From the NCBI RefSeq assembly GCF_900176595.1, contig NZ_LT838813.1:2622001-2686000 (forward strand): 64,000 nucleotides of DNA, read 5' to 3'. This document shows, piece after piece, positions 1 to 64,000 of this stretch. Position 1 is the stretch's first letter, and the number at the start of each line of letters is the position of its first letter. The position numbers were made by a program, and so were the translations under genes. Below the pieces are notes generated by a model that saw only the letters and a program-made list of their open reading frames with translations, had not been told where the DNA came from and ran no database searches. This DNA is from Aquiflexum balticum DSM 16537. Lineage in GTDB: Bacteria; Bacteroidota; Bacteroidia; Cytophagales; Cyclobacteriaceae.

Positions 1-469
1 CTATTACCCAAATAGAAACTGCTGTCAGTAGGGCCACGGTAAAATTCCCGACGAATGGCAATCTTTTGAGTGAGTTGCTGTACCACCACAAAAAAAAGGC
101 AGCAATGAAATTGATGACAGCAATCCTAGGACTGGCTAACCATCCAATGGCAATTCCTGAAATATTCAAGATGCTGTGGAAAAACAAAACCACCCTTCTT
201 TTCATGCCCTTTCCAATGATAACCTCATCAGGCTTGTTGACATAATCAATCTTGACATCATAGTAATCATTGATCATGTAACCTGCCGCTGCAATAATGA
301 CTGTAGAAAGAATGATAAAATATAGATTGATGTCCTGTATAACGGGAAGCCCTTTTCTCGAAGTTTCTACCAAAAAATAGGCTGTCATCAATTGGGCAAA
401 TGCCAAAATCACAAGGTTGACAGGCCTACTGATTTTCAGTACACTCCATATGGAGAATGATTTTGGCAT
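1..469 (-). CDS. UbiA-family prenyltransferase, C-terminal part cut by window edge
   Basis: Integral membrane prenyltransferase of the UbiA superfamily, which moves an isoprenoid chain onto an acceptor (quinone precursor, heme or glycerol phosphate) in the inner membrane. The start at the ATG ending at 469 gives a protein beginning MPKSFSIWSVLKISRPVNLV, typical of the family. About 156 residues are visible before the edge. The first aspartate-rich motif reads NDYYDVKIDYVNKPD near residue 70 and binds the Mg-diphosphate; a second conserved stretch YSNSLKRLPFVGN follows about 65 residues later. Hydrophobic segments surround both. The motif form resembles bacterial geranylgeranylglycerol-phosphate geranylgeranyltransferase-like proteins more than UbiA or MenA, but the substrate cannot be settled from this fragment. 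Confidence 0.85.
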   Translation of the reverse strand, partial: MPKSFSIWSVLKISRPVNLVILAFAQLMTAYFLVETSRKGLPVIQDINLYFIILSTVIIAAAGYMINDYYDVKIDYVNKPDEVIIGKGMKRRVVLFFHSILNISGIAIGWLASPRIAVINFIAAFFLWWYSNSLKRLPFVGNFTVALLTAVSIWVI

Positions 470-573
470 AGGTTTGGAATTCGTAGATCAATATTACGAC
501 AAAATGCTATACATAAGTTCAAAAATTTGAATCATCGTAATTCAATTTTTTAAATTCACTTCAGATTTTCTTT

Positions 574-2712
574 TCAGCCTTCCCTTTCTTCCGCCAAGGC
601 TACTTTCAATTGAAAATAGGAATAGCGGTCGCCAAAATGTTCCTTCAAAGGCTTCAGAAAACCTGACCCCTGTCTTCTGTAAGCCAATCTGATATTGAGC
701 ATATCATCCTTGGGAAGGAAAACTTCCGGATCAACCATCCCTTTTCGGACCAGATTGCTCAGGTGTTCTTCCACCGTATTGGGGCTCATATTTCTCTCTT
801 GGGCGATCTGATAGATGTTTTTTCCGTCCTGAAAAAGCTTGTAAGTAAGGTTTTCGGATTGATTGTCCTTGGTGGATTTTGGTTTTAAAGATGTTCTTTT
901 TTGAATTGGCTCAATATTGTTTTCTTTAACAAATTCCCTGATCAATTTCATAAAATCTTCCCCGTAACTGTTGGCTTTGACCTGGCCTACGCCGGATATG
1001 GTAAGAAAAGATATATCATCAATAGGGAAATAAGTCGCCATTTCTACCAGACTACTGTCTGCAAAAACCACGTAAGGTGGCACATTTTGCTTTTGTGCAA
1101 TCTGAAACCGCAATCTTTTCAACTCATCCAACAAGGCTTCATTGTGGGATGCCTTGGTTTCAGAAACAGGTAAGGATACTTCTTCCATAGGCAACAGAAT
1201 TTTATCTTTGGATTTGAGTTTTTCCCATGCGAAAGTTGTCAACTTAAGCGTAGGAAACTGAGATCCGGCCTCCGTGAGGTACCCTTCCTGCAAGAGTTTG
1301 TCACCCAGTCTTTTCCAAAAATCTTCCGCCCTGTCTTTACCGATTCCATATACAGAAAGCTCCTGGTGGGCATCTTGAACTTTGGAAGATTTGGAACCCC
1401 GTAAAACCAATATTACATATCCCAATCCAAAATTTTCTCCCAATCGGACTACCGAAGAAAGCAGCATCTGTGCAGGAACAGTCATGTCCTGAAGATTGCC
1501 TTTCTGAAAACAGATGTCACAGTTACCGCAATTTCCGGCATGACTTTCTCCAAAATAGTTGAGGAGATATTTTCTTCTGCAAATTCGGCTTTGACAAAAA
1601 TCCTTCATTTTGTCCAGCTTCTGCTGCATGATTTCTGAAAACTCATGATTTTCCGATTGCTCCAGCATCCTTCCCAATGTGATGGCATCACCGCTGCTGA
1701 AAAATAGCAGTGCATCACTGGGAAGTCCGTCCCGGCCTGCCCTGCCCGTTTCCTGATAATAGCCTTCTATATTCTGCGGCATGTTCATATGGACTACGTA
1801 GCGCACATTGGATTTGTCTATGCCCATTCCAAATGCAATAGTGGCCACCATGATTTTGACTTCGTCTTTAATGAAAAGTTCCTGATTCTTTTCCCGATCT
1901 TCTCTAGACAGTCCCGCATGGTAGGGAAGGGCAGAAAGTCCTGCCTCCTGTAGTTTGATGGCAGTCTCCTCTACATTTTTGCGTGAAAGACAGTAAATGA
2001 TTCCTGAATCCTTTTGATGAAAATCCAAAAATTCCAAAAGTTTTTCCATGGCCTGTCTTTTGGCCGTGACACGATAGGTGATATTGCTTCTGTCAAAGGA
2101 TGAAACAACCCATTTTGGAGATTTGAAAAAAAGCTTTTCGGCAATATCCTGACGGGTGAGTTTATCTGCTGTAGCGGTGAGGGCAATGAATGGAACGTCA
2201 AGAAGCTCTTTTCTCAAATCCCCCACTTTGAGATATTCCGGTCGGAAATCATGTCCCCATTGGGAAATGCAATGGGCTTCATCCACTGCAATGAGTGATA
2301 AGTTGATGGACTTCAGAAAATCGACCAAGGGATATGCACCTCTGAAAAGCCGCTCCGGGGCAATATACAAGAGCTTGATTTTCCCTGCTTGTATCTCGGA
2401 TGAAATATGTCTTTGCTCACTGATTCCCTGTGATGAATTGAGAAAAGCAGCAGGGATGCCATTACTGTTCAGTGCATCCACCTGATCTTTCATCAGGGAA
2501 ATCAGAGGCGAAATTACCACAGTCAAACCATCAAGGACCATTGCCGGAACCTGATAACACACAGACTTTCCGCCACCTGTCGGCATAAGGACTATCGTAT
2601 CGTTTTTGTCCAGGACAGATTGGATGATAGCCTGTTGATTTCCTCTAAAATCACTGTATCCAAAATATTGCTGAAGAACTTCGTTAGCTGAAAGAGTGGT
2701 GAAAGGGTTCAT
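574..2712 (-). CDS. recQ: ATP-dependent DNA helicase RecQ
   Basis: 3'-5' superfamily 2 DNA helicase acting in recombination and stalled-fork repair. In the 712 residues, Walker A TGGGKS is at 45-50, the DEAH box at 144-147 with the aromatic-rich loop QWGHDFRPEY just after it, and motif VI QETGRAGRDG at about 320-329. The zinc site is formed by C378, C395, C398 and C401, as in E. coli RecQ. A winged-helix RQC region follows, then an HRDC domain at about 525-600 and a C-terminal helix-turn-helix (around QIAQERNMSPNTVEEHL), a common extra domain in Bacteroidota RecQ. It is complete and starts with ATG. It stands alone, separated from the UbiA gene by about 100 bp and from the GH16 gene by a similar gap. 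Confidence 0.97.
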   Translation of the reverse strand: MNPFTTLSANEVLQQYFGYSDFRGNQQAIIQSVLDKNDTIVLMPTGGGKSVCYQVPAMVLDGLTVVISPLISLMKDQVDALNSNGIPAAFLNSSQGISEQRHISSEIQAGKIKLLYIAPERLFRGAYPLVDFLKSINLSLIAVDEAHCISQWGHDFRPEYLKVGDLRKELLDVPFIALTATADKLTRQDIAEKLFFKSPKWVVSSFDRSNITYRVTAKRQAMEKLLEFLDFHQKDSGIIYCLSRKNVEETAIKLQEAGLSALPYHAGLSREDREKNQELFIKDEVKIMVATIAFGMGIDKSNVRYVVHMNMPQNIEGYYQETGRAGRDGLPSDALLFFSSGDAITLGRMLEQSENHEFSEIMQQKLDKMKDFCQSRICRRKYLLNYFGESHAGNCGNCDICFQKGNLQDMTVPAQMLLSSVVRLGENFGLGYVILVLRGSKSSKVQDAHQELSVYGIGKDRAEDFWKRLGDKLLQEGYLTEAGSQFPTLKLTTFAWEKLKSKDKILLPMEEVSLPVSETKASHNEALLDELKRLRFQIAQKQNVPPYVVFADSSLVEMATYFPIDDISFLTISGVGQVKANSYGEDFMKLIREFVKENNIEPIQKRTSLKPKSTKDNQSENLTYKLFQDGKNIYQIAQERNMSPNTVEEHLSNLVRKGMVDPEVFLPKDDMLNIRLAYRRQGSGFLKPLKEHFGDRYSYFQLKVALAEEREG

Positions 2713-2819
2713 AAAACAAAGAATTTAGTGCTGCAAAAGTTGACAGAACTAATTTAGGAAAACAGTCTTTTGTATAAAAATTGATAAGAAAATTAAACGG
2801 ATAATTTACATGCTTCAGA

Positions 2820-3611
2820 TTAATCCGGTTTTTCACTGTAAACTCTCACATAATCCACTTCCATCCTTTGTGGCCATATTTCAGGATCTACACCTTGGGT
2901 GCCACCCCAATCTCCTCCAACTGCAATATTCAGGATCAGGTAAAAGGGATGGTCAAAAGGCCATTCTTCAAAACCCTTCCCGGTATTCTCAAAAGTATGA
3001 TACTGTTTTCCATCCAAATAAAAATCAATTCTGTCTTCTGACCAATCAATGGCATAAACATGAAATTCTTCTGAGCAGGTCAGAACTTGAATCTTTGCAC
3101 CTTTTTGTGTGCCTTTCCTATGGTTAAAAGCCTCTGCATGGACCGTACCATGAATGACGCCTTGATCATATCCGACATGTTCCATGATGTCGATTTCCCC
3201 ACTTTTTGGCCATCCACCGTATTTGTTTTCTTCAGGCATCATCCATATGGCTGGCCAAGTCCCTACCCCTGACGGTAACTTGGCTTTGATTTCCATGTAG
3301 CCGTATTGCCATGAGGCATTGCCTTTGGTATGCAATTTGGCGGAGGAAAATCCTTTTGTAAAACTACTGTCCAGATGGGCTTCAATGATCAAGCGGCCAT
3401 TTTCAACCCTTGCATTTTCTGATTTTTCTTTGGTATAGAATTGTAGTTCATTATTGCCCCAGCCATGGTCTCCGACATCATAAGTCCAATTAACTGTATC
3501 AGGAAGACCTTCATATTCAAATTCATCAGACCAAATCAGTTTATTATTGGGTTTTTCCTGACAACTTAGCAGAAAACCAAATACAATCATTGGTAATATT
3601 ATATTTTTCAT
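2820..3611 (-). CDS. Glycoside hydrolase family 16 lipoprotein (laminarinase-like)
   Basis: Predicted surface or periplasmic endo-beta-glucanase. The signal peptide ends in the lipobox LLSC with C17 as the lipidated residue. The catalytic signature GEIDIMEH places the nucleophile at E139 and the acid/base at E144, and the absence of the kappa-carrageenase-type bulge pattern favours a beta-1,3-glucanase (laminarinase) activity. Tryptophans in WPAIWMM and the C-terminal RMEVDYVRVY are family hallmarks. At 263 residues it is a single GH16 domain without a binding module. Substrate is inferred from family; lichenase or agarase activity is not excluded. The next gene upstream runs divergently, so it is probably monocistronic. 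Confidence 0.92.
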   Translation of the reverse strand: MKNIILPMIVFGFLLSCQEKPNNKLIWSDEFEYEGLPDTVNWTYDVGDHGWGNNELQFYTKEKSENARVENGRLIIEAHLDSSFTKGFSSAKLHTKGNASWQYGYMEIKAKLPSGVGTWPAIWMMPEENKYGGWPKSGEIDIMEHVGYDQGVIHGTVHAEAFNHRKGTQKGAKIQVLTCSEEFHVYAIDWSEDRIDFYLDGKQYHTFENTGKGFEEWPFDHPFYLILNIAVGGDWGGTQGVDPEIWPQRMEVDYVRVYSEKPD

Positions 3612-3696
3612 AAAATAAATTTTAATATCGATTGATTGGAACGGTATTTGTTAAATATTCACTAAATTTAATTTTAAACTATAAACTAATTTTGTT

Positions 3697-3885
3697 ATGT
3701 CACTAGAACTGAAATTAAAAGGAAACTGGAACGAGTTGAAAGGTAAATTAAAGGAAAAATACGGAGAACTCACAGACGATGATCTTACCTACGCCGAAGG
3801 GCAGGAAGATCAGTTGCTTGGGAAGCTTCAGAAAAAAACAGGAGCAGCCAAGGAAGAGCTAAGGAAAATGCTCTTTGAAAAATAG
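3697..3885 (+). CDS. CsbD-family small stress protein
   Basis: A 62-residue, highly charged protein with the CsbD pattern: K-G-N-W-N-E-L-K-G-K-L-K near the N-terminus, then ELTDDDLTYAEGQEDQLLGKLQ and KTGAAKEELRK. CsbD-like proteins are abundant under general stress in many bacteria; no biochemical role is established. It starts at ATG 3697 and is followed 18 bp later by a strong terminator, so it forms its own transcription unit between the GH16 gene (divergent) and homogentisate dioxygenase. Confidence 0.9.
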   Translation: MSLELKLKGNWNELKGKLKEKYGELTDDDLTYAEGQEDQLLGKLQKKTGAAKEELRKMLFEK

Positions 3886-3903
3886 GAAGCGTAAATATAA
3901 CAG

Positions 3904-3927
3904 AAAGCGGCAAGAGCCGCTTTTTTT
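3904..3927 (+). terminator. Rho-independent terminator after the CsbD gene
   Basis: Perfect 8-bp stem AAAGCGGC / GCCGCTTT with an AAGA loop, running into a T tract. It ends the csbD-like transcript just before the hmgA promoter region. Confidence 0.9.
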
Positions 3928-3929
3928 AT

Positions 3930-3937
3930 TATTTTTG
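3930..3937 (+). promoter_or_regulatory. Candidate -7 box for homogentisate dioxygenase
   Basis: TATTTTTG fits the Bacteroidota -7 consensus TAnnTTTG and would give a leader of about 20 nt before the ATG at 3964. No TTTG -33 element is visible at the expected distance because the terminator lies there, so the call is weak. Confidence 0.3.
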
Positions 3938-3963
3938 TTTCGAAAGTATAAACCCAAATATCC

Positions 3964-5127
3964 ATGGCATATTATTGCAGACTAGGAAACATCCCCCCAA
4001 AAAGGCATACACAATTTAGGCAGCCTGATGGAAGCCTGTACAAAGAAGAACTGGTAAGTTCCAAAGGTTTCTCAGGAATCTATTCCAACTTGTATCATAT
4101 CTATAATCCCAATAATGTCAAATCAATTGGTGAACCTGTTCCATATTCTTGGGAACCTGCCAAGGATTATGGTTTGAAACAGACCCATTTAAAGACAGCG
4201 GGTGTGGGCACTACCGGCAAAGATTACCTCAGCTCCCGAAAAATGCTCATGATGAACAATGATGTGATGATGGGTATCTGTTCTCCCGAGGAAAGAAAAA
4301 TGGATTATTATTTCAAAAATGCCGATGGGGATGAACTGATTTATGTGCATGATGGAGAAGGAGTGATGTATTCCCAATTTGGGAAATTGGAAGTTAGACA
4401 AGGGGATTATATTGTTATTCCCAGAACGACTATTTACAGATTTGAATGGAAAGAAGAAGGACCTTTGAGATTATTGGTGATAGAGTCCCATGGTCCGATT
4501 GAGACAGTGAAAAGATACCGAAATGAAGTTGGCCAACTGTTAGAACATTCGCCATATTGTGAAAGAGACATCCGGCCACCGGTGGAGTTGAAAGTGGAAG
4601 CTGATCAAGGGGATTATCTTGTTCAGATCAAAAAAGGTGGGATGTTGCATCCTTACACTTACGGCCATTCACCACTTGATATTGTTGGTTGGGACGGTTA
4701 CCTGTATCCATATGCTTTATCCATCCATGATTTTGAGCCGATTACAGGCCGTATCCATCAACCGCCGCCGGTTCATCAGACTTTTCAGGCTTGGGGATTT
4801 GTGATCTGTTCCTTTGTGCCGAGATTGTTTGATTATCATCCTTTGGCTATTCCTGCACCCTATAACCACAGCAATATAGATTCAGATGAAGTGCTGTATT
4901 ATGCAGAAGGAGAGTTTATGAGCAGAAAAGGGATAGATAGGGGTTCATTTACGATGCACGTAGGAGGACTACCCCATGGACCTCATCCCGGAACCGTAGA
5001 AAAATCCATCGGAGCAAAAGCTACAGAAGAACTGGCAGTGATGCTGGATACCTTCAAACCTCTTTTTGTAACCACTCAGGGACTCGATTTTGTAGATCCT
5101 GCATATCCGATGTCTTGGACAGAGTAG
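3964..5127 (+). CDS. hmgA: Homogentisate 1,2-dioxygenase
   Basis: Non-heme iron dioxygenase that opens the ring of homogentisate to maleylacetoacetate in tyrosine and phenylalanine breakdown. The 387 residues are shorter than the roughly 430-445 of proteobacterial or human enzymes but normal for the Bacteroidota form. The N-terminus MAYYCRLGNIPPKRHTQFRQ and the C-terminal block with YNHSNIDSDE and LPHGPHPGTVEKSIG correspond to the iron-binding region: a His and acidic residue in the first, a His in the second. A cupin-like central part (GDELIYVHDGEGVMYSQFG) fits the fold. The partner genes hppD and fumarylacetoacetase are not next to it. It is transcribed alone and ends at a bidirectional hairpin. 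Confidence 0.93.
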   Translation: MAYYCRLGNIPPKRHTQFRQPDGSLYKEELVSSKGFSGIYSNLYHIYNPNNVKSIGEPVPYSWEPAKDYGLKQTHLKTAGVGTTGKDYLSSRKMLMMNNDVMMGICSPEERKMDYYFKNADGDELIYVHDGEGVMYSQFGKLEVRQGDYIVIPRTTIYRFEWKEEGPLRLLVIESHGPIETVKRYRNEVGQLLEHSPYCERDIRPPVELKVEADQGDYLVQIKKGGMLHPYTYGHSPLDIVGWDGYLYPYALSIHDFEPITGRIHQPPPVHQTFQAWGFVICSFVPRLFDYHPLAIPAPYNHSNIDSDEVLYYAEGEFMSRKGIDRGSFTMHVGGLPHGPHPGTVEKSIGAKATEELAVMLDTFKPLFVTTQGLDFVDPAYPMSWTE

Positions 5128-5156
5128 TTTGCGAAAACTAATAAGTTTAAAAATTC

Positions 5157-5202
5157 AAGCCACAAGTATCAAGGTTTTTTCTTTCCTTGATGCTTGTGGC
5201 TT
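5157..5202. terminator. Bidirectional terminator between hmgA and pafA
   Basis: Long hairpin with arms AAGCCACAAG-ATCAAGG and CCTTGAT-CTTGTGGCTT, one unpaired base in each arm and a T-rich loop. It lies between two convergent genes and can stop transcription from both sides. Confidence 0.75.
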
Positions 5203-5238
5203 ATTACTTTATATGGGTTTGAAAGCAGTAATTTACAA

Positions 5239-6888
5239 TTATCGGATATCATCCACAATCTCCAAAATGGGTTGTCCCGTTGTCCCGTTGGGAAGTCGGA
5301 TATTCAAAAGCATGGATAGGGTTGGGGCAATGTCAGTTACCGTTACATATCGGGAAGATTGGCCAGGTTTGATTCCCCAACCCATAAATACAATCGGCAC
5401 ATGGGTATCATAAGTATAGCCCGTGCCGTGGGTAGTTCCTCTGTAAGAATTGCTCAACCAAGCAGGTTCCAAAACCAGTAGCAGATCACCGGAAGCCTTG
5501 TGGTTGTATCCCATTTGTAACAGGTGTTTTCTTCCTGTTATATAATCCATTCTGCGCATATCTGTGGCGGTATACACCTCTTTAATCCCTTGAAATCTAG
5601 ATGAAAGCAAAAATTCAGCAAGGTCTCGTTGGATCTTTTCAGGATCCAAACCTTTATCTTTAATCAGGGTTTGATTAAGGTAAATCTGCTCATTCGACAT
5701 ATTGGAAATCCAATTCCCATTCCCGTAATTGAGGACACAAAATCCTCTGAGTTGGGTCAAAACAAAACGGGTATTGAAATTACCAGCAGGAACGTTTTCG
5801 CTTTGCATGTATTCCACAATATCCGCGACCGCATGATCTGCAGTCACAAAAACCAGGTATTCATCTTTGCCATATTCCTTGTCCAGATAATTGAAGAATT
5901 TTTCAAGTTCCTGATCCAATCTCAGGTAACTGTCCTCCAATTCAACAGAAGTAGGGCCAAACCGATGACCAATATAATCAGGCGAAGAAAAACTGATTGC
6001 CAAAAGATCGGTGTCATTTCCTTTGCCCAATTTCTCTCCTTCAATAGCTGCATAGGCCATATCCAATGTCAAAGAATTTCCAAAAGGAGTAGTGGAGATC
6101 AACCCGAAATTATCATTATTTCCCCTTAAAGCCGGCAGGTCATAAGGAAAAACCGTTTTGTCCATCCCGATAAATGGACCTTCAAATTCATTATCATCCG
6201 CAATGCTCTGAACATAAGAATCTATTGGATATAACGTCTCCCACTTTTGGGAAAGGTACTTTTCAGCCAGTTTTTTCTCATTGAAACTTTTGACCCATTG
6301 GGGCAGTTCGGCATGATAATACGTGGAAGTCATGAATTCACCGGTATTGCTGTCAAACCAATAAGCATCTCCTGTATGACCGGCAGGAAGGGATGCCCCG
6401 CGGTCTTTGATAGCTATAGCTACAGTCTTTGACCTTTTGTTGGAGGAAAACCTCAATTCATCAGCTATCGAAGTACTCAGCATATTTCTTGGCGAAATTT
6501 TGCCATTAGGTCCTGAACCCCCAACAGCATTGACAGTACTATCTTCAGCGCAGTAAATCATTTTTCCCAAATCCCGGACATACCAATTGTTGGAAATAAT
6601 TCCGTGGGTGGAGGGAGTTGCGCCTGTATAAACCGATGCATGGCCAGGACCTGTAAAAGTGGGGATATAATTGTAGTGGCCGTTTTTCATGACAAAGCCT
6701 TGATCCAAAAGCCTTTTAAATCCACCCTGAGTATATCTGTCTTGGAACTTGTAAAAATACTCCTGCCTCATCTGATCGATGACAATGCCTACGACTAGTT
6801 TTGGTTTTTTGGGATTTGGGGTATTCTGTTGGGAAAAGGCCGGGAAAACCATAAAGGTCACCAAGAAGGAAAGTATCAATCTTTTCAT
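5239..6888 (-). CDS. pafA: PafA-type alkaline phosphatase
   Basis: Secreted metal-dependent phosphomonoesterase of the type I phosphodiesterase/nucleotide pyrophosphatase branch. Starting at the ATG ending at 6888 gives a signal peptide MKRLILSFLVTFMVFPAFSQ; the longer frame to 6945 adds 19 unlikely residues. With this numbering the nucleophile is T79 (in TFTGPGHAS), followed by N100, and the phosphate-binding pair K161/R163 in KDRGA, almost the same numbering as the characterised PafA of Elizabethkingia (T79, N100, K162, R164). Metal ligands are seen in IVIDQM and VTADHAVAD. The Lys/Arg pair marks a monoesterase rather than a diesterase. In Bacteroidota such enzymes are constitutive and not repressed by phosphate. 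Length 549 residues, complete. Confidence 0.93.
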   Translation of the reverse strand: MKRLILSFLVTFMVFPAFSQQNTPNPKKPKLVVGIVIDQMRQEYFYKFQDRYTQGGFKRLLDQGFVMKNGHYNYIPTFTGPGHASVYTGATPSTHGIISNNWYVRDLGKMIYCAEDSTVNAVGGSGPNGKISPRNMLSTSIADELRFSSNKRSKTVAIAIKDRGASLPAGHTGDAYWFDSNTGEFMTSTYYHAELPQWVKSFNEKKLAEKYLSQKWETLYPIDSYVQSIADDNEFEGPFIGMDKTVFPYDLPALRGNNDNFGLISTTPFGNSLTLDMAYAAIEGEKLGKGNDTDLLAISFSSPDYIGHRFGPTSVELEDSYLRLDQELEKFFNYLDKEYGKDEYLVFVTADHAVADIVEYMQSENVPAGNFNTRFVLTQLRGFCVLNYGNGNWISNMSNEQIYLNQTLIKDKGLDPEKIQRDLAEFLLSSRFQGIKEVYTATDMRRMDYITGRKHLLQMGYNHKASGDLLLVLEPAWLSNSYRGTTHGTGYTYDTHVPIVFMGWGIKPGQSSRYVTVTDIAPTLSMLLNIRLPNGTTGQPILEIVDDIR

Positions 6889-7058
6889 GATGTCATTGGG
6901 CTGTTTGGAATGGGACAAATATAGGGATTCATCCTTGTATACCATTTAAGATTTTTTTTAAATGACTAATCTACCCGAGGCATAATGATCAAAAATTGAT
7001 GATTGGCAATTGAGTTTTGAAAAGTGGATGTATATTTCAATTTCAAACAAAAACAACT

Positions 7059-8471
7059 ATGAAATCAGGTTTTAAACATTGTTACCTTTTTGTATTCATC
7101 TTTATTTTGGGTACATCAGTCGATATTCAGGCGCAGTCCTTTTTTGAGGATGGGCTGGATTCGGAATTTCACAAAGAAAGAAGACAGGCTTTCCGTGAGC
7201 TTTTACCGGAAAACGGTGTTGCCGTAATTTTCAATAATCCTGTCAAAAACAGATCCAATGATACTGATTTCAATTATAGACCTAATTCGGATTTTTATTA
7301 TCTGACGGGATTCAGGGAACCGAATGCAGCATTGATCATTTTCAGAAATCCACAGACAATTGAGGGAGAAAAGGTAAGTGAGATCATTTATGTACAGCCC
7401 CGGGACCCAAGAAAGGAGCAATGGGATGGCGTAAGATTGGGAGTGGAAGGTGTGAAAGAAAAATTGGGTTTTGAACATGCTTATGTCAATTCGGAATTTA
7501 TGAAATCCCCGAATATTGATTGGAACAGTTTGGGGCCTTTGCTGTCATTTGATATGGGGACGATTGAGGGGGGAAGCCATAATGCTCCATTGAATGAAAT
7601 GGTAACGAAATTACGAGCAATGAGCCTTTCAAAAGAGGTGCCTTCCAATACAGCTCTGAATCAGATGATGGGGAAACTGCGCGTGGTCAAGACGCCGGAG
7701 GAGTTGGTGGTCTTGGAAAAAGCAATCATTATTTCCGGCAAAGGGCATATGGAATCATTTAAGTCCATTCAGCCCGGCGTGTCGGAAAGGGCAATTCAGG
7801 CTGTACACGAGTTTGTGCACAAAGCCATGGGTGCTGAAGATGTAAGCTATGGGTCTATCGTTGGTTCCGGTAATAATTCAACCATTTTGCATTATGTGGA
7901 AAATAACGTCAAAAATCTGCAAGAAGGATTGGTTTTGATGGATGTGGGTGCGGAATACAAAGGATATTCGGGTGACATTACCCGGACAGTTCCAGTGAAA
8001 GGTGTATTTTCCCCTGAAGAAAAGGCCATTTATGAAATTGTGCTGAAAGCATTGGAAGCGGGAATAGAAGCGTGCCATCCCGGTTCTGATTTTCAGAAAG
8101 TGGGAGAGGTAGCAAGAAAAGTGATTGACGAAGGTCTGGTTGAATTGGGAATAGTGAAACCCGGAGAAAGACATCCTTATTTTCCCCATGGTATAGGACA
8201 TCATTTGGGATTGGATGTACATGATAGGGGTGGATACGGCAAACTTGAACCTGGAATGGTGCTGACCGTGGAGCCGGGAATCTATATCCCCGAAGGCAGC
8301 AATACAGATTCCAAATGGTGGAAAATCGGCGTCAGGATAGAGGACAATATCCTGATCACCGAGAACGGCCACAAAAACCTGAGTTCCTTTGTGCCCAAGA
8401 CCGTGGAGGACATCGAAAGTATCATGAAAGAAGAAGGAATTCTTCAGAAATTGGGATTGTCTTTGAAATAG
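7059..8471 (+). CDS. Secreted Xaa-Pro aminopeptidase (aminopeptidase P, M24)
   Basis: Dinuclear-metal peptidase that removes an N-terminal residue preceding proline. The start is put at ATG 7059, which opens a signal peptide (MKSGFKHCYLFVFIFILG...IQAQ); the upstream TTG at 7017 would add residues with no family support. The N-terminal creatinase-like domain is followed by the pita-bread catalytic domain with metal ligands in MDVGAEYKGYSGDITRT (two Asp), HGIGHHLGLDVHD (His), TVEPGIYI (Glu) and GVRIEDNILI (Glu). Length 470 residues. It is divergent from pafA; the two share an intergenic region of about 170 bp. Confidence 0.94.
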   Translation: MKSGFKHCYLFVFIFILGTSVDIQAQSFFEDGLDSEFHKERRQAFRELLPENGVAVIFNNPVKNRSNDTDFNYRPNSDFYYLTGFREPNAALIIFRNPQTIEGEKVSEIIYVQPRDPRKEQWDGVRLGVEGVKEKLGFEHAYVNSEFMKSPNIDWNSLGPLLSFDMGTIEGGSHNAPLNEMVTKLRAMSLSKEVPSNTALNQMMGKLRVVKTPEELVVLEKAIIISGKGHMESFKSIQPGVSERAIQAVHEFVHKAMGAEDVSYGSIVGSGNNSTILHYVENNVKNLQEGLVLMDVGAEYKGYSGDITRTVPVKGVFSPEEKAIYEIVLKALEAGIEACHPGSDFQKVGEVARKVIDEGLVELGIVKPGERHPYFPHGIGHHLGLDVHDRGGYGKLEPGMVLTVEPGIYIPEGSNTDSKWWKIGVRIEDNILITENGHKNLSSFVPKTVEDIESIMKEEGILQKLGLSLK

Positions 8472-8549
8472 TATCCGTTACTTTTTTTCTGATTATCCGC
8501 AATCTTAACAGTACAAGGCATTAATAAGATTATTTGATTGTTTTCTAAC

Positions 8550-8590
8550 CAATATCAATCAGTATCCAATATCTATGAATATCTAAATTC
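8550..8590. repeat. Degenerate CAATATC heptamer block 1
   Basis: Downstream of the aminopeptidase gene, CAATATC-like 7-mers occur five times (CAATATC, CAGTATC, CAATATC, GAATATC, TAAATTC) at 7- or 10-bp steps. Two more blocks built from the same unit lie at 10199-10241 and 11396-11430. Confidence 0.55.
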
Positions 8591-8642
8591 ATAAGAGGTT
8601 AACTTTAATTGCTTAGCAGCAGAATTGTAGATAAGTATTTTC

Positions 8643-9833
8643 TCATATCGCCACTCCATTAAATGGATTAAACCTCCTTCTTCCCACCGCCATCCCGATG
8701 GCGCGGCAGACGGTTTTGTCGCCATATCTGGTATTGAGGCGGTCGAGTGCCTGATAGAGCTTGATCTGCTCTTGGGTATCTTCGAAGAGGTTGATCTGGT
8801 AATTGCCATGGACAAGGTGGCTGAAGCGTACCCCGATCAGGCGGATCAGCATACGGCGGTTGTAGAGCTTTCGGAACAATTCCTTCACGATCGGTATCAG
8901 TGTATGATCCGCCGAAGTATAGGGTATGCGCTGCTGCACGGTATGTGTATCAAAGTCCGAATACCGGATCTTCACACTCACGCAGGCAGTCAGTTGCTGT
9001 TTTTGGCGCAGCTTGGTGGTAATCTGCTCGGTCATGGCGATCAGGTGGGCTTCGAGCATCTTGACATCTATCGTGTCCTGTTCGAAGGTGTTTTCCGAAG
9101 AAATGGACTTGGCTTCGGAATAGGGTGTCACAAGCGAACGGTCTATGCCGTTTGCTTTTTCCCAGATGATCAGCCCATTTTTCCCAAAGGTGGCTTCCAA
9201 TAGTTCGGCGGGCATCACCTGTAGGGTGCGCACGGTTTTCACGCCCATATTGTACAGCGTATGCGAAGTCTTCTCCCCGATCATGGGAATCTTACGGACG
9301 GATAATGGGGCTAGAAAAGGCTTTTCCATCCCATAAGGGATTTCCTTTTCATTGTTGGGTTTGGCTTCACCGGTGGCTACTTTGGAGACGGTTTTGTTTT
9401 CGGAAAGTCCAAGGGAAATGGGCAGTCCGCTTTCCTTTATGATCCTTTGGCGGAGTTCGTGCGCCATCTTGAAGCAACCAAAAAACCGGTCCATGCCTGT
9501 ATAATCAATGTAAAATTCGTCGATGGAGGATTTTTCGAAGAGCGGTACATCTTCCCGGATGATCTCGGTGATCTCATGGGATTTTTGGCTGTACTTTTCA
9601 AAATCCCCCCGGATGATCAATGCCTCAGGGCAAAGCTGTCGTGCCGTGCGCATGGGCATGGCAGAATGTACGCCAAACTTCCTCGCCTCATAGCTGCAGG
9701 AAGCCACGACTCCCCGATCTCCCGATCCGCCGATGAGAATGGGCTTACCGTTCAGCCTGCTGTCAAACAGCCGCTCTACCGACACAAAAAATGAATCCAA
9801 GTCCATATGAACAATGCTCCTCTTCCTTTCCAT
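8643..9833 (-). CDS. dinB: DNA polymerase IV (Y family)
   Basis: Error-prone translesion polymerase. The first catalytic Asp is D11 in HMDLDSFF, with the second acidic pair in SSIDEFYID; the steric region YEARKFGVHSAMP is conserved. Helix-hairpin-helix residues follow around IPMIGEKTSHTLYNMG, then the little-finger domain. A QxxLF clamp-binding motif (QINLF) is present but lies inside the sequence, about 45 residues before the C-terminus. The protein has 396 residues and a good ATG start. The base composition looks richer in G and C than the flanking genes (by eye only), which suggests transfer or different codon use. No LexA or UmuD gene is adjacent, but an operator-like palindrome lies 30 bp upstream. 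Confidence 0.95.
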   Translation of the reverse strand: MERKRSIVHMDLDSFFVSVERLFDSRLNGKPILIGGSGDRGVVASCSYEARKFGVHSAMPMRTARQLCPEALIIRGDFEKYSQKSHEITEIIREDVPLFEKSSIDEFYIDYTGMDRFFGCFKMAHELRQRIIKESGLPISLGLSENKTVSKVATGEAKPNNEKEIPYGMEKPFLAPLSVRKIPMIGEKTSHTLYNMGVKTVRTLQVMPAELLEATFGKNGLIIWEKANGIDRSLVTPYSEAKSISSENTFEQDTIDVKMLEAHLIAMTEQITTKLRQKQQLTACVSVKIRYSDFDTHTVQQRIPYTSADHTLIPIVKELFRKLYNRRMLIRLIGVRFSHLVHGNYQINLFEDTQEQIKLYQALDRLNTRYGDKTVCRAIGMAVGRRRFNPFNGVAI

Positions 9834-9862
9834 GATAATATGTTAATATAATAAACAAATTA

Positions 9863-9881
9863 ATGTTTATAATTTAAACAT
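9863..9881. promoter_or_regulatory. Operator-like palindrome upstream of dinB
   Basis: Perfect inverted repeat ATGTTTA-TAATT-TAAACAT centred about 39 bp upstream of the dinB start. Position and symmetry suit a repressor site, possibly SOS-linked, but the repressor is unknown. Confidence 0.45.
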
Positions 9882-10047
9882 ATTTTGGATAATAAAGAGG
9901 AAGAAGCAATTCGTTTTTTCAAGATCTGAAACTTCTCTGACAGTGGGTGACGGGTTCTTGATTTTTCATAACTTCGACAATGTGACATTTAAAAACTGAA
10001 GCTTTGAGAATATAGGGTAATTAGGTTATTCGGAAGATTGTTTGATT

Positions 10048-10157
10048 GAACCACAAAAGGGACAAAAGTTCACATAAGAAAAGGACCAACGTTAAGTTCA
10101 ATAGTGGTTAGTAAGTCATTTCAATCCTTTTGTTCCCTGTTGTTTCTTTTGTGGTTC
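10048..10157. repeat. Inverted 12-mers GAACCACAAAAG / CTTTTGTGGTTC
   Basis: Two perfect 12-nt arms at 10048-10059 and 10146-10157, 86 nt apart, each flanked by further partial complementarity (GGGACAAAAG against CTTTTGTTCCC). The pair could fold into a long cruciform or RNA hairpin. Confidence 0.55.
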
Positions 10158-10198
10158 CAAAACAATACGCCTTGCCCCTGTCAGCGGGTACGGCACAC

Positions 10199-10241
10199 AA
10201 ATATCCCAATATCTAACGATACCCACCAAATATCAATTGAT
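10199..10241. repeat. Degenerate CAATATC heptamer block 2
   Basis: AAATATC, CAATATC, then after two diverged 7-mers AAATATC and AATTGAT, in a 7-bp register with one extra base. It is the same unit as at 8550 and 11396. Confidence 0.5.
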
Positions 10242-10264
10242 CATGAGTAACATTCGAAATAGTC

Positions 10265-10723
10265 TTACCTAAATATCCTTTTATCAAAAGGGAACTTCTC
10301 GACTTTTAGGATTTCAATGCTTCCAAATTCCCTGTGATTGGGATTGATCAGTATATTGTAATCTCCTTGGGTTACGGCAGAGGGTACCATTATTGCACAA
10401 TACCTGTTCTGAAATACAAACTCGTCGCCTATCCTTTGTGTGGTTGTAGGATGGGGGAAAACATTCCAATCTGATGGGAGTTCGTCTTCATGGACTCGGC
10501 CAATTTCAATATGATCAGGAATGGATATGCTTACCATCATGTAGTCATCAGGCAAGGTGGCCAGGCTGAAATGAACCGCAACTTCAGCCATGGCCAATGA
10601 TCTGTTTTGGGCAGTATAGATCAGTTCCACTCCTACAGAATTCCATCTGGCACCCTTGATGGCGGCACCTTTTCCGGAAAGTGAATGGGCATATGGGGCT
10701 CTTGAAAGTCTGAATACCTCCAT
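10265..10723 (-). CDS. RES-domain toxin of a RES-Xre toxin-antitoxin pair
   Basis: RES toxins degrade cellular NAD+, by phosphorolysis or hydrolysis. The 152-residue protein has the family's order of conserved groups: an N-terminal FRLSR, then GARWNSVGVELIYTAQNRSLAMAEV with the conserved Arg, Tyr and Glu, and VPSAV with the conserved Ser near the C-terminus. The start codon directly follows the stop of the upstream antitoxin gene with no gap, so the two are translated as a unit with the antitoxin first, as in characterised RES-Xre pairs. Toxicity was not tested; motifs are intact. Confidence 0.92.
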   Translation of the reverse strand: MEVFRLSRAPYAHSLSGKGAAIKGARWNSVGVELIYTAQNRSLAMAEVAVHFSLATLPDDYMMVSISIPDHIEIGRVHEDELPSDWNVFPHPTTTQRIGDEFVFQNRYCAIMVPSAVTQGDYNILINPNHREFGSIEILKVEKFPFDKRIFR

Positions 10724-11230
10724 TTATACAAGAATCCCGTGATTGATTCTGACCAGTTCGCTCATGACCAAATCCTTTCCGTAGGAATCTTTCAAAAGGT
10801 CGATGGGCTTAAGGTTGCCAAGGGCATAGTTAGGCGTGTTGAGCCAGAGTTTTAATTTTTCAATGTTTCCAAAAACTTCAAGTCCCATTTTTGTCACTTC
10901 TGCCATTTCAATTATTTTTTCCGAATGTATGGGCTTGAAATGATGGGAATCAGAAGCTTTGTAACGTTGCAGGGATTTGGTGGAAATGTCCAGAAAATTT
11001 GCCCAGTCATTTTCTGAAAACGGGGTATAGTCCTGGACCAAATCAAAAAATGAATAGGGGATTCCTGTCCTTATGGCAGCAATGATAAGCATCTTGTCTG
11101 TAAGAAATTCAGCATAGGTAATCTCTTTTTCCTTATCAAATGAAAACCCCTTCAACCTCGATTTTTTCAATAAAGAGGAAACTTCTTTATCCAGTTTAGA
11201 TTCTAATTTGGAGATTACTACACTTGCCAT
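10724..11230 (-). CDS. Xre/MbcA/ParS-type antitoxin partnering RES
   Basis: Antitoxin of 168 residues. The middle part (NDWANFLDISTKSLQRYK) is the degenerate Xre helix-turn-helix of this family. The C-terminus carries the toxin-binding DUF2384 pattern: W-L-N-T-P-N-YALGNLKPIDLL, then GKDLVMSELVRINHGILV. In solved RES-Xre complexes this tail plugs the RES active site and the complex represses its own promoter. Palindromes upstream (11246-11257 and 11276-11285) are candidate operators. It starts at the ATG ending at 11230. Confidence 0.9.
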   Translation of the reverse strand: MASVVISKLESKLDKEVSSLLKKSRLKGFSFDKEKEITYAEFLTDKMLIIAAIRTGIPYSFFDLVQDYTPFSENDWANFLDISTKSLQRYKASDSHHFKPIHSEKIIEMAEVTKMGLEVFGNIEKLKLWLNTPNYALGNLKPIDLLKDSYGKDLVMSELVRINHGILV

Positions 11231-11245
11231 GGATTTTTTTTATTT

Positions 11246-11285
11246 AGACTTTTGTCTGTAAATATAATACAAATGTCCTATAGGA
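11246..11285. promoter_or_regulatory. Candidate operators upstream of the Xre-RES operon
   Basis: Two short palindromes, AGAC-TTTT-GTCT at 11246-11257 and TCCTATAGGA at 11276-11285, lie 16-55 bp upstream of the antitoxin start, where autorepressor sites of toxin-antitoxin operons usually sit. Confidence 0.35.
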
Positions 11286-11395
11286 ATGATTCCTTTTTGT
11301 TTTTATTTATCACCAAACTACCAATAACTTATAGATTAAATGATTGAATTGGAAATTAATATGCTCCACCACTGCTGGAACGGTGAACTATATCT

Positions 11396-11430
11396 TAATA
11401 TCCAACAAGTATACACCAATATCCAATTTC
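11396..11430. repeat. Degenerate CAATATC heptamer block 3
   Basis: TAATATC, two diverged 7-mers, then CAATATC and CAATTTC in strict 7-bp register, between the toxin-antitoxin operon and the phosphoesterase gene end. Confidence 0.5.
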
Positions 11431-11463
11431 AGTCACTGTCATCATTTTGGAAATCCAAATACA

Positions 11464-13038
11464 TCAATTAGCATCCATCACCTTAAAAGTCTTTTTCCCC
11501 CTATGAACCTGTCCAAATATATCCGTGGCTTCTACTTCTATGGTATGTTCACCGACTTCCATGTTGGAGGAGATAGGAGCTCTCCATAGGTGGTCAGTTA
11601 TGGCAGGATTGGAAGGTCTTCTGCCCGGCATAACTTCCTCAGTGGTGTCCCATTCATATACTTTCAGCAAATAAGTGGGATCATAGCTTTCCATTTGGGT
11701 CATGTTTTTCCATTCCCCTTGATTGATCCGGTATCTTACTTTATTGTCGGCTGCTCCGGTAAAGAAGTTGACCACGATGCTTGAACTGGTGCGAACATCC
11801 TTCGCCAAGACTTTAGGGGCGAAGATCTCCATTTGGTAAGTATCGGATTTTCCGGCAGCTTTATAGCGAACCTTGAAATCAGCATTATTGATGTCCAAAA
11901 ACAGATAACCTTTTGGTGAACCGTCCCGCATGGTGGCATCAGGGGTGCCGTCAGCAAGTATTTTTCCGCTGTACCAATCTCCGGAAGGTGTGCCGACATT
12001 GTAGTGGTGATGGGCTTTGGGTTGATTGTAGCCATCTTCTTTTCCAAAAAATGTCTGCTTCATGTAATGGGTATGTGCGGACATGGAAAGGGTTTTGGCA
12101 AAAGGGGAAAGCAGTTCCAGGATTTTCTCCCGATCCGCATCCCTGAAACTATCCCCGTTTTCTTCAAACAAGGGAATATGCATCAACAACACTATCAACT
12201 TGTCCTTGGGAACCAGTTTGAGGTTGTTTTCCAAAAACTGCAATTGATCAGGCCTTAATCCGCCCCAATATCCCTGACCATCCCTCGGGTCGGGATAGAG
12301 GATGTCTTCCAGTACCACAAAATGCGCATCTCCATAATTGAAGGCATAAGTAGCCGGACCAAAGTTAGCAGTAAAGGATTCATCGCTATATTCATCTTTG
12401 TCTGCATCAAAGTTCATGTCGTGGTTACCCATAACCTGAAACCATGGCACACCTATTTTGCCTACTGCCTCTGCATAGAGCGGGAAAAAATCTGGCCTGT
12501 CTCCCACCAAGTCTCCCAAAGCTGCCCCAAAAGCAACGCCTTGTATATTTTCAACTTCCGAGACTATCCCTTTTTTGAAATACGCTATCTCATCCAAAGT
12601 ATATGGCTGAGGATCCCCAAAAATCAAAGCTGTGAACTTCTTATCTGTATTGCTTGGCAATAACCCAAAATCCACCGACTTGGGAAGTTTCCCCGTAGGT
12701 GCAACTCCTGGATATTTCATATTGGCAGGAGAACCATTGGGTTTGTGTATATAGTAAAACTGGGGGATGTTGTTGGCATCAGTAGGCAATTCATGGGAAG
12801 CCGGCTTGATGACGAAGATGGTTTGATCCTCCGCAAGGGGAAGCTCATACTTTCCGTTTTTGTCGGTTTGTACCACTTGAAGACCATTGGAAACCGCAAC
12901 ATTTGGCAGTCCTTTTTCCCTTCTTTCTTTTTTGCCGTTGGCATTGAGGTCTTCATAGACAGTTCCACTGACGTTTTGCTGCGCAAATGCCGAACCAGTA
13001 AAAATCAGTGCAACAAACAGGAGTTGAATTTTTTTCAT
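11464..13038 (-). CDS. Secreted calcineurin-like phosphoesterase with N- and C-terminal beta domains
   Basis: Exported metallophosphoesterase. The signal peptide is MKKIQLLFVALIFTGSAFAQ. An N-terminal beta-sandwich like those of cell-surface proteins (VSGTVYEDLNANGKKERREKG) covers about residues 22-125. The catalytic domain follows with GDPQ (Asp of motif I), GDLVGD (II), GNHD (III), LMHIP (IV) and SAHTHY (V). A C-terminal domain from about 400 matches the usual partner of this Bacteroidota family. The first motif has Gln in place of the usual His of DxH, a variation seen in related families. Substrate unknown (phosphodiester, phosphate ester or pyrophosphate). Length 524 residues, complete, probably monocistronic. 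Confidence 0.9.
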   Translation of the reverse strand: MKKIQLLFVALIFTGSAFAQQNVSGTVYEDLNANGKKERREKGLPNVAVSNGLQVVQTDKNGKYELPLAEDQTIFVIKPASHELPTDANNIPQFYYIHKPNGSPANMKYPGVAPTGKLPKSVDFGLLPSNTDKKFTALIFGDPQPYTLDEIAYFKKGIVSEVENIQGVAFGAALGDLVGDRPDFFPLYAEAVGKIGVPWFQVMGNHDMNFDADKDEYSDESFTANFGPATYAFNYGDAHFVVLEDILYPDPRDGQGYWGGLRPDQLQFLENNLKLVPKDKLIVLLMHIPLFEENGDSFRDADREKILELLSPFAKTLSMSAHTHYMKQTFFGKEDGYNQPKAHHHYNVGTPSGDWYSGKILADGTPDATMRDGSPKGYLFLDINNADFKVRYKAAGKSDTYQMEIFAPKVLAKDVRTSSSIVVNFFTGAADNKVRYRINQGEWKNMTQMESYDPTYLLKVYEWDTTEEVMPGRRPSNPAITDHLWRAPISSNMEVGEHTIEVEATDIFGQVHRGKKTFKVMDAN

Positions 13039-13154
13039 GGGCTTTGATAAGTTTTGGATAAAATTAAGGGATTTTATTGAATGCTGTGTTTTGAAATGGT
13101 TATGCTAAAGTTAAGGATGAAGAGTGGTTTGGGGAATGGTTGGTTGGTGGGGTG

Positions 13155-13202
13155 GTTCAAGACTTAGTCTTGGACCATTTTCTTGGCAGTCTTCAGACTG
13201 CC
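13155..13202 (+). repeat. Double-palindrome repeat, copy A
   Basis: Two hairpins in tandem: CAAGACT-T-AGTCTTG (13158-13172) and GGCAGTCT-TC-AGACTGCC (13185-13202). They share the core AGTCT..AGACT. Reverse-oriented copies are at 15063-15112 and 16639-16688, and single-hairpin copies at 14940-14957 and, decayed, 14993-15009. Confidence 0.8.
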
Positions 13203-13234
13203 CCTCGACTTTGGCTATTAACTAGACATAAAAT

Positions 13235-13270
13235 AAAAAAGGGCCGCAATTTGGAATTGTGGCCTTTTTT
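13235..13270. terminator. Hairpin terminator inside the IS left end
   Basis: A-rich 5' side, stem of about 9 bp (GGCCGCAATT / AATTGTGGCC, one G-T pair) and T6 on the 3' side. It can terminate in both directions and would shield the transposase gene from readthrough transcription, a known IS protection device. Confidence 0.7.
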
Positions 13271-13280
13271 ATTGATTTTT

Positions 13281-13304
13281 ATATCTAGTTATATGACTAG
13301 ATAT
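13281..13304. promoter_or_regulatory. Palindrome overlapping the start of the IS first frame
   Basis: Perfect 9-bp arms ATATCTAGT and ACTAGATAT around TATATG; the right arm runs into the ATG at 13303. ACTAGAYAT also occurs in the IS left end (13221) and its outside copy (14976), so it may be a site for the element's own DNA-binding domain. Confidence 0.5.
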
Positions 13305-13509
13305 GGGATATCCGACTAAAATCCAGCTCATAAAAAGAGCCAAAAGTGAACAATGGTACGTCAACTTTCCTGCCGCAGTGGCACAGGCCATTGAATTCCA
13401 GCAGGGGGAAGTTGTGGAGTGGATCATTGATGACCATCAGAGACTTGTTCTTCAGCGAAGTGAAAAGGCAACCGAAGGCCTTAAAAAAAAACTTCCCCCG
13501 AAAACCTGA
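13303..13509 (+). CDS. IS first frame: AbrB/SpoVT-like DNA-binding domain
   Basis: A 68-residue frame starting at ATG 13303. The sequence IQLIKRAKSEQWYVNFPAAVAQAIEFQQGE then VVEWIIDDHQRLVLQR has the swapped-hairpin AbrB/MazE look: short strands and an xNFPxxxAxxxxxxxGxxVEW pattern. The last codons before its stop include CTT AAA AAA AAA CTT, an A9 run at 13483-13491. The transposase frame, one nucleotide back, opens at 13485, so ribosomal or transcriptional slippage would fuse this domain to the transposase. As a separate product it could be a regulator of transposition. The domain call is from pattern only. Confidence 0.7.
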   Translation: MGYPTKIQLIKRAKSEQWYVNFPAAVAQAIEFQQGEVVEWIIDDHQRLVLQRSEKATEGLKKKLPPKT

Positions 13510-14927
13510 AAGATATCTTCGGATCCCTGTTCTCGGACTGTAAATTGGCCTTTAAGCAGATCCGGACCTGGAAAAGGGCTTCCGTACTTGCAGAAGGTCT
13601 TTTGGGCTGTGTCGGCAGGAGTACCGTAACGGGTATGATAACGGCCACCGGACAGCATTTCAAAGACTGGTCGGCGGCATACCGCCTTTTTCAGGGGGAC
13701 AGGATGAATACCGATGCGCTGTTTTCAGTCATCAGGAAGTCCGTAGCGGATGCTGTTTCGGCGGACGAAGGGGAGATCTATGCCCATATGGACGATACAC
13801 TTCTGAGAAAAACAGGTAAAAAAGTGGAGGGGGCCAAATGGATGAGGGATCCGCTGGGCCCGCCTTTTCATACCAACTTTGTATGGGGCCAGCGTTTTAT
13901 ACAGATGTCCCTTTCTCTGTGTTCCGGAATGGACAAAGTACAGGCCACGACCGTTCCTGTTGATCTTCAACACTGCCCCACTGCCCGTAAACCCAAAAAG
14001 GACAGTCCCCGGGAAGATCATGACCTTTACAGGGAAACACAAAAAAAGACCAAACTGAGCCTGATAGGATCCCAAAGGATCTCTGCCCTCAGAAAGGGGC
14101 TTGATTCGGACGGGCACAGAGGAAAAAGTCTGGTGGTGAGCGTGGACGGCAGCTATACCAATGAGACTGTTCTCAAAAAACTTGTTGATAATGTCATCCT
14201 GATCGGAAGGGTCCGCAAAGACTGCAAGCTTTATGGGCTGCCCGATGTTTCCCCTGAAAACAGCAAGGGCAGAAAGCGTGTCTACGGAGATGAGCTGCCC
14301 ACCCCGGAACAGATCCGTCAGTCCGATGAATACGGCTGGAAGGAAGTCAAAGCATGGGCGGCAGGAAAAATACATACTTTCAATATCAAGACGGTAGAGA
14401 AGGTGAGATGGGAAAAATCAGGGCCGATGAATCTGAGGCTGGTGGTCATAAGACCTGTCGGATACAGGCTCACAAAAAAATCAAAACTGCTTTACAGGGA
14501 TCCCGCATACCTGATCTGTACATCCACAGAACTCCCGCTTGAAAAACTGCTGCAGGCATATCTGTGGCGATGGGGTATAGAAGTGAATTTTAGGGACCAG
14601 AAAACATTGATGGGATGTGGGCAGGCACAGGTAAGAAAAGAAATACCCTGCAGCAAGGTACCTCAGTTCGTCACCGCCGTTTACTCAATGTTGCTGGTCT
14701 CGGCATCAAAAGCCAAAATCACAGAACTGCCAAGGCCCAAGTGGTACAGCAAAAAGAAAAACCGCAGAACAACGACCCAGGACATTATAAACCAGTTCAG
14801 GGCCATAAACTGGACTGATTCTGTCAAAATCAATTTCACCGACTTCGTCGCAATGGAAAATAAACAGCGAAGTGCCAAAAATAACCCTATTCATTCACTG
14901 TCAAGCTTGTTCTATACCAGAAATTAG
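13485..14927 (+). CDS. IS transposase frame, probably made by -1 frameshift
   Basis: DDE transposase related to the IS4/IS701 group. The first Asp is in HMDDTLLRKTG, the second in SVDGSYTNE and the Glu in WRWGIEVNFRDQKTLMG, followed by a Gln/Arg-rich stretch. The frame is open from 13485 with no ATG before the conserved region; the first usable alternatives are TTG at 13545 or CTG at 13506. Conserved-looking sequence (ENLKDIFGSLFSDCKLAFKQ) begins before 13545, so translation most likely enters from the upstream frame by -1 slippage on the A9 run. The fused protein would be 541 residues. The frame is otherwise intact to the stop at 14925, so the element may be active. Confidence 0.85.
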   Translation, partial: KKTSPENLKDIFGSLFSDCKLAFKQIRTWKRASVLAEGLLGCVGRSTVTGMITATGQHFKDWSAAYRLFQGDRMNTDALFSVIRKSVADAVSADEGEIYAHMDDTLLRKTGKKVEGAKWMRDPLGPPFHTNFVWGQRFIQMSLSLCSGMDKVQATTVPVDLQHCPTARKPKKDSPREDHDLYRETQKKTKLSLIGSQRISALRKGLDSDGHRGKSLVVSVDGSYTNETVLKKLVDNVILIGRVRKDCKLYGLPDVSPENSKGRKRVYGDELPTPEQIRQSDEYGWKEVKAWAAGKIHTFNIKTVEKVRWEKSGPMNLRLVVIRPVGYRLTKKSKLLYRDPAYLICTSTELPLEKLLQAYLWRWGIEVNFRDQKTLMGCGQAQVRKEIPCSKVPQFVTAVYSMLLVSASKAKITELPRPKWYSKKKNRRTTTQDIINQFRAINWTDSVKINFTDFVAMENKQRSAKNNPIHSLSSLFYTRN

Positions 14928-14939
14928 CCAAACTTAAGT

Positions 14940-14987
14940 GGCAGTCTTCAGACTGCCCTTTACTTTTGGCTATTTACTAGATATAAA
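14940..14987 (+). repeat. 48-bp direct repeat of the IS left flank and left end
   Basis: Matches 13185-13232 at 41 of 48 positions without gaps. Both copies start with the hairpin GGCAGTCTTCAGACTGCC and continue to TTTGGCTATTNACTAGAYAT. The two lie 1,755 bp apart and bracket the transposase unit. Confidence 0.8.
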
Positions 14988-15062
14988 TTTATGCAGTCTT
15001 TAGATTGCCATGTCAATGAATACTGATTTGAACTATTAAGTAATAAGCTTCAGACAATCGTT

Positions 15063-15112
15063 GGCAGTCTGAAGACTGCAAGGTGCTGGTCCAAGTCTGA
15101 AGACTTGAACCA
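15063..15112 (-). repeat. Double-palindrome repeat, copy C (reverse)
   Basis: GGCAGTCT-GA-AGACTGC followed by CAAGTCT-GA-AGACTTG. It is the reverse complement of the arrangement in copy A, with compensating changes that keep both stems paired. Confidence 0.8.
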
Positions 15113-15179
15113 TTGACTAAAAATCGCTTAATTATAATTCATAAACCATTGAAAATAAATTAAATAGCCTATTTATTTG

Positions 15180-15227
15180 AATTTACTCAATGTATTGAGT
15201 AAATTTGCTAAATATATTGAGTAAATT
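15180..15227. promoter_or_regulatory. Palindrome plus half site before the DUF4143 ATPase gene
   Basis: Perfect 12-bp arms AATTTACTCAAT and ATTGAGTAAATT separated by GT (15180-15205), then a second ATTGAGTAAATT at 15216-15227, exactly 22 bp after the first. The gene starts 5 bp later. Two helical turns between equal sites suggest cooperative binding by a dimer. Confidence 0.7.
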
Positions 15228-15231
15228 AATT

Positions 15232-16425
15232 ATGGCATACCAAAGGAAAGAAAAAGCAAGCTTGCTGAAACGGCTGAAGGATGAACCGAGGAGGTTTATA
15301 CAGGTCATCTATGGACCTCGGCAGGTAGGTAAGACTACAATGGTCAGGCAAATTATGGAAGAACTTGATTATCCCCATCACTTGGTGGCTGCGGATGCTG
15401 TGCCGGCAGGGGATGGCTTGTGGATAGCGCAGCAATGGGGAAATGTCCGGATCCGGCAGCAACAACAAGCTGACAAACCATTTCTCCTGGTCATCGATGA
15501 AGTCCAAAAGATCGACAACTGGTCCGAACAGATCAAAGCTGAATGGGATAGAGATGCCGCTGAGGGTAGGGACATCAGGGTTGTTTTGTTGGGTTCGCCA
15601 AGGTTGATGCTGCAGCAGGGACTGACAGAATCTTTGGCAGGAAGGTTTGAAGCCACTTACCTCGGGCATTGGTCCTATAAGGAAATGAAGGATGCCTTTG
15701 GTCTGACAGCTGAGGAGTTTGTGTGGTTTGGGGGCTATCCTGGTGCGATTGCGCTGAGAGAGGATGAAGACAGGTGGAAAAGCTATGTCCGGGATGCGCT
15801 TTTGGAGACGAGTATCTCCAAAGACATCCTGATGCTCACCCGGGTGGATAAACCTGCCTTGATGAAGCGTTTGTTTGAATTGGGATCGGCTTATTCGGGA
15901 CAGATTCTGAGTTTTACCAAAATCATGGGACAACTGACCGATGCGGGTAACACCACCACACTGGCAAATTATCTCGAGCTGTTGAATGATGCCGGGCTGT
16001 TGGCTGGATTGGAAAAATACAGCCCTAATATGGTCAGAAAGCGCTCTTCCAGTCCCAAGTTTCAGGTGTATAACACGGCGATCATGTCGGGGATTTCGGG
16101 TGAAAGTCTCGATACTTTGCTTGAAGACCATGAGGCCTGGGGAAGGTGGGTGGAATCTGCGGTTGGCGCGCACCTCATCAATCAGGTATTCAAGGACAAA
16201 AAGCTTTCTCTACATTATTGGCGGGAAGGCAATGACGAAGTGGATTATGTGGTTGAATACAAGAAGCGGGTGATTGGACTTGAAGTGAAGTCCGGTAAGA
16301 CAGGAAAACTATCCGGCTTGAATGCATTCGATAAAAAATTCAAACCTGAAAAATCCCTCCTGATCGGTGCAGACGGGATTCCATGGCAGGAGTTTTTGCA
16401 AATGGATGTAGTGGATTTGTTTTAA
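15232..16425 (+). CDS. AAA ATPase with DUF4143 C-terminal domain
   Basis: ATP-binding protein of the AAA_14/DUF4143 family, found widely in bacteria and archaea, usually as solitary mobile-looking genes; its function is unknown. Walker A is YGPRQVGKTT near residue 30, Walker B LLVIDEVQK near 90, and a sensor-like Ser/Arg in VLLGSPRLML and SLAGRFE. The C-terminal part has E-S-AVGAHLINQ, then WREGNDEVDYVV and a VIGLEVKSGK block that resembles a PD-(D/E)xK-like core (Asp, Glu, Lys). The start at ATG 15232 (MAYQRKEK) is preferred to TTG 15205, which lies in the palindrome. Length 397 residues. It has matching palindromes on both sides and its own terminator. Confidence 0.9.
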   Translation: MAYQRKEKASLLKRLKDEPRRFIQVIYGPRQVGKTTMVRQIMEELDYPHHLVAADAVPAGDGLWIAQQWGNVRIRQQQQADKPFLLVIDEVQKIDNWSEQIKAEWDRDAAEGRDIRVVLLGSPRLMLQQGLTESLAGRFEATYLGHWSYKEMKDAFGLTAEEFVWFGGYPGAIALREDEDRWKSYVRDALLETSISKDILMLTRVDKPALMKRLFELGSAYSGQILSFTKIMGQLTDAGNTTTLANYLELLNDAGLLAGLEKYSPNMVRKRSSSPKFQVYNTAIMSGISGESLDTLLEDHEAWGRWVESAVGAHLINQVFKDKKLSLHYWREGNDEVDYVVEYKKRVIGLEVKSGKTGKLSGLNAFDKKFKPEKSLLIGADGIPWQEFLQMDVVDLF

Positions 16426-16454
16426 AAAAGGCAGTCGATATGGCTGCCTTTTTT
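16424..16454 (+). terminator. Terminator of the DUF4143 ATPase gene
   Basis: Stem AAAAAAGGCAG / CTGCCTTTTTT (11 bp) around a 9-nt loop, overlapping the stop codon and ending in T6. Confidence 0.85.
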
Positions 16455-16520
16455 GGTTTTTGAAGCTTAAAAATATTATTATAACTATTTGAATATCATT
16501 TATTAGAATACATTTTTAAT

Positions 16521-16567
16521 AAATTACTCAATGTATTGAGTAATTTAACTCAATAGGATGAGTAAAT
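16521..16567. repeat. Palindrome pair downstream of the DUF4143 ATPase gene
   Basis: Perfect 12-bp arms AAATTACTCAAT and ATTGAGTAATTT around GT (16521-16546), followed by an imperfect second copy ending in GAGTAAATT. The core TTACTCAATGTATTGAGTAA is identical to the upstream one. Confidence 0.7.
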
Positions 16568-16638
16568 TATTCTGACTTATGGAATATCCGATTCTGATTT
16601 AGGAAGAAAGGGTTTTTTCGTATTGGGAGGTTGGGCTC

Positions 16639-16688
16639 GGCAGTCTGAAGACTGCAATGTGGTGGTCCAAGTCAAAGACTTGAACCAT
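16639..16688 (-). repeat. Double-palindrome repeat, copy D (reverse)
   Basis: GGCAGTCT-GA-AGACTGC then CCAAGTC-AA-AGACTTG; same order and orientation as copy C, with one shortened arm. Confidence 0.75.
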
Positions 16689-16753
16689 TCGGACCATTCG
16701 GGTTATCGATTCTAATTTTTCAATTTTGAAATCTTTCAATCTTTGAATTAACC

Positions 16754-18115
16754 TTAAATTGCCTTACTGAATCCAAACTTAGCCTCTTCTTTTTCCTGCA
16801 TCCTCAAGTCAAAAACCATACAGATATTCCTGATAAAAGGTAGTCCTGCTTCAAACACTTCTATTCCTTTGGAGTCAAATTCTATCAATCCTTCTTCTTT
16901 GAATACTTTCAATTTATCCCAGTTTTTCTTGCCCAATAAGGAATAGTAACAGAAATTCCAGGTTGCCTTTTGGTTGCAAATCAGGTTAAGGATGAGTTCT
17001 CTAGTTTCAATGTCTTCTTTGCTCATGATATGTCCCTTGCTTATCGCAAAGTGCTTCAGACTGATCTGTTCTTTGTAAAGGTCAATTTCTTTGGTATTCT
17101 GGGCATAGGCATAGTAGACATCTGAGATGGAACTGTTTCCCAAACCGATCAGGATTTTGGAAGGAGAGGTGGTGTAGCCCATGAAATTCCTATGAAGGGT
17201 TTTATTCTCTTTGGCTGCGTAAAGGGGATCATTTGAAAGAGCAAAATGGTCCATGCCGATTTCATGGTAGCCCATTGCAGCAAGTTGCACCTTACCTTTC
17301 TCATAGAGTACTCTTTTCTCTGATTCCAAAGGCAAAAACTGCTCAAAGCTCTTTTGGGCAGGAAAGGCAGCGGGAAGATGGGCATAACTGTAAAATGCAA
17401 TCCGGTCAGGTTTTAACAAGGAGACCTGTTTGAATGTGTTTTCAATAGTCTCTAAAGTCTGATGCGGAAGACCATATATCAGGTCAAAATTTACAGAATC
17501 ATAGCCTATTTCCCTTGCCACTTCTGTGGCTTCTTTTACCCTTTCAAAAGGCTGAATCCGGTGAATTGCCTTCTGAACAGCCAAATCGAAATCCTGAATC
17601 CCATAGCTGACCCTTTTGAAACCCAGGTCAAATAAAGTCTGTAAATGTTCTCTTGTGGTATTATTGGGATGACCTTCAAAACTTAATTCAGCATTGGACA
17701 TCAATACACTACTTTCCAAAATAAAGGATAATAGCTCTTTGAGTGATTCAGGTGAGAAAAAGGTAGGTGTACCCCCTCCCAAGTGGATACCGGCCAGTTT
17801 TGGTTGGTCATCAATTATCTTCAGGTAAGCATCCCATTCATTCAGAATGGAGGTGATGTAAGGAGTTTCTACTGCATGGTTTTTGGTAATGCGCTTGTTG
17901 CAGCCACAGTAAGTGCAGAGACTTTCGCAATAGGGGAGATGTATGTATAATGTTACGCCTTCAGTTGGGCCAAAGTCTTCGTAAGCTTTTTTCATCAATC
18001 CAATCCAGCCGTTTTCATTCAGGTCATCGGCCCAAAGGGGAACGGTGGGGTAGGAAGTGTAGCGCGGGGCGGGCACATTGTACTTTTGCAAAAGTCTGGG
18101 AGATACTGTTTTCAT
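16754..18115 (-). CDS. hemN: Oxygen-independent coproporphyrinogen III oxidase
   Basis: Radical SAM enzyme that decarboxylates coproporphyrinogen III to protoporphyrinogen IX without oxygen in heme synthesis. The 4Fe-4S motif is CESLCTYCGC (C-x3-C-x2-C-x-C) near residue 63, GGGTPTF follows, and the length (453 residues from ATG ending at 18115; 456 if the TTG at 18124 is used) matches E. coli HemN. The N-terminal RYTSYPTVP is a true HemN mark that separates it from HemW. The C-terminal HemN domain is present. Probably monocistronic and divergent from the next gene; TTTCAATTGAAA (18173-18184) in the shared region is a possible regulator site. Confidence 0.95.
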   Translation of the reverse strand: MKTVSPRLLQKYNVPAPRYTSYPTVPLWADDLNENGWIGLMKKAYEDFGPTEGVTLYIHLPYCESLCTYCGCNKRITKNHAVETPYITSILNEWDAYLKIIDDQPKLAGIHLGGGTPTFFSPESLKELLSFILESSVLMSNAELSFEGHPNNTTREHLQTLFDLGFKRVSYGIQDFDLAVQKAIHRIQPFERVKEATEVAREIGYDSVNFDLIYGLPHQTLETIENTFKQVSLLKPDRIAFYSYAHLPAAFPAQKSFEQFLPLESEKRVLYEKGKVQLAAMGYHEIGMDHFALSNDPLYAAKENKTLHRNFMGYTTSPSKILIGLGNSSISDVYYAYAQNTKEIDLYKEQISLKHFAISKGHIMSKEDIETRELILNLICNQKATWNFCYYSLLGKKNWDKLKVFKEEGLIEFDSKGIEVFEAGLPFIRNICMVFDLRMQEKEEAKFGFSKAI

Positions 18116-18272
18116 AAGCTTCAACTATTTGGCAAATTTGAAATATTTCGGAGCGGGTTTTTATGATATGAATTTCAATTGAAACTGATAAATGTCATGA
18201 TTTTTAAAGGTGAAAGGAATGGAGATTAAAATTTAAATTGATATTTTTAGAATCAATCCTAAATCTTAATCC

Positions 18273-19643
18273 ATGAAAACCGACATCACAGATTCCTCAA
18301 GAAGAAGCTTTTTGGCAAAATCAGCCACCTTGGCGGCAGGATCCGTTTTTTTAAACAGTATTTCTGAAGCTTTGACGCTCCATAATAATCCCGATGAAAA
18401 GATGAAAATCGTCCTGGTGGGACTTGGAATCAGGGGAGTCAATATGTTTGGCAGGGAAGTCCAAAGGATTTATCCTGATCAGATTGAGTTTGTAGGACTC
18501 TGTGATATCAATCCGGGCCGATTGGAATTCGGAAAAAAACACATTGGAGTGGACTGTCCCCTTTACACGGATTTTGATAAGATGTTGGCCGAAAGAAAGC
18601 CGGATGTGGTGATTGTGACCACGGTGGATAATACCCATCACGAATTCATCATCAAAGCCCTTGATTTTGGGAGTAATGTGATCACCGAAAAACCCATGAC
18701 CACGGATCAGTTCAAGTGTCAGGCCATTCTTGATGCAGAGCGAAAGTCAGGGAAAAAGGTTATTGTGACATTCAATTACCGGTATTCTCCTCACCGTCAG
18801 CGTATGCATGAAATCCTGCATTCGGGAGAAATAGGGGAAATTACCTCTGTGGATTTTCATTGGTATCTCAATACTTCCCATGGTGCGGATTATTTTAGAA
18901 GGTGGCATGGCTATAAAGAAAAAGGGGGAACCCTTTTGGTGCACAAATCCACACACCATTTTGATTTACTCAATTGGTGGTTGGATTCTGATCCGGAAGA
19001 AGTTTTTGCTTATGGAGCACTTGAGTTTTATGGAAAAAACGGCAAATTCCGCCATACCCATTGCAGACCTTGCCCGCATAAGAGCAATTGTGATTTTTAT
19101 TGGGACATTACTAAAAGCCAGCATATGGTCGATCTTTATGTCAACAATGAGCAACATGATGGTTACCTTAGAGACGGTTGTGTTTTCAGAGAAGATATTG
19201 ATATCTATGATAAAATGGCGGTTCAGATCCGGTATATGAACGGTGTACAGGTTTCATATTCCCTGACTACTTATTCACCTTATGAAGGTTACCGCATCGC
19301 CTTCAATGGTACCAAAGGCCGGCTTGAAGCCTGGATCAAGGAAAGTCAGCCTTGGCAGGAGATGGCGCAGGATGAGCTTCGGCTCACCAAAAACTTTGGA
19401 GATACCGAAATCATCACTATTCCCCATGGCGGAGGAGGACATGGTGGAGGAGATACCCGATTAAAAGACAAACTCTTTAAAGATCCCACTATGGCCGACC
19501 CTTACCGTCAATCAGCCGGAACAAGGGATGGGGCGATGTCTATCTTGGTGGGAATTGCTGCAAGAAACAGTATTGAAAGCGGAAGACCCGTAAGGATTGC
19601 CGAACTGACGGATATTGAGTTGAAGAAGAAAGGGCGGATTTGA
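18273..19643 (+). CDS. Tat-exported Gfo/Idh/MocA-family oxidoreductase
   Basis: NAD(P)-dependent sugar or polyol oxidoreductase-like protein. The N-terminus has a twin-arginine signal (SSRRSFLAKSATLAAGSVF), so it is folded before export. The Rossmann part has VLVGLGIRG, and the substrate part has the family's EKPMTT with the catalytic Lys and KSTHHFDLLNWW with a conserved His. A cysteine group CRPCPHKSNC around residue 270 could bind a metal and recurs in Bacteroidota members. Such exported relatives include glycosidases that use NAD as a cofactor (GH109-like), so a redox-assisted hydrolase is possible. Substrate unknown. Length 456 residues, ATG start. Confidence 0.88.
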   Translation: MKTDITDSSRRSFLAKSATLAAGSVFLNSISEALTLHNNPDEKMKIVLVGLGIRGVNMFGREVQRIYPDQIEFVGLCDINPGRLEFGKKHIGVDCPLYTDFDKMLAERKPDVVIVTTVDNTHHEFIIKALDFGSNVITEKPMTTDQFKCQAILDAERKSGKKVIVTFNYRYSPHRQRMHEILHSGEIGEITSVDFHWYLNTSHGADYFRRWHGYKEKGGTLLVHKSTHHFDLLNWWLDSDPEEVFAYGALEFYGKNGKFRHTHCRPCPHKSNCDFYWDITKSQHMVDLYVNNEQHDGYLRDGCVFREDIDIYDKMAVQIRYMNGVQVSYSLTTYSPYEGYRIAFNGTKGRLEAWIKESQPWQEMAQDELRLTKNFGDTEIITIPHGGGGHGGGDTRLKDKLFKDPTMADPYRQSAGTRDGAMSILVGIAARNSIESGRPVRIAELTDIELKKKGRI

Positions 19644-19664
19644 TACTGAAAGTTATATTAGACT

Positions 19665-20111
19665 ATGAAGTTTCCGTTTTTCCTGTACCTTCTTTTTTCT
19701 CTTCACCTCTTTCTCAGTTTAGGTGCAATTACCGGAGGAGGAATGTTGATCCTCAAACCGGATGGTTCCTTACTGGGTATGGAAACCGGATGGCTTTCTC
19801 AATCGCCATTCAGTTCCTACCTCATTCCCGGTTTTTTACTATTCATTTTTAGTGGTTTGCTTCCTTTATTTGCATTTCTTGGGTTACTCTTAAAACCTGA
19901 ATGGAGATGGGCTAATGTACTCAATATCTACCCCAACAGACATTGGTCCTGGGCATATTCCTTGTATTCGGGCATTATTGTGATTACATGGATTACAGTT
20001 CAGCTGATCATGACACGGTATTTTTGGTTGCAGCCTGTCATGATTTTCACTGGCCTGTTGATTATTATTTTCACTTTGACACCTGCAATAATGAAAAAAT
20101 TCGAATTGTAA
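19665..20111 (+). CDS. Small integral membrane protein, function unknown
   Basis: 148 residues with four likely membrane segments: about 5-28, 50-75, 95-113 and 118-140. The loop LILKPDGSLLGMETGWLSQSPF between the first two is typical of small uncharacterised membrane proteins in many bacteria. No catalytic motif is seen. It starts 21 bp after the oxidoreductase stop and may be cotranscribed with it. The last base of its stop codon is the first base of the ATG of the DUF4184 remnant that follows. Confidence 0.7.
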   Translation: MKFPFFLYLLFSLHLFLSLGAITGGGMLILKPDGSLLGMETGWLSQSPFSSYLIPGFLLFIFSGLLPLFAFLGLLLKPEWRWANVLNIYPNRHWSWAYSLYSGIIVITWITVQLIMTRYFWLQPVMIFTGLLIIIFTLTPAIMKKFEL

Positions 20112-20385
20112 TGAGCGGCCTGATAGTAGGAAGCTTGGTTCCCGATTTTGAAAAATTCATCAACCTGAGACAGGGGCATACCTTTAGCCACACTGGGGGA
20201 GGTATTTTTTGTTTCAGTCTGCTTTTAGGGTTATTGCTCTTTTTTATTTCTTGGCCAGAAACCCCTTGATTGATTACCTACCTGAGCATATCAGAAAGAG
20301 TCTTCATGTCAATAAGGGGGCAATTGGGTTTTGCATTTTAAAATGCATTTTCCCATACTGTTTTGGATGGCATTAGCAAAGACAA
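20111..20385 (+). pseudogene. Truncated and frameshifted DUF4184-family gene
   Basis: Frame 1 from 20111 reads MSGLIVGSLVPDFEKFINLRQ, then GHTFSHTGGGIFCFSLLLGLL, and stops at 20269. The next frame continues with ARNPLIDYLPEHIRKSLHVN to a stop near 20382. In DUF4184 membrane proteins these blocks are consecutive, after an N-terminal segment that is missing here. So the gene has lost its 5' end and carries a frameshift near 20255, and the C-terminal half is not recognisable. Family assignment rests on remembered patterns (GSxxPDFEYF, SHT, NPLIDxLP). Confidence 0.6.
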
Positions 20386-20457
20386 CGACTGGTTGGTCAA
20401 TTACTCTCCCCTGACCGGGAATGGTATCAAATCCCCCGACATGACAGCTGGATTCCA

Positions 20458-21858
20458 TCACTTCCTTACATGTTTCTCCTCAATCCGCATCAGTTCCGCC
20501 TGTAATTTATCTTTTGGAATCCATTCCCCACGGACCATTACCCCATTTACTTTCTTAAGATTGGAAAGATCATTCAAGGGATTTCCCTCTACCAGAACAA
20601 AATCAGCTGCAGCCCCTTTTTTGATTTGGCCAAACTCACCTTCTCTTTCAAAATACCTGGCAACATTGACTGAACCCGATACAAGAATTTCATAGGGACT
20701 CATCCCTGCCTCCTTCATGGAATAGATTTCATTGTGGATAGAAAATCCGGGGACGTTGAATACCTGCGGAGAATCAGAACTCATTATAATGGGCACTCCC
20801 CCACGGTGCAGGGCCATCAGCATTTCCTTTCTGAATTCCAGATAGGGTCTGACATTTTCTTCCTTTAGAACGCCTTGGTTTTCCAGGAGTTTTTTCTGAT
20901 TGACCCATTGCTGTACTTGTACACCGGGCATGTATTTCATTTCCGGTTCCAAGCGGAATTCATCAGCAGGAATATAGCCAAAGAACCTTTCAAATAAAGT
21001 TAGTGTCGGAGCAATCCACGCTTGCTTGTCCAATGTCAATTGGACCAAATAAGGAATTCTGGACATATCCGCATCCTTGACAGCCATCATACTAAATGGA
21101 CCTGCGACTTGTGGATCTAATTTGGACTTGTCTGTAACCAAAGCTTCAATATATCCATCCATATGTTCCACGGATCTGTAGCCGTTATTCAAAGAATTGA
21201 CCAAGCCAACATCCAGGGAAATATGACCTCCGAACATGATATCTTCTTCCTTGGCTGTATTGGCTATAGCTAAGAACTTGGGCATGTCCAAACCGGGGTG
21301 TAATTTGAGGTGGTCAAAACCAGCCTCTTTTTGTTCCCGTACCATAGCTTCCCCCATTTGAGGGGTTTCTACTGAGTTGCCGTTCAGGGATTGTCCGGCA
21401 GCAAAAATTCTGGGACCGGTGATTTCACCTGAATCGATTTTCTTTTTGAGTTCCAAATGGGAGTGGTGCCCTATCATTCCCCTGACATTGAGGACGCCAT
21501 TGGCGAGGTAAAGCCACATAACATCCTGAATATAGGAGAAGTCATCCGTTTCCGTGGTGGGAATATGGGAATGCATTTCACTCAATCCAGGAAAAGCATA
21601 AGCGCCTTTACCATCTATCTCCACTACTTTTTTGGAAAATTTTGGTTTTTTATTAGCTGGATAGACACCTACTATTTTTCCATCTTGGACATGGATAAGA
21701 TGATCTTTTAAAACCTGATCATTTTCCATGCTGATGACATCTATATTTCTGACAAGATATTCCTGTCCAAAAAGGGATAAAGGAGAATTAAAAAACAACA
21801 ATAATATGGCAATGCATAATTGGAGATTTTTGGTAAGGTTAGTGATTGCAGTGTTCAT
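20458..21858 (-). CDS. Secreted amidohydrolase
   Basis: Metal-dependent hydrolase of the imidazolonepropionase/prolidase-like branch of the amidohydrolase superfamily. The start at the ATG ending at 21858 gives a signal peptide (MNTAITNLTKNLQLCIAILL...SLFGQ); the longer frame to 21957 would overlap the next gene. Metal ligands: HxH in EMHSHIP, a His in GGHISLDVG, a His in SVEHMDGY and an Asp in MSSDSPQ; a Lys in DHLKLHPG may be the bridging or substituting residue. The C-terminal strand block EGEFGQIKKGAAADFVLVEGNP is typical. Substrate unknown; relatives act on dipeptides, lactones or cyclic amides. Length 466 residues. Confidence 0.87.
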   Translation of the reverse strand: MNTAITNLTKNLQLCIAILLLFFNSPLSLFGQEYLVRNIDVISMENDQVLKDHLIHVQDGKIVGVYPANKKPKFSKKVVEIDGKGAYAFPGLSEMHSHIPTTETDDFSYIQDVMWLYLANGVLNVRGMIGHHSHLELKKKIDSGEITGPRIFAAGQSLNGNSVETPQMGEAMVREQKEAGFDHLKLHPGLDMPKFLAIANTAKEEDIMFGGHISLDVGLVNSLNNGYRSVEHMDGYIEALVTDKSKLDPQVAGPFSMMAVKDADMSRIPYLVQLTLDKQAWIAPTLTLFERFFGYIPADEFRLEPEMKYMPGVQVQQWVNQKKLLENQGVLKEENVRPYLEFRKEMLMALHRGGVPIIMSSDSPQVFNVPGFSIHNEIYSMKEAGMSPYEILVSGSVNVARYFEREGEFGQIKKGAAADFVLVEGNPLNDLSNLKKVNGVMVRGEWIPKDKLQAELMRIEEKHVRK

Positions 21859-21889
21859 GATACTTGGGTTTATTTGACAGCAATGATTT

Positions 21890-23788
21890 TTATGATTTCC
21901 ATTCTGAATGATAGAACTTTCCCGAAGGATCATCTTTTCTTTGATATGTATGAGCACCGAAAAAATCCCTTTGCGCTTGTATTAAATTGGCAGAAGAATC
22001 CGTGGTAATTCTTCCATAAAAATAGTTTACAGCTGCAGACATGACAGGCAACGCAAATCCATGCTGCAAACCCAAGCCCACTATATAAGCCAAATCATGT
22101 CTCAATTCTTTTGCCTTGGCTTTGATTTGTTTGGTTTTCAATAGGGAACTGTTTTCCTTGAAAAGAGTAACCATATTTTCCATCAAGGTAGATCTGATAA
22201 TGCATCCATTGGTCCAGATACGGGCTATTTCACTGAATTCAAGATTCCAATTTTCATTTTTGGATACCTGTTCCATCAGGTTGAAACCAACCTCATGGTT
22301 CAGGATTCTTGTGAGGGCATAGGCATTTCTTACTTTTTCCAACAAAATAACTTTATCCTCCGCAAATGCCCCGAATCTGTGTCCATACAATGCTGCCAAT
22401 TCCTCTCTGTCCTCTTTTTGGCTGGAAAGCAAACGGGCTGTGACAGCTTCAGCCAAAGGGCTGTAGGGAACATAGTATTTCAAGGCAGTAGTCAAGGACC
22501 ACGCACCAGTTCCCTTTTGGCCAGCTTTGTCGAGGATCATGTCCAAGAGAAAATTTTTCCCTTCTTTGGTCACCAAAATATCTGCTGTGATTTCCAATAG
22601 GTAACTTTTCAATCCTTCGCCCGACCAGGATTTTAAGATTTTTGAGATTTCAGGATAAGACAGTTTCAATCCATATTTCATCAGGTGGACGGTTTCTGCC
22701 ATGACCTGCATCTCTGCATATTCTATACTGTTATGGACCATTTTGATAAAATGACCTGAACCTGATGGGCCTATAAAACCAACGCATGGCTTTCCATTAG
22801 CATCTTTTGCTGCGATTTTTTTTAGATATGGAGCAATAAGGTCGTAAGCTTCCTTACTTCCTCCCGGCATCATTGAAGGGCCTTTTCTGGCACCCTCTTC
22901 GCCACCTGAAACACCCATCGGGATAAAATGGAAACCTTTTTGGTTAATATCCTGAAACCTTCGGGAAGAATCTTCAAAAAAGGAATTGCCGCCGTCAATG
23001 ATAATATCTCCCTGATCCAATAAAGGTTCCAATTGTTGTATTTGTTGGTCAATGGCAACTCCCGCAGGAATCATCAAAAGTATTTTCCTGGGTTTATCCA
23101 AAGCCTTCACAAATGTCTCCAAATCATCAAAACCTTTGAGCAATGGAAATAGGCTATTTTCTGATGCAAAAGTGGAGGCGATTTTTTCTTCTTTTTCCGG
23201 AACATGTCTATTGAATACTGCAGTCGGAACACCATTCTCCGCAAGGTTCATGGCCAGACTTTTTCCCATCACACCCATTCCAATTACGCCAACATGCAGT
23301 CCCGGAGAGGTTATCTTTTCAGATTGCATGATTATTTCCAACAAGTCTTCGGGTTTTTTGATAACATCCAAATGCAGGCCATATTCAGGTTCTTCCCAAG
23401 TTTCCAATTGGGATTCCAACAAGCCGGGTTTCATATAATGATCTTCCCTGGTCATCATTCTTTCGTTAAGCAATTCCTTGCTACCTTTGAGATGGACCCA
23501 AAGTATTTGAGGGACTACCTGAAGCATCTGCCGATATTGTTCCTTCAAGGCAGAACAAGCTAATATACCGCCTCCTGAAGCTTCCCATTCCTGAATTTTA
23601 TCAGCAAGGTGCTCCAGCCACGGAATCCGGTCATGATCATTGAGAGGAATGCCGTTGGACATCTTTTCAATGTTGGAAGTAGGATGGAAATCGTCTGCAT
23701 CAAAAAAGGGAAGCCAAAGTTTTTTGGCTAAGTGGGTGCCCAAAGTAGTTTTTCCGCTGCCCGAAACTCCTGTTATTATGATTATCAT
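21890..23788 (-). CDS. Gluconokinase / 6-phosphogluconate dehydrogenase fusion
   Basis: Two consecutive enzymes of the gluconate and pentose phosphate route in one chain. Residues 1-155 are a GntK-type gluconokinase: P-loop GVSGSGKT at 7-14, DADDFHP at 30-36 and CSALKEQYR with conserved Ser/Lys. A linker of about 10 residues leads to a complete 6-phosphogluconate dehydrogenase from about 164: NADP site VGVIGMGVMG at 166-175, substrate and catalytic groups SGGEEGA and GSGHFIKMVHNSIEY, and C-terminal QRDFFGAHTYQR. The start at ATG ending 23788 is preferred to the TTG at 23803. Coupling would channel gluconate to ribulose 5-phosphate. The IWTNGCIIRS segment has Thr where Arg is usual (IWRGGCIIRS). 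Single gene, divergent from the CBS/DUF294 gene. Confidence 0.93.
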   Translation of the reverse strand: MIIIITGVSGSGKTTLGTHLAKKLWLPFFDADDFHPTSNIEKMSNGIPLNDHDRIPWLEHLADKIQEWEASGGGILACSALKEQYRQMLQVVPQILWVHLKGSKELLNERMMTREDHYMKPGLLESQLETWEEPEYGLHLDVIKKPEDLLEIIMQSEKITSPGLHVGVIGMGVMGKSLAMNLAENGVPTAVFNRHVPEKEEKIASTFASENSLFPLLKGFDDLETFVKALDKPRKILLMIPAGVAIDQQIQQLEPLLDQGDIIIDGGNSFFEDSSRRFQDINQKGFHFIPMGVSGGEEGARKGPSMMPGGSKEAYDLIAPYLKKIAAKDANGKPCVGFIGPSGSGHFIKMVHNSIEYAEMQVMAETVHLMKYGLKLSYPEISKILKSWSGEGLKSYLLEITADILVTKEGKNFLLDMILDKAGQKGTGAWSLTTALKYYVPYSPLAEAVTARLLSSQKEDREELAALYGHRFGAFAEDKVILLEKVRNAYALTRILNHEVGFNLMEQVSKNENWNLEFSEIARIWTNGCIIRSTLMENMVTLFKENSSLLKTKQIKAKAKELRHDLAYIVGLGLQHGFALPVMSAAVNYFYGRITTDSSANLIQAQRDFFGAHTYQRKDDPSGKFYHSEWKS

Positions 23789-23839
23789 AGTCGAATTTAA
23801 CAATTTTAATTATTTTCACCATGGATAGATGAAGCCTGC

Positions 23840-25297
23840 ATGATAGCTACAAAAGAATTCAATACTGAACATTTTTACACCAGAAAGGTAGAAGACCTCC
23901 ATTTACGAAAATTACGCATTTGCCATTGGGACGTTCCCTTGTATCAAGTTGCGCAGATAATGGCAAAAGAGAAGGTCTCCATTCTTTTTATTGGAGAATC
24001 CGATATAGAAATCAAAGGTTTCGTCACTGATATTACGCTTAGAGATAAAGTGGTGGCTGCACGTCTTTCCTATGAGATTCCCGTAGGTGAAATTATGGAT
24101 AAAAATATCATTTTTATCCACAAAGAGGCATTTTTATATGAAGCATTGTTAATGATGTTTCAGACCAAAACCCGCTACTTGTTGGTAAAGGATTCCGGTA
24201 GATATTTGGGATGGATCAGTAGGAATAAAATTTTGACAGAGCAGTCTCAAGGTCCATTTATTTTTATTCAATCAGTAAAGCAGGCCATGCATAAAGATGA
24301 GCTGAAAGAGAAATGGGCACAGGTACCGGAGATTATCCATCAATTGGTTTCCAAGGGCTTAAAAGCACAGATCATCAATCAGATTATCACTACTGTTACC
24401 GATGCCATTTCCTTACGGATAATTGAAAATACCATCAGGGATATAGGCCCCCCGCCGGCCAATTTTGTTTTTTTTGTTTTGGGAAGCGAAGGAAGGGCTG
24501 AACAAACCCTAAAAACCGATCAAGATAATGCCATTATCTATGAAGACAAGGCCAATGAACACCGAGAAATGGTGAGGGCCTATTTTTTGGAATTTGCCGA
24601 AATCGTATCGGCTTCTTTGGATCATGTTGGGATAGTTTTTTGTAAAGGTGGGTTTATGGCAAAAAATCCCAAATGGACGCATTCCCTGTCACATTGGAAA
24701 AGAAATTACGAATCCTGGATTCAGGAATCTACGCAGGAAACCGTTTTGAAGTATGCCACCTTTTTTGATTGCAGGCCTATTTATGGAGATTTTAGTCTTT
24801 TGGATTCCCTGAAAGAATTTATGGATACTCAACTTCAGAATCCTCCCGAACGGTTTTTTATCAATATGGGAGCCAATGCCCTGCAATATGAGGCCCCGTT
24901 GACCTTTTTCAAAAACATCAGGACATTTAAAATCGATGGTGAGAAACATTTTAATATCAAGAAAACAATGACCCCGATTGTTGATTTGGCAAGGGTTTTT
25001 GCTTTGAAGCATAGGATTTTTGAAACCAATACCGGGAAAAGAATTGAGGCTTTAGAGGAAAAAGGGGTGTTTTCGGCCAACGAATCGCAGGAACTGTACC
25101 ATGCTTATTATTACCTCATGAATTTGAGACTTGAAAAACAAGCCCTACAAATGATAGAAAAAGAGGAAGAACCAAAGAATTTTGTAAGTATCAATCAACT
25201 GACCAAAGTACAAATGGCAACATTGGTAGAAATATTTAAAGTGATCAAGGAATTCCAGTTGAAAATTAAAATAGAATTCACTAAAAATATATTTTAG
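23840..25297 (+). CDS. CBS-domain DUF294 nucleotidyltransferase-like protein
   Basis: Cytosolic protein with a pair of CBS domains (about 20-135) that may sense adenine nucleotides, a nucleotidyltransferase domain (about 165-290) with LGSEGRAEQTLKTDQDNAIIY, where G-S and the D-x-D pattern are the active-site groups, and a helical DUF294 C-terminal domain. The layout resembles PII uridylyltransferase GlnD, and relatives are often called signal-transduction proteins of unknown target. In many genomes such proteins lie beside a DNA polymerase III epsilon-like exonuclease or a sodium/acetate symporter; neither is here. Length 485 residues; ATG at 23840 shares a 51-bp divergent region with the gluconokinase fusion. 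Confidence 0.88.
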   Translation: MIATKEFNTEHFYTRKVEDLHLRKLRICHWDVPLYQVAQIMAKEKVSILFIGESDIEIKGFVTDITLRDKVVAARLSYEIPVGEIMDKNIIFIHKEAFLYEALLMMFQTKTRYLLVKDSGRYLGWISRNKILTEQSQGPFIFIQSVKQAMHKDELKEKWAQVPEIIHQLVSKGLKAQIINQIITTVTDAISLRIIENTIRDIGPPPANFVFFVLGSEGRAEQTLKTDQDNAIIYEDKANEHREMVRAYFLEFAEIVSASLDHVGIVFCKGGFMAKNPKWTHSLSHWKRNYESWIQESTQETVLKYATFFDCRPIYGDFSLLDSLKEFMDTQLQNPPERFFINMGANALQYEAPLTFFKNIRTFKIDGEKHFNIKKTMTPIVDLARVFALKHRIFETNTGKRIEALEEKGVFSANESQELYHAYYYLMNLRLEKQALQMIEKEEEPKNFVSINQLTKVQMATLVEIFKVIKEFQLKIKIEFTKNIF

Positions 25298-25564
25298 AAA
25301 ATAGAAAATATCTTTTTTAAATTTTTTATAAAAGTCTATGATTTAAAACAAAAGTTTTTTTATTTTGTACCTAAAATAATGTCTAGACGTAATTTATTTC
25401 ATGTTAATATTTAGGAATATATTTGAAATTTATCCATTTAAAATTCTTGATTACTTGAATATTTCCAAATTATAAATTGTAATTGATATTCAATTAAATT
25501 GGTTTTAAAATTAAATGCTGATCAGAAGTACTTAGATTGACAATAACTCTAAAAACTCATAAAT

Positions 25565-27892
25565 ATGCTTAGCAATTATCCGCTTTCCGAAGTAGAAAAA
25601 GCATTCCTCAAAGAATCCGGTGTTGAAAAAATCAGCACATTGATTCCTTACCTTACGGTAGATAATTTTCCCAAGTTGGGATTGATCACTGCCTGTAGGT
25701 TTTTGGAATGGGCAGCTGAAAATCCCAATGGGGTCATCAGTTTGCCTACAGGAAAAACACCGGAATATTTCATTAAATGGACCCAGTTTTTATTGGAAAA
25801 TTGGGACAGCAAAAAGGGGAAGGACGTCAGGGAAAAATATGGCCTTTCAGGAGTAAAAAAGCCTGTTTTGAAAGATCTGACTTTTGTACAGATCGATGAG
25901 TTTTACCCCATATCATCCAAGCAGAAAAACAGCTTTTTTGACTATGTCAACAAATTCTATTTAGAAGGATTTGGACTGAATAAGGAAAAGGCGATTTTGA
26001 TCAATTCAGATGAAATACCTTTGGCAGATGGTAAGCATTTCAAAGAAGTTTTTCCTGACCTTAAAGTAGACCTTTCCTTGAGATTCCGGGAACCTATCAA
26101 TAATCTGGAAAAAATTCAACAGAAATCCATTTACATGATAGACCATTGGTGCGGTCAATATGAGAAAAAAATCAGGGACGTTGGAGGTATAGGATTTTTC
26201 TTGGGAGGCATTGGACCTGATGGTCACATTGCTTTCAATACCAGGGGATCCCACCTTTACTCTACAACTAGATTAACTGAGACCAACTTTGAGACTCAGG
26301 CTGTAGCAGCAGGTGATTTGGGTGGAATCGAAATTTCGGCCAACAGATTGGTCATTACTATTGGATTGGATACCATTGTCCACAATCCTGAAGCAGTAGG
26401 TATCATCATCGCTGCCGGGGAGGCAAAAGCCCAGATAGTCAAAGATTCACTTGAGACTCCGCTCAATAATATCTATCCGGGTACCGTCTTGCAAAAACTG
26501 AAGAATGGCCGTTTTTACCTGACCAAGGGCGCGGCGGTGAGATTGACTGATTCAGTAGATGCCTATTACCAAAATGGGGAATGGACTTGGGAAAAAACAG
26601 AAAGAGCGATCGTAGATTTATGTAAAAAGATCAAAAAATACGGTCACCGTCTTAAAATAGAAGATCTTAAAGCTGATAAGTACACCTCAATGATTCCGGG
26701 TCTTTCGGAAGATACTGTCAATCAGGTTATTAAAAGTACAGTTGAGAAAATCAACAGAGGTACTACAAAGGAAAAAAACGAGGTGCTCCTGCACACAGGC
26801 CCTCATCATGACGATATATCTTTGGGGATATTGCCACATATTACCAATCAGCTTCAGGAGAATAGCAATGAGGCACATTTTTCAGTGCTGACTTCCGGGT
26901 TCACGGCTGTTACAAATACATTTGTAATTGATACCCTTCTACTTACAAAAAGACTATTGGATGAAGGTGAAATCCAAATGGTGAAGTATGAAGATTTCTT
27001 TGATGTCGGGTATAAACTGAAGACCGACAAAGACGTGTACCATTTCCTGACCAATGTGGCATCAGAAGATCCTGACCAAAGAATGAGGGGCTTGTGTCAT
27101 AGGGTGGTGAGAGCTGTTGTGGATATTTTTGAAGTAAAATCCAAGCAAAAACTCAGGGAAACCATCAATGATATCATAAGCATTTTGAAGAATTCCTATG
27201 ACGGTGAAAAGAATCCCTCAAAAATCCAGAAATTGAAAGGGATGATCAGGGAATTTGAGGAAGAACTGGTCTGGGCTCATTTTGGTGTGCAGGTGAAAAA
27301 CGTACACCATTTGAGGTTAGGATTCTACACCGGGGATATTTTCACTGAGCAGCCGGATAAAAAGCGTGATGTAATCCCAATTGTGGAAATGTTTAAGAGT
27401 ATTAATCCTACAAAAATAAGCTTGACACTTGATCCCGAAGGTTCCGGTCCGGACACTCACTACAAAGTTCTCCAGGCCACTGCTGAGGCCGTGAGACAAT
27501 GGGGAGAGGAAAAGGACCTGAGTGAATTGAGAATTATTGGATACAGGAATGTTTGGTTTAAATTTGAACCCCATGAAGCCAATGTGATTGTCCCCGTTTC
27601 TTTGGGAGACATGTCGGTCATGGAGGATTCTTTTGCCAATTGTTACCTCAGCCAGGTCAATGCCTCATTCCCCAGCTACAGCCACAATGGCAAGTTCAGT
27701 ACTGTGGCCAAAAGGACTTGGGTAGGACAATTAAATGATATTCAGTTGCTTTTGGGAAAAAATTACTTTTATCAGCATGATACAGCTAAAGTGAGGTCCA
27801 GTCATGGATTGATCTTTTTCAAAGACATGAATGTAGAAGAATTTCTAGCCCATGCGAGAGAGTTGGAAAAATCAATTGAGGGAATGCTCTAA
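25565..27892 (+). CDS. NagB-like deaminase fused to a PIG-L/LmbE deacetylase
   Basis: N-terminal half (about 30-360) is a glucosamine-6-phosphate deaminase-type domain: ISLPTGKTP phosphate loop, catalytic-base region QIDEFY (D111) and GGIGPDGHIAF (D219, H221). The residue matching E. coli Glu148 is Thr226 (FNTRG instead of FNEP), so the usual proton relay is altered. The C-terminal half (405-775) is a PIG-L/LmbE metal-dependent N-deacetylase with TGPHHDD (413-417) and a later acidic DPEGSGPDTHY. A combined GlcNAc-6-phosphate deacetylase plus deaminase is plausible but inferred. The next gene is a ROK sugar kinase. Length 775 residues, preceded by a 267-bp AT-rich gap without genes. Confidence 0.87.
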   Translation: MLSNYPLSEVEKAFLKESGVEKISTLIPYLTVDNFPKLGLITACRFLEWAAENPNGVISLPTGKTPEYFIKWTQFLLENWDSKKGKDVREKYGLSGVKKPVLKDLTFVQIDEFYPISSKQKNSFFDYVNKFYLEGFGLNKEKAILINSDEIPLADGKHFKEVFPDLKVDLSLRFREPINNLEKIQQKSIYMIDHWCGQYEKKIRDVGGIGFFLGGIGPDGHIAFNTRGSHLYSTTRLTETNFETQAVAAGDLGGIEISANRLVITIGLDTIVHNPEAVGIIIAAGEAKAQIVKDSLETPLNNIYPGTVLQKLKNGRFYLTKGAAVRLTDSVDAYYQNGEWTWEKTERAIVDLCKKIKKYGHRLKIEDLKADKYTSMIPGLSEDTVNQVIKSTVEKINRGTTKEKNEVLLHTGPHHDDISLGILPHITNQLQENSNEAHFSVLTSGFTAVTNTFVIDTLLLTKRLLDEGEIQMVKYEDFFDVGYKLKTDKDVYHFLTNVASEDPDQRMRGLCHRVVRAVVDIFEVKSKQKLRETINDIISILKNSYDGEKNPSKIQKLKGMIREFEEELVWAHFGVQVKNVHHLRLGFYTGDIFTEQPDKKRDVIPIVEMFKSINPTKISLTLDPEGSGPDTHYKVLQATAEAVRQWGEEKDLSELRIIGYRNVWFKFEPHEANVIVPVSLGDMSVMEDSFANCYLSQVNASFPSYSHNGKFSTVAKRTWVGQLNDIQLLLGKNYFYQHDTAKVRSSHGLIFFKDMNVEEFLAHARELEKSIEGML

Positions 27893-27914
27893 CCGTATTT
27901 TCTCAAACCTATAG

Positions 27915-27952
27915 ACAGAAAAAGGAGAATGTTTTCATTCTTCTTTTTCTGT
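27915..27952 (+). terminator. Intercistronic hairpin between the NagB-PIG-L and ROK genes
   Basis: 17-bp stem ACAGAAAAAGGAGAATG / CATTCTTCTTTTTCTGT with one G-U pair and a T4 loop. The 3' arm is U-rich, but no T tract follows, so it could be a partial terminator or an mRNA-stabilising hairpin that sets the ratio of the two gene products. Confidence 0.6.
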
Positions 27953-27976
27953 TGAAAAGCCTTAAAAACTAAATGT

Positions 27977-28870
27977 ATGCTCAAAACCGAAAAACCTATT
28001 CTTGGATTGGATATTGGAGGGACCAATATCAAGGCTGGTGTACTTATTGGGTCGGAACTGACTGACATCAGAATGATTTCCACTCCTTCCGACGAAAGTC
28101 AAGAGGCTATTTTGGAAACTATCGCCGGATTTATAGAAAGCTTTCTACATCATGGTTTTTTTGCCATCGGAATAGGTATCCCCGGATTGATTGATACAGA
28201 TAATGGAATTGTGCTCAATTTGGGCAATATCCCTTCATTTAAAAAAGTGCTCCTCAAGGAATTTTTGGAGGAAAGATTTTGTAAACCCGTATTCATCAAC
28301 AATGATGCGAATTGCTTTGCCCTGGGGGAATATAAATTCGGTGCAGCGCAGGTATACCAGCATGTTGTAGGTATCACATTGGGCACAGGACTTGGTGCAG
28401 GAATTATTGTCAATGGACACCTGTACTGCGGATTCAACTGTGCTGCCGGGGAATGGTGTTCGGCCCCTTACTTGGACAAGGATTTTGAATTCTATTGCAG
28501 CGGTAAATTTTTTCACTGGAAGTATCAGGCAAAAGCCAAATCATTATCAAAAAAAGCTGATCAAGGAGACCCAATTGCCTTGGAAGCTTATGCTGAATAC
28601 GGACATCATTTAGGTGAATTGATTAAAAATGTTTTGTATACGCTTGCGCCACAGGCAATTGTTCTGGGTGGTTCGATACGGAAAGCCTATCCATTTTTCA
28701 AGGATAGCATGGAGGCGACTATCGCTACCTTCAAATACCCTTCAGTAAGCGGAAACCTCAAAATTCTGATTTCAGATTTGGATGAAACGGCGATCCACGG
28801 TGCAGTCGCATTGGTTGGGGAATATGCGGTTCCTGTAGAGAAAATTGGCATTGAAGTCGGTGGAAAGTAA
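27977..28870 (+). CDS. ROK-family sugar kinase without the zinc motif
   Basis: Sugar kinase of the ROK family. ATP-binding LGLDIGGTNIKAG is at the N-terminus, catalytic-region FINNDANCFALGEYKFGA and the second phosphate motif GITLGTGLGAGI follow. The segment that in classic ROK kinases holds His and the CxCGxxGC zinc site here reads AAGEWCSAPYLDKDFEFYC: the catalytic Glu is kept, the His and three zinc cysteines are not. Such zinc-free members exist in Bacteroidota. Following a NagB-PIG-L gene, GlcNAc or glucosamine is the likely substrate; glucose is possible. Length 297 residues, 84 bp after the previous stop. Confidence 0.88.
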   Translation: MLKTEKPILGLDIGGTNIKAGVLIGSELTDIRMISTPSDESQEAILETIAGFIESFLHHGFFAIGIGIPGLIDTDNGIVLNLGNIPSFKKVLLKEFLEERFCKPVFINNDANCFALGEYKFGAAQVYQHVVGITLGTGLGAGIIVNGHLYCGFNCAAGEWCSAPYLDKDFEFYCSGKFFHWKYQAKAKSLSKKADQGDPIALEAYAEYGHHLGELIKNVLYTLAPQAIVLGGSIRKAYPFFKDSMEATIATFKYPSVSGNLKILISDLDETAIHGAVALVGEYAVPVEKIGIEVGGK

Positions 28871-28940
28871 ATCCATTGTTTCAAAATATTATTTGGAAAG
28901 CCCTTTTTATTTTCCCTCAGGTTTAAAAATATTCGTAACT

Positions 28941-28961
28941 TTCGGGTCAATCGAACCCGAA
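28941..28961 (+). promoter_or_regulatory. Inverted repeat just before the cystathionine beta-synthase start
   Basis: TTCGGGT and ACCCGAA (7-bp arms, 7-nt spacer) end 4 nt before the ATG at 28966. It could be an operator or an RNA hairpin that covers the ribosome entry site. Confidence 0.45.
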
Positions 28962-28965
28962 TATT

Positions 28966-30333
28966 ATGATTTATAACTCCATTATTGAGACCATAGGAAA
29001 TACTCCTATGATCAGGCTGAACAAATTGAACAAAGGAATCAAAGGTGAGATACTAGTAAAAGTGGAGTATTTCAATCCCGGTAATTCCATGAAAGACCGT
29101 ATGGCTATCAAAATGGTGGAAGATGCGGAAGAAGCAGGTCTGCTCAAACCTGGAGGGACCATCATCGAAGGGACGAGTGGCAATACAGGGATGGGTCTGG
29201 CATTAGCGGCAATTGCAAAAGGATACCGGTGTATTTTTACCATGGCCGATAAGCAATCCAAAGAAAAAATCGATATTCTCAAAGCAGTGGGTGCAGAAGT
29301 TATTGTTTGTCCTACCAATGTATCACCCGAAGATCCAAGGTCATATTATTCAGTTGCAAGAAAGCTGAATAATGATATCCCGAATTCTTTTTACCCAAAT
29401 CAGTACGATAACCTATCCAACTCTTTGGCACATTATGAAACCACGGGTCCTGAAATCTGGAAGGATACTGAAGGGAAAATAACCCATTATGCAGCTGGAG
29501 TAGGGACAGGAGGGTCCATGTGCGGAACAGCCAAATACCTTAAAGAACAAAATCCCGATATTGTTACTGTAGGTATTGATACTTATGGTTCTGTTTTTAA
29601 AAAATACAAAGAGACAGGCATATTTGATGAGAATGAAGTTTATCCCTACCTGACAGAAGGAATTGGTGAGGACATTTTACCCAAAAATGTTGATTTCTCC
29701 TTAATTGATCATTTTATAAAAGTGACGGATAAAGATGCCGCAGTCATGACAAGAAGACTTTCAAAAGAAGAAGGCCTTTTTGTTGGATGGTCTTGCGGTT
29801 CTGCTGTTCATGGAGCTTTGGAATATGCCAAAGAAAATCTGAAAGAGGGTGATAGAATGGTCATAATTTTACCTGACCACGGTACAAGATACCTGGGAAA
29901 AATCTACAATGACGACTGGATGAGAAATCACGGTTTTCTGGAAGACAAAACTTTTGGAACTGCCCGGGATATTATCGCTTCCCGAAATGGCAATTACCAA
30001 TTGTTGGTTTCCTATAAAAATGACAGGGTTAAAGACACCATTCATCTGATGAACAGTAAAAGTGTCTCCCAAATTCCGGTTATAGAAGATGGTCAGGTGA
30101 TCGGAAGTATAACAGACAGCAAGCTACTTTCCAAGATTATAGAAAATCCCGAGCTGAAAGATGCAGCAGTGGCAGATGTAATGGAAGATCCCATGAAGTT
30201 CGTGGCTTTGGACAGTACTCTGGATGTATTGTCTTCCATGCTTGACTCTGCCAAAGCAGTGCTTGTGAGAGATGACAATCATCAAGTCCATATTGTGACC
30301 AAGCACGATATTCTTGAGGCGATGACGAAGTAG
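28966..30333 (+). CDS. Cystathionine beta-synthase with C-terminal CBS pair
   Basis: PLP enzyme of the beta family that condenses serine (or O-acetylserine) with homocysteine to cystathionine, or forms cysteine. PLP lysine is in NSMKDRMA, phosphate loop GVGTGGSMCGTAKYL, substrate loop EGTSGNTGMGLA. After about residue 330 come two CBS modules (SKSVSQIPVIEDGQVIGSI and MDSAKAVLVRDDNH regions), as in human CBS but without the heme domain. Length 455 residues fits bacterial cystathionine beta-synthases. A cysteine synthase role cannot be excluded from sequence alone. ATG start; the upstream inverted repeat may control it. Confidence 0.93.
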   Translation: MIYNSIIETIGNTPMIRLNKLNKGIKGEILVKVEYFNPGNSMKDRMAIKMVEDAEEAGLLKPGGTIIEGTSGNTGMGLALAAIAKGYRCIFTMADKQSKEKIDILKAVGAEVIVCPTNVSPEDPRSYYSVARKLNNDIPNSFYPNQYDNLSNSLAHYETTGPEIWKDTEGKITHYAAGVGTGGSMCGTAKYLKEQNPDIVTVGIDTYGSVFKKYKETGIFDENEVYPYLTEGIGEDILPKNVDFSLIDHFIKVTDKDAAVMTRRLSKEEGLFVGWSCGSAVHGALEYAKENLKEGDRMVIILPDHGTRYLGKIYNDDWMRNHGFLEDKTFGTARDIIASRNGNYQLLVSYKNDRVKDTIHLMNSKSVSQIPVIEDGQVIGSITDSKLLSKIIENPELKDAAVADVMEDPMKFVALDSTLDVLSSMLDSAKAVLVRDDNHQVHIVTKHDILEAMTK

Positions 30334-30518
30334 ATTGAAGTTTGAAAATTGGTGATTGAGGTCGGATATTTTATAGAACAGAAAGTTTTGACTGTTGCCG
30401 AATTTCAGATGACCATTGATGGTTAGGATGGAGTGAAAGTCAGTCTAAGTTGATTAAATATCAAAGAATACAATTTTACGGTCTAATTTATATATAATTC
30501 AAATAATTGATAAAAAGT

Positions 30519-30545
30519 AAAGGCAAGGACATTTTCCTTGCCTTT
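30519..30545. terminator. Hairpin between cbs and the membrane protein gene
   Basis: 11-bp stem AAAGGCAAGGA / TCCTTGCCTTT with loop CATTT. No long T tract on the plus strand, so strength is uncertain. The preceding 180 bp after cbs show no gene. Confidence 0.6.
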
Positions 30546-30567
30546 ATTGTGAAAAATCAAAAAATTC

Positions 30568-31197
30568 ATGAGCAAAGAGAAATTGGCATTATTAAGAGAA
30601 AGAGGATATGACTTTGATATCAAAGATATCTTTTTACGTGCCTGGCAAATGTATTTGAAAGAGCCCTTACAAAGTTCTGCATTTATGATGTTCATATTTT
30701 CTTTACAACTTCTGGCGATTTTATACCTCAAAGATTTTGCGTTGTTACAAGGGATCTTTCTTGCACCGCCTTTATACTCCGGGTTTTACCTTGTGGCCAA
30801 TAAAATCTCAATGAAACAACAAGTTGTGTACCCGGATTTTTTTAAAGGATTCAATTTCTATATTCCTGTGTTTTCAATTTGGCTGATAGGCCAGATAATT
30901 ACGGCTTTCGGATTGGTTCTATTTGTGATTCCGGGTATTTATCTTGCTGTAGCTTATAGTTTTTCTGTGTTGATGGCGTTGTTTGGAGGTTTTGATTTCT
31001 GGACCGCCTTGGAAGAAAGCAGGAAATTGATCACCGTTCGTTGGCTTAAATTCTTTTTGTTTACATTGGTCGTTATTGTGATCAATGTTTTGGGAATAAT
31101 GTCCTTTTTCTTAGGATTATTGGTCACCGTTCCGGTCACGTATTATGCTACTTATATTCTTTTTGAGGACCTGACAAAGGATATTTTTGCAGAATAA
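30568..31197 (+). CDS. Integral membrane protein, DUF975-like, function unknown
   Basis: 209 residues. A cytoplasmic N-terminus (about 40 residues) is followed by five or so hydrophobic segments. Two patterns are notable: FVIPGIYLAVAYSFSVLMAL and the later AALEESRKLI-type segment (TALEESRKLITVRW). They recur in polytopic proteins of the DUF975 and glycerophosphodiesterase-membrane-domain type. No enzyme motif is visible. AlkB follows 73 bp later in the same direction; a shared transcript is possible but there is no overlap to prove it. Confidence 0.7.
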   Translation: MSKEKLALLRERGYDFDIKDIFLRAWQMYLKEPLQSSAFMMFIFSLQLLAILYLKDFALLQGIFLAPPLYSGFYLVANKISMKQQVVYPDFFKGFNFYIPVFSIWLIGQIITAFGLVLFVIPGIYLAVAYSFSVLMALFGGFDFWTALEESRKLITVRWLKFFLFTLVVIVINVLGIMSFFLGLLVTVPVTYYATYILFEDLTKDIFAE

Positions 31198-31270
31198 AAT
31201 CAGACAACTTCTAAAAGATGATATGAATTTGATGTTTCTTTTTTTGGTCATGATTATCTAACTTGATGGC

Positions 31271-32356
31271 ATGAAGCATTTGAAAAAAATCGGATTTTAT
31301 TCTGCATTTATTCTCCCTGTTTTGTTGGTGGTTGGATTTTACTTGGGAGGATGGAATATGTTGATCATTCATGCATTTGTATTCATCCTCGTTCCACTCA
31401 TGGATTACCTGATTAAAACCGATAAGTCAAATGTTCCCGAAGGTGAGATTTCAGCAGTTTCAAAAGAAAAATTTTACAGCATGGTTACATTCGTTTGGGT
31501 ATATGTTCAACTAGGTATATTGGTATGGGGATTTTCTGTAATATCTTCAAAAACGCTATCCTTTGCTGAGTGGCTCGCTTTCAGTACCGGTATGGCCTTG
31601 GTAACAGGAGGAATAGGAATTACCGTTGCTCATGAATTGGGGCATAAGTCAGAAAAATTGGAACAGTTCTATGCAAAGGTTCTCCTAATGACGGTATGTT
31701 ACATGCACTTTTTCATAGAACATAATCGAGGTCACCATGTGCGTGTTGCGACACCTGATGATCCGGCTACCAGTAGATTTGGAGAGACATTCTATAGTTT
31801 TTGGTGGAGGTCGGTGAAGGATGGGTTTTTCAGTGCAATCCATTTAGAAGAAGAGAGGTTGCAGAAAAAAGGTGTTTCTTTCTGGTCTGTCCAAAATCAA
31901 ATGATTCAATTTATTTTAGCACCAATACTTTTTATTGGATTTTTCACCATGGTTTTTTCTCAGATTCAAAACAGGTTTACTTGGGAGGTACCGGTTTTCT
32001 TTTTTGTGCAGAGCTTTTTTGCTTTCAGTCTTTTGGAATTGGTCAATTATATAGAGCATTATGGCATGTCCCGAAAGCAATTGTCAAATGGGCGATATGA
32101 AAAAGTCACCCCATTACATTCCTGGAATGCCAGTCATATGGTCAGCAATTTCCTGTTATTTCAGTTGCAGCGGCATTCAGATCATCATGCTTTTGCCTAC
32201 AAGCGCTATCAGATTCTCAACCATTATGATGAAAGCCCTCAATTGCCGCAGGGCTATTCCGCCATGATCATTTTGGCCTTGTTTCCGGCTTTGTGGTTTC
32301 AGGTGATGGATAAAAGGTTGGAGGAGTGGAAGCGTAAGACTTGGGTAGATAGGTAA
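31271..32356 (+). CDS. alkB: Alkane 1-monooxygenase-like membrane di-iron hydroxylase
   Basis: Membrane enzyme that hydroxylates terminal C-H bonds of alkanes using two irons. The eight-His signature is complete: HELGHK near residue 122, EHNRGHH near 150, NYIEHYGM near 258, and LQRHSDHHA near 295. Six hydrophobic helices surround them. The 361 residues match family length. Rubredoxin and rubredoxin reductase needed for electron supply are not adjacent. In Bacteroidota these enzymes may also act on fatty chains, so alkane use is a family-based inference. The gene converges with the BatA operon; the two stop codons lie 6 bp apart. Confidence 0.93.
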   Translation: MKHLKKIGFYSAFILPVLLVVGFYLGGWNMLIIHAFVFILVPLMDYLIKTDKSNVPEGEISAVSKEKFYSMVTFVWVYVQLGILVWGFSVISSKTLSFAEWLAFSTGMALVTGGIGITVAHELGHKSEKLEQFYAKVLLMTVCYMHFFIEHNRGHHVRVATPDDPATSRFGETFYSFWWRSVKDGFFSAIHLEEERLQKKGVSFWSVQNQMIQFILAPILFIGFFTMVFSQIQNRFTWEVPVFFFVQSFFAFSLLELVNYIEHYGMSRKQLSNGRYEKVTPLHSWNASHMVSNFLLFQLQRHSDHHAFAYKRYQILNHYDESPQLPQGYSAMIILALFPALWFQVMDKRLEEWKRKTWVDR

Positions 32357-32362
32357 ATGGTT

Positions 32363-33409
32363 TTAATCCAATAGGAAATTATTAAAGAAGGAACTCTTCA
32401 ATCCCAGCCAAATCAGAATCAAAATTATTCCCCAAAACAGATAAACCCTGTAATAGTCCACGGTTTCCTTGTATCGGGATTCAATGATTTCGGCTTTTTC
32501 CATTTCATTGATCTGATCAAAGATCTCTTCCAAAGCATTGCCGTCTGAGGCACGGAAAAATTTACCTTCACCTATTCTGGCAATTTCCCTCAAAGTAGTT
32601 TCGTCCAAATAGCTTTCGATCATTTGGGGTCTTCCAAAGAAATCCACGCCATAAGGTACCATTCCGTCTTTACCGACAGCTATGGTATATATCTTTATAT
32701 CCATGGCAGACGCTAATTGTGCGGCATATAAAGGGTCCACGTTGCCAGCATTGTTTTCTCCATCACTGAGCAGAATCATCACCTTACTTTTGGAATCAGA
32801 TTCCCTGATTCTATTGGTTCCTGCTGCCAGCGCACTTCCAATAGCAGTACCCTTGGCATCCATCATATTGAATGAAATATCTTTGATGAGGTCTGTAAGC
32901 AAGGGATAGTCATTGGTCAGGGGAGCCAAAGAATACGCTTCCCCCGAAAAAATCACTACTCCGATCCGATCCCCAAAACGGCCATTGATAAAATCTGTGG
33001 CCGTTTGTTTGGCAGATTCCAGTCTATTGGGTTTGAAGTCCTGCAGATCCATGGATTCAGAAATATCCATGACCAGCATGATATCAATTCCTTCTGTATA
33101 CTGCTCCACCCTTTCGTTGGTTTTTTGCGGCCTTGCCAGTGCGATGACCATCAGCCAGACTGCAAGAACGAAAAACAATCCGGGAATTAACCTGAGATAT
33201 GTCCAGGGATTATTTTGAGAAACTGAACCGGGCAATGAAAGTTCCAATACCGGGTTTTTCAGAAACTTGATAAATTTTCTCAATAATATTATAAGCGGAG
33301 CTATCCAAATCAGATGAAGCGCCCATAAATTTTCCCATTCAAAAGAGCGGAAAGTCTCAGGGTAAAACCAAAACAAAGAAAAAAAATCTGAAATATTATT
33401 TGGGTTCAT
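32363..33409 (-). CDS. BatA-like von Willebrand factor A membrane protein
   Basis: Aerotolerance-operon protein with a VWA domain displayed at the membrane. Two N-terminal hydrophobic helices (about 28-45 and 73-93) precede the VWA domain, whose MIDAS motif is DISESMD near residue 112 with the later TNDYPLL and SDGENN. A last helix near the C-terminus (YLFWGIILILIWLG) anchors the other side. The 14-bp overlap with the upstream gene implies translational coupling. Length 348 residues. Partners would be BatB-E elsewhere. The role in stress tolerance is known from Bacteroides and inferred here. Confidence 0.9.
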   Translation of the reverse strand: MNPNNISDFFSLFWFYPETFRSFEWENLWALHLIWIAPLIILLRKFIKFLKNPVLELSLPGSVSQNNPWTYLRLIPGLFFVLAVWLMVIALARPQKTNERVEQYTEGIDIMLVMDISESMDLQDFKPNRLESAKQTATDFINGRFGDRIGVVIFSGEAYSLAPLTNDYPLLTDLIKDISFNMMDAKGTAIGSALAAGTNRIRESDSKSKVMILLSDGENNAGNVDPLYAAQLASAMDIKIYTIAVGKDGMVPYGVDFFGRPQMIESYLDETTLREIARIGEGKFFRASDGNALEEIFDQINEMEKAEIIESRYKETVDYYRVYLFWGIILILIWLGLKSSFFNNFLLD

Positions 33410-34295
33410 CTTGTGTTGTTATCTTTTTCTTAAAAGAATCTGTACAGATATCTTTGAGATTGGTGCAGGTTTCCAAAATGTCCTTCCCTTCTTTTCCGGC
33501 ATAAATAACCATTTCTATAGCTCTGAAATCCTTGATGATTTCTTTATTGTCCAGGAATTCTGAAATCTCCGTAGTGGTCCACTCTCGGAATGGTTTTTCT
33601 CTCAGGTGTTCCATATATGCCTTCCAAAGCCCTAGGAGTTCATCTGCCTGACTCATATCTGGATTTGTTGAAAATGCAGTTTCAGCATGTTGCCATTTTT
33701 GCAAAAATCTTTTGTATTTCCTTTTTTCCAACCAAATCTGGTACTGATGCCGGATTTTTTTTCCAAAAAAGATTAAAACAATCCCTGAGATAATTACCAA
33801 GGCCACTAATGCTGCAATCAGTATCAGGATGTTGAATTCTGTGGGGATGGGTTGATAGACGTTATTATCTCTGAAATTGAGTTCTTCAGGTATTTGATCA
33901 ATAGTTAGTTTCAAAGCCAGACCTGCTTCCAAGGGTCGATGTTCAAGACTGTCGTACCGAAAAACCTCATAAACAGGAAGGGACAACGTAGCAACCGGAT
34001 CGAGAGAAAAGTTGGAGACATAGTAGACCGCACTGTCCAAAGTGATTTCATCAATTGTTTTGGATATATAGGTTTTCTTTTCCAACAATACAAAAGGTGT
34101 GAAATCATAAGTGGAATCAGGGAAAACCAAGTTGATACCTTCTTTGTATTTGGCTTTCAATACATATCCTACCCGCTCTCCCAGTTTGGCAGAGTCCTGT
34201 TGGAAATAACCTTCTACCTCTATATCCTGAGCTTGGGAATGGAGGGTAAAGTTAAAGTATAAAATGCTGCTGATAAAGAATATGATCCTACCCAC
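33396..34295 (-). CDS. BatD/DUF4381-like membrane protein of the Bat operon
   Basis: 299 residues: a signal peptide (to about ...HSQAQ, residue 23), an extracytoplasmic beta-rich domain of about 130 residues, one membrane helix (FNILILIAALVALVIISGIV), and a basic, helical cytoplasmic domain with KWQHAETAF-like segments. Position between DUF58 and BatA matches the small membrane proteins seen there in Bacteroidota. The start codon is GTG (positions 34293-34295) and overlaps the DUF58 gene end by 8 bp. Detailed function unknown. Confidence 0.72.
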   Translation of the reverse strand: MGRIIFFISSILYFNFTLHSQAQDIEVEGYFQQDSAKLGERVGYVLKAKYKEGINLVFPDSTYDFTPFVLLEKKTYISKTIDEITLDSAVYYVSNFSLDPVATLSLPVYEVFRYDSLEHRPLEAGLALKLTIDQIPEELNFRDNNVYQPIPTEFNILILIAALVALVIISGIVLIFFGKKIRHQYQIWLEKRKYKRFLQKWQHAETAFSTNPDMSQADELLGLWKAYMEHLREKPFREWTTTEISEFLDNKEIIKDFRAIEMVIYAGKEGKDILETCTNLKDICTDSFKKKITTQDEPK

Positions 34296-35166
34296 GTTTC
34301 ATTGATCTGTTACGGTTTTTGAATAATTCTACTAAAGGTAAAACGATATCATCCTTGGTACTGATTCCCAAATAATTTATTTGGTTTTTTTTACATATGT
34401 TTTTCAAGTGGTCTCTTTCTGAGGTAAATGTATCCAAGATTTTTCTTGAAAAACTACCAAATGCAGTATTTACCCAAGTAGTTTTTCCTTGTTCTTTGTC
34501 ATATATGGGAATAATCCCCAAAGAAGGTAAAGCGGATTCCCTAGGATCGGTAATCTGAATGGCAATAAGATCATGCTTATCCGCCAATGCCTTGAAGGGC
34601 CGCTCATATCCCTCATCTATAAAATCAGAAACGACAATAATGATACTGCGTTTTTTAATCAGATTCAATGCAAAGGTAAACATATCATTAAGATTGGTCT
34701 TCAATGATTTGTTTTCATGTCCAAAGATTCCCTGTATGATTTTGACACCTTGTTTCGGTCCTTTTCCGGGGAGTAAGATTTTTTCTTTTTGATCTGAAAA
34801 AGAAATCAATCCGACCTGACTGCCCTCATAGATAGCCGCCAAAGTTAGTACTCCGGCAATTTCCTTACTGCTGTCAATTTTTTTCTTCCCTAATTCCCCT
34901 ATATCCTGAGAACCGCTGATGTCAAGCAAAAAATAAACTGATTGGTCCTTATCTTCTTTAAATGTTTTGACAAAGGTGCCATGTCCTTTTGCAGAGACCT
35001 TCCATTCTATCGTCCGTACGTCATCTCCATATTGATAGGGTCGAAGATCATCAAACTCCAAACCAGCTCCCTTGAAAACCGATTGGTAATCGCCTTGGAG
35101 CTGATTGTTCACCACCTTTCGGATCATGATTTCGTACCGGCGTAATTTCTTTAGAATCTGATTCAT
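34288..35166 (-). CDS. DUF58-family protein, first gene of the Bat operon
   Basis: 292-residue cytosolic protein with the DUF58 hallmark EFDDLRPYQYGDDVRTIEWK followed by VYFLLDISGSQ, a VWA-like MIDAS start (DxSxS). Usually paired with a MoxR AAA ATPase that may act on it as a chaperone. In this window no MoxR lies upstream; the next gene is divergent, so the operon here is DUF58, BatD-like, BatA. ATG ends at 35166. Confidence 0.9.
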   Translation of the reverse strand: MNQILKKLRRYEIMIRKVVNNQLQGDYQSVFKGAGLEFDDLRPYQYGDDVRTIEWKVSAKGHGTFVKTFKEDKDQSVYFLLDISGSQDIGELGKKKIDSSKEIAGVLTLAAIYEGSQVGLISFSDQKEKILLPGKGPKQGVKIIQGIFGHENKSLKTNLNDMFTFALNLIKKRSIIIVVSDFIDEGYERPFKALADKHDLIAIQITDPRESALPSLGIIPIYDKEQGKTTWVNTAFGSFSRKILDTFTSERDHLKNICKKNQINYLGISTKDDIVLPLVELFKNRNRSMKRG

Positions 35167-35290
35167 GTCTGTAATTTCAAAGGCCTAAATTAAGGCTCTC
35201 AATTGAATTAAAAAACGTTATTTGATAATAGGGTAAAGGTATCGATGTTAAATCTTCTTGTTGATTGCAGGATTTGATTAATTTTGAAAT

Positions 35291-35629
35291 GTGAAAAATA
35301 AACTTATCCTTCTATTATCGTTTTTTGTTCTTCTATCCTGTGGTGAAAACAAGCTTTCGGAAGATATCCTCGACGAGGATAAAATGGTTGAAGTCCTTGT
35401 TGATATCCATATGACAGAGGGACTCGTCAGTACATTTCCTATCCATTACGATTCTTCCAGATTGCTTTATCCCTATTTTGAAACTGAGATTTTTAAAAAA
35501 CATGGGATTTCCGATTCAGTTTTTAAAAAGAGCCTGGAATTTTATTTACGTGACATCAAGGTCATGGATAGATTATACGCCAGAACCATAGATTCCCTTC
35601 ATGTAAAAGAAAAATCCAGAATTGAGTAA
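35291..35629 (+). CDS. DUF4296 lipoprotein
   Basis: 112-residue outer-membrane or periplasmic lipoprotein with signal peptide and lipobox LLSC (C17). The mature part matches DUF4296: EDKMVEVLVDIHMTEGLV and HGISDSVFKKSLEFYLRD, all helical. Start codon is GTG at 35291 (the ATG two bases earlier is out of frame). It starts a plus-strand pair with mutS2, 8 bp apart. Function unknown; restricted to Bacteroidota. Confidence 0.82.
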   Translation: MKNKLILLLSFFVLLSCGENKLSEDILDEDKMVEVLVDIHMTEGLVSTFPIHYDSSRLLYPYFETEIFKKHGISDSVFKKSLEFYLRDIKVMDRLYARTIDSLHVKEKSRIE

Positions 35630-35637
35630 ATCCTAAA

Positions 35638-38025
35638 ATGCTTTATCCAAAAAATATAGAAGAAAAAATCAACTTCATCAAAATCAGAGAGCTTCTAAAA
35701 GAAGAGTGTTCTGGGCCTTTAGGAGTTGATTTTGTCCAAAAAATGAGCTTTTCCAAAGATCCGAATCTTGTGGCCAAGCTTTTGACCCAAACAGATGAGT
35801 TCAAAAAGATCATCGAATCAGGTGAGTTGTTCCCCTCCTCGAATTTTACCAATATTTACCCCTATCTCGAAAAGGCCAGAATTGAATACAATTTTCTTTA
35901 TGAAGAAGAATTTCATGAAATCAGATTGTCTCTCTTTACGCTTAGCAGATGCATTGATTTTTTCAGGGATCATGAAGAAGACTATCCGAATCTATTCCAG
36001 CTTTTAGGTTTGGTAAATCTGGACAATACCTTGTTAAAGGCAATTGAAAGGATCATTGACGAAAAAGGTAAAGTCAGGAACAATGCCTCGCAGGAATTGT
36101 CTCTTATCAGGTCGCAGATTCTATACGAAGAAAACAGATTGAGAAAAGTTCTGGACAGGATATTCAGAGAGGCAAAGGCCAAAGGACTTACTCCTGAGGA
36201 CGCCTCTGTGACCATAAGAGGCGGTAGAATGGTGATTCCTGTTCTGGCCGAAAACAAAAGAAAAATCAAAGGATTCATCCATGATGAGTCTGCAACGGGT
36301 CAGACGGTTTTTCTTGAACCGGCAGAAGTTTTGGATATCAATAATGAGCTGAAAGATCTTGAATATATGGAGCGTAGAGAGATTCAGAAGATTCTCACTC
36401 AGCTCACCGATCAGCTTAGACCAAACATTCCCGAATTAAGGAGGGCCTATCATTTTTTAGGAATGGTTGATTTTATTAGGGCAAAAGCAAAGTTTGCCAT
36501 CAAAACAGGTTCTTCCAAACCCACGCTATCCAAAACCAGGCAGATGGAGTGGTACAACGCCCGACATCCGCTGCTTGAATCAGCCTTAAAGCAAGCAGGC
36601 AAAAAAATCGTCCCTTTGACTATCCAATTGGACCATAACCGAAGACTTTTGGTTATTTCAGGCCCAAATGCCGGAGGAAAGTCAGTGACTTTAAAAACAG
36701 TAGCTATGGTGCAATATATGCTCCAATGTGGATTGTTGATCCCTTTGGACAGCCATTCGGTCTGTACTTTATTTGATAATTTTTTTATAGATATCGGTGA
36801 TGAACAGAATATTGAAAACGATCTCAGTACTTACAGCTCTCATTTGATGAGCATGAAATTTTTCACTGAGTTTGCAAATAAAAAGACCATTGTTTTCATA
36901 GATGAATTTGGGACAGGTACAGAACCACAGTTTGGTGGGGCCATTGCGGAAGGAATTCTTTTGGCGTTGAATCAACTTGGTACTTATGGGGTGATTACTA
37001 CCCACTATGGTAACCTAAAGCAAATTTCTTCCAGAAGCCAAGGGTTGGTAAATGGCGCCATGCGTTATGATGTCGATAAATTGGAGCCTTTGTACCAGCT
37101 TGATATAGGAAAGCCAGGTAGTTCCTTTGCTTTGGAGATTGCTTCAAAAATCGGGATTTCGAAAGATATCATTGCTTATGCCAAAGAACAGATAGGAGAG
37201 GAAAGGGTAAAGTATGACAAAATGCTTAATAAACTGGAGAATCAGGTCACTAAATATGACCAATTGGTCAATGAGAATCAAAGAAAAGAGCGACTTCTTG
37301 ACCAAAGAATGAAGGAGTACACCCAGCTCAAAGAGACCATAGACCAAAATAAGAAGAAATATATACAAGAAGCCAAAGCAGAGGCGAAAGCACTTCTGGA
37401 TCAGGTCAACAAAAAAATAGAAACCACAATCCGAACCATAAAAGAAAATAAAGCAGATAAAGAAGTGGCCAAAGCAGCCAGGGTCGAGATCGAGGAACTA
37501 AAGAAAAGAATCAAGCCGGAAAAAACAATCATCCATGATCCGGTGATTAAAGTTATTGGAGGAGAGATCCATGTCGGTGATTTTGTAAGAGTTAAGGATA
37601 ATGGTGCTGTAGCGGAAGTTTTGGCTATTAGAAAAAAGGAAGCTGAAGTAAGTATTGGGGAACTGAAATCAACAGTAAAGCTGACGAGATTGGAAAAAAT
37701 CTCCAATACTGAAATGAAAAAAGAGAAAAAAACATATTCCAAAAGAATTGGATTTGATACCAATTCAAAAATGTTGGATTTTTCACCTAATCTTGATATC
37801 AGAGGGAAAAGAGGAGAAGAAATACTTCCTGTTGTTCAGAGTTTTCTAGACGATGGGTATATGCTTGGACTAAAGGATTTGCGCATTGTTCATGGAAAAG
37901 GCGACGGCATATTGAGAGAAATCACCAGGAATCTTTTGAAAGGTATGTCTCAAGTTGCAAAAATGGAAGATGAACATGCAGACCGCGGAGGTGCTGGAGT
38001 TACTTTGGTCACTTTAAAGGGATAA
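35638..38025 (+). CDS. mutS2: Endonuclease MutS2
   Basis: MutS-family ATPase with an Smr nuclease domain; it acts against recombination intermediates and, in some bacteria, splits collided ribosomes. N-terminal helical clamp and core domains, then ATPase: Walker A GPNAGGKSVTLKTV near residue 341, Walker B VFIDEFGTGTEP near 420 and TTHYGNLK. After a long charged coiled coil (about 515-630) and a KOW-like segment comes the C-terminal Smr domain with LDIRGKR and the catalytic VHGKGDGILR. Mismatch-recognition domain I of MutS is absent, which identifies MutS2. 795 residues, complete. Confidence 0.96.
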   Translation: MLYPKNIEEKINFIKIRELLKEECSGPLGVDFVQKMSFSKDPNLVAKLLTQTDEFKKIIESGELFPSSNFTNIYPYLEKARIEYNFLYEEEFHEIRLSLFTLSRCIDFFRDHEEDYPNLFQLLGLVNLDNTLLKAIERIIDEKGKVRNNASQELSLIRSQILYEENRLRKVLDRIFREAKAKGLTPEDASVTIRGGRMVIPVLAENKRKIKGFIHDESATGQTVFLEPAEVLDINNELKDLEYMERREIQKILTQLTDQLRPNIPELRRAYHFLGMVDFIRAKAKFAIKTGSSKPTLSKTRQMEWYNARHPLLESALKQAGKKIVPLTIQLDHNRRLLVISGPNAGGKSVTLKTVAMVQYMLQCGLLIPLDSHSVCTLFDNFFIDIGDEQNIENDLSTYSSHLMSMKFFTEFANKKTIVFIDEFGTGTEPQFGGAIAEGILLALNQLGTYGVITTHYGNLKQISSRSQGLVNGAMRYDVDKLEPLYQLDIGKPGSSFALEIASKIGISKDIIAYAKEQIGEERVKYDKMLNKLENQVTKYDQLVNENQRKERLLDQRMKEYTQLKETIDQNKKKYIQEAKAEAKALLDQVNKKIETTIRTIKENKADKEVAKAARVEIEELKKRIKPEKTIIHDPVIKVIGGEIHVGDFVRVKDNGAVAEVLAIRKKEAEVSIGELKSTVKLTRLEKISNTEMKKEKKTYSKRIGFDTNSKMLDFSPNLDIRGKRGEEILPVVQSFLDDGYMLGLKDLRIVHGKGDGILREITRNLLKGMSQVAKMEDEHADRGGAGVTLVTLKG

Positions 38026-38061
38026 CGATATCTAAAAAAATATCAGAAATATAAGGTGAAA

Positions 38062-38108
38062 CTGTTGGTTGATTTCTTCCAATTTATTTGGAAAAAATCA
38101 ACCAACAG
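38062..38108. terminator. Long bidirectional terminator after mutS2
   Basis: Near-perfect hairpin: 14-bp outer stem (CTGTTGGTTGATTT / AAATCAACCAACAG), a 2-nt bulge each side, then TCCAA / TTGGA inner stem. It lies between two convergent genes. Confidence 0.8.
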
Positions 38109-38116
38109 ATAAATGC

Positions 38117-38599
38117 CTATTTTTTCTTTAAGTTGAAAGTGTAATTGCCAGCCACTGCTCCACTTGGGAAAGCTTCAGCACCGGGTACAGTGATGGAAAA
38201 AACCAACCTCAGATCATTACCTGTTCTAGTGAATGAAATTTCTCTTTCCGAAGCAGGCTTGCTTCCCGAAAGGGTGATTTTATCCAAATTGGTTCCCACA
38301 AAACTCCAGTTTCCATTGGCATCAAAAAGTTCATTACTGTTGATGGAACTATATGGTTTGCTTGATGCGGTCAGAGTAAGTTCAAAATCCTGATAGATGT
38401 TTGTTTCGGATCTTCCATCACGGATTACAGACCCACCACCTGCGATTACCCATGTCAGGGAAGAACCACCTGTCAAATCCTCTATAGCCAACTCTTCCGG
38501 AGTTTTTTGTGGCTCTGTGTCTCCTTCATTATCACCACAAGAGGAAAAAATAAAAGGGACTAATCCGGCGATTATGATGGTTAAGATCAACTTTTTCAT
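38117..38599 (-). CDS. Lipoprotein of unknown function
   Basis: 160 residues: signal peptide with lipobox FSSC (C21), an acidic spacer (GDNEGDTEPQKTPEE), then a compact beta-rich domain with repeated G-x-W and T-x-T-A patterns (LTWVIAGGG, WSFVGTNLDKITLSG). It resembles the many small Bacteroidota lipoproteins near SusD-like or lipocalin-like proteins, but no family is recognised with confidence. It has its own ATG and no neighbour overlap. Confidence 0.6.
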   Translation of the reverse strand: MKKLILTIIIAGLVPFIFSSCGDNEGDTEPQKTPEELAIEDLTGGSSLTWVIAGGGSVIRDGRSETNIYQDFELTLTASSKPYSSINSNELFDANGNWSFVGTNLDKITLSGSKPASEREISFTRTGNDLRLVFSITVPGAEAFPSGAVAGNYTFNLKKK

Positions 38600-38648
38600 A
38601 TAAGAATATTTTAATAATTTTTGTAAATTTAATAATTAGGTTCAATAA

Positions 38649-39281
38649 TCAAAGCCTGTTCTTTAGCTTGAAATCCTCAATATGGATTTGATTCGGGCAG
38701 AAGTCGTATTCCTTTGGGTCATTGGAACAGACAAAAAGTGTTTTGTCCTTCGAAAATTCTTTTACCAAATGCAAATACCAGTCTATTCCTTTCTTATCCA
38801 GATTGGAGGTGGGTTCATCCAAAAGAATCAAATTAACTTTTGAAAAAAAACATAAACCTAGCTTTAGGCGCTGTTTCATTCCTGATGAAAATTGAAAAAC
38901 CGGCTTATTTCTATGTTCTTTTAGGTACATGATATCCATCATGTCTTCAATGGACAAGGACTCTTTAGGTGATTTGAAATTAAAATGGAAATTAATCAAT
39001 TCCAGTAGAGAAAATTCTTCGGGCAATTCCATATAAGGAGCACTCATTACCAGATGTCGGAAAATGTCAGCATCTGAAACTTCTTTTTCTTCGAAAAAGT
39101 AAGTGATCTTTCCTTCGGTCAGGGGCTGTAAGCCAGAAAGACATTTCAAAAATGTCGATTTCCCTGAACCGTTGCTACCTGTTATTGCCCAATGGGAAAA
39201 GGGGGCTATTTCAAGGGAAATATCTTTAAAGATCCAATCAAATTGAAATCTTTTCGATGCTTTTTCCAGCTTAATTTTCAT
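38649..39281 (-). CDS. Orphan ABC transporter ATP-binding protein
   Basis: 210-residue ATPase: Walker A TGSNGSGKST near 35, Q-loop region, signature FSSGMKQRLKLG, Walker B LILLDEPTSNLD and a short C-terminus. It looks like CcmA-type (heme exporter) or gliding-associated ATPases, which pair with a separate membrane subunit, but none is near. The start codon directly follows the lpxA stop with no gap, so the two are cotranslated. A role in envelope or lipid transport is suggested by the operon only. Confidence 0.88.
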   Translation of the reverse strand: MKIKLEKASKRFQFDWIFKDISLEIAPFSHWAITGSNGSGKSTFLKCLSGLQPLTEGKITYFFEEKEVSDADIFRHLVMSAPYMELPEEFSLLELINFHFNFKSPKESLSIEDMMDIMYLKEHRNKPVFQFSSGMKQRLKLGLCFFSKVNLILLDEPTSNLDKKGIDWYLHLVKEFSKDKTLFVCSNDPKEYDFCPNQIHIEDFKLKNRL

Positions 39282-40061
39282 TTAGCTGATATATCCTTTC
39301 ATCACACCCCTTTCAGAAGATCTGATAAAATTGATGATTTCATCTCGTTCTTTTGTTGCAGGAAGATTGATTTCAATTTCTTCCAGTGCACGGCTGTTAT
39401 TAAGGCTATTTAAAAAAAGGTATCGATACACTTCCTGAATGTGGCTGATGGCCTCACTGGAATATCCTCTTCTTCTTAGTCCGAGGCTGTTAACTCCTGC
39501 ATAGCTGAGAGGTTCTCTTGCTGCTTTGGTAAAAGGGGGTACATCTTTCCTAACCAAAGATCCGCCGGAAATCATGGAATGCATGCCTACTTTCACGAAT
39601 TGATGAATCGCACTGCTTCCACCCACAATGGCCCAATCGTCAATGGAAACATGTCCAGCAACTTGAACAGCATTTGCTATGATGACATTATTGCCAATCA
39701 AACAGTCATGGGCGATATGGACATAGGCCATTAACAAACAGTTTTTTCCAATTTTGGTGGTTCTTTTATCTATGGTGCCCCTGCTCACAGTTACACATTC
39801 TCTGATTGTTGTATTGTCATCTATTTCCACGGTAGAATCTTCACCTTGGAACTTCAGGTCTTGTGGAATCGCAGATATGACCGCGCCAGGAAAAATCTTA
39901 CAATTCTTACCTATTTTGGCACCTGGAAATATGGTGACATTTGATCCTATCCATGTACCATCACCAATTTCAACATTTTCGTGGATCATAGAAAAAGGGT
40001 CTATATGGACATCTTTTCCAAGGATAGCATTTTCGGCAATATATGTTAGTTGACTGATCAT
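39282..40061 (-). CDS. lpxA: UDP-N-acetylglucosamine acyltransferase LpxA
   Basis: First lipid A step: moves an acyl chain from ACP to O3 of UDP-GlcNAc. The 259-residue protein has left-handed parallel beta-helix hexapeptides (GDGTWIGSNVTIFPGAKIG, NNVIIANAVQVAGHV) and the catalytic His within MAYVHIAHDCLIGNN. The C-terminal helical part begins NSLGLRRRGYS. It overlaps the lpxC-fabZ gene by 4 bp (ATGA type) and is followed without a gap by the ABC ATPase gene. Confidence 0.96.
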   Translation of the reverse strand: MISQLTYIAENAILGKDVHIDPFSMIHENVEIGDGTWIGSNVTIFPGAKIGKNCKIFPGAVISAIPQDLKFQGEDSTVEIDDNTTIRECVTVSRGTIDKRTTKIGKNCLLMAYVHIAHDCLIGNNVIIANAVQVAGHVSIDDWAIVGGSSAIHQFVKVGMHSMISGGSLVRKDVPPFTKAAREPLSYAGVNSLGLRRRGYSSEAISHIQEVYRYLFLNSLNNSRALEEIEINLPATKERDEIINFIRSSERGVMKGYIS

Positions 40062-41452
40062 AATTCTTTTCTGACAATGCTTGCGGTCATAACAGCCTCA
40101 CAAACCAAAGTGTTACCAACGAAGGCCTCACCTTTCATTTTTGCTATCCCCCTTCTTATCGGAGCAAGCAATTCACATTTGAAGACTAAAGTATCACCTG
40201 GTAATACCATTTTTCTGAATTTGCAGCTTTCAATACTTAAAAAATAGGTCCAATATTTTTCCGGGTCATCAACAGTACTCAGTACCAATATTCCACCTGT
40301 TTGAGCCATAGCTTCAACCTGAAGAACTCCGGGCATAACCGGATTGCCGGGAAAATGCCCTAAAAAAAACGGTTCATTGATAGTCACATTTTTTACACCT
40401 GCAACCACTGTCTCATCCAAATAGATAATTTTATCCAAAAGCTGAAAAGGATATCTATGCGGAAGAATATTACTGATTTGATTAATATCAAGAACAGGGG
40501 GAAGTTTTGGGTCATAATGGGGTATATGTAAGGGTCCCATTTTTTCCATGGCTCTTTTTATCTTTTTGGCAAAGGCTACATTCGCTGCGTGGCCCGGTCT
40601 AGCCGCCAGAATCTGGGCTTTAAGTGGTCTACCAACCAAAGCCAAGTCACCTACTACATCCAGCAGTTTATGTCTGGCTGGTTCATTTTTATACCTCAGT
40701 TCTACATTGTTCAGGATACCTTCTTTTCGGACTTCAACCTTTTTCTTATTGAACATTTTGGCCAGGTGTTCCAATTCTTTATCTTCAACAATCCTGTCAA
40801 CAACCACAATGGCATTGTTTAAATCACCACCTTTTATCAGATTCTGACTATATAGCATTTCCAATTCATGCAGGAAGCAGAAAGTCCTGCAGGAAGCTAT
40901 TTCAGTTTTAAACTGACTTATATTGGTAATTGAAGCATGTTGACTTCCAAGTACCGGTGAATTATAGTCTACCATTACAGTTACCCTGTAATCATCCAAA
41001 GGCAAAGCCGCCATTTCCACTTCCCTGGAAGGTTCCCTATAGGTAATGCTTTCGGGAACTTCAAAAAATCTCCTCAATGCATTTTGTTCTTCAAAACCTG
41101 CCTCTTCTAAAACATTAATGAATTGTATGGATGAACCGTCCAATATTGGAGGTTCAGGGCCATCAATCTGAATCAGCACATTGTCAATTTCAAGACCAAC
41201 CAAAGAGGCAAGAACATGTTCAACGGTAAATACTCTTGCTCCGCTTTGTTCCAAGGTAGTACCTCTAGACACGTCCACTACATTGTCAACATCTGCATCT
41301 ATAGTAGGTAAGCCTTCTAAATCAATCCTTTGGAATTTATATCCATGATTTGGAGGCGCCGGCATAAATGTCATATTTGATATAACACCAGTATGCAATC
41401 CAACTCCTGATACTGTGACCTGTTTTTTAATTGTGTGCTGTTTGACTCTCAT
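40058..41452 (-). CDS. LpxC deacetylase / FabZ dehydratase fusion
   Basis: Bifunctional enzyme characteristic of Bacteroidota. N-terminal LpxC (about 1-305) removes the N-acetyl group of UDP-3-O-acyl-GlcNAc: QHTIKKQVTVSGVGLHTG start, zinc ligands in VEHVLASLVG and ARHKLLDVVGDLAL. The C-terminal FabZ part (about 320-464) dehydrates 3-hydroxyacyl-ACP: LPHRYPFQLLDKI and the catalytic His and Glu in FFLGHFPGNPVMPGVLQVEA. Both sets of motifs are intact. 464 residues. Confidence 0.96.
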   Translation of the reverse strand: MRVKQHTIKKQVTVSGVGLHTGVISNMTFMPAPPNHGYKFQRIDLEGLPTIDADVDNVVDVSRGTTLEQSGARVFTVEHVLASLVGLEIDNVLIQIDGPEPPILDGSSIQFINVLEEAGFEEQNALRRFFEVPESITYREPSREVEMAALPLDDYRVTVMVDYNSPVLGSQHASITNISQFKTEIASCRTFCFLHELEMLYSQNLIKGGDLNNAIVVVDRIVEDKELEHLAKMFNKKKVEVRKEGILNNVELRYKNEPARHKLLDVVGDLALVGRPLKAQILAARPGHAANVAFAKKIKRAMEKMGPLHIPHYDPKLPPVLDINQISNILPHRYPFQLLDKIIYLDETVVAGVKNVTINEPFFLGHFPGNPVMPGVLQVEAMAQTGGILVLSTVDDPEKYWTYFLSIESCKFRKMVLPGDTLVFKCELLAPIRRGIAKMKGEAFVGNTLVCEAVMTASIVRKEL

Positions 41453-41491
41453 CAGTTCAAATAATGCCCTTTAAAATATTGAAGTGCAAAT

Positions 41492-42514
41492 TTATAGTTT
41501 TTTTTCCAGTTCTTTGATTCTATCCTGAAGTTCAGGTAGTTTTTTGAAAATGGAGTAAGATTTAAGAAATTCTTTCAAGTCGAAACCAATATAACCAAAT
41601 AAGGTCTGTCCAGAATTAGTTACATTTTTTATGATTCCGGTTTTGGCACCGATAGTCGTTCCATCAACAATTTTTAAATGCCCAACAATACCTGCTTGCC
41701 CTGCTATAACACAATTTTTGCCTATTTCTGTAGACCCGGATATTCCTGTCTGGGAGGCAATAACGGTATTTTCACCAATTGTGACGTTGTGCGCAATCTG
41801 AACAAGATTATCAATTTTTACGCCGTTATTTATCACTGTAGAACCCATGGTTGCACAGTCTATTGTTGTATTGGAACCAATACTTACTTTATCTCCTATC
41901 ACAACATTTCCTAATTGTGGGATTGCCTTATAGGTTCCGTCTTCGACTGGCGCAAAACCGAATCCATCTCCTCCGATTACTGCCCCGGCATGGATTTCAC
42001 ATTTTTTTCCAATTATAGTATCATTATAAACCTTAACCCCGGCATGGATTATTGTTTCATCTCCTATTTTGACGTTGTCTCCAATGAAAGCATTTGGGTA
42101 GATTTTTACCGATTCTCCTATTTCACAATTCTTACCAACATAAGAAAATGCCCCTCTGTAAAAATTATTGCCAATAGTACTCGATTTATCGAAATATGAA
42201 GGTTCTTCAATCCCTGTTTTTTCAGATTTAATGATAGAAGCATAGGTTTCAAGTAAAAGTGTGAAACCCTCATAAGCATTTTTTACTATTATTAAATTGG
42301 TTTTTAATGGTTTTGTAGGTTTAAAAGTTTCGGATACAATTACCGCGGTAGCTTCTGTGCTGTATATATAGGTTTCATATTTTTCATTTGAAAGAAAGCT
42401 GATACCACCAGGTAAGCCTTCTTGAATTTTGTCTAAGTGACTTACTTTTAGGGAACCATCGCCTTCCACTTTTCCTCCGATTAAGCTTGCTATTTGATTA
42501 AGAGTGAATTCCAT
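41492..42514 (-). CDS. lpxD: UDP-3-O-acylglucosamine N-acyltransferase LpxD
   Basis: Third lipid A acylation step. An N-terminal uridine-binding domain of about 95 residues is followed by hexapeptide repeats of a left-handed beta helix (NAFIGDNVKIGDETIIHAGV and further turns) and the catalytic His in NLVQIAHNVTIGENT. A C-terminal helix (LQDRIKELEKKL) follows. 340 residues, ATG start. First gene of lpxD, lpxC/fabZ, lpxA, ABC. Confidence 0.96.
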   Translation of the reverse strand: MEFTLNQIASLIGGKVEGDGSLKVSHLDKIQEGLPGGISFLSNEKYETYIYSTEATAVIVSETFKPTKPLKTNLIIVKNAYEGFTLLLETYASIIKSEKTGIEEPSYFDKSSTIGNNFYRGAFSYVGKNCEIGESVKIYPNAFIGDNVKIGDETIIHAGVKVYNDTIIGKKCEIHAGAVIGGDGFGFAPVEDGTYKAIPQLGNVVIGDKVSIGSNTTIDCATMGSTVINNGVKIDNLVQIAHNVTIGENTVIASQTGISGSTEIGKNCVIAGQAGIVGHLKIVDGTTIGAKTGIIKNVTNSGQTLFGYIGFDLKEFLKSYSIFKKLPELQDRIKELEKKL

Positions 42515-42530
42515 AAATTGTATTTATAAC

Positions 42531-43769
42531 TTACAAAGTTAAATTTTTAGCCTGACAGATATAATGTTTTTTCACTATTTTACTCATGGCTTTGATGTTT
42601 GGCAAATCTGCAGCCTGAGCTACATCTATTATTTCCCCCTTTTTGGTAAGGATTAGAATTTGCTCTTTGTTGAGGTAAGCGTGATTGCTTATGGTTCCAT
42701 GAGTGAAGAAATAATGGTGGTCCTTTTCTTGTATTTTAAGTTTTTTTAGACTTTTTAATCTTTCACTGTTCAATTCCTGATCTGTAAAGGCCTCGTTCCT
42801 CAAATTAATTTTAAACAGGTTTCTTGTAAGAAACATATTGGAGATATTCCTGATCACATAATCTTTCTCATTTTTCCACATTTTGATCGCTCCCCAAATA
42901 TCCAAGTCATCAAGTTCCATGAAATTTTGAAGTAAACCTTTATCATTTTGGAGATCCGTTAAGGAGAATTTATTGCTGAGAAAAAGCAATAATTCCTCTG
43001 TTCCGAAAAGTTGGTTTCCGCTTGTGATTAAATCCTTTGCCCTAGTTACAAGATTTATCATCATTTTTTCAGCACTGACTGTTGTTTTGTGCAGGTATAC
43101 CTGCCAATACATCAATCTCCTGGCACTGAGAAAATTTTCGATGCTGTACAGACCTTTTTCTTCGACTACCAACTGATCATCTTTGATATACATCATTTTA
43201 ATGATCCTGTCTGCACCAATAGTTCCTTCTGATACCCCTGTAAAAAAACAGTCACGCTGAAGATAATCCAACCTGTCAATATCTAATTGACTGGAAACCA
43301 ATTGATTGAAAAAATTCCTTTCGTATGCTCCTTTGAAAATTTTTATAGCTAAATTGAGAGAGCCGTTCAGCTCTTTATTTAATGTTTCAATTACCAATAG
43401 AGACAATGATTCATGGGGGGTGTTGTCAAGTAGACTGAATTCAAGGGCATGGGAAAAAGGACCGTGTCCTATATCATGCAGCAAAATGGCAACTAATGCC
43501 GCCTCATATTCCTCATCACTGATATCAATTCCTCTATGGCGAAGGTTGTCTAAAGTAATGCGCATCAGGTGCATAGCTCCGATGGCATGATGAAATCGGG
43601 TATGAAGTGCTCCTGGGTAAACAAAATCCGTCAAACCCAACTGTTTGATTCGACGTAACCTTTGGAAATAAGGATGGTCAATAATGGTAAAAATCAAATC
43701 ACTCGGAATGGTGATAAACCCGTAAACAGGATCATTAAATATTTTATGGCTTTTCAATGTCCTTGACAT
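42531..43769 (-). CDS. HD-domain phosphohydrolase (SAMHD1/dGTPase-like)
   Basis: 412-residue HD-superfamily protein. Metal motif: H in LHTRFHHAIGAMHLM, HD in ILLHDIGHGPFSHALE, Asp in SSQLDIDRLDYLQRDC. The start SHKIFNDPVYGFITIP is typical of bacterial SAMHD1-like triphosphohydrolases that cut dNTPs or related nucleotides; dGTPase is less likely. The C-terminal domain (about 230-412) is unassigned. Located just upstream of lpxD (16 bp gap), so part of the same transcript is possible; it is divergent from porX, the starts being about 50 bp apart. Confidence 0.9.
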   Translation of the reverse strand: MSRTLKSHKIFNDPVYGFITIPSDLIFTIIDHPYFQRLRRIKQLGLTDFVYPGALHTRFHHAIGAMHLMRITLDNLRHRGIDISDEEYEAALVAILLHDIGHGPFSHALEFSLLDNTPHESLSLLVIETLNKELNGSLNLAIKIFKGAYERNFFNQLVSSQLDIDRLDYLQRDCFFTGVSEGTIGADRIIKMMYIKDDQLVVEEKGLYSIENFLSARRLMYWQVYLHKTTVSAEKMMINLVTRAKDLITSGNQLFGTEELLLFLSNKFSLTDLQNDKGLLQNFMELDDLDIWGAIKMWKNEKDYVIRNISNMFLTRNLFKINLRNEAFTDQELNSERLKSLKKLKIQEKDHHYFFTHGTISNHAYLNKEQILILTKKGEIIDVAQAADLPNIKAMSKIVKKHYICQAKNLTL

Positions 43770-43819
43770 TTTATAGGTTCAAAAGTAATTATAAATTTAA
43801 AAGAATTAAACCAAATTTT

Positions 43820-45379
43820 ATGCAAAGGTTCAAAATCCTATGGGCAGATGATGAGATTGATCTTCTGAAACCCCATATATTGTTTTTAAATCAGAGAGGT
43901 TATGAAGTTTCAACAGTGAACAGTGGGGTCGATGCCATCGAATTAGTGGAAAAGCACAACTATGATGTGATTTTTCTTGACGAGATGATGCCCGGGATGA
44001 CAGGCCTCGAAACCCTTCAGCAGATTAAAATGATAAAGCCGCAGATACCTGTTGTTATGATAACCAAGAGTGAGGAAGAACATTTAATGGATGATGCCAT
44101 TGGAGGTAAAATTGCCGATTACCTTATAAAGCCGATCAATCCCAATCAAATATTACTTTCTGTAAAAAAGATCCTTCAAAACAAACAATTGATTACGGAG
44201 AAAACCAATCTTTCTTACAGACAGGATTTTATGAATATCAGTATGGCCTGCGATGAGGCTTCCACCTATCAGGAGTGGACTGAAATCTATAAGAGATTGA
44301 CCTATTGGGAACTCGAAATAGAGAAAACTGAAAACAAGAGTATGCAAGATGTTTTGGATACTCAGAAGACAGAGGCCAATGCTTCTTTTGCCAAATTCAT
44401 AAAAAATAATTATATAGATTGGATCAGTGATCCAAAAATTGAAAAACCGATTTTGTCACATAAGCTGATGAATGAAAAGGTTTTTCCTTTTCTTGAGCCC
44501 AATAGGCCGCTTTTTTTTATTGTAATTGATAACCTCCGGTTGGATCAATGGGAAGTGATCAAACCATTGGTGATTGATTATTTTAATGTGGTGGATGAAA
44601 GTACTTATTACAGTATTCTACCGACAACAACGGCATTTTCAAGGAATGCACTTTTCAGTGGAATGATGCCTTCTGATATGGCAAGATTTCATCCGGATCT
44701 GTGGGAAGGAGAAGATACTGATGAAGGGAAAAATAACCATGAGGAAGAGTTTCTTGCAGAAAACCTCCATAGGAACCGTCTCAATATCAAATTCAGTTAT
44801 CACAAAATTTTGCAGGCCTATCAGGGGAAAACAATTCTTGAAAATTTCCACCAAATGCTCAACAATGACTTGAATGTTTTGGTGTATAATTTTGTGGACA
44901 TGATGTCCCATGCAAGGACTGATATGAAAATGATCAGGGAATTGGCACCTGACGAATCAGCCTACAGATCTATCACCAAAAGTTGGTTTGAGCATTCATC
45001 CCTTTTCGAATTATTTAAAAGAATCCAAAGTATCAAAGCAAATGTAGTGGTCACCACAGATCATGGGACTAAAAGAGTAAACAAGCCATATAAAATTATC
45101 GGCGATAAAAATATCACAACCAATCTGAGGTATAAACAAGGTAAAAATTTAAATTTTGAAAGCGGAAAGGTTTTTGAGATTTCAAAACCTGAAGACGCCA
45201 AACTACCAAGGTTTAATGTTTCTACAAGTTATGTATTTACAGTAGAAGATTATTTCTTTGCATATCCCAACAATTACAATTATTATGTAAATTATTACAA
45301 AGATACTTTTCAGCATGGCGGAGTATCTTTAGAAGAAATGATTGTCCCCGTCATTCAACTTGAACCCAAGAATATTTAA
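43820..45379 (+). CDS. porX: PorX-type response regulator with PglZ phosphatase domain
   Basis: Regulator of type IX secretion and gliding. From ATG 43820 (preferred to the 43757 start), residues 1-120 are a receiver with acidic pocket D10/D11 and phosphoacceptor D54 (in FLDEMMPGM). A helical linker leads to a PglZ/alkaline-phosphatase-like domain with metal groups FIVIDNLRLDQW (D), PTTTAFSRNALFSG (Thr nucleophile), VVTTDHGTK (Asp, His) and a last His in FQHGGVSLEE. PorX is a zinc phosphodiesterase working with PorY kinase and sigma SigP in Porphyromonas. 519 residues, close to known PorX. tsaE and ald follow directly. Confidence 0.93.
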   Translation: MQRFKILWADDEIDLLKPHILFLNQRGYEVSTVNSGVDAIELVEKHNYDVIFLDEMMPGMTGLETLQQIKMIKPQIPVVMITKSEEEHLMDDAIGGKIADYLIKPINPNQILLSVKKILQNKQLITEKTNLSYRQDFMNISMACDEASTYQEWTEIYKRLTYWELEIEKTENKSMQDVLDTQKTEANASFAKFIKNNYIDWISDPKIEKPILSHKLMNEKVFPFLEPNRPLFFIVIDNLRLDQWEVIKPLVIDYFNVVDESTYYSILPTTTAFSRNALFSGMMPSDMARFHPDLWEGEDTDEGKNNHEEEFLAENLHRNRLNIKFSYHKILQAYQGKTILENFHQMLNNDLNVLVYNFVDMMSHARTDMKMIRELAPDESAYRSITKSWFEHSSLFELFKRIQSIKANVVVTTDHGTKRVNKPYKIIGDKNITTNLRYKQGKNLNFESGKVFEISKPEDAKLPRFNVSTSYVFTVEDYFFAYPNNYNYYVNYYKDTFQHGGVSLEEMIVPVIQLEPKNI

Positions 45380-45385
45380 GTAAAT

Positions 45386-45814
45386 TTGGAAAAGATTTAT
45401 TGTCGCAGCTTGGAAGAAATTCCTGCCACAGCAAAAAAAATAGTAGATTTTTGCAAAGGTGAAAAAATCTGGGTATTCAAAGGTGATCTTGGAGCTGGCA
45501 AAACCACAATGATTAAAGCCATTGCGAAATTATTCGGAATAGTGGATAGAGTTTCAAGCCCAACATTCTCTTTAATTAATGAATATCAAAATGATTCAGG
45601 TACAGTATTTTATCATTTTGATTTCTATAGAGTAGAGAAGCCGGTAGAAGTATTGGAAATAGGCGTAGAAGAATATTTCTACAGTGGCAATCATTGTTGG
45701 ATAGAGTGGGCGGAAAAAATACCAGGGTTTCTACCTCATGAATTTGTTTTGATTGATATTGAAATGGAATTCGATGGAGTGCGAAAAATTACTTTAAGTC
45801 AGATTTTTAATTGA
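45386..45814 (+). CDS. tsaE: tRNA threonylcarbamoyladenosine biosynthesis ATPase TsaE
   Basis: Small P-loop ATPase that drives turnover of the TsaBD complex in making t6A37 of tRNA. P-loop GDLGAGKTT near residue 34; SSPTFSLINEY and YHFDFYRVE are conserved; WIEWAEKI near the C-terminus is typical. The only usable start is TTG at 45386, 6 bp after the porX stop; the first in-frame ATG falls after the P-loop. 142 residues. Confidence 0.95.
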   Translation: MEKIYCRSLEEIPATAKKIVDFCKGEKIWVFKGDLGAGKTTMIKAIAKLFGIVDRVSSPTFSLINEYQNDSGTVFYHFDFYRVEKPVEVLEIGVEEYFYSGNHCWIEWAEKIPGFLPHEFVLIDIEMEFDGVRKITLSQIFN

Positions 45815-45821
45815 AAAGCAA

Positions 45822-47024
45822 ATGGTTGAGATTACAGAAGGGGTGGGGATTTACCCTAAGGAATCCATGGTCAAGATAAAAAAATCCAAGAATTCTTTGT
45901 TGATTGGTTTGCCGGTTGAATCTGCTGCACAGGAAAAAAGGGTAGTGCTGACTCCTGATGCCATTGCCTTATTGGTCAATAATGGACAAGAAGTGATCGT
46001 AGAAGCCAATGCTGGTAAAGAATCAAAATTTACAGACCAGGAATATTCTGATGCCGGAGCCAAAGTAGTTTATTCCGCGAAAGAAGCCTTTGATGCAGAG
46101 GTGGTGATTAAAGTAGAACCGCCTACCGAGGAAGAAATTAATTTGATGAGGCCCGGGGCTTGTCTGATTTCAGCATTGCAACTCGGCAAACAAAATGCTG
46201 CCTTCATTCATGCACTCAATAAAAAAAGAATAACCGCAGTTTCTTATGAGCATCTCGAGGATAAAGTGGGTGGAATGCCTGTAGTCAGAGCTATGAGTGA
46301 AATAGCTGGAAGTACAGTCATGCTTATTGCTGCCGAATACCTCAGCAGTGTCAATAACGGAAAAGGTTTGATTATGGGAGGAGTCACAGGTGTACCGCCA
46401 ACTGAAGTGGTCATAATCGGTGCCGGAACAGTTGCTGAATATGCCGCGCGAACGGCACTGGGCCTAGGTGCAAGTATTAAAGTTTTTGATAATCACATTT
46501 ATAAACTCCGAAGAATAAAGCAACTTCTGGGACAACAGGTTTTCACTTCTACCATAGATAATTATACATTAAGCAAAGCTTTAAAAGAAGCTGATGTCGT
46601 GATTGGCGCATTAAGGGCAGAAAAGGGAAGAAACAAAATCGTTGTCAGTGAGGAAATGGTAGCCGCCATGATGGCAGGGAGTGTCATTATAGATGTAGGG
46701 ATTGACCAAGGGGGATGTATGGAGACTTCGGAAATGACCTCACATGATGAACCAACTTTTGTCAAACATGGTGTAATTCATTATTGTGTTCCAAACATAG
46801 CATCCCGTGTATCAAGAACAGCTTCCTTTGCTCTGAGTAATATTTTCACACCGATTTTGCTTCAGATGGCCGACTTAGGTGGCGCTGAAGAAATGGTTTT
46901 TAATTATAAATGGTTTATGAAGGGGGTATATACCTATCGGGGAAGTCTTACGAATGCCTATATAGCAAGGAAATTCGGGATGACCCACAAAGAACTATTG
47001 CTCTTGCTGGCCGCAAGGTATTAA
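45822..47024 (+). CDS. ald: Alanine dehydrogenase
   Basis: NAD-dependent reversible deamination of alanine to pyruvate. The N-terminal catalytic domain has the RVVLTPD stretch with catalytic Lys/His (KVEPP, QLGKQNAAF), and the NAD domain has VVIIGAGTVAEYAARTALGLG. C-terminal VPNIASRVSRTASFALSN is conserved. The first 18 residues (MVEITEGVGIYPKESMVK) are a Bacteroidota-type extension. 400 residues, 7 bp after tsaE, so porX-tsaE-ald form one unit. Its 3' end overlaps the receiver gene on the other strand by 4 bp. Confidence 0.93.
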   Translation: MVEITEGVGIYPKESMVKIKKSKNSLLIGLPVESAAQEKRVVLTPDAIALLVNNGQEVIVEANAGKESKFTDQEYSDAGAKVVYSAKEAFDAEVVIKVEPPTEEEINLMRPGACLISALQLGKQNAAFIHALNKKRITAVSYEHLEDKVGGMPVVRAMSEIAGSTVMLIAAEYLSSVNNGKGLIMGGVTGVPPTEVVIIGAGTVAEYAARTALGLGASIKVFDNHIYKLRRIKQLLGQQVFTSTIDNYTLSKALKEADVVIGALRAEKGRNKIVVSEEMVAAMMAGSVIIDVGIDQGGCMETSEMTSHDEPTFVKHGVIHYCVPNIASRVSRTASFALSNIFTPILLQMADLGGAEEMVFNYKWFMKGVYTYRGSLTNAYIARKFGMTHKELLLLLAARY

Positions 47025-47494
47025 GACAGAAGATTCTGTCTTAATACAAATTCAAGCTGACCATTTACCTCCATCAGTTCTGAAGTGAGTTGCCTGTTTT
47101 CCCTGCGAAGCATATATACTTCATAAGCATTGTGAATGACAGTCCTCATATAATCTTCCTCCCAAGGCTTGGTCAAATAATGGTAAACCTGACCCTTATT
47201 GATGGCGTCAATTACTGCTTGAATATCAGTATAACCTGTCAGTAAAATCCTGATCGGATCAGGGTTTATAGGGATAATAGATGCTAAGAAATCTACCCCT
47301 GTTTCCTCGGGCATTCTTTGGTCAGTTATTATTAAATGTACGTCTTCAGTCTTCAAAATCTCTCTTCCCTCACTCGCTGAAAGGGCCAAGAAAATCTGGA
47401 AATCTCTTCTGAAAGTTGCTTTAAATGCTTGAAGATTGTTCTCTTCATCATCAACATACAATATTTTTATTTTTTCTTCAGGGGAATAAAGCAT
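47021..47494 (-). CDS. Single-domain response regulator
   Basis: 157-residue receiver domain with acidic pair D15/D16, phosphoacceptor D58 (IITDQRMP), switch Thr (LLTGYTD) and Lys in LTKPWEE, plus a 35-residue helical tail (YMLRRENRQLTSELMEVNG) that could be a coiled coil. It lacks an output domain. Its receiver is clearly paralogous to the one in the kinase at 52798 (shared DEENN/DEGNNL, INPDPIRILLTGY, VIDAIN). Divergent from the Rv1355c-family gene, with 166 bp between starts. Confidence 0.92.
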   Translation of the reverse strand: MLYSPEEKIKILYVDDEENNLQAFKATFRRDFQIFLALSASEGREILKTEDVHLIITDQRMPEETGVDFLASIIPINPDPIRILLTGYTDIQAVIDAINKGQVYHYLTKPWEEDYMRTVIHNAYEVYMLRRENRQLTSELMEVNGQLEFVLRQNLLS

Positions 47495-47660
47495 TGGTAT
47501 AAATTATTAGGGGTGAATTCGAAATACATTTATTTGGAGGGTAATTGAATTAATCTGCCGACAAAGTATCAAAAAAAAGTATTTATAAAAAATATCGGAT
47601 TGGAAATATTTAAAGAAATTATTTTGACAAGATTTTTTTTTAAAGATTTCACTATGAATC

Positions 47661-49985
47661 TTGCGCCAAAAAATTATCTTTACTCCTGATAATCACCCTA
47701 ATTACCTCTATATGAATGCTCTTTCAACTCTTGATCTTATCAATCAATGGGGAATAATTTTGATGAATCCCCAAAAAAAATCAGATGCAGAACTCCTTAA
47801 AAAACTGTTCGAATTGCCTCACCTTCTTAAGGTAGATCAGATCGAAAGTCAGGTAGCCGATTTGATAAAATTAAACAATCCAACCAAGTCATTCAGTAAA
47901 GAAGAATTGCTGATGAAGGTGGTTGAATTTTTTGAAATGAATGAAAAACACAGCTATGGACATTGGGTTTTTTATCCTTGGAAAAACACATTGGTTCACG
48001 TCCTTCCTGAAAGGGAATTTATCCAGGTTAGAACGGTTCGTAATCAATACAAAATCACTCCAAGTGAGCAAGAAAAACTTTCTACAAAAAAAATAGGAAT
48101 AGTAGGATTGTCAGTAGGTCAAAGTGTAGCAATGGCCTTAGCATTGGAGAGGGGCTGCGGTGAATTGAGATTGGCTGATTTTGATACGTTGGAGTTGAGC
48201 AATATGAACAGAATCAGGTGCAGCCTTACCGAGTTAGGTTTAAAGAAATCAACCATTGCTGCAAGGGAAATTTTGGAAATAGACCCTTATCTAAAAGTCA
48301 CTGTATATGAAGAGGGAATTAATGAAGGAAATATAGTTGATTTTTTTACCAAGGGCGGAGAACTTGATCTGTTGGTTGATGAATGTGACAGCTTGGACAT
48401 AAAAGTTTTGTTAAGGGAAGTTGCCAAAAAGTACAGAATCCCTGTTATCATGGATACTTCAGATAGGGGGATGTTGGATATAGAAAGGTTTGATCTTGAG
48501 CCTGAAAGGCCTGTTTTTCATGGGTTTTTAGGAGATATTGATTATAAAGACCTCAAAGATCTCAATATTAAAGAGAAAGTGACTTATGGGTTAAAAATAA
48601 CTGGTCTTGAGACACTTTCTCCCAGAATGAAAGCTTCCTTATTGGAAATAAATCAAACCATATCCTCGTGGCCGCAATTGGCCTCAGCTGTTTTTTTGGG
48701 AGGCGCACTAGGGGCACATTCTGCGAGAAATATTCTCTTGGATCATATGACAGAATCCGGAAGGTTTTTTATTGATCTGGATGAATTGGTTCAGGTTCAT
48801 CCTGGAAGCGAAAACTTAAAATTTAAAGTAAATGAAGAAGATCTGAATTTTTCAGTTCAAAAAGAATTTGAACTGAAGAGCAGTCTTTCTTCAAATTATA
48901 AATTGACAGAAGATGAGCTTATTAAGATTGTCAAAGCGGCAAACACAGCGCCTTCCGGTGGAAATTGCCAACCTTGGAGTTGGGTGTTTGATGAAAAAGG
49001 AGTTCTTCACCTTTACCATGACAAAAAACGAAGTGAATCATTACTGGATTTTAAAGGCACAGGATCGTTAATGTCATTCGGTTCAGCTTTGGAGAATATA
49101 CGGTTGACTTGTGCCCAAATGGGTATTGAAACAGAAATGATTACTGAGATTGTTGATTTTGAAGAAGAAAAAATTGCCTCAATTATTTTTAAAAATAAAC
49201 AAAAACAAAGTATCAATGTCCCATTTGCATATTTGACTCCCTACATAGAGAGGAGATTAACGGATAGGCAGAATCAAAAGAGGCAAATTATTGATAGAGA
49301 GATATTCAAGGAACTGGTTGCCATAGCTGAGGAAAGCGGATTAAATCTTCATGTTTTTGACCAGGAAGACCAAATTGGAAAACTTGCAAAGATAAACGGT
49401 GTCATGGATTGGGTCCGAATGATCAATGAGGAAGGATACCGGGATTTTGTCAAAGAAATCAGATGGAATTCATCCGAAGCTGAAATGTCTAAAGACGGCA
49501 TGGATCTTTCCACATTTGATCTAAGTGTTGCAGATAAAGCAATATTGAAAATGATCAACAATCCAAAAGCAATGAAGTTTGTCAGAGAACATCATTTGGG
49601 AAGAGGATTTACTCAAATTTCAGACAAAACATTCCAAGCGGCTTCTGCCATTTGTCTTTTGTCAGCCAAGGATTTTTCACCTGATACATATCTCAAAGCA
49701 GGTAGGGCACTTCAGCGCATCTGGACGCACGCTAATATGAAGAAAATAAGTTTTCAACCTGTTACAGCCCCTCTCTTTCTTTATCAGCAATACATCAAAG
49801 GGGATAAAAAACGATTCAGTGCTTTTGAATCAAATCTAATCAAAAATAGCCTTAGAGAATTCCGGGAATTTGTCCAGCATAAAGATGGAGAGGTCGAAAT
49901 ATTTCTCTTTAGGTTGAATATTACCGAGGGTGATGTGGTCAGATCATTGAGAAGAGATGTAGTCGATACATTAAAAATAGTTTAA
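47661..49985 (+). CDS. Rv1355c-family protein: ThiF/E1-like domain plus nitroreductase domain
   Basis: 774-residue two-part protein. After about 130 N-terminal residues, an E1/ThiF-type adenylating Rossmann domain (STKKIGIVGLSVGQSVAMAL near 140, DFDTLELSNMNRI, then LDLLVDECDSLDIKVLL) runs to about 350. From about 415 a flavin nitroreductase-like domain begins (ANTAPSGGNCQPWSWVF near 427) and ends with arginine-rich sequence. The combination equals mycobacterial Rv1355c proteins, whose role is unknown. It is predicted to activate a carboxylate with ATP and reduce a product, as in small-molecule or peptide modification. The start is TTG 47661 or ATG 47712. Confidence 0.85.
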   Translation: MRQKIIFTPDNHPNYLYMNALSTLDLINQWGIILMNPQKKSDAELLKKLFELPHLLKVDQIESQVADLIKLNNPTKSFSKEELLMKVVEFFEMNEKHSYGHWVFYPWKNTLVHVLPEREFIQVRTVRNQYKITPSEQEKLSTKKIGIVGLSVGQSVAMALALERGCGELRLADFDTLELSNMNRIRCSLTELGLKKSTIAAREILEIDPYLKVTVYEEGINEGNIVDFFTKGGELDLLVDECDSLDIKVLLREVAKKYRIPVIMDTSDRGMLDIERFDLEPERPVFHGFLGDIDYKDLKDLNIKEKVTYGLKITGLETLSPRMKASLLEINQTISSWPQLASAVFLGGALGAHSARNILLDHMTESGRFFIDLDELVQVHPGSENLKFKVNEEDLNFSVQKEFELKSSLSSNYKLTEDELIKIVKAANTAPSGGNCQPWSWVFDEKGVLHLYHDKKRSESLLDFKGTGSLMSFGSALENIRLTCAQMGIETEMITEIVDFEEEKIASIIFKNKQKQSINVPFAYLTPYIERRLTDRQNQKRQIIDREIFKELVAIAEESGLNLHVFDQEDQIGKLAKINGVMDWVRMINEEGYRDFVKEIRWNSSEAEMSKDGMDLSTFDLSVADKAILKMINNPKAMKFVREHHLGRGFTQISDKTFQAASAICLLSAKDFSPDTYLKAGRALQRIWTHANMKKISFQPVTAPLFLYQQYIKGDKKRFSAFESNLIKNSLREFREFVQHKDGEVEIFLFRLNITEGDVVRSLRRDVVDTLKIV

Positions 49986-49989
49986 AATT

Positions 49990-50706
49990 ATGTTTATTTT
50001 CAAAGCATTCAGAGCAATTGACGACCTTGAATCCAGTATGAAATATGCTGAAGGCCACGCTAATGTATTGAGGGAATATGGTATTACAAAAGTTACGTCT
50101 TCCAACAATGAATGGATGCATAATCCCTATGTATATGTTGTAACTGTTGAGGATAGTCTCACAGGTATGATCGTAAGCGGGGTTAGGATTCATATAGCAA
50201 ACAGAGATTATCCATTACCCTTGGAAGAGGCTTTAGCAAAAACTGACCGAAGGGTTTACGATTTGGTGGATATTTATAGAGAAAATGGAACAGGTGAAGT
50301 CTCGGGATTATGGAATTCCAAGTCTATATCTGGATATGGAATCGGATCTTTGTTTTTATCCAGAACAGCGGTGGCAATAGCTTCTCAACTTAAACTGGGG
50401 TCATTATTGGCACTTTGTTCAAAACACACTTTGCAAACTACTTTAGATAAGGGTTTTCAGGTAGAGGAAAGCATTGGAAACAAGGGTAAGTTTTTTTACC
50501 CTACAAAGGACCTCATATCAACTTGTGCGGTTTTGAGAGATGTTCAAAATATTCCCTTGGCCTTGCCTGAGGAAAAGAAATTCATTTTTCATTTGAGAAA
50601 GAATATAAAGAGTGTTATGTTAGAAGATTCTCCAAAAGGAAAAATAGAAATTAGGTATCAGCTCTTCATTGAAAACCCCAATTGGCGGTTAGATTTATGC
50701 TTGTAA
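49990..50706 (+). CDS. GNAT-like acyltransferase candidate
   Basis: 238 residues. The part from about 50 to 165 shows a GNAT-like course: strand-turn VYVVTVEDSLTGMIVSGVRIH, an acidic region VYDLVDIYRENGTGEVSGLW, then a GxGxGSLFLSRTAVAIAS helix that resembles a CoA-binding loop, and LCSKHTLQTTLDKGFQVEES. Similar order occurs in autoinducer synthases and N-acyltransferases. It is 4 bp after the Rv1355c-family gene and overlaps the kinase gene by 10 bp, so the three are translationally linked. Substrate unknown; classification is tentative. Confidence 0.6.
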   Translation: MFIFKAFRAIDDLESSMKYAEGHANVLREYGITKVTSSNNEWMHNPYVYVVTVEDSLTGMIVSGVRIHIANRDYPLPLEEALAKTDRRVYDLVDIYRENGTGEVSGLWNSKSISGYGIGSLFLSRTAVAIASQLKLGSLLALCSKHTLQTTLDKGFQVEESIGNKGKFFYPTKDLISTCAVLRDVQNIPLALPEEKKFIFHLRKNIKSVMLEDSPKGKIEIRYQLFIENPNWRLDLCL

Positions 50707-52808
50707 TATTTTTGAGTTTAATATTAAGTTTTCAAAACTTCTTCAATGTGATTCAAGATCGCCAATCCGGTATGGAATTGGAGTATGAATATTTAATTGA
50801 AAAAAATGAAGCCTTTGATATTGAAAAAATCATAAAATCTCAGGATTTCAAAAGAGTGGAATCATCCACTAAAAATTTTGGAATAAACAATGATATTGTC
50901 TGGCTCAAATATGATGTGATCAATAAGTCAGGAGAGAAAACAAGATATTTTTCAATAAACAACTCTTCTCTTGATAAACTTGATATTTATTTGGTGCAAA
51001 ATGAGCAAATAGTTGATTATCAAGGCGGAGGGAGATTTCTAGGTATTCAGGATAGGTTGATTCCGTCCAAGAATCTTGTTTTCGAAATTCAGTTGGAGCA
51101 GGATGAGCTTTACACGATCTACATGAGGATTGAAAGTGTAAACAAGAAAGTGATCTTAGCGACCATTTCTGATCTTCAGTCTGTCCATTTTCAAATTCAG
51201 AAGGAAAATCTTTTTTTTGGAATTTTCACAGGAGTGCTTTTTGGGTTGCTTTTCTATAATTTGTTCCTGTATTTTTCAATCAAGGATAAGCTCTATTTAA
51301 TTTACGTGATTCATACGCTGTTTGCTTGGTTGGCACAAGCAGCGATTCTAGGATATACACAGGAATTGATCTGGCCTGATAACGAATGGATCAACCTCAG
51401 ATCAGGGGTTGTTTTTTCTTCTCTGGTCAGTATAGCGGGAATTTGGTTTCTCCGTATTTTTTTGTTTACAAAAATTTATCTGCCCAAGCTTGATAAGGGT
51501 TTTTATTTTATCTATGCTGTTTACGGTTTCATTCTTGTCAACGCCTTGTTTATTTCATTGACCTTGAGTTATCAGGTACTTTTAGTCACACAGTCTGTAG
51601 TTGTTTTATACGTTCTTTTTGTTGCCATTTTTGTATGGACCAAAGGCTACAGTCCTGCCAGGTATTATTTATTGGCATGGTCATTTTTCATGCTATCGAT
51701 TTTATGGTTTGTCTTAAGTGAGATGGGGGTATTGTCTTACACAGTACTTACGGCCTTTATTATGCCGCTTGGGTCAACTTTGGAAGTTATTTTACTTTCT
51801 TTTGCTCTTGCAGATAAGATAAATGTTCTTATCAATGAGAAAGAAAAAGAACAGGCAGACAAACTCTATATTCTGAAAGAAAACGAGAGATTGATTATCA
51901 AGCAAAATGAAAACCTTGAAGAGAAGGTAAAAAAGAGGACGGAAGAATTGGAATACACGCTGCATAATCTACAAAATACCCAAACCCAAATGGTCAATCA
52001 GGAAAAGATGGCTTCCTTAGGTCAGTTGACGGCAGGTATAGCACACGAAATCAATAACCCGATAAATTTTGTTAGCTCCAATATATCACCTTTAAAAAGG
52101 GATATCAATGATATTTTGGAAATAGTAGAGGCATATAGAGAAAAGGGTGAGGTTGAATTTTCGGATGAATCAAAAAAAGAACTTAAAGAAATAGAAAAGG
52201 AAGTAGAATTTGATTTTGTAATTGAAGAAATCAATCAGTTACTGAACGGAATGGAGGAAGGAGCGCGCCGTACAGTTGAAATTGTCAAAGGTCTAAGGTT
52301 GTTTTCAAGGGTGGACGAACAGGATGTTAAAAAAGTTGATGTCCATGATGGGCTGGACAGTACTTTGATCTTGCTGAGCAGTTCAATGAACGGAAAGATC
52401 AAGATTAATAAGGAATATGGAAGCATACCCTTGGTTGAATGTCTGCCGGGGAAAATAAATCAGGTTTTTATGAATATCATTACAAATGCTATTCATGCGC
52501 TCCTGGATAACTTGAACAATGTATCAGCTCCTGAAATAACCCTTAGAACAAGAAAATCAGATACAAATGTTGTAATCGAAATAGAGGATAATGGACCTGG
52601 AATGCCAGAGAAAGTCAAGCAAAGGATCTTTGAACCTTTCTTCACGACCAAGTCCGTGGGTAAAGGTACAGGCCTAGGTCTTTCAATAGTTTACACCATA
52701 ATCGAAAATCATAAAGGTACATTGGAGGTACGTTCAAAGGAAGGTAAAGGAACAAACTTCATCATCACACTCCCGATTTATCAAACTGCGCCTTTAAATG
52801 ACCGATAA
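50697..52808 (+). CDS. 7TMR-DISM sensor histidine kinase
   Basis: 703-residue membrane kinase. Signal-like start ([12 protein letters not shown]), extracytoplasmic 7TMR-DISMED2-type beta domain (about 20-165), seven membrane helices (about 175-385), a coiled coil ([10 protein letters not shown] to EELEYTL), then HisKA with H450 ([16 protein letters not shown]) and HATPase ([32 protein letters not shown]). The start ATG 50697 is chosen over TTG 50682. A sensor for a ligand or carbohydrate-like signal is inferred from the DISM domain. It overlaps the GNAT-like gene and the next gene (11 bp), so all form one operon. Confidence 0.93.
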
Positions 52809-53898
52809 GATTATAGTATTGTACATAGATGATGAGGGTAATAATCTTACCTCATTCAAAGCTAGCCTGAGGAAGGATTTTCAGGTGGTGACTGCCATAG
52901 ATGCCAATGAAGGACTTGCCATTGCATCTTCCCAAGAGTTGCATGTAGTCATTGCTGACCAGAGAATGCCAGGCCTGTCTGGAGTAGAATTTTTTGAAAA
53001 GCTTATGAAAATCAATCCCGATCCAATCAGAATCCTGCTTACCGGGTATTCAGATATTGCTAGTGTGATTGATGCCATCAACAGGGGCGAAGTATATAGG
53101 TTTATCGACAAACCCTGGAATATTGATCATGTCAAAAATGCAATTATCAATGCCGCTGAAATTTATTTCACTCGAAAGGAATTAAAAGATAAAAACGAAA
53201 GGCTTTTGAAAATTCATTCTGAAATGAATCAGTTTGTCTATTCTTTATCCCATGAACTCCGTGGGCCCTTAATGAGTATTGCGGGCGTTTCCAAACTTGC
53301 TAAAATGGAATCTGACGATCCGGCAATTCATGATTATTTTGATATGGTCGATTCTGCGACCGAAAAGCTGGATGAATATGTTTACAAAATGCTCGATTTT
53401 TACAGGTCCACCAAGATGGAAAACAAAGTCATCAAAATTGACTTCAGGGATATTGTTTTTGAGCAGATGGAATTTTATAAACAAAAATGGGATCTTGATA
53501 AAATTGATTTTGAAATCAACATTAATCAGGAGATTCCCTTTTTTTCAGACGATTCCAAGATCAAAGTGATTTTCAACAGTTTAATCAGTAACGCCTATAA
53601 CTTTCAAATCCCGGAAAATCCAAACAAATATATTCGTTTACTAATTGACGTTAAAGAGTTTTACACCACTATTTTGGTAGAGGATAACGGAGTAGGGATA
53701 GCTCAGGAAAATTTGGAAGGGATTTTTAATTTATTTCAAAGGGCAACCCAAAATAATGTTGGTTCTGGACTTGGCATGTACATGGTAAAGGAATCTGTTA
53801 CCCAAATTGGAGGGGATATAAATATTGATTCAGCTGTTAATCAGGGTACCAAAGTGACAATTAAAATACCTACCCTTCAATTGAATGAAATGGTTTAA
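52798..53898 (+). CDS. Response regulator-histidine kinase hybrid (receiver first)
   Basis: 366 residues: an N-terminal receiver with D54 (VVIADQRMP) and a Thr/Lys pair (LLTGYSD, IDKPWN), then HisKA with H152 (YSLSHELRGPLMSI) and HATPase (IFNSLISNAYNF, VEDNGVGIAQ, GSGLGMYMVKES). There is no membrane segment, so it is a soluble kinase that may take phosphoryl from the membrane kinase and pass it on. The receiver is a paralogue of that at 47021. A weak hairpin with a T-rich stretch (53933-53975) follows it. Confidence 0.92.
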   Translation: MTDKIIVLYIDDEGNNLTSFKASLRKDFQVVTAIDANEGLAIASSQELHVVIADQRMPGLSGVEFFEKLMKINPDPIRILLTGYSDIASVIDAINRGEVYRFIDKPWNIDHVKNAIINAAEIYFTRKELKDKNERLLKIHSEMNQFVYSLSHELRGPLMSIAGVSKLAKMESDDPAIHDYFDMVDSATEKLDEYVYKMLDFYRSTKMENKVIKIDFRDIVFEQMEFYKQKWDLDKIDFEININQEIPFFSDDSKIKVIFNSLISNAYNFQIPENPNKYIRLLIDVKEFYTTILVEDNGVGIAQENLEGIFNLFQRATQNNVGSGLGMYMVKESVTQIGGDINIDSAVNQGTKVTIKIPTLQLNEMV

Positions 53899-53932
53899 GT
53901 GATGAAATTTTTGGAAATTCTATTTTTATAGT

Positions 53933-53975
53933 CTTTGTTTTAGTTTTCCAACAAACAAAGCCTATTGTTTTTTTT
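53933..53975 (+). terminator. Weak terminator after the signalling operon
   Basis: 8-bp stem CTTTGTTT / AAACAAAG with 12-nt loop, then a short spacer and T8. Confidence 0.4.
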
Positions 53976-54038
53976 ACAGCCATTTTTGGCGTTAATTTGT
54001 TTTACATTTTAAGAATTAAATACCAAAAAGTTTTAGTT

Positions 54039-54578
54039 ATGATTAATCCTTGGCACGATGTAAATATCGGTAAAAACGCTCCAGATTTTGTAATGGGAGT
54101 GATTGAAATTCCAAAAGGCAGTAAAGGCAAGTATGAATTGGATAAGAAGACCGGGATGTTGATTTTGGACAGGGTATTGTTTTCGGCAGTTCATTATCCA
54201 GCTAATTATGGTTTTATTCCTCAAACGTTCTGTGATGACAAAGATCCCCTCGATATTTTGATTATTTCCCAGATTGATATCCCTTCTATGACTTTGGTAA
54301 ATGCAAAAGTAATCGGGGTAATGAGAATGGTTGATGGCGGTGAGGCAGATGATAAAATAATTGCCGTTGCAGCTGAAGATCAATCGGTCAATTATATCAA
54401 TGATATCGATGAACTTCCCCCGCATTTGATGAAAGAAGTTCACAGGTTTTTTGAGGACTATAAAAAACTTGAAAACAAAGAAGTGAAAGTGGAGGATTTT
54501 CTTGGAAAAGAAGAAGCTTTTAAAATCATAAAGGAAAGTATAGACCTTTATGACCTTAACTTTAGAACAAAAAGATAA
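54039..54578 (+). CDS. ppa: Inorganic pyrophosphatase
   Basis: Family I soluble pyrophosphatase that splits PPi and pulls biosynthetic reactions. ATG at 54039 (MINPWHDVNIG) is preferred to 53997. Active-site groups: EIPKGSKGKYELDK, YPANYGFIPQTFCDD and DPLDILI with the metal aspartates, then a conserved KKLENKEV. 179 residues. Single-gene unit ended by a strong terminator. Confidence 0.96.
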   Translation: MINPWHDVNIGKNAPDFVMGVIEIPKGSKGKYELDKKTGMLILDRVLFSAVHYPANYGFIPQTFCDDKDPLDILIISQIDIPSMTLVNAKVIGVMRMVDGGEADDKIIAVAAEDQSVNYINDIDELPPHLMKEVHRFFEDYKKLENKEVKVEDFLGKEEAFKIIKESIDLYDLNFRTKR

Positions 54579-54583
54579 TTATT

Positions 54584-54610
54584 GCCTGAATGGATTCATT
54601 CAGGCTTTTT
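54584..54610 (+). terminator. Rho-independent terminator after ppa
   Basis: Perfect 9-bp stem GCCTGAATG / CATTCAGGC, loop GATT, T5. Its right arm overlaps the region 5' of the porin start. Confidence 0.92.
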
Positions 54611-54613
54611 CTT

Positions 54614-55657
54614 ATGTATAGACTGTTGATATTGTTTCTTTTATTCTCCGCAAAAACTTTTGCTCAGGATGGTTCAAACTCAGGGATAAAGTTTTCAGGA
54701 TACGTTGAAGCCTATTATAGTTATGACTTCAATCAGCCGGAAGATAACCTTAGACCTGATTTCCTCTATAATTTCAACAGACATAACGAATTCAGCGTCA
54801 ATTTAGCGGTTCTAAAGGCCTCCTATGAAACTGAGAACCTTAGAGCCAATGTGGCCTTGATGGGCGGTACCTATGCCCAATATAACCTTGCGAATGAACC
54901 AACTTGGGCACAGATTTTAAATGAGGTTTCGGTAGGGTTCAAATTCCATGAAAAGCTTTGGTTTGATATTGGAATCATGCCTTCCCATATTGGATTTGAA
55001 AGCTGGTATGGCATGGATGGTTGGCACCTAAGCAGGAGTATAATGGCTGATAATTCCCCCTACTTTCTTACAGGGGCAAGAATAAGTTATGAAGTCAATG
55101 AGAAAATGGATATTCAATTTTGGTTGGCCAATGGATGGCAGAACGTTCAGAGGACAACAGGCAGCCAATCCATAGCTTTAGGTCTGGGTATTGACCATAG
55201 ACCTACAGAAAATCTTCTGATTCACTACGCAAATTATTTCGGAAATGAATCCCCTCAGCCTATAAAACTCTACCGTTTTTTCAACAATTTCTATACTCAA
55301 TATATCAAAAATCTTTGGGGCGTAACTTTAGGGGCAGACTTTGGAATTCAGGAGTCATATGCAGGAGATCCATTTCAATGGTATGGAGTTACTGCATCTT
55401 TAAGACGGCAGTTTGGTGAAAAAATATTTCTCGCAGGGCGGGCGGAATACTATTCTGATCCCAATGGAGTCATTTTAAATGAAGGGTTGAAAGTGTCGGG
55501 ACTTTCGGCAAATCTGGATTATAATTTCGCAGACAACGCCATGTTTAGATTGGAAGCCAGACAGTTTATTAGTCCTGAAGCAGCTTTTTCATTGCCAGGT
55601 GGTAAGTTCAGTCAGGGGAACACAGCCGTGACAGGTTCTTTTGCAGTAAGGTTTTAA
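54614..55657 (+). CDS. Outer-membrane porin-like beta-barrel protein
   Basis: 347 residues starting at ATG 54614 with a signal peptide (MYRLLILFLLFSAKTFAQ); the longer frame from 54590 begins inside the terminator and is rejected. The mature protein has alternating hydrophobic/aromatic strands, a C-terminal aromatic residue (...GSFAVRF) and an N-terminal FSGYVEAYYSYDFNQP as in the OmpL-like beta-barrel porin-2 family. It may form a nonspecific outer-membrane channel. Convergent with the next gene; ends overlap by 4 bp. Confidence 0.83.
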   Translation: MYRLLILFLLFSAKTFAQDGSNSGIKFSGYVEAYYSYDFNQPEDNLRPDFLYNFNRHNEFSVNLAVLKASYETENLRANVALMGGTYAQYNLANEPTWAQILNEVSVGFKFHEKLWFDIGIMPSHIGFESWYGMDGWHLSRSIMADNSPYFLTGARISYEVNEKMDIQFWLANGWQNVQRTTGSQSIALGLGIDHRPTENLLIHYANYFGNESPQPIKLYRFFNNFYTQYIKNLWGVTLGADFGIQESYAGDPFQWYGVTASLRRQFGEKIFLAGRAEYYSDPNGVILNEGLKVSGLSANLDYNFADNAMFRLEARQFISPEAAFSLPGGKFSQGNTAVTGSFAVRF

Positions 55658-56115
55658 TTTTTCTTTTGCTGCTTCACCTTTTTACTGGGTAACTTTTTCT
55701 GAAGAAATGTTGAAAACTCCCCGTAATTGATATGTTCATGGTTGCTGATGGAAAATGAGGTTTTATCATCAAATACCACCGTGAGTTGTTTGAATTCTCT
55801 TTTATTGGTCACAATAAGCTCTTCCTCCCAAACCAAAACCTGATTAAGGTTGTATTTTTTAGTTATTCTACGAAGTGGAAATCTTGTTATAATCAGACCT
55901 TTTCCAAAGGATATAAACTTGTAAGCGGCCATCATTTTGACCAAAAGCAAAAGAATTACCAAGGTCAATAATACCGCAACGAAAAGGTAGATAACAATAC
56001 CTAATGTTCTTTGGGTAGCAAAATGATTGAGGGTGTAAATCAAGCCACCAATCAAAATCACCACAATCAATCCCAGTGCAAAATAGGTGCTGTTTTTTGG
56101 CTTACATTCTATCAT
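55654..56115 (-). CDS. Small membrane protein with two helices, function unknown
   Basis: 153 residues: two membrane helices (about 11-30 and 38-62), then a PH-like or bPH-type beta domain (FISFGKGLIITRFPLRRITKKYNL, LIVTNKREFKQLTVVFDD). It looks like small membrane proteins with a YdbS-like or bPH domain. It overlaps the ACP phosphodiesterase gene by 4 bp and is likely cotranscribed with it. Confidence 0.65.
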   Translation of the reverse strand: MIECKPKNSTYFALGLIVVILIGGLIYTLNHFATQRTLGIVIYLFVAVLLTLVILLLLVKMMAAYKFISFGKGLIITRFPLRRITKKYNLNQVLVWEEELIVTNKREFKQLTVVFDDKTSFSISNHEHINYGEFSTFLQKKLPSKKVKQQKKN

Positions 56116-56705
56116 TCGGATTGTAATTCGGCCAGGGTCTTTTTGGAGTGACTTACCAAGTCTTCAAAAAAGTCCCCAAAATGGACTTTTAGATACTCAT
56201 GATGCTGATCAAGAAAAAGGTGTGCAGTTTCCATCTTGGAATTGAACGTTGTTCTTTTCGACATTCCTGTCAAGGCACGCCTGATCCCGTCCAAGTCTCC
56301 ATATCCGGTCAACCAATTATAAAATTTCATATAACCGAAAGTTTTGAGAAATTTCTCCGGAAGGATTTCATGATGTTCTTCAATTACGGCATAAACATCA
56401 TCGGCAAATTCTGTAATGGGTTTGGCAGAATAATTTTTCCAGTATCTTCCCAGAAAATAATCAAAGTACATATCAGTGATTACAGTGGAATACCGCCCGT
56501 ATTCAGGCCTTAAAATTGATTGGGCTTCTTTTACAACAGGATGGTTGTCCGTGTACTTGTCAATTTCCCAATGGAGTTTAATTCCAACCACAATCCCTTT
56601 TTCATAGGTAGTGTCAATGTCGCCCCTTACGAAATCCCCGATAAAATTTCCAATCAAAACCTTGGGATCCCCAAAGGACAAATATGCATGTGCGAGATAA
56701 TTCAC
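56112..56705 (-). CDS. Acyl carrier protein phosphodiesterase (AcpH, DUF479)
   Basis: Removes the phosphopantetheine arm from ACP (HD-type fold). 197 residues: MNYLAHAYLSFGDPKVLIGNFIGDFVRG start, HWEIDKYTDNHPVVKEA, DMYFDYFLGRYWKNYS, GMSKRTTFNSKM, all family marks. Start codon is GTG (56703-56705). It overlaps the membrane protein gene by 4 bp. The family is confident; physiological use in Bacteroidota is not established. Confidence 0.88.
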   Translation of the reverse strand: MNYLAHAYLSFGDPKVLIGNFIGDFVRGDIDTTYEKGIVVGIKLHWEIDKYTDNHPVVKEAQSILRPEYGRYSTVITDMYFDYFLGRYWKNYSAKPITEFADDVYAVIEEHHEILPEKFLKTFGYMKFYNWLTGYGDLDGIRRALTGMSKRTTFNSKMETAHLFLDQHHEYLKVHFGDFFEDLVSHSKKTLAELQSE

Positions 56706-56765
56706 TTACGAGATAGTTTTAGAGTCTGGGTAATGTATGTAATTTGCCCCCAAATTTAACAATTG

Positions 56766-58700
56766 ATGTCAAGAATACAGGAAGAATTAAGTATTTCTCT
56801 CAAACTTTTAAAACAGGAGTGGGAAGAAGATTTAACGCAGTACAAAAAGAAGTTTTTATATACCTCAATATCAGATAAAAAGGAAGAGGGCGTTTGCTGG
56901 TATCCGGTACAACTGAAAAAAACCAAAACCGGATTTGGAGAAAGATTGATTGTCGAACTGGAAAGATTTGATTCCAAACAATCCCATGTTTTTCAATCAG
57001 GAAAATCTGTTTCCATTTTTTCCAATCACGATAAGCACCAATCTCAGGAAAACAGGATCAATGGAGTGATCAATCAGGTCAAAAAAGACATCATGATAGT
57101 CACACTTCAGGCTGAAGAGATTCCGGATTGGATGCAAGTCGGCAAGTTAGGGATTGATTTGCTTTTTGATGAGGCAAGCTATAGGGAAATGGAATCTGCA
57201 TTGAAGACCGTTATCAAGTCCGAAAAGGGGCGATTGGGAGAATTGAAAAATGTTTTGTTGGGTGATAAAGAGCCTGAAACCAAACAAGCTGATAATGTTC
57301 AAAATGACCAACTGAACAGTAGCCAAAATAGGGCACTGAATCTGGTCAGGAATGCCAGGGATGTAGCGATCATCCATGGCCCCCCCGGAACAGGTAAAAC
57401 GACCACTTTGGTAGCTACCATATCACAATCATTGGAGTCAGTAAAACAAGTTTTGGTCTGTGCTCCAAGTAATGCTGCAGTGGATTTATTGGTTGAAAAA
57501 CTGATTGCACAAAATGTCACTACGCTGCGGATTGGTCATCCTGCAAGGGTGGAGGATCATATTTTAGCACAGACTTTGGATGCTAAAATTGCCAGCCACG
57601 ATAGTTACAAAGATTTGAAGCGGCTCAAAAAATCTGCTGAGGAGTACAGAAAGATGGGACAGAAATACAAGAGAAGTTTTGGTCCTGAAGAACGAATGCA
57701 GAGAAAAAGAATTTTTGATGAAGCAAGTAGGCTGAAATCAGATGCGGAAAGCCTGCAGGATTATATTACTTATGATATTTTTCAACAGACCCAGGTATTT
57801 GCTTCTACCTTGGTAGGGGCTTCTAACTCAGCTTTGAAAGGGATGAGTTTTCCGGTGGTGTTTATTGATGAAGCTGCACAGGGGTTGGAAGCTGCCACTT
57901 GGATCCCCATACAAAAAGCCCAAAAGGTAGTGATGGCCGGAGATCATTGTCAGTTACCACCGACCATCAAATCATACGAAGCATCCAAAAACGGATTAAG
58001 CGAAACATTATTTGAAAAGGTGATCAAAAGAAAACCTGAAGCTTCGCAAATGCTGAATCTGCAATACAGAATGCCCGAGTTGATTATGGGCTTTTCAGGA
58101 AAGTATTTCTACAAGGATGGATTGATTGCGGCTGAAAATACGCTCGAACATAAACTAGCTGATGATGAGCCTGTCTTGGAGTTTATAGATACAGCAGGCA
58201 GTGGATTTGCGGAGCAACAGGAGGAGGAATCTCTGAGTACATTTAATTTGGAAGAAGCAAGGTTTGCTTTACGATACTTAGAAAACCTGATCAAGCGGAT
58301 CGGTATCGGCAAGATAAAAACCAATGCATGGAACATCGGTTTGATAGCGCCATATCGCGCTCAGGTCAGGAGGTTCAATGAATTGGTTTTTGATACTTTT
58401 GAATTTCCAAATCTGCGTTCATTTTCGGATTTATTGACCATAGATTCCATAGATGGATTTCAGGGGCAGGAGCGGGATATCATTGTCATCAGTTTGGTCA
58501 GGTCCAACAGTTCAGGTGAAATTGGATTTTTGTCGGATACCAGAAGAATGAATGTGGCCCTTACCCGTGCAAAAAGAAAGCTGGCAGTCATTGGTGACAG
58601 CGCCACCCTAAGCAACCATCCATTTTACAGTACATTCTTGGATTATGTGGATCAGAATAATTGTTATAAGAGTGTTTATGAATATTGGCAAGAAGATTAA
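56766..58700 (+). CDS. Superfamily 1 helicase, UPF1/IGHMBP2-like
   Basis: 644 residues, ATG 56766 (TTG 56763 gives one extra residue). N-terminal DUF2439/beta-barrel-like stalk (about 40-160), then helicase: Walker A GPPGTGKTTTL near 204, CAPSNAAVD, Walker B FIDEAAQ, QLPPT, QYRMPELI, DSIDGFQGQERD and RRMNVALTRAK. These are 5'-3' superfamily 1B motifs acting on RNA or DNA. Role in bacteria uncertain; often called a DNA helicase. Confidence 0.9.
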   Translation: MSRIQEELSISLKLLKQEWEEDLTQYKKKFLYTSISDKKEEGVCWYPVQLKKTKTGFGERLIVELERFDSKQSHVFQSGKSVSIFSNHDKHQSQENRINGVINQVKKDIMIVTLQAEEIPDWMQVGKLGIDLLFDEASYREMESALKTVIKSEKGRLGELKNVLLGDKEPETKQADNVQNDQLNSSQNRALNLVRNARDVAIIHGPPGTGKTTTLVATISQSLESVKQVLVCAPSNAAVDLLVEKLIAQNVTTLRIGHPARVEDHILAQTLDAKIASHDSYKDLKRLKKSAEEYRKMGQKYKRSFGPEERMQRKRIFDEASRLKSDAESLQDYITYDIFQQTQVFASTLVGASNSALKGMSFPVVFIDEAAQGLEAATWIPIQKAQKVVMAGDHCQLPPTIKSYEASKNGLSETLFEKVIKRKPEASQMLNLQYRMPELIMGFSGKYFYKDGLIAAENTLEHKLADDEPVLEFIDTAGSGFAEQQEEESLSTFNLEEARFALRYLENLIKRIGIGKIKTNAWNIGLIAPYRAQVRRFNELVFDTFEFPNLRSFSDLLTIDSIDGFQGQERDIIVISLVRSNSSGEIGFLSDTRRMNVALTRAKRKLAVIGDSATLSNHPFYSTFLDYVDQNNCYKSVYEYWQED

Positions 58701-59242
58701 TTCTCTCTCGCCTTATTCTCCAACCCCTCAAAATAAGCCCAATTAAGATAACTCAGCACATCCCCAAAAATCTCAGTAGCGTCTACCATTTCTTTAGGGA
58801 TTTCCCTTCCCCGTAATTTGGCCAAAAGTAATCCGTATATTGCATTGATACAGATCTGGATTTCATTTCCCGGAGAATTTTCACCTGCTTCAAGGACCAT
58901 TAGGATGATATGAGGTTTGGCTTTTTGGTAGATATTGAAATAGGTGTTATCGGTTTTTAAAAGTTGCCAATGTAATTTGGACAGAAGATCTACCATTTGT
59001 TGCACAGATTTCAAATGGCCATATTCTTTGACATTTTCCTTTGCCATGGAATTGGCCAATCCAGCAAACCAGTTAAAAGTTTCGTCCTTTTCTTCCACAG
59101 AAATCGGATAATGAGCAACAACATATTGTTTTATCTCCTGCATGTTGAACTGGTAAGCCCTTATTAAGTCCTCCATTTGGTACATGTAGATGATATATTC
59201 ACCGATATTTTTTGCTTTTTTCTTTTCAGCAATGGCCTTCAT
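58697..59242 (-). CDS. DUF4924 family protein
   Basis: 181-residue all-helical protein limited to Bacteroidota. N-terminal AEKKKAKNIGEYIIYMYQMEDL, EYGHLKSVQQMVDLLSKLHW and a C-terminal INAIYGLLLAKLRGREI match the family. No active site is visible and function is unknown. Its 3' end overlaps the helicase gene by 4 bp (convergent). Confidence 0.78.
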   Translation of the reverse strand: MKAIAEKKKAKNIGEYIIYMYQMEDLIRAYQFNMQEIKQYVVAHYPISVEEKDETFNWFAGLANSMAKENVKEYGHLKSVQQMVDLLSKLHWQLLKTDNTYFNIYQKAKPHIILMVLEAGENSPGNEIQICINAIYGLLLAKLRGREIPKEMVDATEIFGDVLSYLNWAYFEGLENKAREN

Positions 59243-59336
59243 TTTTCGATCTCTTTGGGATATTGCAAAGAAAATAAGAAAGGTTTGATTTTAACAATAA
59301 AAGAGAAAGTGCGTACATTTAAGAAACTTAAATTCA

Positions 59337-59570
59337 ATGAAAATCGAAGAAGTAGAAATAGAAAACATTTCTGGAAGCCAGTTTATTAAGATTCCTGAAA
59401 ATTTTAAGATAGATGATAATAGAGTTTACCTTAAGAAAATAGGGAACTCGATTTTTATTATCCCCTTTCATAATCCTTGGGAATCCTTAATTGAGGGTGT
59501 AAAACTTTTCACTGATGATTTTATGGAAGAAAGGGACCAGCCAAGCTTGGATAATAGAGAATCCTTCTAA
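59337..59570 (+). CDS. vapB: VapB-type antitoxin (AbrB-like)
   Basis: 77-residue protein: N-terminal AbrB/MazE-type swapped hairpin (EIENISGSQFIKIPENFKIDD, VYLKKIGNSIFIIPFHN) and the toxin-binding tail with F-T-DDFMEERDQPSLDNRESF. The start is 2 bp before the toxin gene's context: stop at 59568-59570, vapC ATG at 59573. Normally neutralises VapC and represses the operon. Confidence 0.88.
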   Translation: MKIEEVEIENISGSQFIKIPENFKIDDNRVYLKKIGNSIFIIPFHNPWESLIEGVKLFTDDFMEERDQPSLDNRESF

Positions 59571-59572
59571 AT

Positions 59573-59974
59573 ATGCAGTATTTACTTGATACTAATACCT
59601 GCATTTACATCATCAAAAAAATGCCCATTGAAGTTTTTGAAAAATTTTCAAAATTCAGTTTAGGTGAAATAGCAATTTCTTCAATTAGCTTGGCTGAATT
59701 AGAATATGGTGTTAGCAAAAGTCAATTTGTTGAAAAGAATAGAGTTGCACTTTTTAATTTCCTTTTACCGCTGGAAATTTTACCTTATACACAAACAGCA
59801 ACTTTATATTATGGTGAATTAAGAGCGAAATTGGAAAGGGAAGGAAAAGTTATTGGTTCTATGGATATGTTAATCGCCTCACAGGCACTCTCAGAAAACC
59901 TTATTTTGGTCACTAACAATCTTAAAGAGTTTTCAAGAATATCCTCATTGAAATTGGAAAATTGGATCAAATAA
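59573..59974 (+). CDS. vapC: VapC PIN-domain toxin
   Basis: 133-residue PIN RNase. Acidic active site: D6 (YLLDTNTC), E42 (ISSISLAELEYG), D98 (GSMDMLIASQA) and a final acidic/Asn region TNNLKEFSRI with E119. VapC toxins typically cut tRNA or rRNA. All residues for activity are there. Paired directly with VapB 2 bp upstream. Confidence 0.92.
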   Translation: MQYLLDTNTCIYIIKKMPIEVFEKFSKFSLGEIAISSISLAELEYGVSKSQFVEKNRVALFNFLLPLEILPYTQTATLYYGELRAKLEREGKVIGSMDMLIASQALSENLILVTNNLKEFSRISSLKLENWIK

Positions 59975-60065
59975 TTCTTGTAGTTTTTCTGTTAAATTGA
60001 TTTTTTTATTAAAACAATTTAGGTCTTCCTGCTCTTCATATACTTATATAACCCACAAATTTATC

Positions 60066-60073
60066 TATTTTTG
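60066..60073 (+). promoter_or_regulatory. Candidate -7 box for lepA
   Basis: TATTTTTG (TAnnTTTG consensus) ends 8 nt before the lepA ATG, so the transcript would be almost leaderless. No -33 TTTG is visible; low confidence. Confidence 0.25.
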
Positions 60074-60081
60074 CGCCCAGA

Positions 60082-61875
60082 ATGAATATGCAAAGAATTA
60101 GGAATTTCTGTATTATCGCCCATATCGATCATGGGAAAAGTACACTGGCAGACCGTCTCCTTGAATTTACCCATACGGTAAGCGGTAGAGAGATGCAAAA
60201 TCAATTATTGGACAACATGGATTTGGAGCGTGAGCGTGGCATCACCATTAAGTCCCATGCAATCCAGATGAAATACATGTATAAAGGGGAGGAATATACC
60301 CTCAACTTAATTGATACCCCTGGACATGTTGATTTTTCTTATGAAGTATCCCGATCAATAGCCGCCTGTGAAGGGGCTTTGTTGATTGTGGATGCATCTC
60401 AGGGAGTAGAAGCCCAAACCATTTCCAACTTGTATCTGGCTATTGGCCATGATCTTGAAATCATACCTGTTTTAAATAAAATAGACCTTCCCGGTGCTGA
60501 ACCAGAAGTAGTGGCTGATGAGGTCATTGACCTGATCGGTTGTGACAGGGAGGATATTGTCTTAGCTTCCGGCAAAGAAGGTATTGGTATTGAAGATATC
60601 CTGAATGCTGTTGTGGAACGTATTCCCGCTCCGAAAGGGGACCCCAATGAACCGCTTCAGGCCATGATTTTTGATTCAGTTTATAATCCTTTCAGAGGGG
60701 TTGAGGTTATTTTCAGGATTTTCAACGGTAGCATCAACAAGGGGGACAGAATCAAATTTGTCAATACCAATAAAGAATATTTCGCAGATGAAATCGGAAT
60801 TTTGGGAATGAACCAGATTCCACAACAGACCATGTCTGCGGGAAATGTTGGATACCTCATCTCCGGGATTAAAGTGGCGAAAGAAGTTAAAGTCGGTGAT
60901 ACCATCACACATGTCAAAAATCCCTGCACGACCATGATCAAGGGTTTTGAAAATGTGAAGCCGATGGTCTTTGCCGGTATTTATCCGGTAGATACTACCG
61001 AATTCGAAGAATTGAGGGCATCCATGGAAAAACTCCAGCTCAATGACGCATCCTTGGTATGGGAACCTGAAACATCTGCTGCCTTGGGATTTGGATTCCG
61101 TTGTGGGTTTCTAGGCATGCTCCATATGGAAATCATTCAGGAGCGATTGGAAAGGGAGTTTGACATGACTGTCATTACTACAGTCCCTTCAGTTCAGTTC
61201 AAAGCATTAATGAACAATAATGAATACAAACTGGTCAATGCTCCCTCAGACATGCCGGAGCCTAATTTGTTCAAACATATAGAAGAACCTTTTGTAAAAG
61301 CCACGATTATTACAGCTTCTGAGTTTGTAGGTCCTGTGATTCAATTGTGTATGGAGAAGAGAGGTCAGATCAAGAATCAGGTGTACCTCACTTCAGAAAG
61401 GGTGGAGTTGTCATTTGACATGCCATTGGCTGAAATCGTCTTTGACTTTTTCGATAAATTAAAAACGATTTCCAGAGGTTATGCTTCCCTTGATTATGAG
61501 CTGATAGGATTCAAGCAATCCCATATGGTTAGACTTGACGTGATGCTCAACGGCGAGATTGTAGATGCGCTTTCAGCAATTGTGCACAGAGATAAGGCCT
61601 ATGAATGGGGAAAAAGACTTTGTGAAAAGCTTAAGGAACTTGTACCAAGACAGATGTTTGAAATAGCCATTCAGGCTGCCATAGGTACCAAGATTATAGC
61701 CAGAGAAACTGTCAAAGCTTTAAGAAAAAATGTTTTGGCGAAATGTTATGGCGGTGATATTTCAAGAAAGAGAAAACTTCTGGAAAAGCAGAAAAAAGGC
61801 AAGAAGCGGATGAGGCAAGTAGGGAATGTGGAAGTGCCACAGGAGGCTTTTATGGCGGTATTGAAGTTGGATTAG
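60082..61875 (+). CDS. lepA: Elongation factor 4 (LepA)
   Basis: Ribosomal GTPase that acts on translocation. G1 [12 protein letters not shown] near 14, G2 ERGITIKS, G3 DTPGHVDF, G4 NKIDLPGA, then domains II, III and V homologous to EF-G and the LepA-specific C-terminal domain ending with [20 protein letters not shown]-like sequence. 597 residues equals E. coli LepA (599). ATG 60082. Followed by heptamer repeats before folD. Confidence 0.97.
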
Positions 61876-61878
61876 TAA

Positions 61879-61947
61879 GAGAAGCGAGTGACGAGAACCG
61901 AGAGTCTTGGCTATAGAAACAAGAGCCAAGAGACAAGAACCAAGATT
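61879..61947 (+). repeat. Two blocks of tandem heptamers after lepA
   Basis: Block 1 (61879-61906): GAGAAGC, GAGTGAC, GAGAACC, GAGAGTC. A 13-nt spacer follows. Block 2 (61920-61947): CAAGAGC, CAAGAGA, CAAGAAC, CAAGATT. Each block keeps a strict 7-bp step with the first two or three bases fixed. Confidence 0.75.
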
Positions 61948-62069
61948 TTCTTTCACAAATTAGTAATTTCGTGACGTGTAAACCGGATGTATAATTCCAT
62001 TTCCGATACTTAATTCTGAACAAACAATAATTAACTAAATAGCCAAACCCTATTTAATTCACGCTCATC

Positions 62070-62954
62070 ATGCCAACACTAATAGACGGAAAAAAAACCT
62101 CAGAAGAAATCAAAACTGAAATTGCCCAGCGTGTGGCTGAGATTAAAGTGGAGGGTGGAAAAACTCCTCACTTGGCTGCAATCCTTGTTGGAAGTGACGG
62201 AGCAAGTCAGACTTACGTCGGGGCAAAAGTAAAATCCTGTGAGCAGGTGGGTTTTGAGTCTACCTTGGTAAGGTTGGCAGAATCAGTGACTGAAGAGGAG
62301 CTATTAAAGGTAGTGGAAGATATCAACCAAAACCCAGATATTGATGGTTTGATTGTTCAATTGCCACTTCCCAAGCATATTTCTGTTGAAAAAGTTACCA
62401 ATAAAATCAAACCTGAAAAAGATGTGGACGGCTTCACCCCGGCCAATGTGGGAAGGATGACATTAGGTTGGCCGGCTTATGTTGCAGCCACTCCTTATGG
62501 TATAGTGGAGTTGTTGAAAAGATATAAGATAGAGACATCCGGTAAACATTGTGTGGTCATTGGTAGAAGCCATATTGTAGGCTCTCCTATGAGTATCTTG
62601 ATGGCTCGGAATGAATATCCCGGAAACTGTACAGTAACCCTGACCCATAGCCGGACTAAGAATCTACCCGAAATTGCTAAGACAGCGGATATCCTTATTG
62701 TCGCTTTAGGTAAACCCGAGTTTGTTACCGCAGACATGGTAAAAGATGGTGCTGTGGTGATAGATGTGGGAATTCACAGAATTGAAGACAACAGCAAGAA
62801 ATCCGGTTTCAGGTTGATTGGAGACGTAAAATTTGATGAGGTTTCCAAAAAGGCCTCAGCTATCACACCGGTACCGGGGGGTGTTGGGCCAATGACAATT
62901 GCATCTTTGCTTTATAATACCCTGTTGGCGGCAGAAAAGCAGGTATTTGGCTAA
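62070..62954 (+). CDS. folD: Methylenetetrahydrofolate dehydrogenase/cyclohydrolase
   Basis: Bifunctional enzyme of one-carbon metabolism (5,10-methylene-THF to 10-formyl-THF). Catalytic Lys in [16 protein letters not shown] (Y-x3-K), [24 protein letters not shown] loop [14 protein letters not shown], and [14 protein letters not shown] at the C-terminus. 294 residues, ATG 62070. Downstream lies the tRNA-Leu gene with its own promoter. Confidence 0.97.
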
Positions 62955-62997
62955 TACTTGGATTGAATAAAATGAAGGATAAAATAAGCCTTTACTC

Positions 62998-63028
62998 TTG
63001 CAGGTAAATGCTTTCCTTTCTACTTTTG
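62998..63028 (+). promoter_or_regulatory. Promoter of the tRNA-Leu gene
   Basis: -33 TTG (62998-63000) and -7 TACTTTTG (63021-63028, exact TAnnTTTG) with 20 nt between, and the mature tRNA starts 13 nt after the -7 box. Confidence 0.6.
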
Positions 63029-63040
63029 CAGACCCTAAAA

Positions 63041-63124
63041 GCGCACGTGGTGAAATTGGTAGACACGCCACTTTGAGGGGGTGGTGCCCTTACGGGTGTG
63101 GAAGTTCGAATCTTCTCGTGCGCA
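63041..63124 (+). tRNA. tRNA-Leu (GAG anticodon)
   Basis: 84-nt class II tRNA: acceptor arm GCGCACG / CGTGCGC, D-arm, anticodon stem CCACT / GGTGG around loop TTGAGGG (anticodon GAG, reads CUC/CUU), long variable arm, T-loop TTCGAAT and discriminator A. CCA is not encoded. Confidence 0.97.
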
Positions 63125-63128
63125 CAAC

Positions 63129-63156
63129 AAGCCTCGGATATCCGGGGCTTTTTTTT
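63129..63156 (+). terminator. Terminator after tRNA-Leu
   Basis: Stem AAGCC-T-CGG / CCG-G-GGCTT with one T-G pair, short ATAT loop, T8. Confidence 0.9.
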
Positions 63157-63217
63157 GGACTGTTTTGGAAACCTTTTGCGGCTCGAGCATTTTTCCCTCT
63201 TCTATAAAATAAAGAAG

Positions 63218-63246
63218 AAGCACATCTTTATTTGAAGTGCTTTTTC
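63218..63246 (+). terminator. Second hairpin terminator, facing the CBM6/T9SS gene
   Basis: AAGCAC-A-TC and GA-A-GTGCTT arms with T5 on the plus strand and an A-rich 5' side. It can end transcripts from both sides of the region 63157-63274, which holds no gene. Confidence 0.5.
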
Positions 63247-63274
63247 TATATGAAATATTTCAGAATGACTCAAT

Positions 63275-64000
63275 TCATTTCACACGTAGAAGTTTCTGCT
63301 TAAATTGATTGGAACCTTCAAAAATCACTAGGTAAGTTCCAGGTGATAATCCTCGAATATTCAATTCATTAATACTTTTACTCACTTTCTGGGTCATCAT
63401 TTTAACGCCATCCATTGTCATGATGTGTACGTCATATGAATTTTCATCTTTAAAATTTTCTTCAGGAATATTTAAAATAGTGCTCGCTGGATTTGGGAAT
63501 ATACGCAGTTCATTTTCAAGGCTAAGGTCCTGAGCGACCACCTCGGAATCTTCAAAAATAAATCTATCCACATCCAAAAGAAATCCTGAGCCTCCCTTAA
63601 AAACCAGATATAGTGTTTTATTTCCTAAATAAGAGGTCCCTTCGGCATAGCTCTTCGGGTCAATTACCTCAATATCAAATGGCTGAAAGCTTTTCCATCC
63701 ACCGGTATTGGAAATTTCAGCTGTCGCAATTAGATTTCCTTGTGGACTGTCCGTCCTAAATTCTACAGTTCCCCCCTTTGTATTACTGGAGGCAATAATC
63801 TGACCTGATTTAGGACCGCGGCCAAAGGTAACGTTGCCGAATTGGATGTAATCACCATTATTTACATAACCTACCGCTGCACCAGAATTGCTAACCTGAA
63901 TACCATTCTGCATAGAATAATCCTCCGCTTGCACAATACTGTAGGGATCAAAATACCTAGTTTTTTCTTTGATGGTAATAGTACAAACCGCGAATACTGA
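63275..64000 (-). CDS. CBM6-containing secreted protein with type IX sorting domain, N-terminal part outside window
   Basis: C-terminal 241 residues of a larger exported protein; the frame is open to the edge (internal start codons are not true starts). The first domain (PYSIVQAEDYSMQNGIQV, VGYVNNGDYIQFGNV) is a CBM6-like carbohydrate-binding module: AEDY and NGDYI are its marks. After a short acidic linker the type A T9SS C-terminal sorting domain follows (ELRIFPNPASTILNIP, LNIRGLSPGTYLVIF, KLLRVK). The missing N-terminal part is likely a glycoside hydrolase such as GH16 or an agarase. It would be secreted by the system that PorX controls. Confidence 0.9.
   Translation of the reverse strand, partial: SVFAVCTITIKEKTRYFDPYSIVQAEDYSMQNGIQVSNSGAAVGYVNNGDYIQFGNVTFGRGPKSGQIIASSNTKGGTVEFRTDSPQGNLIATAEISNTGGWKSFQPFDIEVIDPKSYAEGTSYLGNKTLYLVFKGGSGFLLDVDRFIFEDSEVVAQDLSLENELRIFPNPASTILNIPEENFKDENSYDVHIMTMDGVKMMTQKVSKSINELNIRGLSPGTYLVIFEGSNQFKQKLLRVK

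Follow-up and report, generated by a model that had tools for sequence, protein, structure and literature searches.

The closest described systems pair an N-acyl amino acid synthase with a ThiF cyclase that comes with a flavin oxidase: TrzAS (Rv1356c-Rv1355c) of mycobacteria and Rhodococcus, OxzAB of Pseudoalteromonas rubra, and TyzACB. Rv1355c is TrzS, in which the ThiF cyclase is fused to the flavin oxidase and which turns N-acyl-tryptophan into an oxazolone, cyclising and desaturating the N-acyl-Trp supplied by its acyltransferase partner TrzA (PMC12856293). In the same source the authors call the physiological role of oxazolones a major unresolved question. The words "kinase", "sensor" and "receptor" never appear in the main text of that paper (PMC12856293), and PMC10404671 likewise never mentions "kinase"; neither paper shows a kinase partner. 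Among the papers listed by our own literature searches, which covered mainly open-access journal articles, none describes oxazolone or N-acyl amino acid signalling paired with two-component systems or 7TMR-DISM proteins.

Other known systems resemble individual parts of the locus described here. LuxI-type AHL synthases and FeeM-type N-acyl amino acid synthases are alike in the fold of the acyltransferase, and RetS/LadS-type 7TMR-DISM sensors in the combination of DISMED2 and 7TM. To our knowledge, RetS/LadS-type sensors are not encoded in a cassette with possible ligand-making enzymes. The agr system of staphylococci is a peptide pherotype system with polymorphic signal and sensor parts and a conserved catalytic part of the kinase. 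The comQXPA system of Bacillus subtilis, with its polymorphic signal-making gene and sensor part, is built alike: the comQXP region is described as "highly polymorphic" and the 3' region of comP as conserved (PMC12935306).

The window analysed here is a 64,000-nucleotide stretch of the Aquiflexum balticum DSM 16537 genome. The five genes that a sequence-only reading of this DNA had reported lie at the coordinates it had given, and Pfam and NCBIfam scans confirm the domains named there. Together with the block of allele exchange discussed below, they are as follows (positions in the window):

47021..47494, minus strand: lone receiver (REC, 157 aa; PF00072, E 2.6e-17), divergent to the cassette
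47712..49985, plus strand: fusion of a TrzS-like ThiF/E1 cyclase and a flavin oxidase, 757 aa (NF005901); TTG 47661 gives a longer alternative
49990..50706, plus strand: TrzA-like, N-acyl amino acid synthase-like acyltransferase, 238 aa, with the AHL-synthase/FeeM fold in a predicted model
50697..51776, plus strand: sensor half (DISMED2 + 7TM, residues 1 to ~360) of a 7TMR-DISM histidine kinase (PF07696, PF07695)
51777..52808, plus strand: catalytic half of the same kinase (HisKA + HATPase_c; PF00512, PF02518), the conserved part
52798..53898, plus strand: soluble REC-HisKA-HATPase hybrid kinase, 366 aa (PF00072, PF00512, PF02518)
49990..51776, plus strand: allele-exchange block made up of the acyltransferase and the sensor half, which are swapped as one piece between the A and B classes in identity comparisons across loci

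The 4-bp gap and the overlaps of 10 and 11 bp between the four plus-strand genes proved exact on recount. The divergent arrangement of lone receiver and cassette also stands; the 166-bp spacer proposed between them is probably too short, since homologous proteins align from the in-frame ATG at 47712 rather than from the TTG at 47661, which makes 217 bp the likelier spacer and 757 aa the likelier length of the cyclase-oxidase. Unlike TrzAS, OxzAB and TyzACB, the unit includes a 7TM kinase and two receivers, and many alleles of its cyclase lack the oxidase half.

Against the Rv1355c family model NF005901, the cyclase-oxidase scores 741.9 bits (cut-off 476), the ThiF/E1 cyclase making up its N-terminal half and a nitroreductase-type, flavin-dependent oxidase its C-terminal half. 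Residues D217, R540 and Q651 have been shown to matter in TrzS (PMC12856293). The equivalents of R540 and Q651, recognised in L176 (the locus of Mycolicibacterium sp. TY66) as a pair 111 positions apart, are kept in the window protein, and an invariant ECD aspartate is the likely equivalent of D217. Judged by these comparisons, the protein belongs to the oxazolone pathway, and the description of Rv1355c proteins as being of unknown function, with which the sequence-only reading worked, is outdated now that Rv1355c is known to be the oxazolone-forming TrzS (PMC12856293).

With E values up to 0.1 allowed, the 238-residue protein matches nothing in Pfam, nor does it match any NCBIfam model, and searching PDB sequences with it, as a single sequence or as a profile, returned nothing significant. 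Its predicted structure (pLDDT 94.3) has BjaI, RpaI and FeeM, that is, AHL synthases and FeeM, as best Foldseek matches, with structural Z scores of 16.9 over 172 residues for FeeM and 16.3 over 196 for BjaI; generic GNATs equal these by Z over a shorter length (1xeb 16.6, ElaA 16.3, ~146 residues). The structural comparison with autoinducer synthases that had been proposed for this protein points to the AHL-synthase/FeeM fold. Unlike LuxI and FeeM, however, the window acyltransferase has no Pfam match, is only ~8-15% identical to them, and leaves the cyclase to a separate protein; membership of the LuxI family was rejected because the fold is all that the two have in common and no Pfam family was found at E up to 0.1. 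A further comparison relied on three proteins that occupy the TrzA position in Nocardia and Rhodococcus, and not on the characterised TrzA itself. With hhalign they align at a probability of 84% (E 7.4e-6, 173 columns), and in an hmmsearch of 1882 ORFs they follow directly after the true members at E 1.3e-4 to 2.9e-3, the next ORF lying at 0.66, although the matches are weak (13.6-17.9 bits). No match to the acyltransferase profile was found among the neighbours tested beside TrzS of Mycolicibacterium sp. TY66, and no significant one either for the candidate acyltransferases of non-Bacteroidota cyclase loci (L154, L167, L171) or for the alternative GNAT that accompanies a second copy of the cyclase (L092, L093). 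We take the acyltransferase to be a distant relative of the TrzA-position proteins.

All of DISMED2, 7TM, HisKA and HATPase_c are present in the 7TMR-DISM kinase by Pfam. The model of its sensor half (pLDDT 92.1) has the periplasmic domain of RetS as best structural match (Z 16.3), and its extracellular domain, with this RetS periplasmic fold, resembles carbohydrate-binding and glycosidase domains as well in the structure search. The two receivers do look like duplicates, as had been suggested: lone and hybrid REC are 53% identical over 122 aa, and the hybrid REC is the nearest match in the genome to the lone receiver (159.5 bits versus 50.3 for the next; 19 matches including itself). Their phospho-acceptors, as we read them, would be D58 in the lone receiver and D54 in the hybrid. 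Wntless, a 7TM protein that carries lipid, resembles the sensor in Foldseek (E 7e-5, TM ~0.3) but is absent from the 50 matches listed by a second aligner, and we do not use it as evidence. The 7TM matches that this aligner lists are GPR156, TMEM87A, the adiponectin receptor, rhodopsins, S1PR1 and other receptors.

Full-length acyltransferase and sensor genes on the same strand were available from 66 loci (65 from the best 80 of 490 confirmed loci, plus the window), and 29 of these make up the set in which allele exchange was followed. In these 29 genomes, alleles of the acyltransferase and of the kinase's sensor half change jointly at a single chromosomal site, with no such change in the flanking genes, the cyclase-oxidase, the receivers or the catalytic half of the kinase. 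Between classes A and B the acyltransferase is 44% and the sensor half 29% identical, compared with 67-82% and 59% within classes, a drop that is partly there by definition because the classes were obtained by clustering on sensor and acyltransferase identity. Two observations do not depend on the class definition: the same pairs show the drop in both segments, and cyclase, catalytic half, receivers and flanks show none. Sliding identity falls in the acyltransferase and in kinase residues 1-360 and stays up in the cyclase-oxidase, the catalytic half and the hybrid; from kinase residue 401 on, A-B identity is 0.65-0.92 and lies below A-A in no window. Across the 29 loci, distances in the acyltransferase correlate with those in the sensor half at 0.94, whereas sensor and catalytic half of the very same protein correlate at 0.32; the partial correlation between acyltransferase and sensor is 0.93, with 0 of 2000 permutations as high. 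A polymorphic signal-making gene that varies together with the sensor part of a kinase whose catalytic part is conserved is the pattern that defines pherotypes. We read the co-exchange as the signature of a specificity cassette of synthase and receptor, as in comQXP, the differences from comQXPA and agr being a receptor of the 7TMR-DISM kinase type and a presumed signal other than a ribosomal peptide.

In our judgement, the locus is probably a self-contained cassette for cell-to-cell (or self-) signalling, quorum-sensing-like, with an N-acyl-amino-acid or oxazolone lipid as its signal. That the enzymes make a small molecule detected by the 7TM sensor was the core idea of the sequence-only reading, and it gains support from the place of the cyclase in the oxazolone pathway and from the joint switching of acyltransferase and sensor-half alleles. 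We infer product identity, export, ligand binding, phosphotransfer and downstream output along the following lines. The acyltransferase would couple a fatty acyl group with an amino acid; the ThiF half would adenylate the carboxylate and then close the ring to the oxazolone, which the flavin oxidase half would desaturate, and from alleles that lack this half only the saturated ring would be expected. The oxazolone, or an N-acyl (dehydro)amino acid formed by ring opening, might then be exported and act as ligand of the neighbouring 7TMR-DISM kinase, which in turn would phosphorylate the two sister receivers, that is, the REC-kinase hybrid and the lone receiver. In our proposal the choice of dialect lies with the acyltransferase and its recognition with the sensor half, which would account for their joint exchange. 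Against this reading counts the finding that tryptazolones are mostly cell-associated in mycobacteria and Rhodococcus, where acyl-tryptophan is found in the supernatant (PMC12856293). A DNA-binding output, too, is missing from the window's five genes by Pfam.

Other scenarios might explain the locus. An unlikely one, yet the strongest of its competitors, is that the two-component system senses the state of the envelope or of nutrients and merely controls the amount or use of the lipid, which would be a membrane or stress metabolite rather than a ligand. The open physiological role of oxazolones, for which links to stress are discussed (PMC12856293), would suit such a sensor, as would an extracellular domain that is RetS-like and also resembles carbohydrate-binding and glycosidase domains. 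Yet a sensor of some unrelated signal should not switch in step with the acyltransferase when the remainder of the kinase stays constant, and Pfam finds no DNA-binding output or regulator among the window's five genes.

We consider it slightly less probable again that the co-exchange reflects nothing beyond linked recombination of a contiguous stretch of DNA, without any coupling of ligand and receptor. Wherever co-exchange is seen, acyltransferase and sensor segments are adjacent, so linkage could explain part of the pattern, and in the small set of 8 loci with an intervening cyclase gene the partial correlation is 0.09, with 663 of 2000 permutations as high. At the 37 loci of other lineages it is only 0.25, which nonetheless lies above all 2000 permutations. 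The boundaries of the block count against pure linkage: one of them falls within a gene, at the sensor/kinase junction, and on the other side the A-B exchanges do not reach the adjacent cyclase gene. So does the number of changes, 5, that the A/B labels require on a quickly built tree of the conserved parts, in which 9 of 26 inner branches are poorly supported and L114 and L142 are long. On this tree the labels are more clustered than shuffled ones, so part of the divergence is plain descent. In the sister species L095 and L096, DNA identity is 0.71-0.87 along the locus and 0.41-0.58 in the exchange block.

An antibiotic-like product, with a kinase that would serve for sensing or immunity and signal the presence of the compound made by self or rivals, seems more doubtful still. 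Antimicrobial activity is stated for the N-acyl tyrosines of Stieleria (PMC12856293), and an exchange of alleles would also fit the matching of toxin and sensor, but a Pfam scan of the window's five genes, to which it was confined, reveals no transporter or resistance gene among them.

The gene order extends far beyond this genome. A search across Cytophagales genomes, as had been suggested, finds the cyclase in 25 of the 148 genomes of the order, at 27 places; among the 26 places examined with a wide neighbourhood, the acyltransferase lies within two genes of the cyclase in 23 and a 7TMR-DISM gene within three in 22, an order conserved far beyond chance. Bacteroidota as a whole give the same picture: among the best 80 of the 490 loci, the acyltransferase is at most two genes from the cyclase in 75, a DISM gene is nearby in 71, a short receiver gene on the opposite strand in 66 and a REC-kinase in 61. 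In L115 the cyclase and the acyltransferase are even fused. Neighbourhood genes were called with a simple longest-ORF caller and profiles built for this analysis. In 20 genomes chosen from the 32 with the acyltransferase there are between 1 and 16 DISM genes per genome (129 in total), and 19 of the 20 (all except G104) have one within an 8-kb span around the acyltransferase, against an expected 0.19; because the genomes are related, we attach no p-value to this proximity. The earlier expectation that GNAT-like and Rv1355c genes travel with the kinase mostly holds within Bacteroidota, exceptions there including L083, L115, L135 and L146, and fails outside, where the cyclase occurs without this kinase in L154, L167 and the 8 plasmid records examined out of 13 with a cyclase, whose gene tables are incomplete (L178 has a sensor kinase and a regulator, ~5 kb away from its cyclase); the coupling to the kinase is hence lineage-specific. 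These kinase-free cyclases are all that speaks for a chance neighbourhood of unrelated genes, which the linkage counts contradict and which we regard as extremely improbable: the gene block is real.

A wider reading, to which we lean by a small margin, is that of a Bacteroidota-wide quorum sensing by oxazolone or N-acyl-amino-acid lipids, with a LuxI/FeeM-fold synthase, a 7TM kinase, and dialects that arise by repeated exchange of synthase and sensor half. With oxazolone biosynthesis genes in a widespread cassette beside a membrane receptor that co-varies with the acyltransferase, the question of what oxazolones do becomes directly testable in ordinary laboratory Bacteroidota. If the signalling reading is right, Bacteroidota would have a quorum-sensing-like system that uses the AHL-synthase fold and whose naturally occurring allele classes could serve directly as controls for specificity; 7TMR-DISM receptors would gain a candidate ligand class, and bacterial fatty-acid/amino-acid lipids of so far unexplained role a purpose.

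The enzyme partner and the output vary across loci while the acyltransferase and the DISM sensor persist. At 7 loci a VAO/4-cresol-dehydrogenase-type FAD oxidase takes the place of the cyclase, with acyltransferase and DISM sensor still there. The DISM protein is larger in 6 of these 7, with a SpoIIE output in both of the two tested by Pfam; the "SpoIIE" label of the neighbourhood script is unreliable, probably through coiled-coil carry-over. In class C, which lacks the oxidase half, the cyclase diverges too, A-C identity being 0.49 as against 0.59 within A and 0.57 within C.

Gene calls and domain searches bore out the five genes and their domains as the sequence-only reading had them, down to the 4-bp gap followed by overlaps of 10 and 11 bp, and sequence comparison agrees with its claim that the lone receiver and the receiver of the REC-kinase hybrid are sisters. 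For the Rv1355c-type gene (47712..49985, plus strand; hereafter the cyclase) the ATG at 47712 is the more likely start. An alanine-dehydrogenase-like gene flanks the cassette on one side and an inorganic-pyrophosphatase-like gene on the other, both names being best NCBIfam matches that fall under the curated cut-off; TsaE and PorX genes, each over its NCBIfam cut-off, lie further upstream. The gene for PorX, the type IX secretion response regulator (43757-45379; 831 bits versus a cut-off of 300), is ~1.6 kb upstream of the gene for the lone receiver, and most Cyclobacteriaceae-type loci have a REC-bearing gene of similar length in the same place.

The large protein scores far over the cut-off of the Rv1355c family model. 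That family had been described as of unknown function, a statement now outdated: according to PMC12856293, Rv1355c is TrzS, which together with the acyltransferase TrzA yields N-acyl tryptazolones, its ThiF half cyclising with ATP and its flavin oxidase half desaturating with O2. Sequence comparison finds equivalents of R540 and Q651, TrzS residues tested in that study (PMC12856293), in the window's protein, and shows the ThiF ECD aspartate, the likely equivalent of TrzS D217, to be invariant. The 238-residue protein (49990..50706, plus strand; hereafter the acyltransferase) matched no family in Pfam or NCBIfam. Its predicted model is confident (pLDDT 94.3), and the comparison with autoinducer synthases that had been proposed places AHL synthases among the best structural matches: Foldseek ranks FeeM, an N-acyl amino acid synthase, at the top together with BjaI and RpaI, both AHL synthases. 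Structural alignment gives Z of 16.9 for FeeM (172 residues) and 16.3 for BjaI (196), against 16.3-16.6 over ~146 residues for generic GNATs. W42, R66 and E103 are invariant in an alignment of 56 sequences. The acyltransferase is distantly related to three proteins that occupy the TrzA position next to TrzS in plasmid records of Nocardia and Rhodococcus, and not to the TrzS neighbours tested in a Mycolicibacterium TY66 record.

Do these genes travel together? In the order sample the cyclase occurs in 25 of 148 genomes and the acyltransferase in 32. Searching for the same gene order, as had been suggested, we find the acyltransferase near 23 and a DISM gene near 22 of the 26 cyclase places with wide neighbourhoods. 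The acyltransferase is absent at loci L091, L092 and L093, the DISM gene at L083, L086, L092 and L093; the L086 contig ends inside the acyltransferase. A 27th place (genome G110) is a 4.4-kb contig carrying cyclase and acyltransferase. Of 296 genomes sampled from the phylum, 11 carry the cyclase, and in one of these it is a fragment at a contig end. Among the best 80 of 490 loci, titled as Algoriphagus, Pedobacter, Chitinophaga and their respective relatives and as Flavobacteriales, the acyltransferase is at most two genes from the cyclase in 75 (including L115, a fusion), with a DISM gene nearby in 71, a REC-kinase in 61, a short receiver on the opposite strand in 66 and the oxidase half present in 63. 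Three of the nine lacking a DISM gene are at contig ends (L108, L127, L168) and three are titled as non-Bacteroidota (L154, L167, L171). Beyond the Cyclobacteriaceae set, eight loci have the order acyltransferase-cyclase-kinase.

At a single chromosomal site, 29 loci fall into classes A (10), B (9) and C (10). The gene upstream is common to all of them, with 72-89% identity between the window's copy and the other 28. The gene downstream was compared in 25 of those 28 (all but L118, L122 and L173); it is 81-95% identical in 24 and different in L159. Mean identities within A, within B and between A and B are 0.67, 0.82 and 0.44 for the acyltransferase and 0.59, 0.59 and 0.29 for the sensor half of the kinase, versus 0.59, 0.62 and 0.59 for the cyclase, 0.78, 0.86 and 0.81 for the catalytic half and 0.83, 0.88 and 0.85 for the lone receiver. 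Sensor halves of A and B are as unlike each other as they are unlike those of other lineages (A-rest 0.28), whereas the catalytic halves of the same kinases are closer to each other (0.81) than to the rest (0.50). Sliding identity windows put the borders of the exchange at the acyltransferase start and at about kinase residue 360; between L106 and L120 the exchanged block also includes the cyclase. In DNA, L095 (Algoriphagus limi) and its sister L096 are 0.71-0.87 identical along the locus and only 0.41-0.58 over acyltransferase and sensor half. A quick tree built from the conserved parts requires five label changes for A/B and nine for A/B/C, and well-supported branches alone force at least four changes of label B; labels are still clustered (nine changes versus a mean of 13.9 when shuffled). 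Distances correlate at 0.94 between acyltransferase and sensor half and at 0.32 between sensor and catalytic half. The acyltransferase-sensor partial correlation is 0.93 in these 29 loci and 0.25 in 37 loci elsewhere (0/2000 permutations as high in each); where the cyclase lies between the two (eight loci only) it is 0.09, with 663/2000 permutations as high, so linkage may account for part of the joint exchange.

Pherotype systems are known for this kind of pattern, in which the gene that makes the signal is swapped along with just the sensor part of a kinase; the comQXP region is described as "highly polymorphic", the 3' part of comP being conserved (PMC12935306). This likeness, taken with TrzAS enzymology, makes a lipid signal the most likely of the readings considered: the cassette enzymes would produce an N-acyl amino acid or oxazolone that would leave the cell, and the 7TMR-DISM kinase is predicted to bind it and to pass the signal by phosphotransfer to the two sister receivers, a scheme that we regard as reasonably probable. 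The authors of the TrzAS study describe what oxazolones do as a major unresolved question, point out their AHL-likeness and report c-di-GMP genes adjoining trzAS (PMC12856293). GGDEF genes are annotated near TrzS in three Rhodococcus records, and sequence reading finds another in the Nocardia record.

At seven order-sample loci the place of the cyclase, close to the acyltransferase and to a DISM gene, is taken by an FAD oxidase. Four of four tested carry Pfam PF01565, and the remaining three share 60-77% identity with one another and with one of these. Sequence comparison of one such protein shows it to be a relative of 4-cresol dehydrogenase and of vanillyl-alcohol oxidase, enzymes that use para-hydroxyphenyl substrates, and an N-acyl tyrosine would suit it. 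Six of the seven loci have a larger type of DISM protein, which in both of the two tested ends in a SpoIIE domain and has no kinase. With an FAD oxidase replacing the cyclase and SpoIIE the kinase, the constant pair is therefore acyltransferase and DISM sensor; modifying enzyme and output vary.

Variants occur elsewhere. At L072 (11825-20000) at least four tandem DISM genes follow the acyltransferase, the last running off the stretch end, as though by duplication of the receptor gene. The pairing with a DISM sensor has exceptions: acyltransferase relatives at L088, L089 and L090 have no adjoining cyclase, FAD oxidase or DISM gene. Those at L089 (8317-9036, beside an FtsX-type permease gene) and L090 (5680-6378) are divergent paralogues in genomes that also hold the cassette; L088 (8592-10439) encodes a 616-aa protein at a contig end, a single open frame containing both acyltransferase matches of genome G107. 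At L079 (8151-10224), from incomplete genome G082, acyltransferase and cyclase frames are broken. Second, oxidase-free cyclase copies at L092 (8467-10437) and L093 (8679-10631), in genomes with the full cassette, have a different GNAT-like neighbour (276 and 261 aa) and no DISM gene; they may possibly make a second product. The cyclase-acyltransferase fusion at L115 (6409-8304), a protein of 632 aa from a Saprospiraceae MAG, has no DISM gene nearby. On a contig labelled Patescibacteria (L171, 8860-13989), a 7TM kinase of another type (HisKA_7TM) comes directly after a TrzS-type protein, which may be a case of pairing with a sensor that is independent of the cassette; the 366-aa protein upstream does not match the acyltransferase profile. 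Oxidase-free ThiF cyclases on Streptomyces plasmids (L178, 6830-8628; L183, 3122-6036) overlap a gene for either another GNAT protein or a beta-ketoacyl-ACP synthase, raising the question of other acyl-amino-acid pathways.
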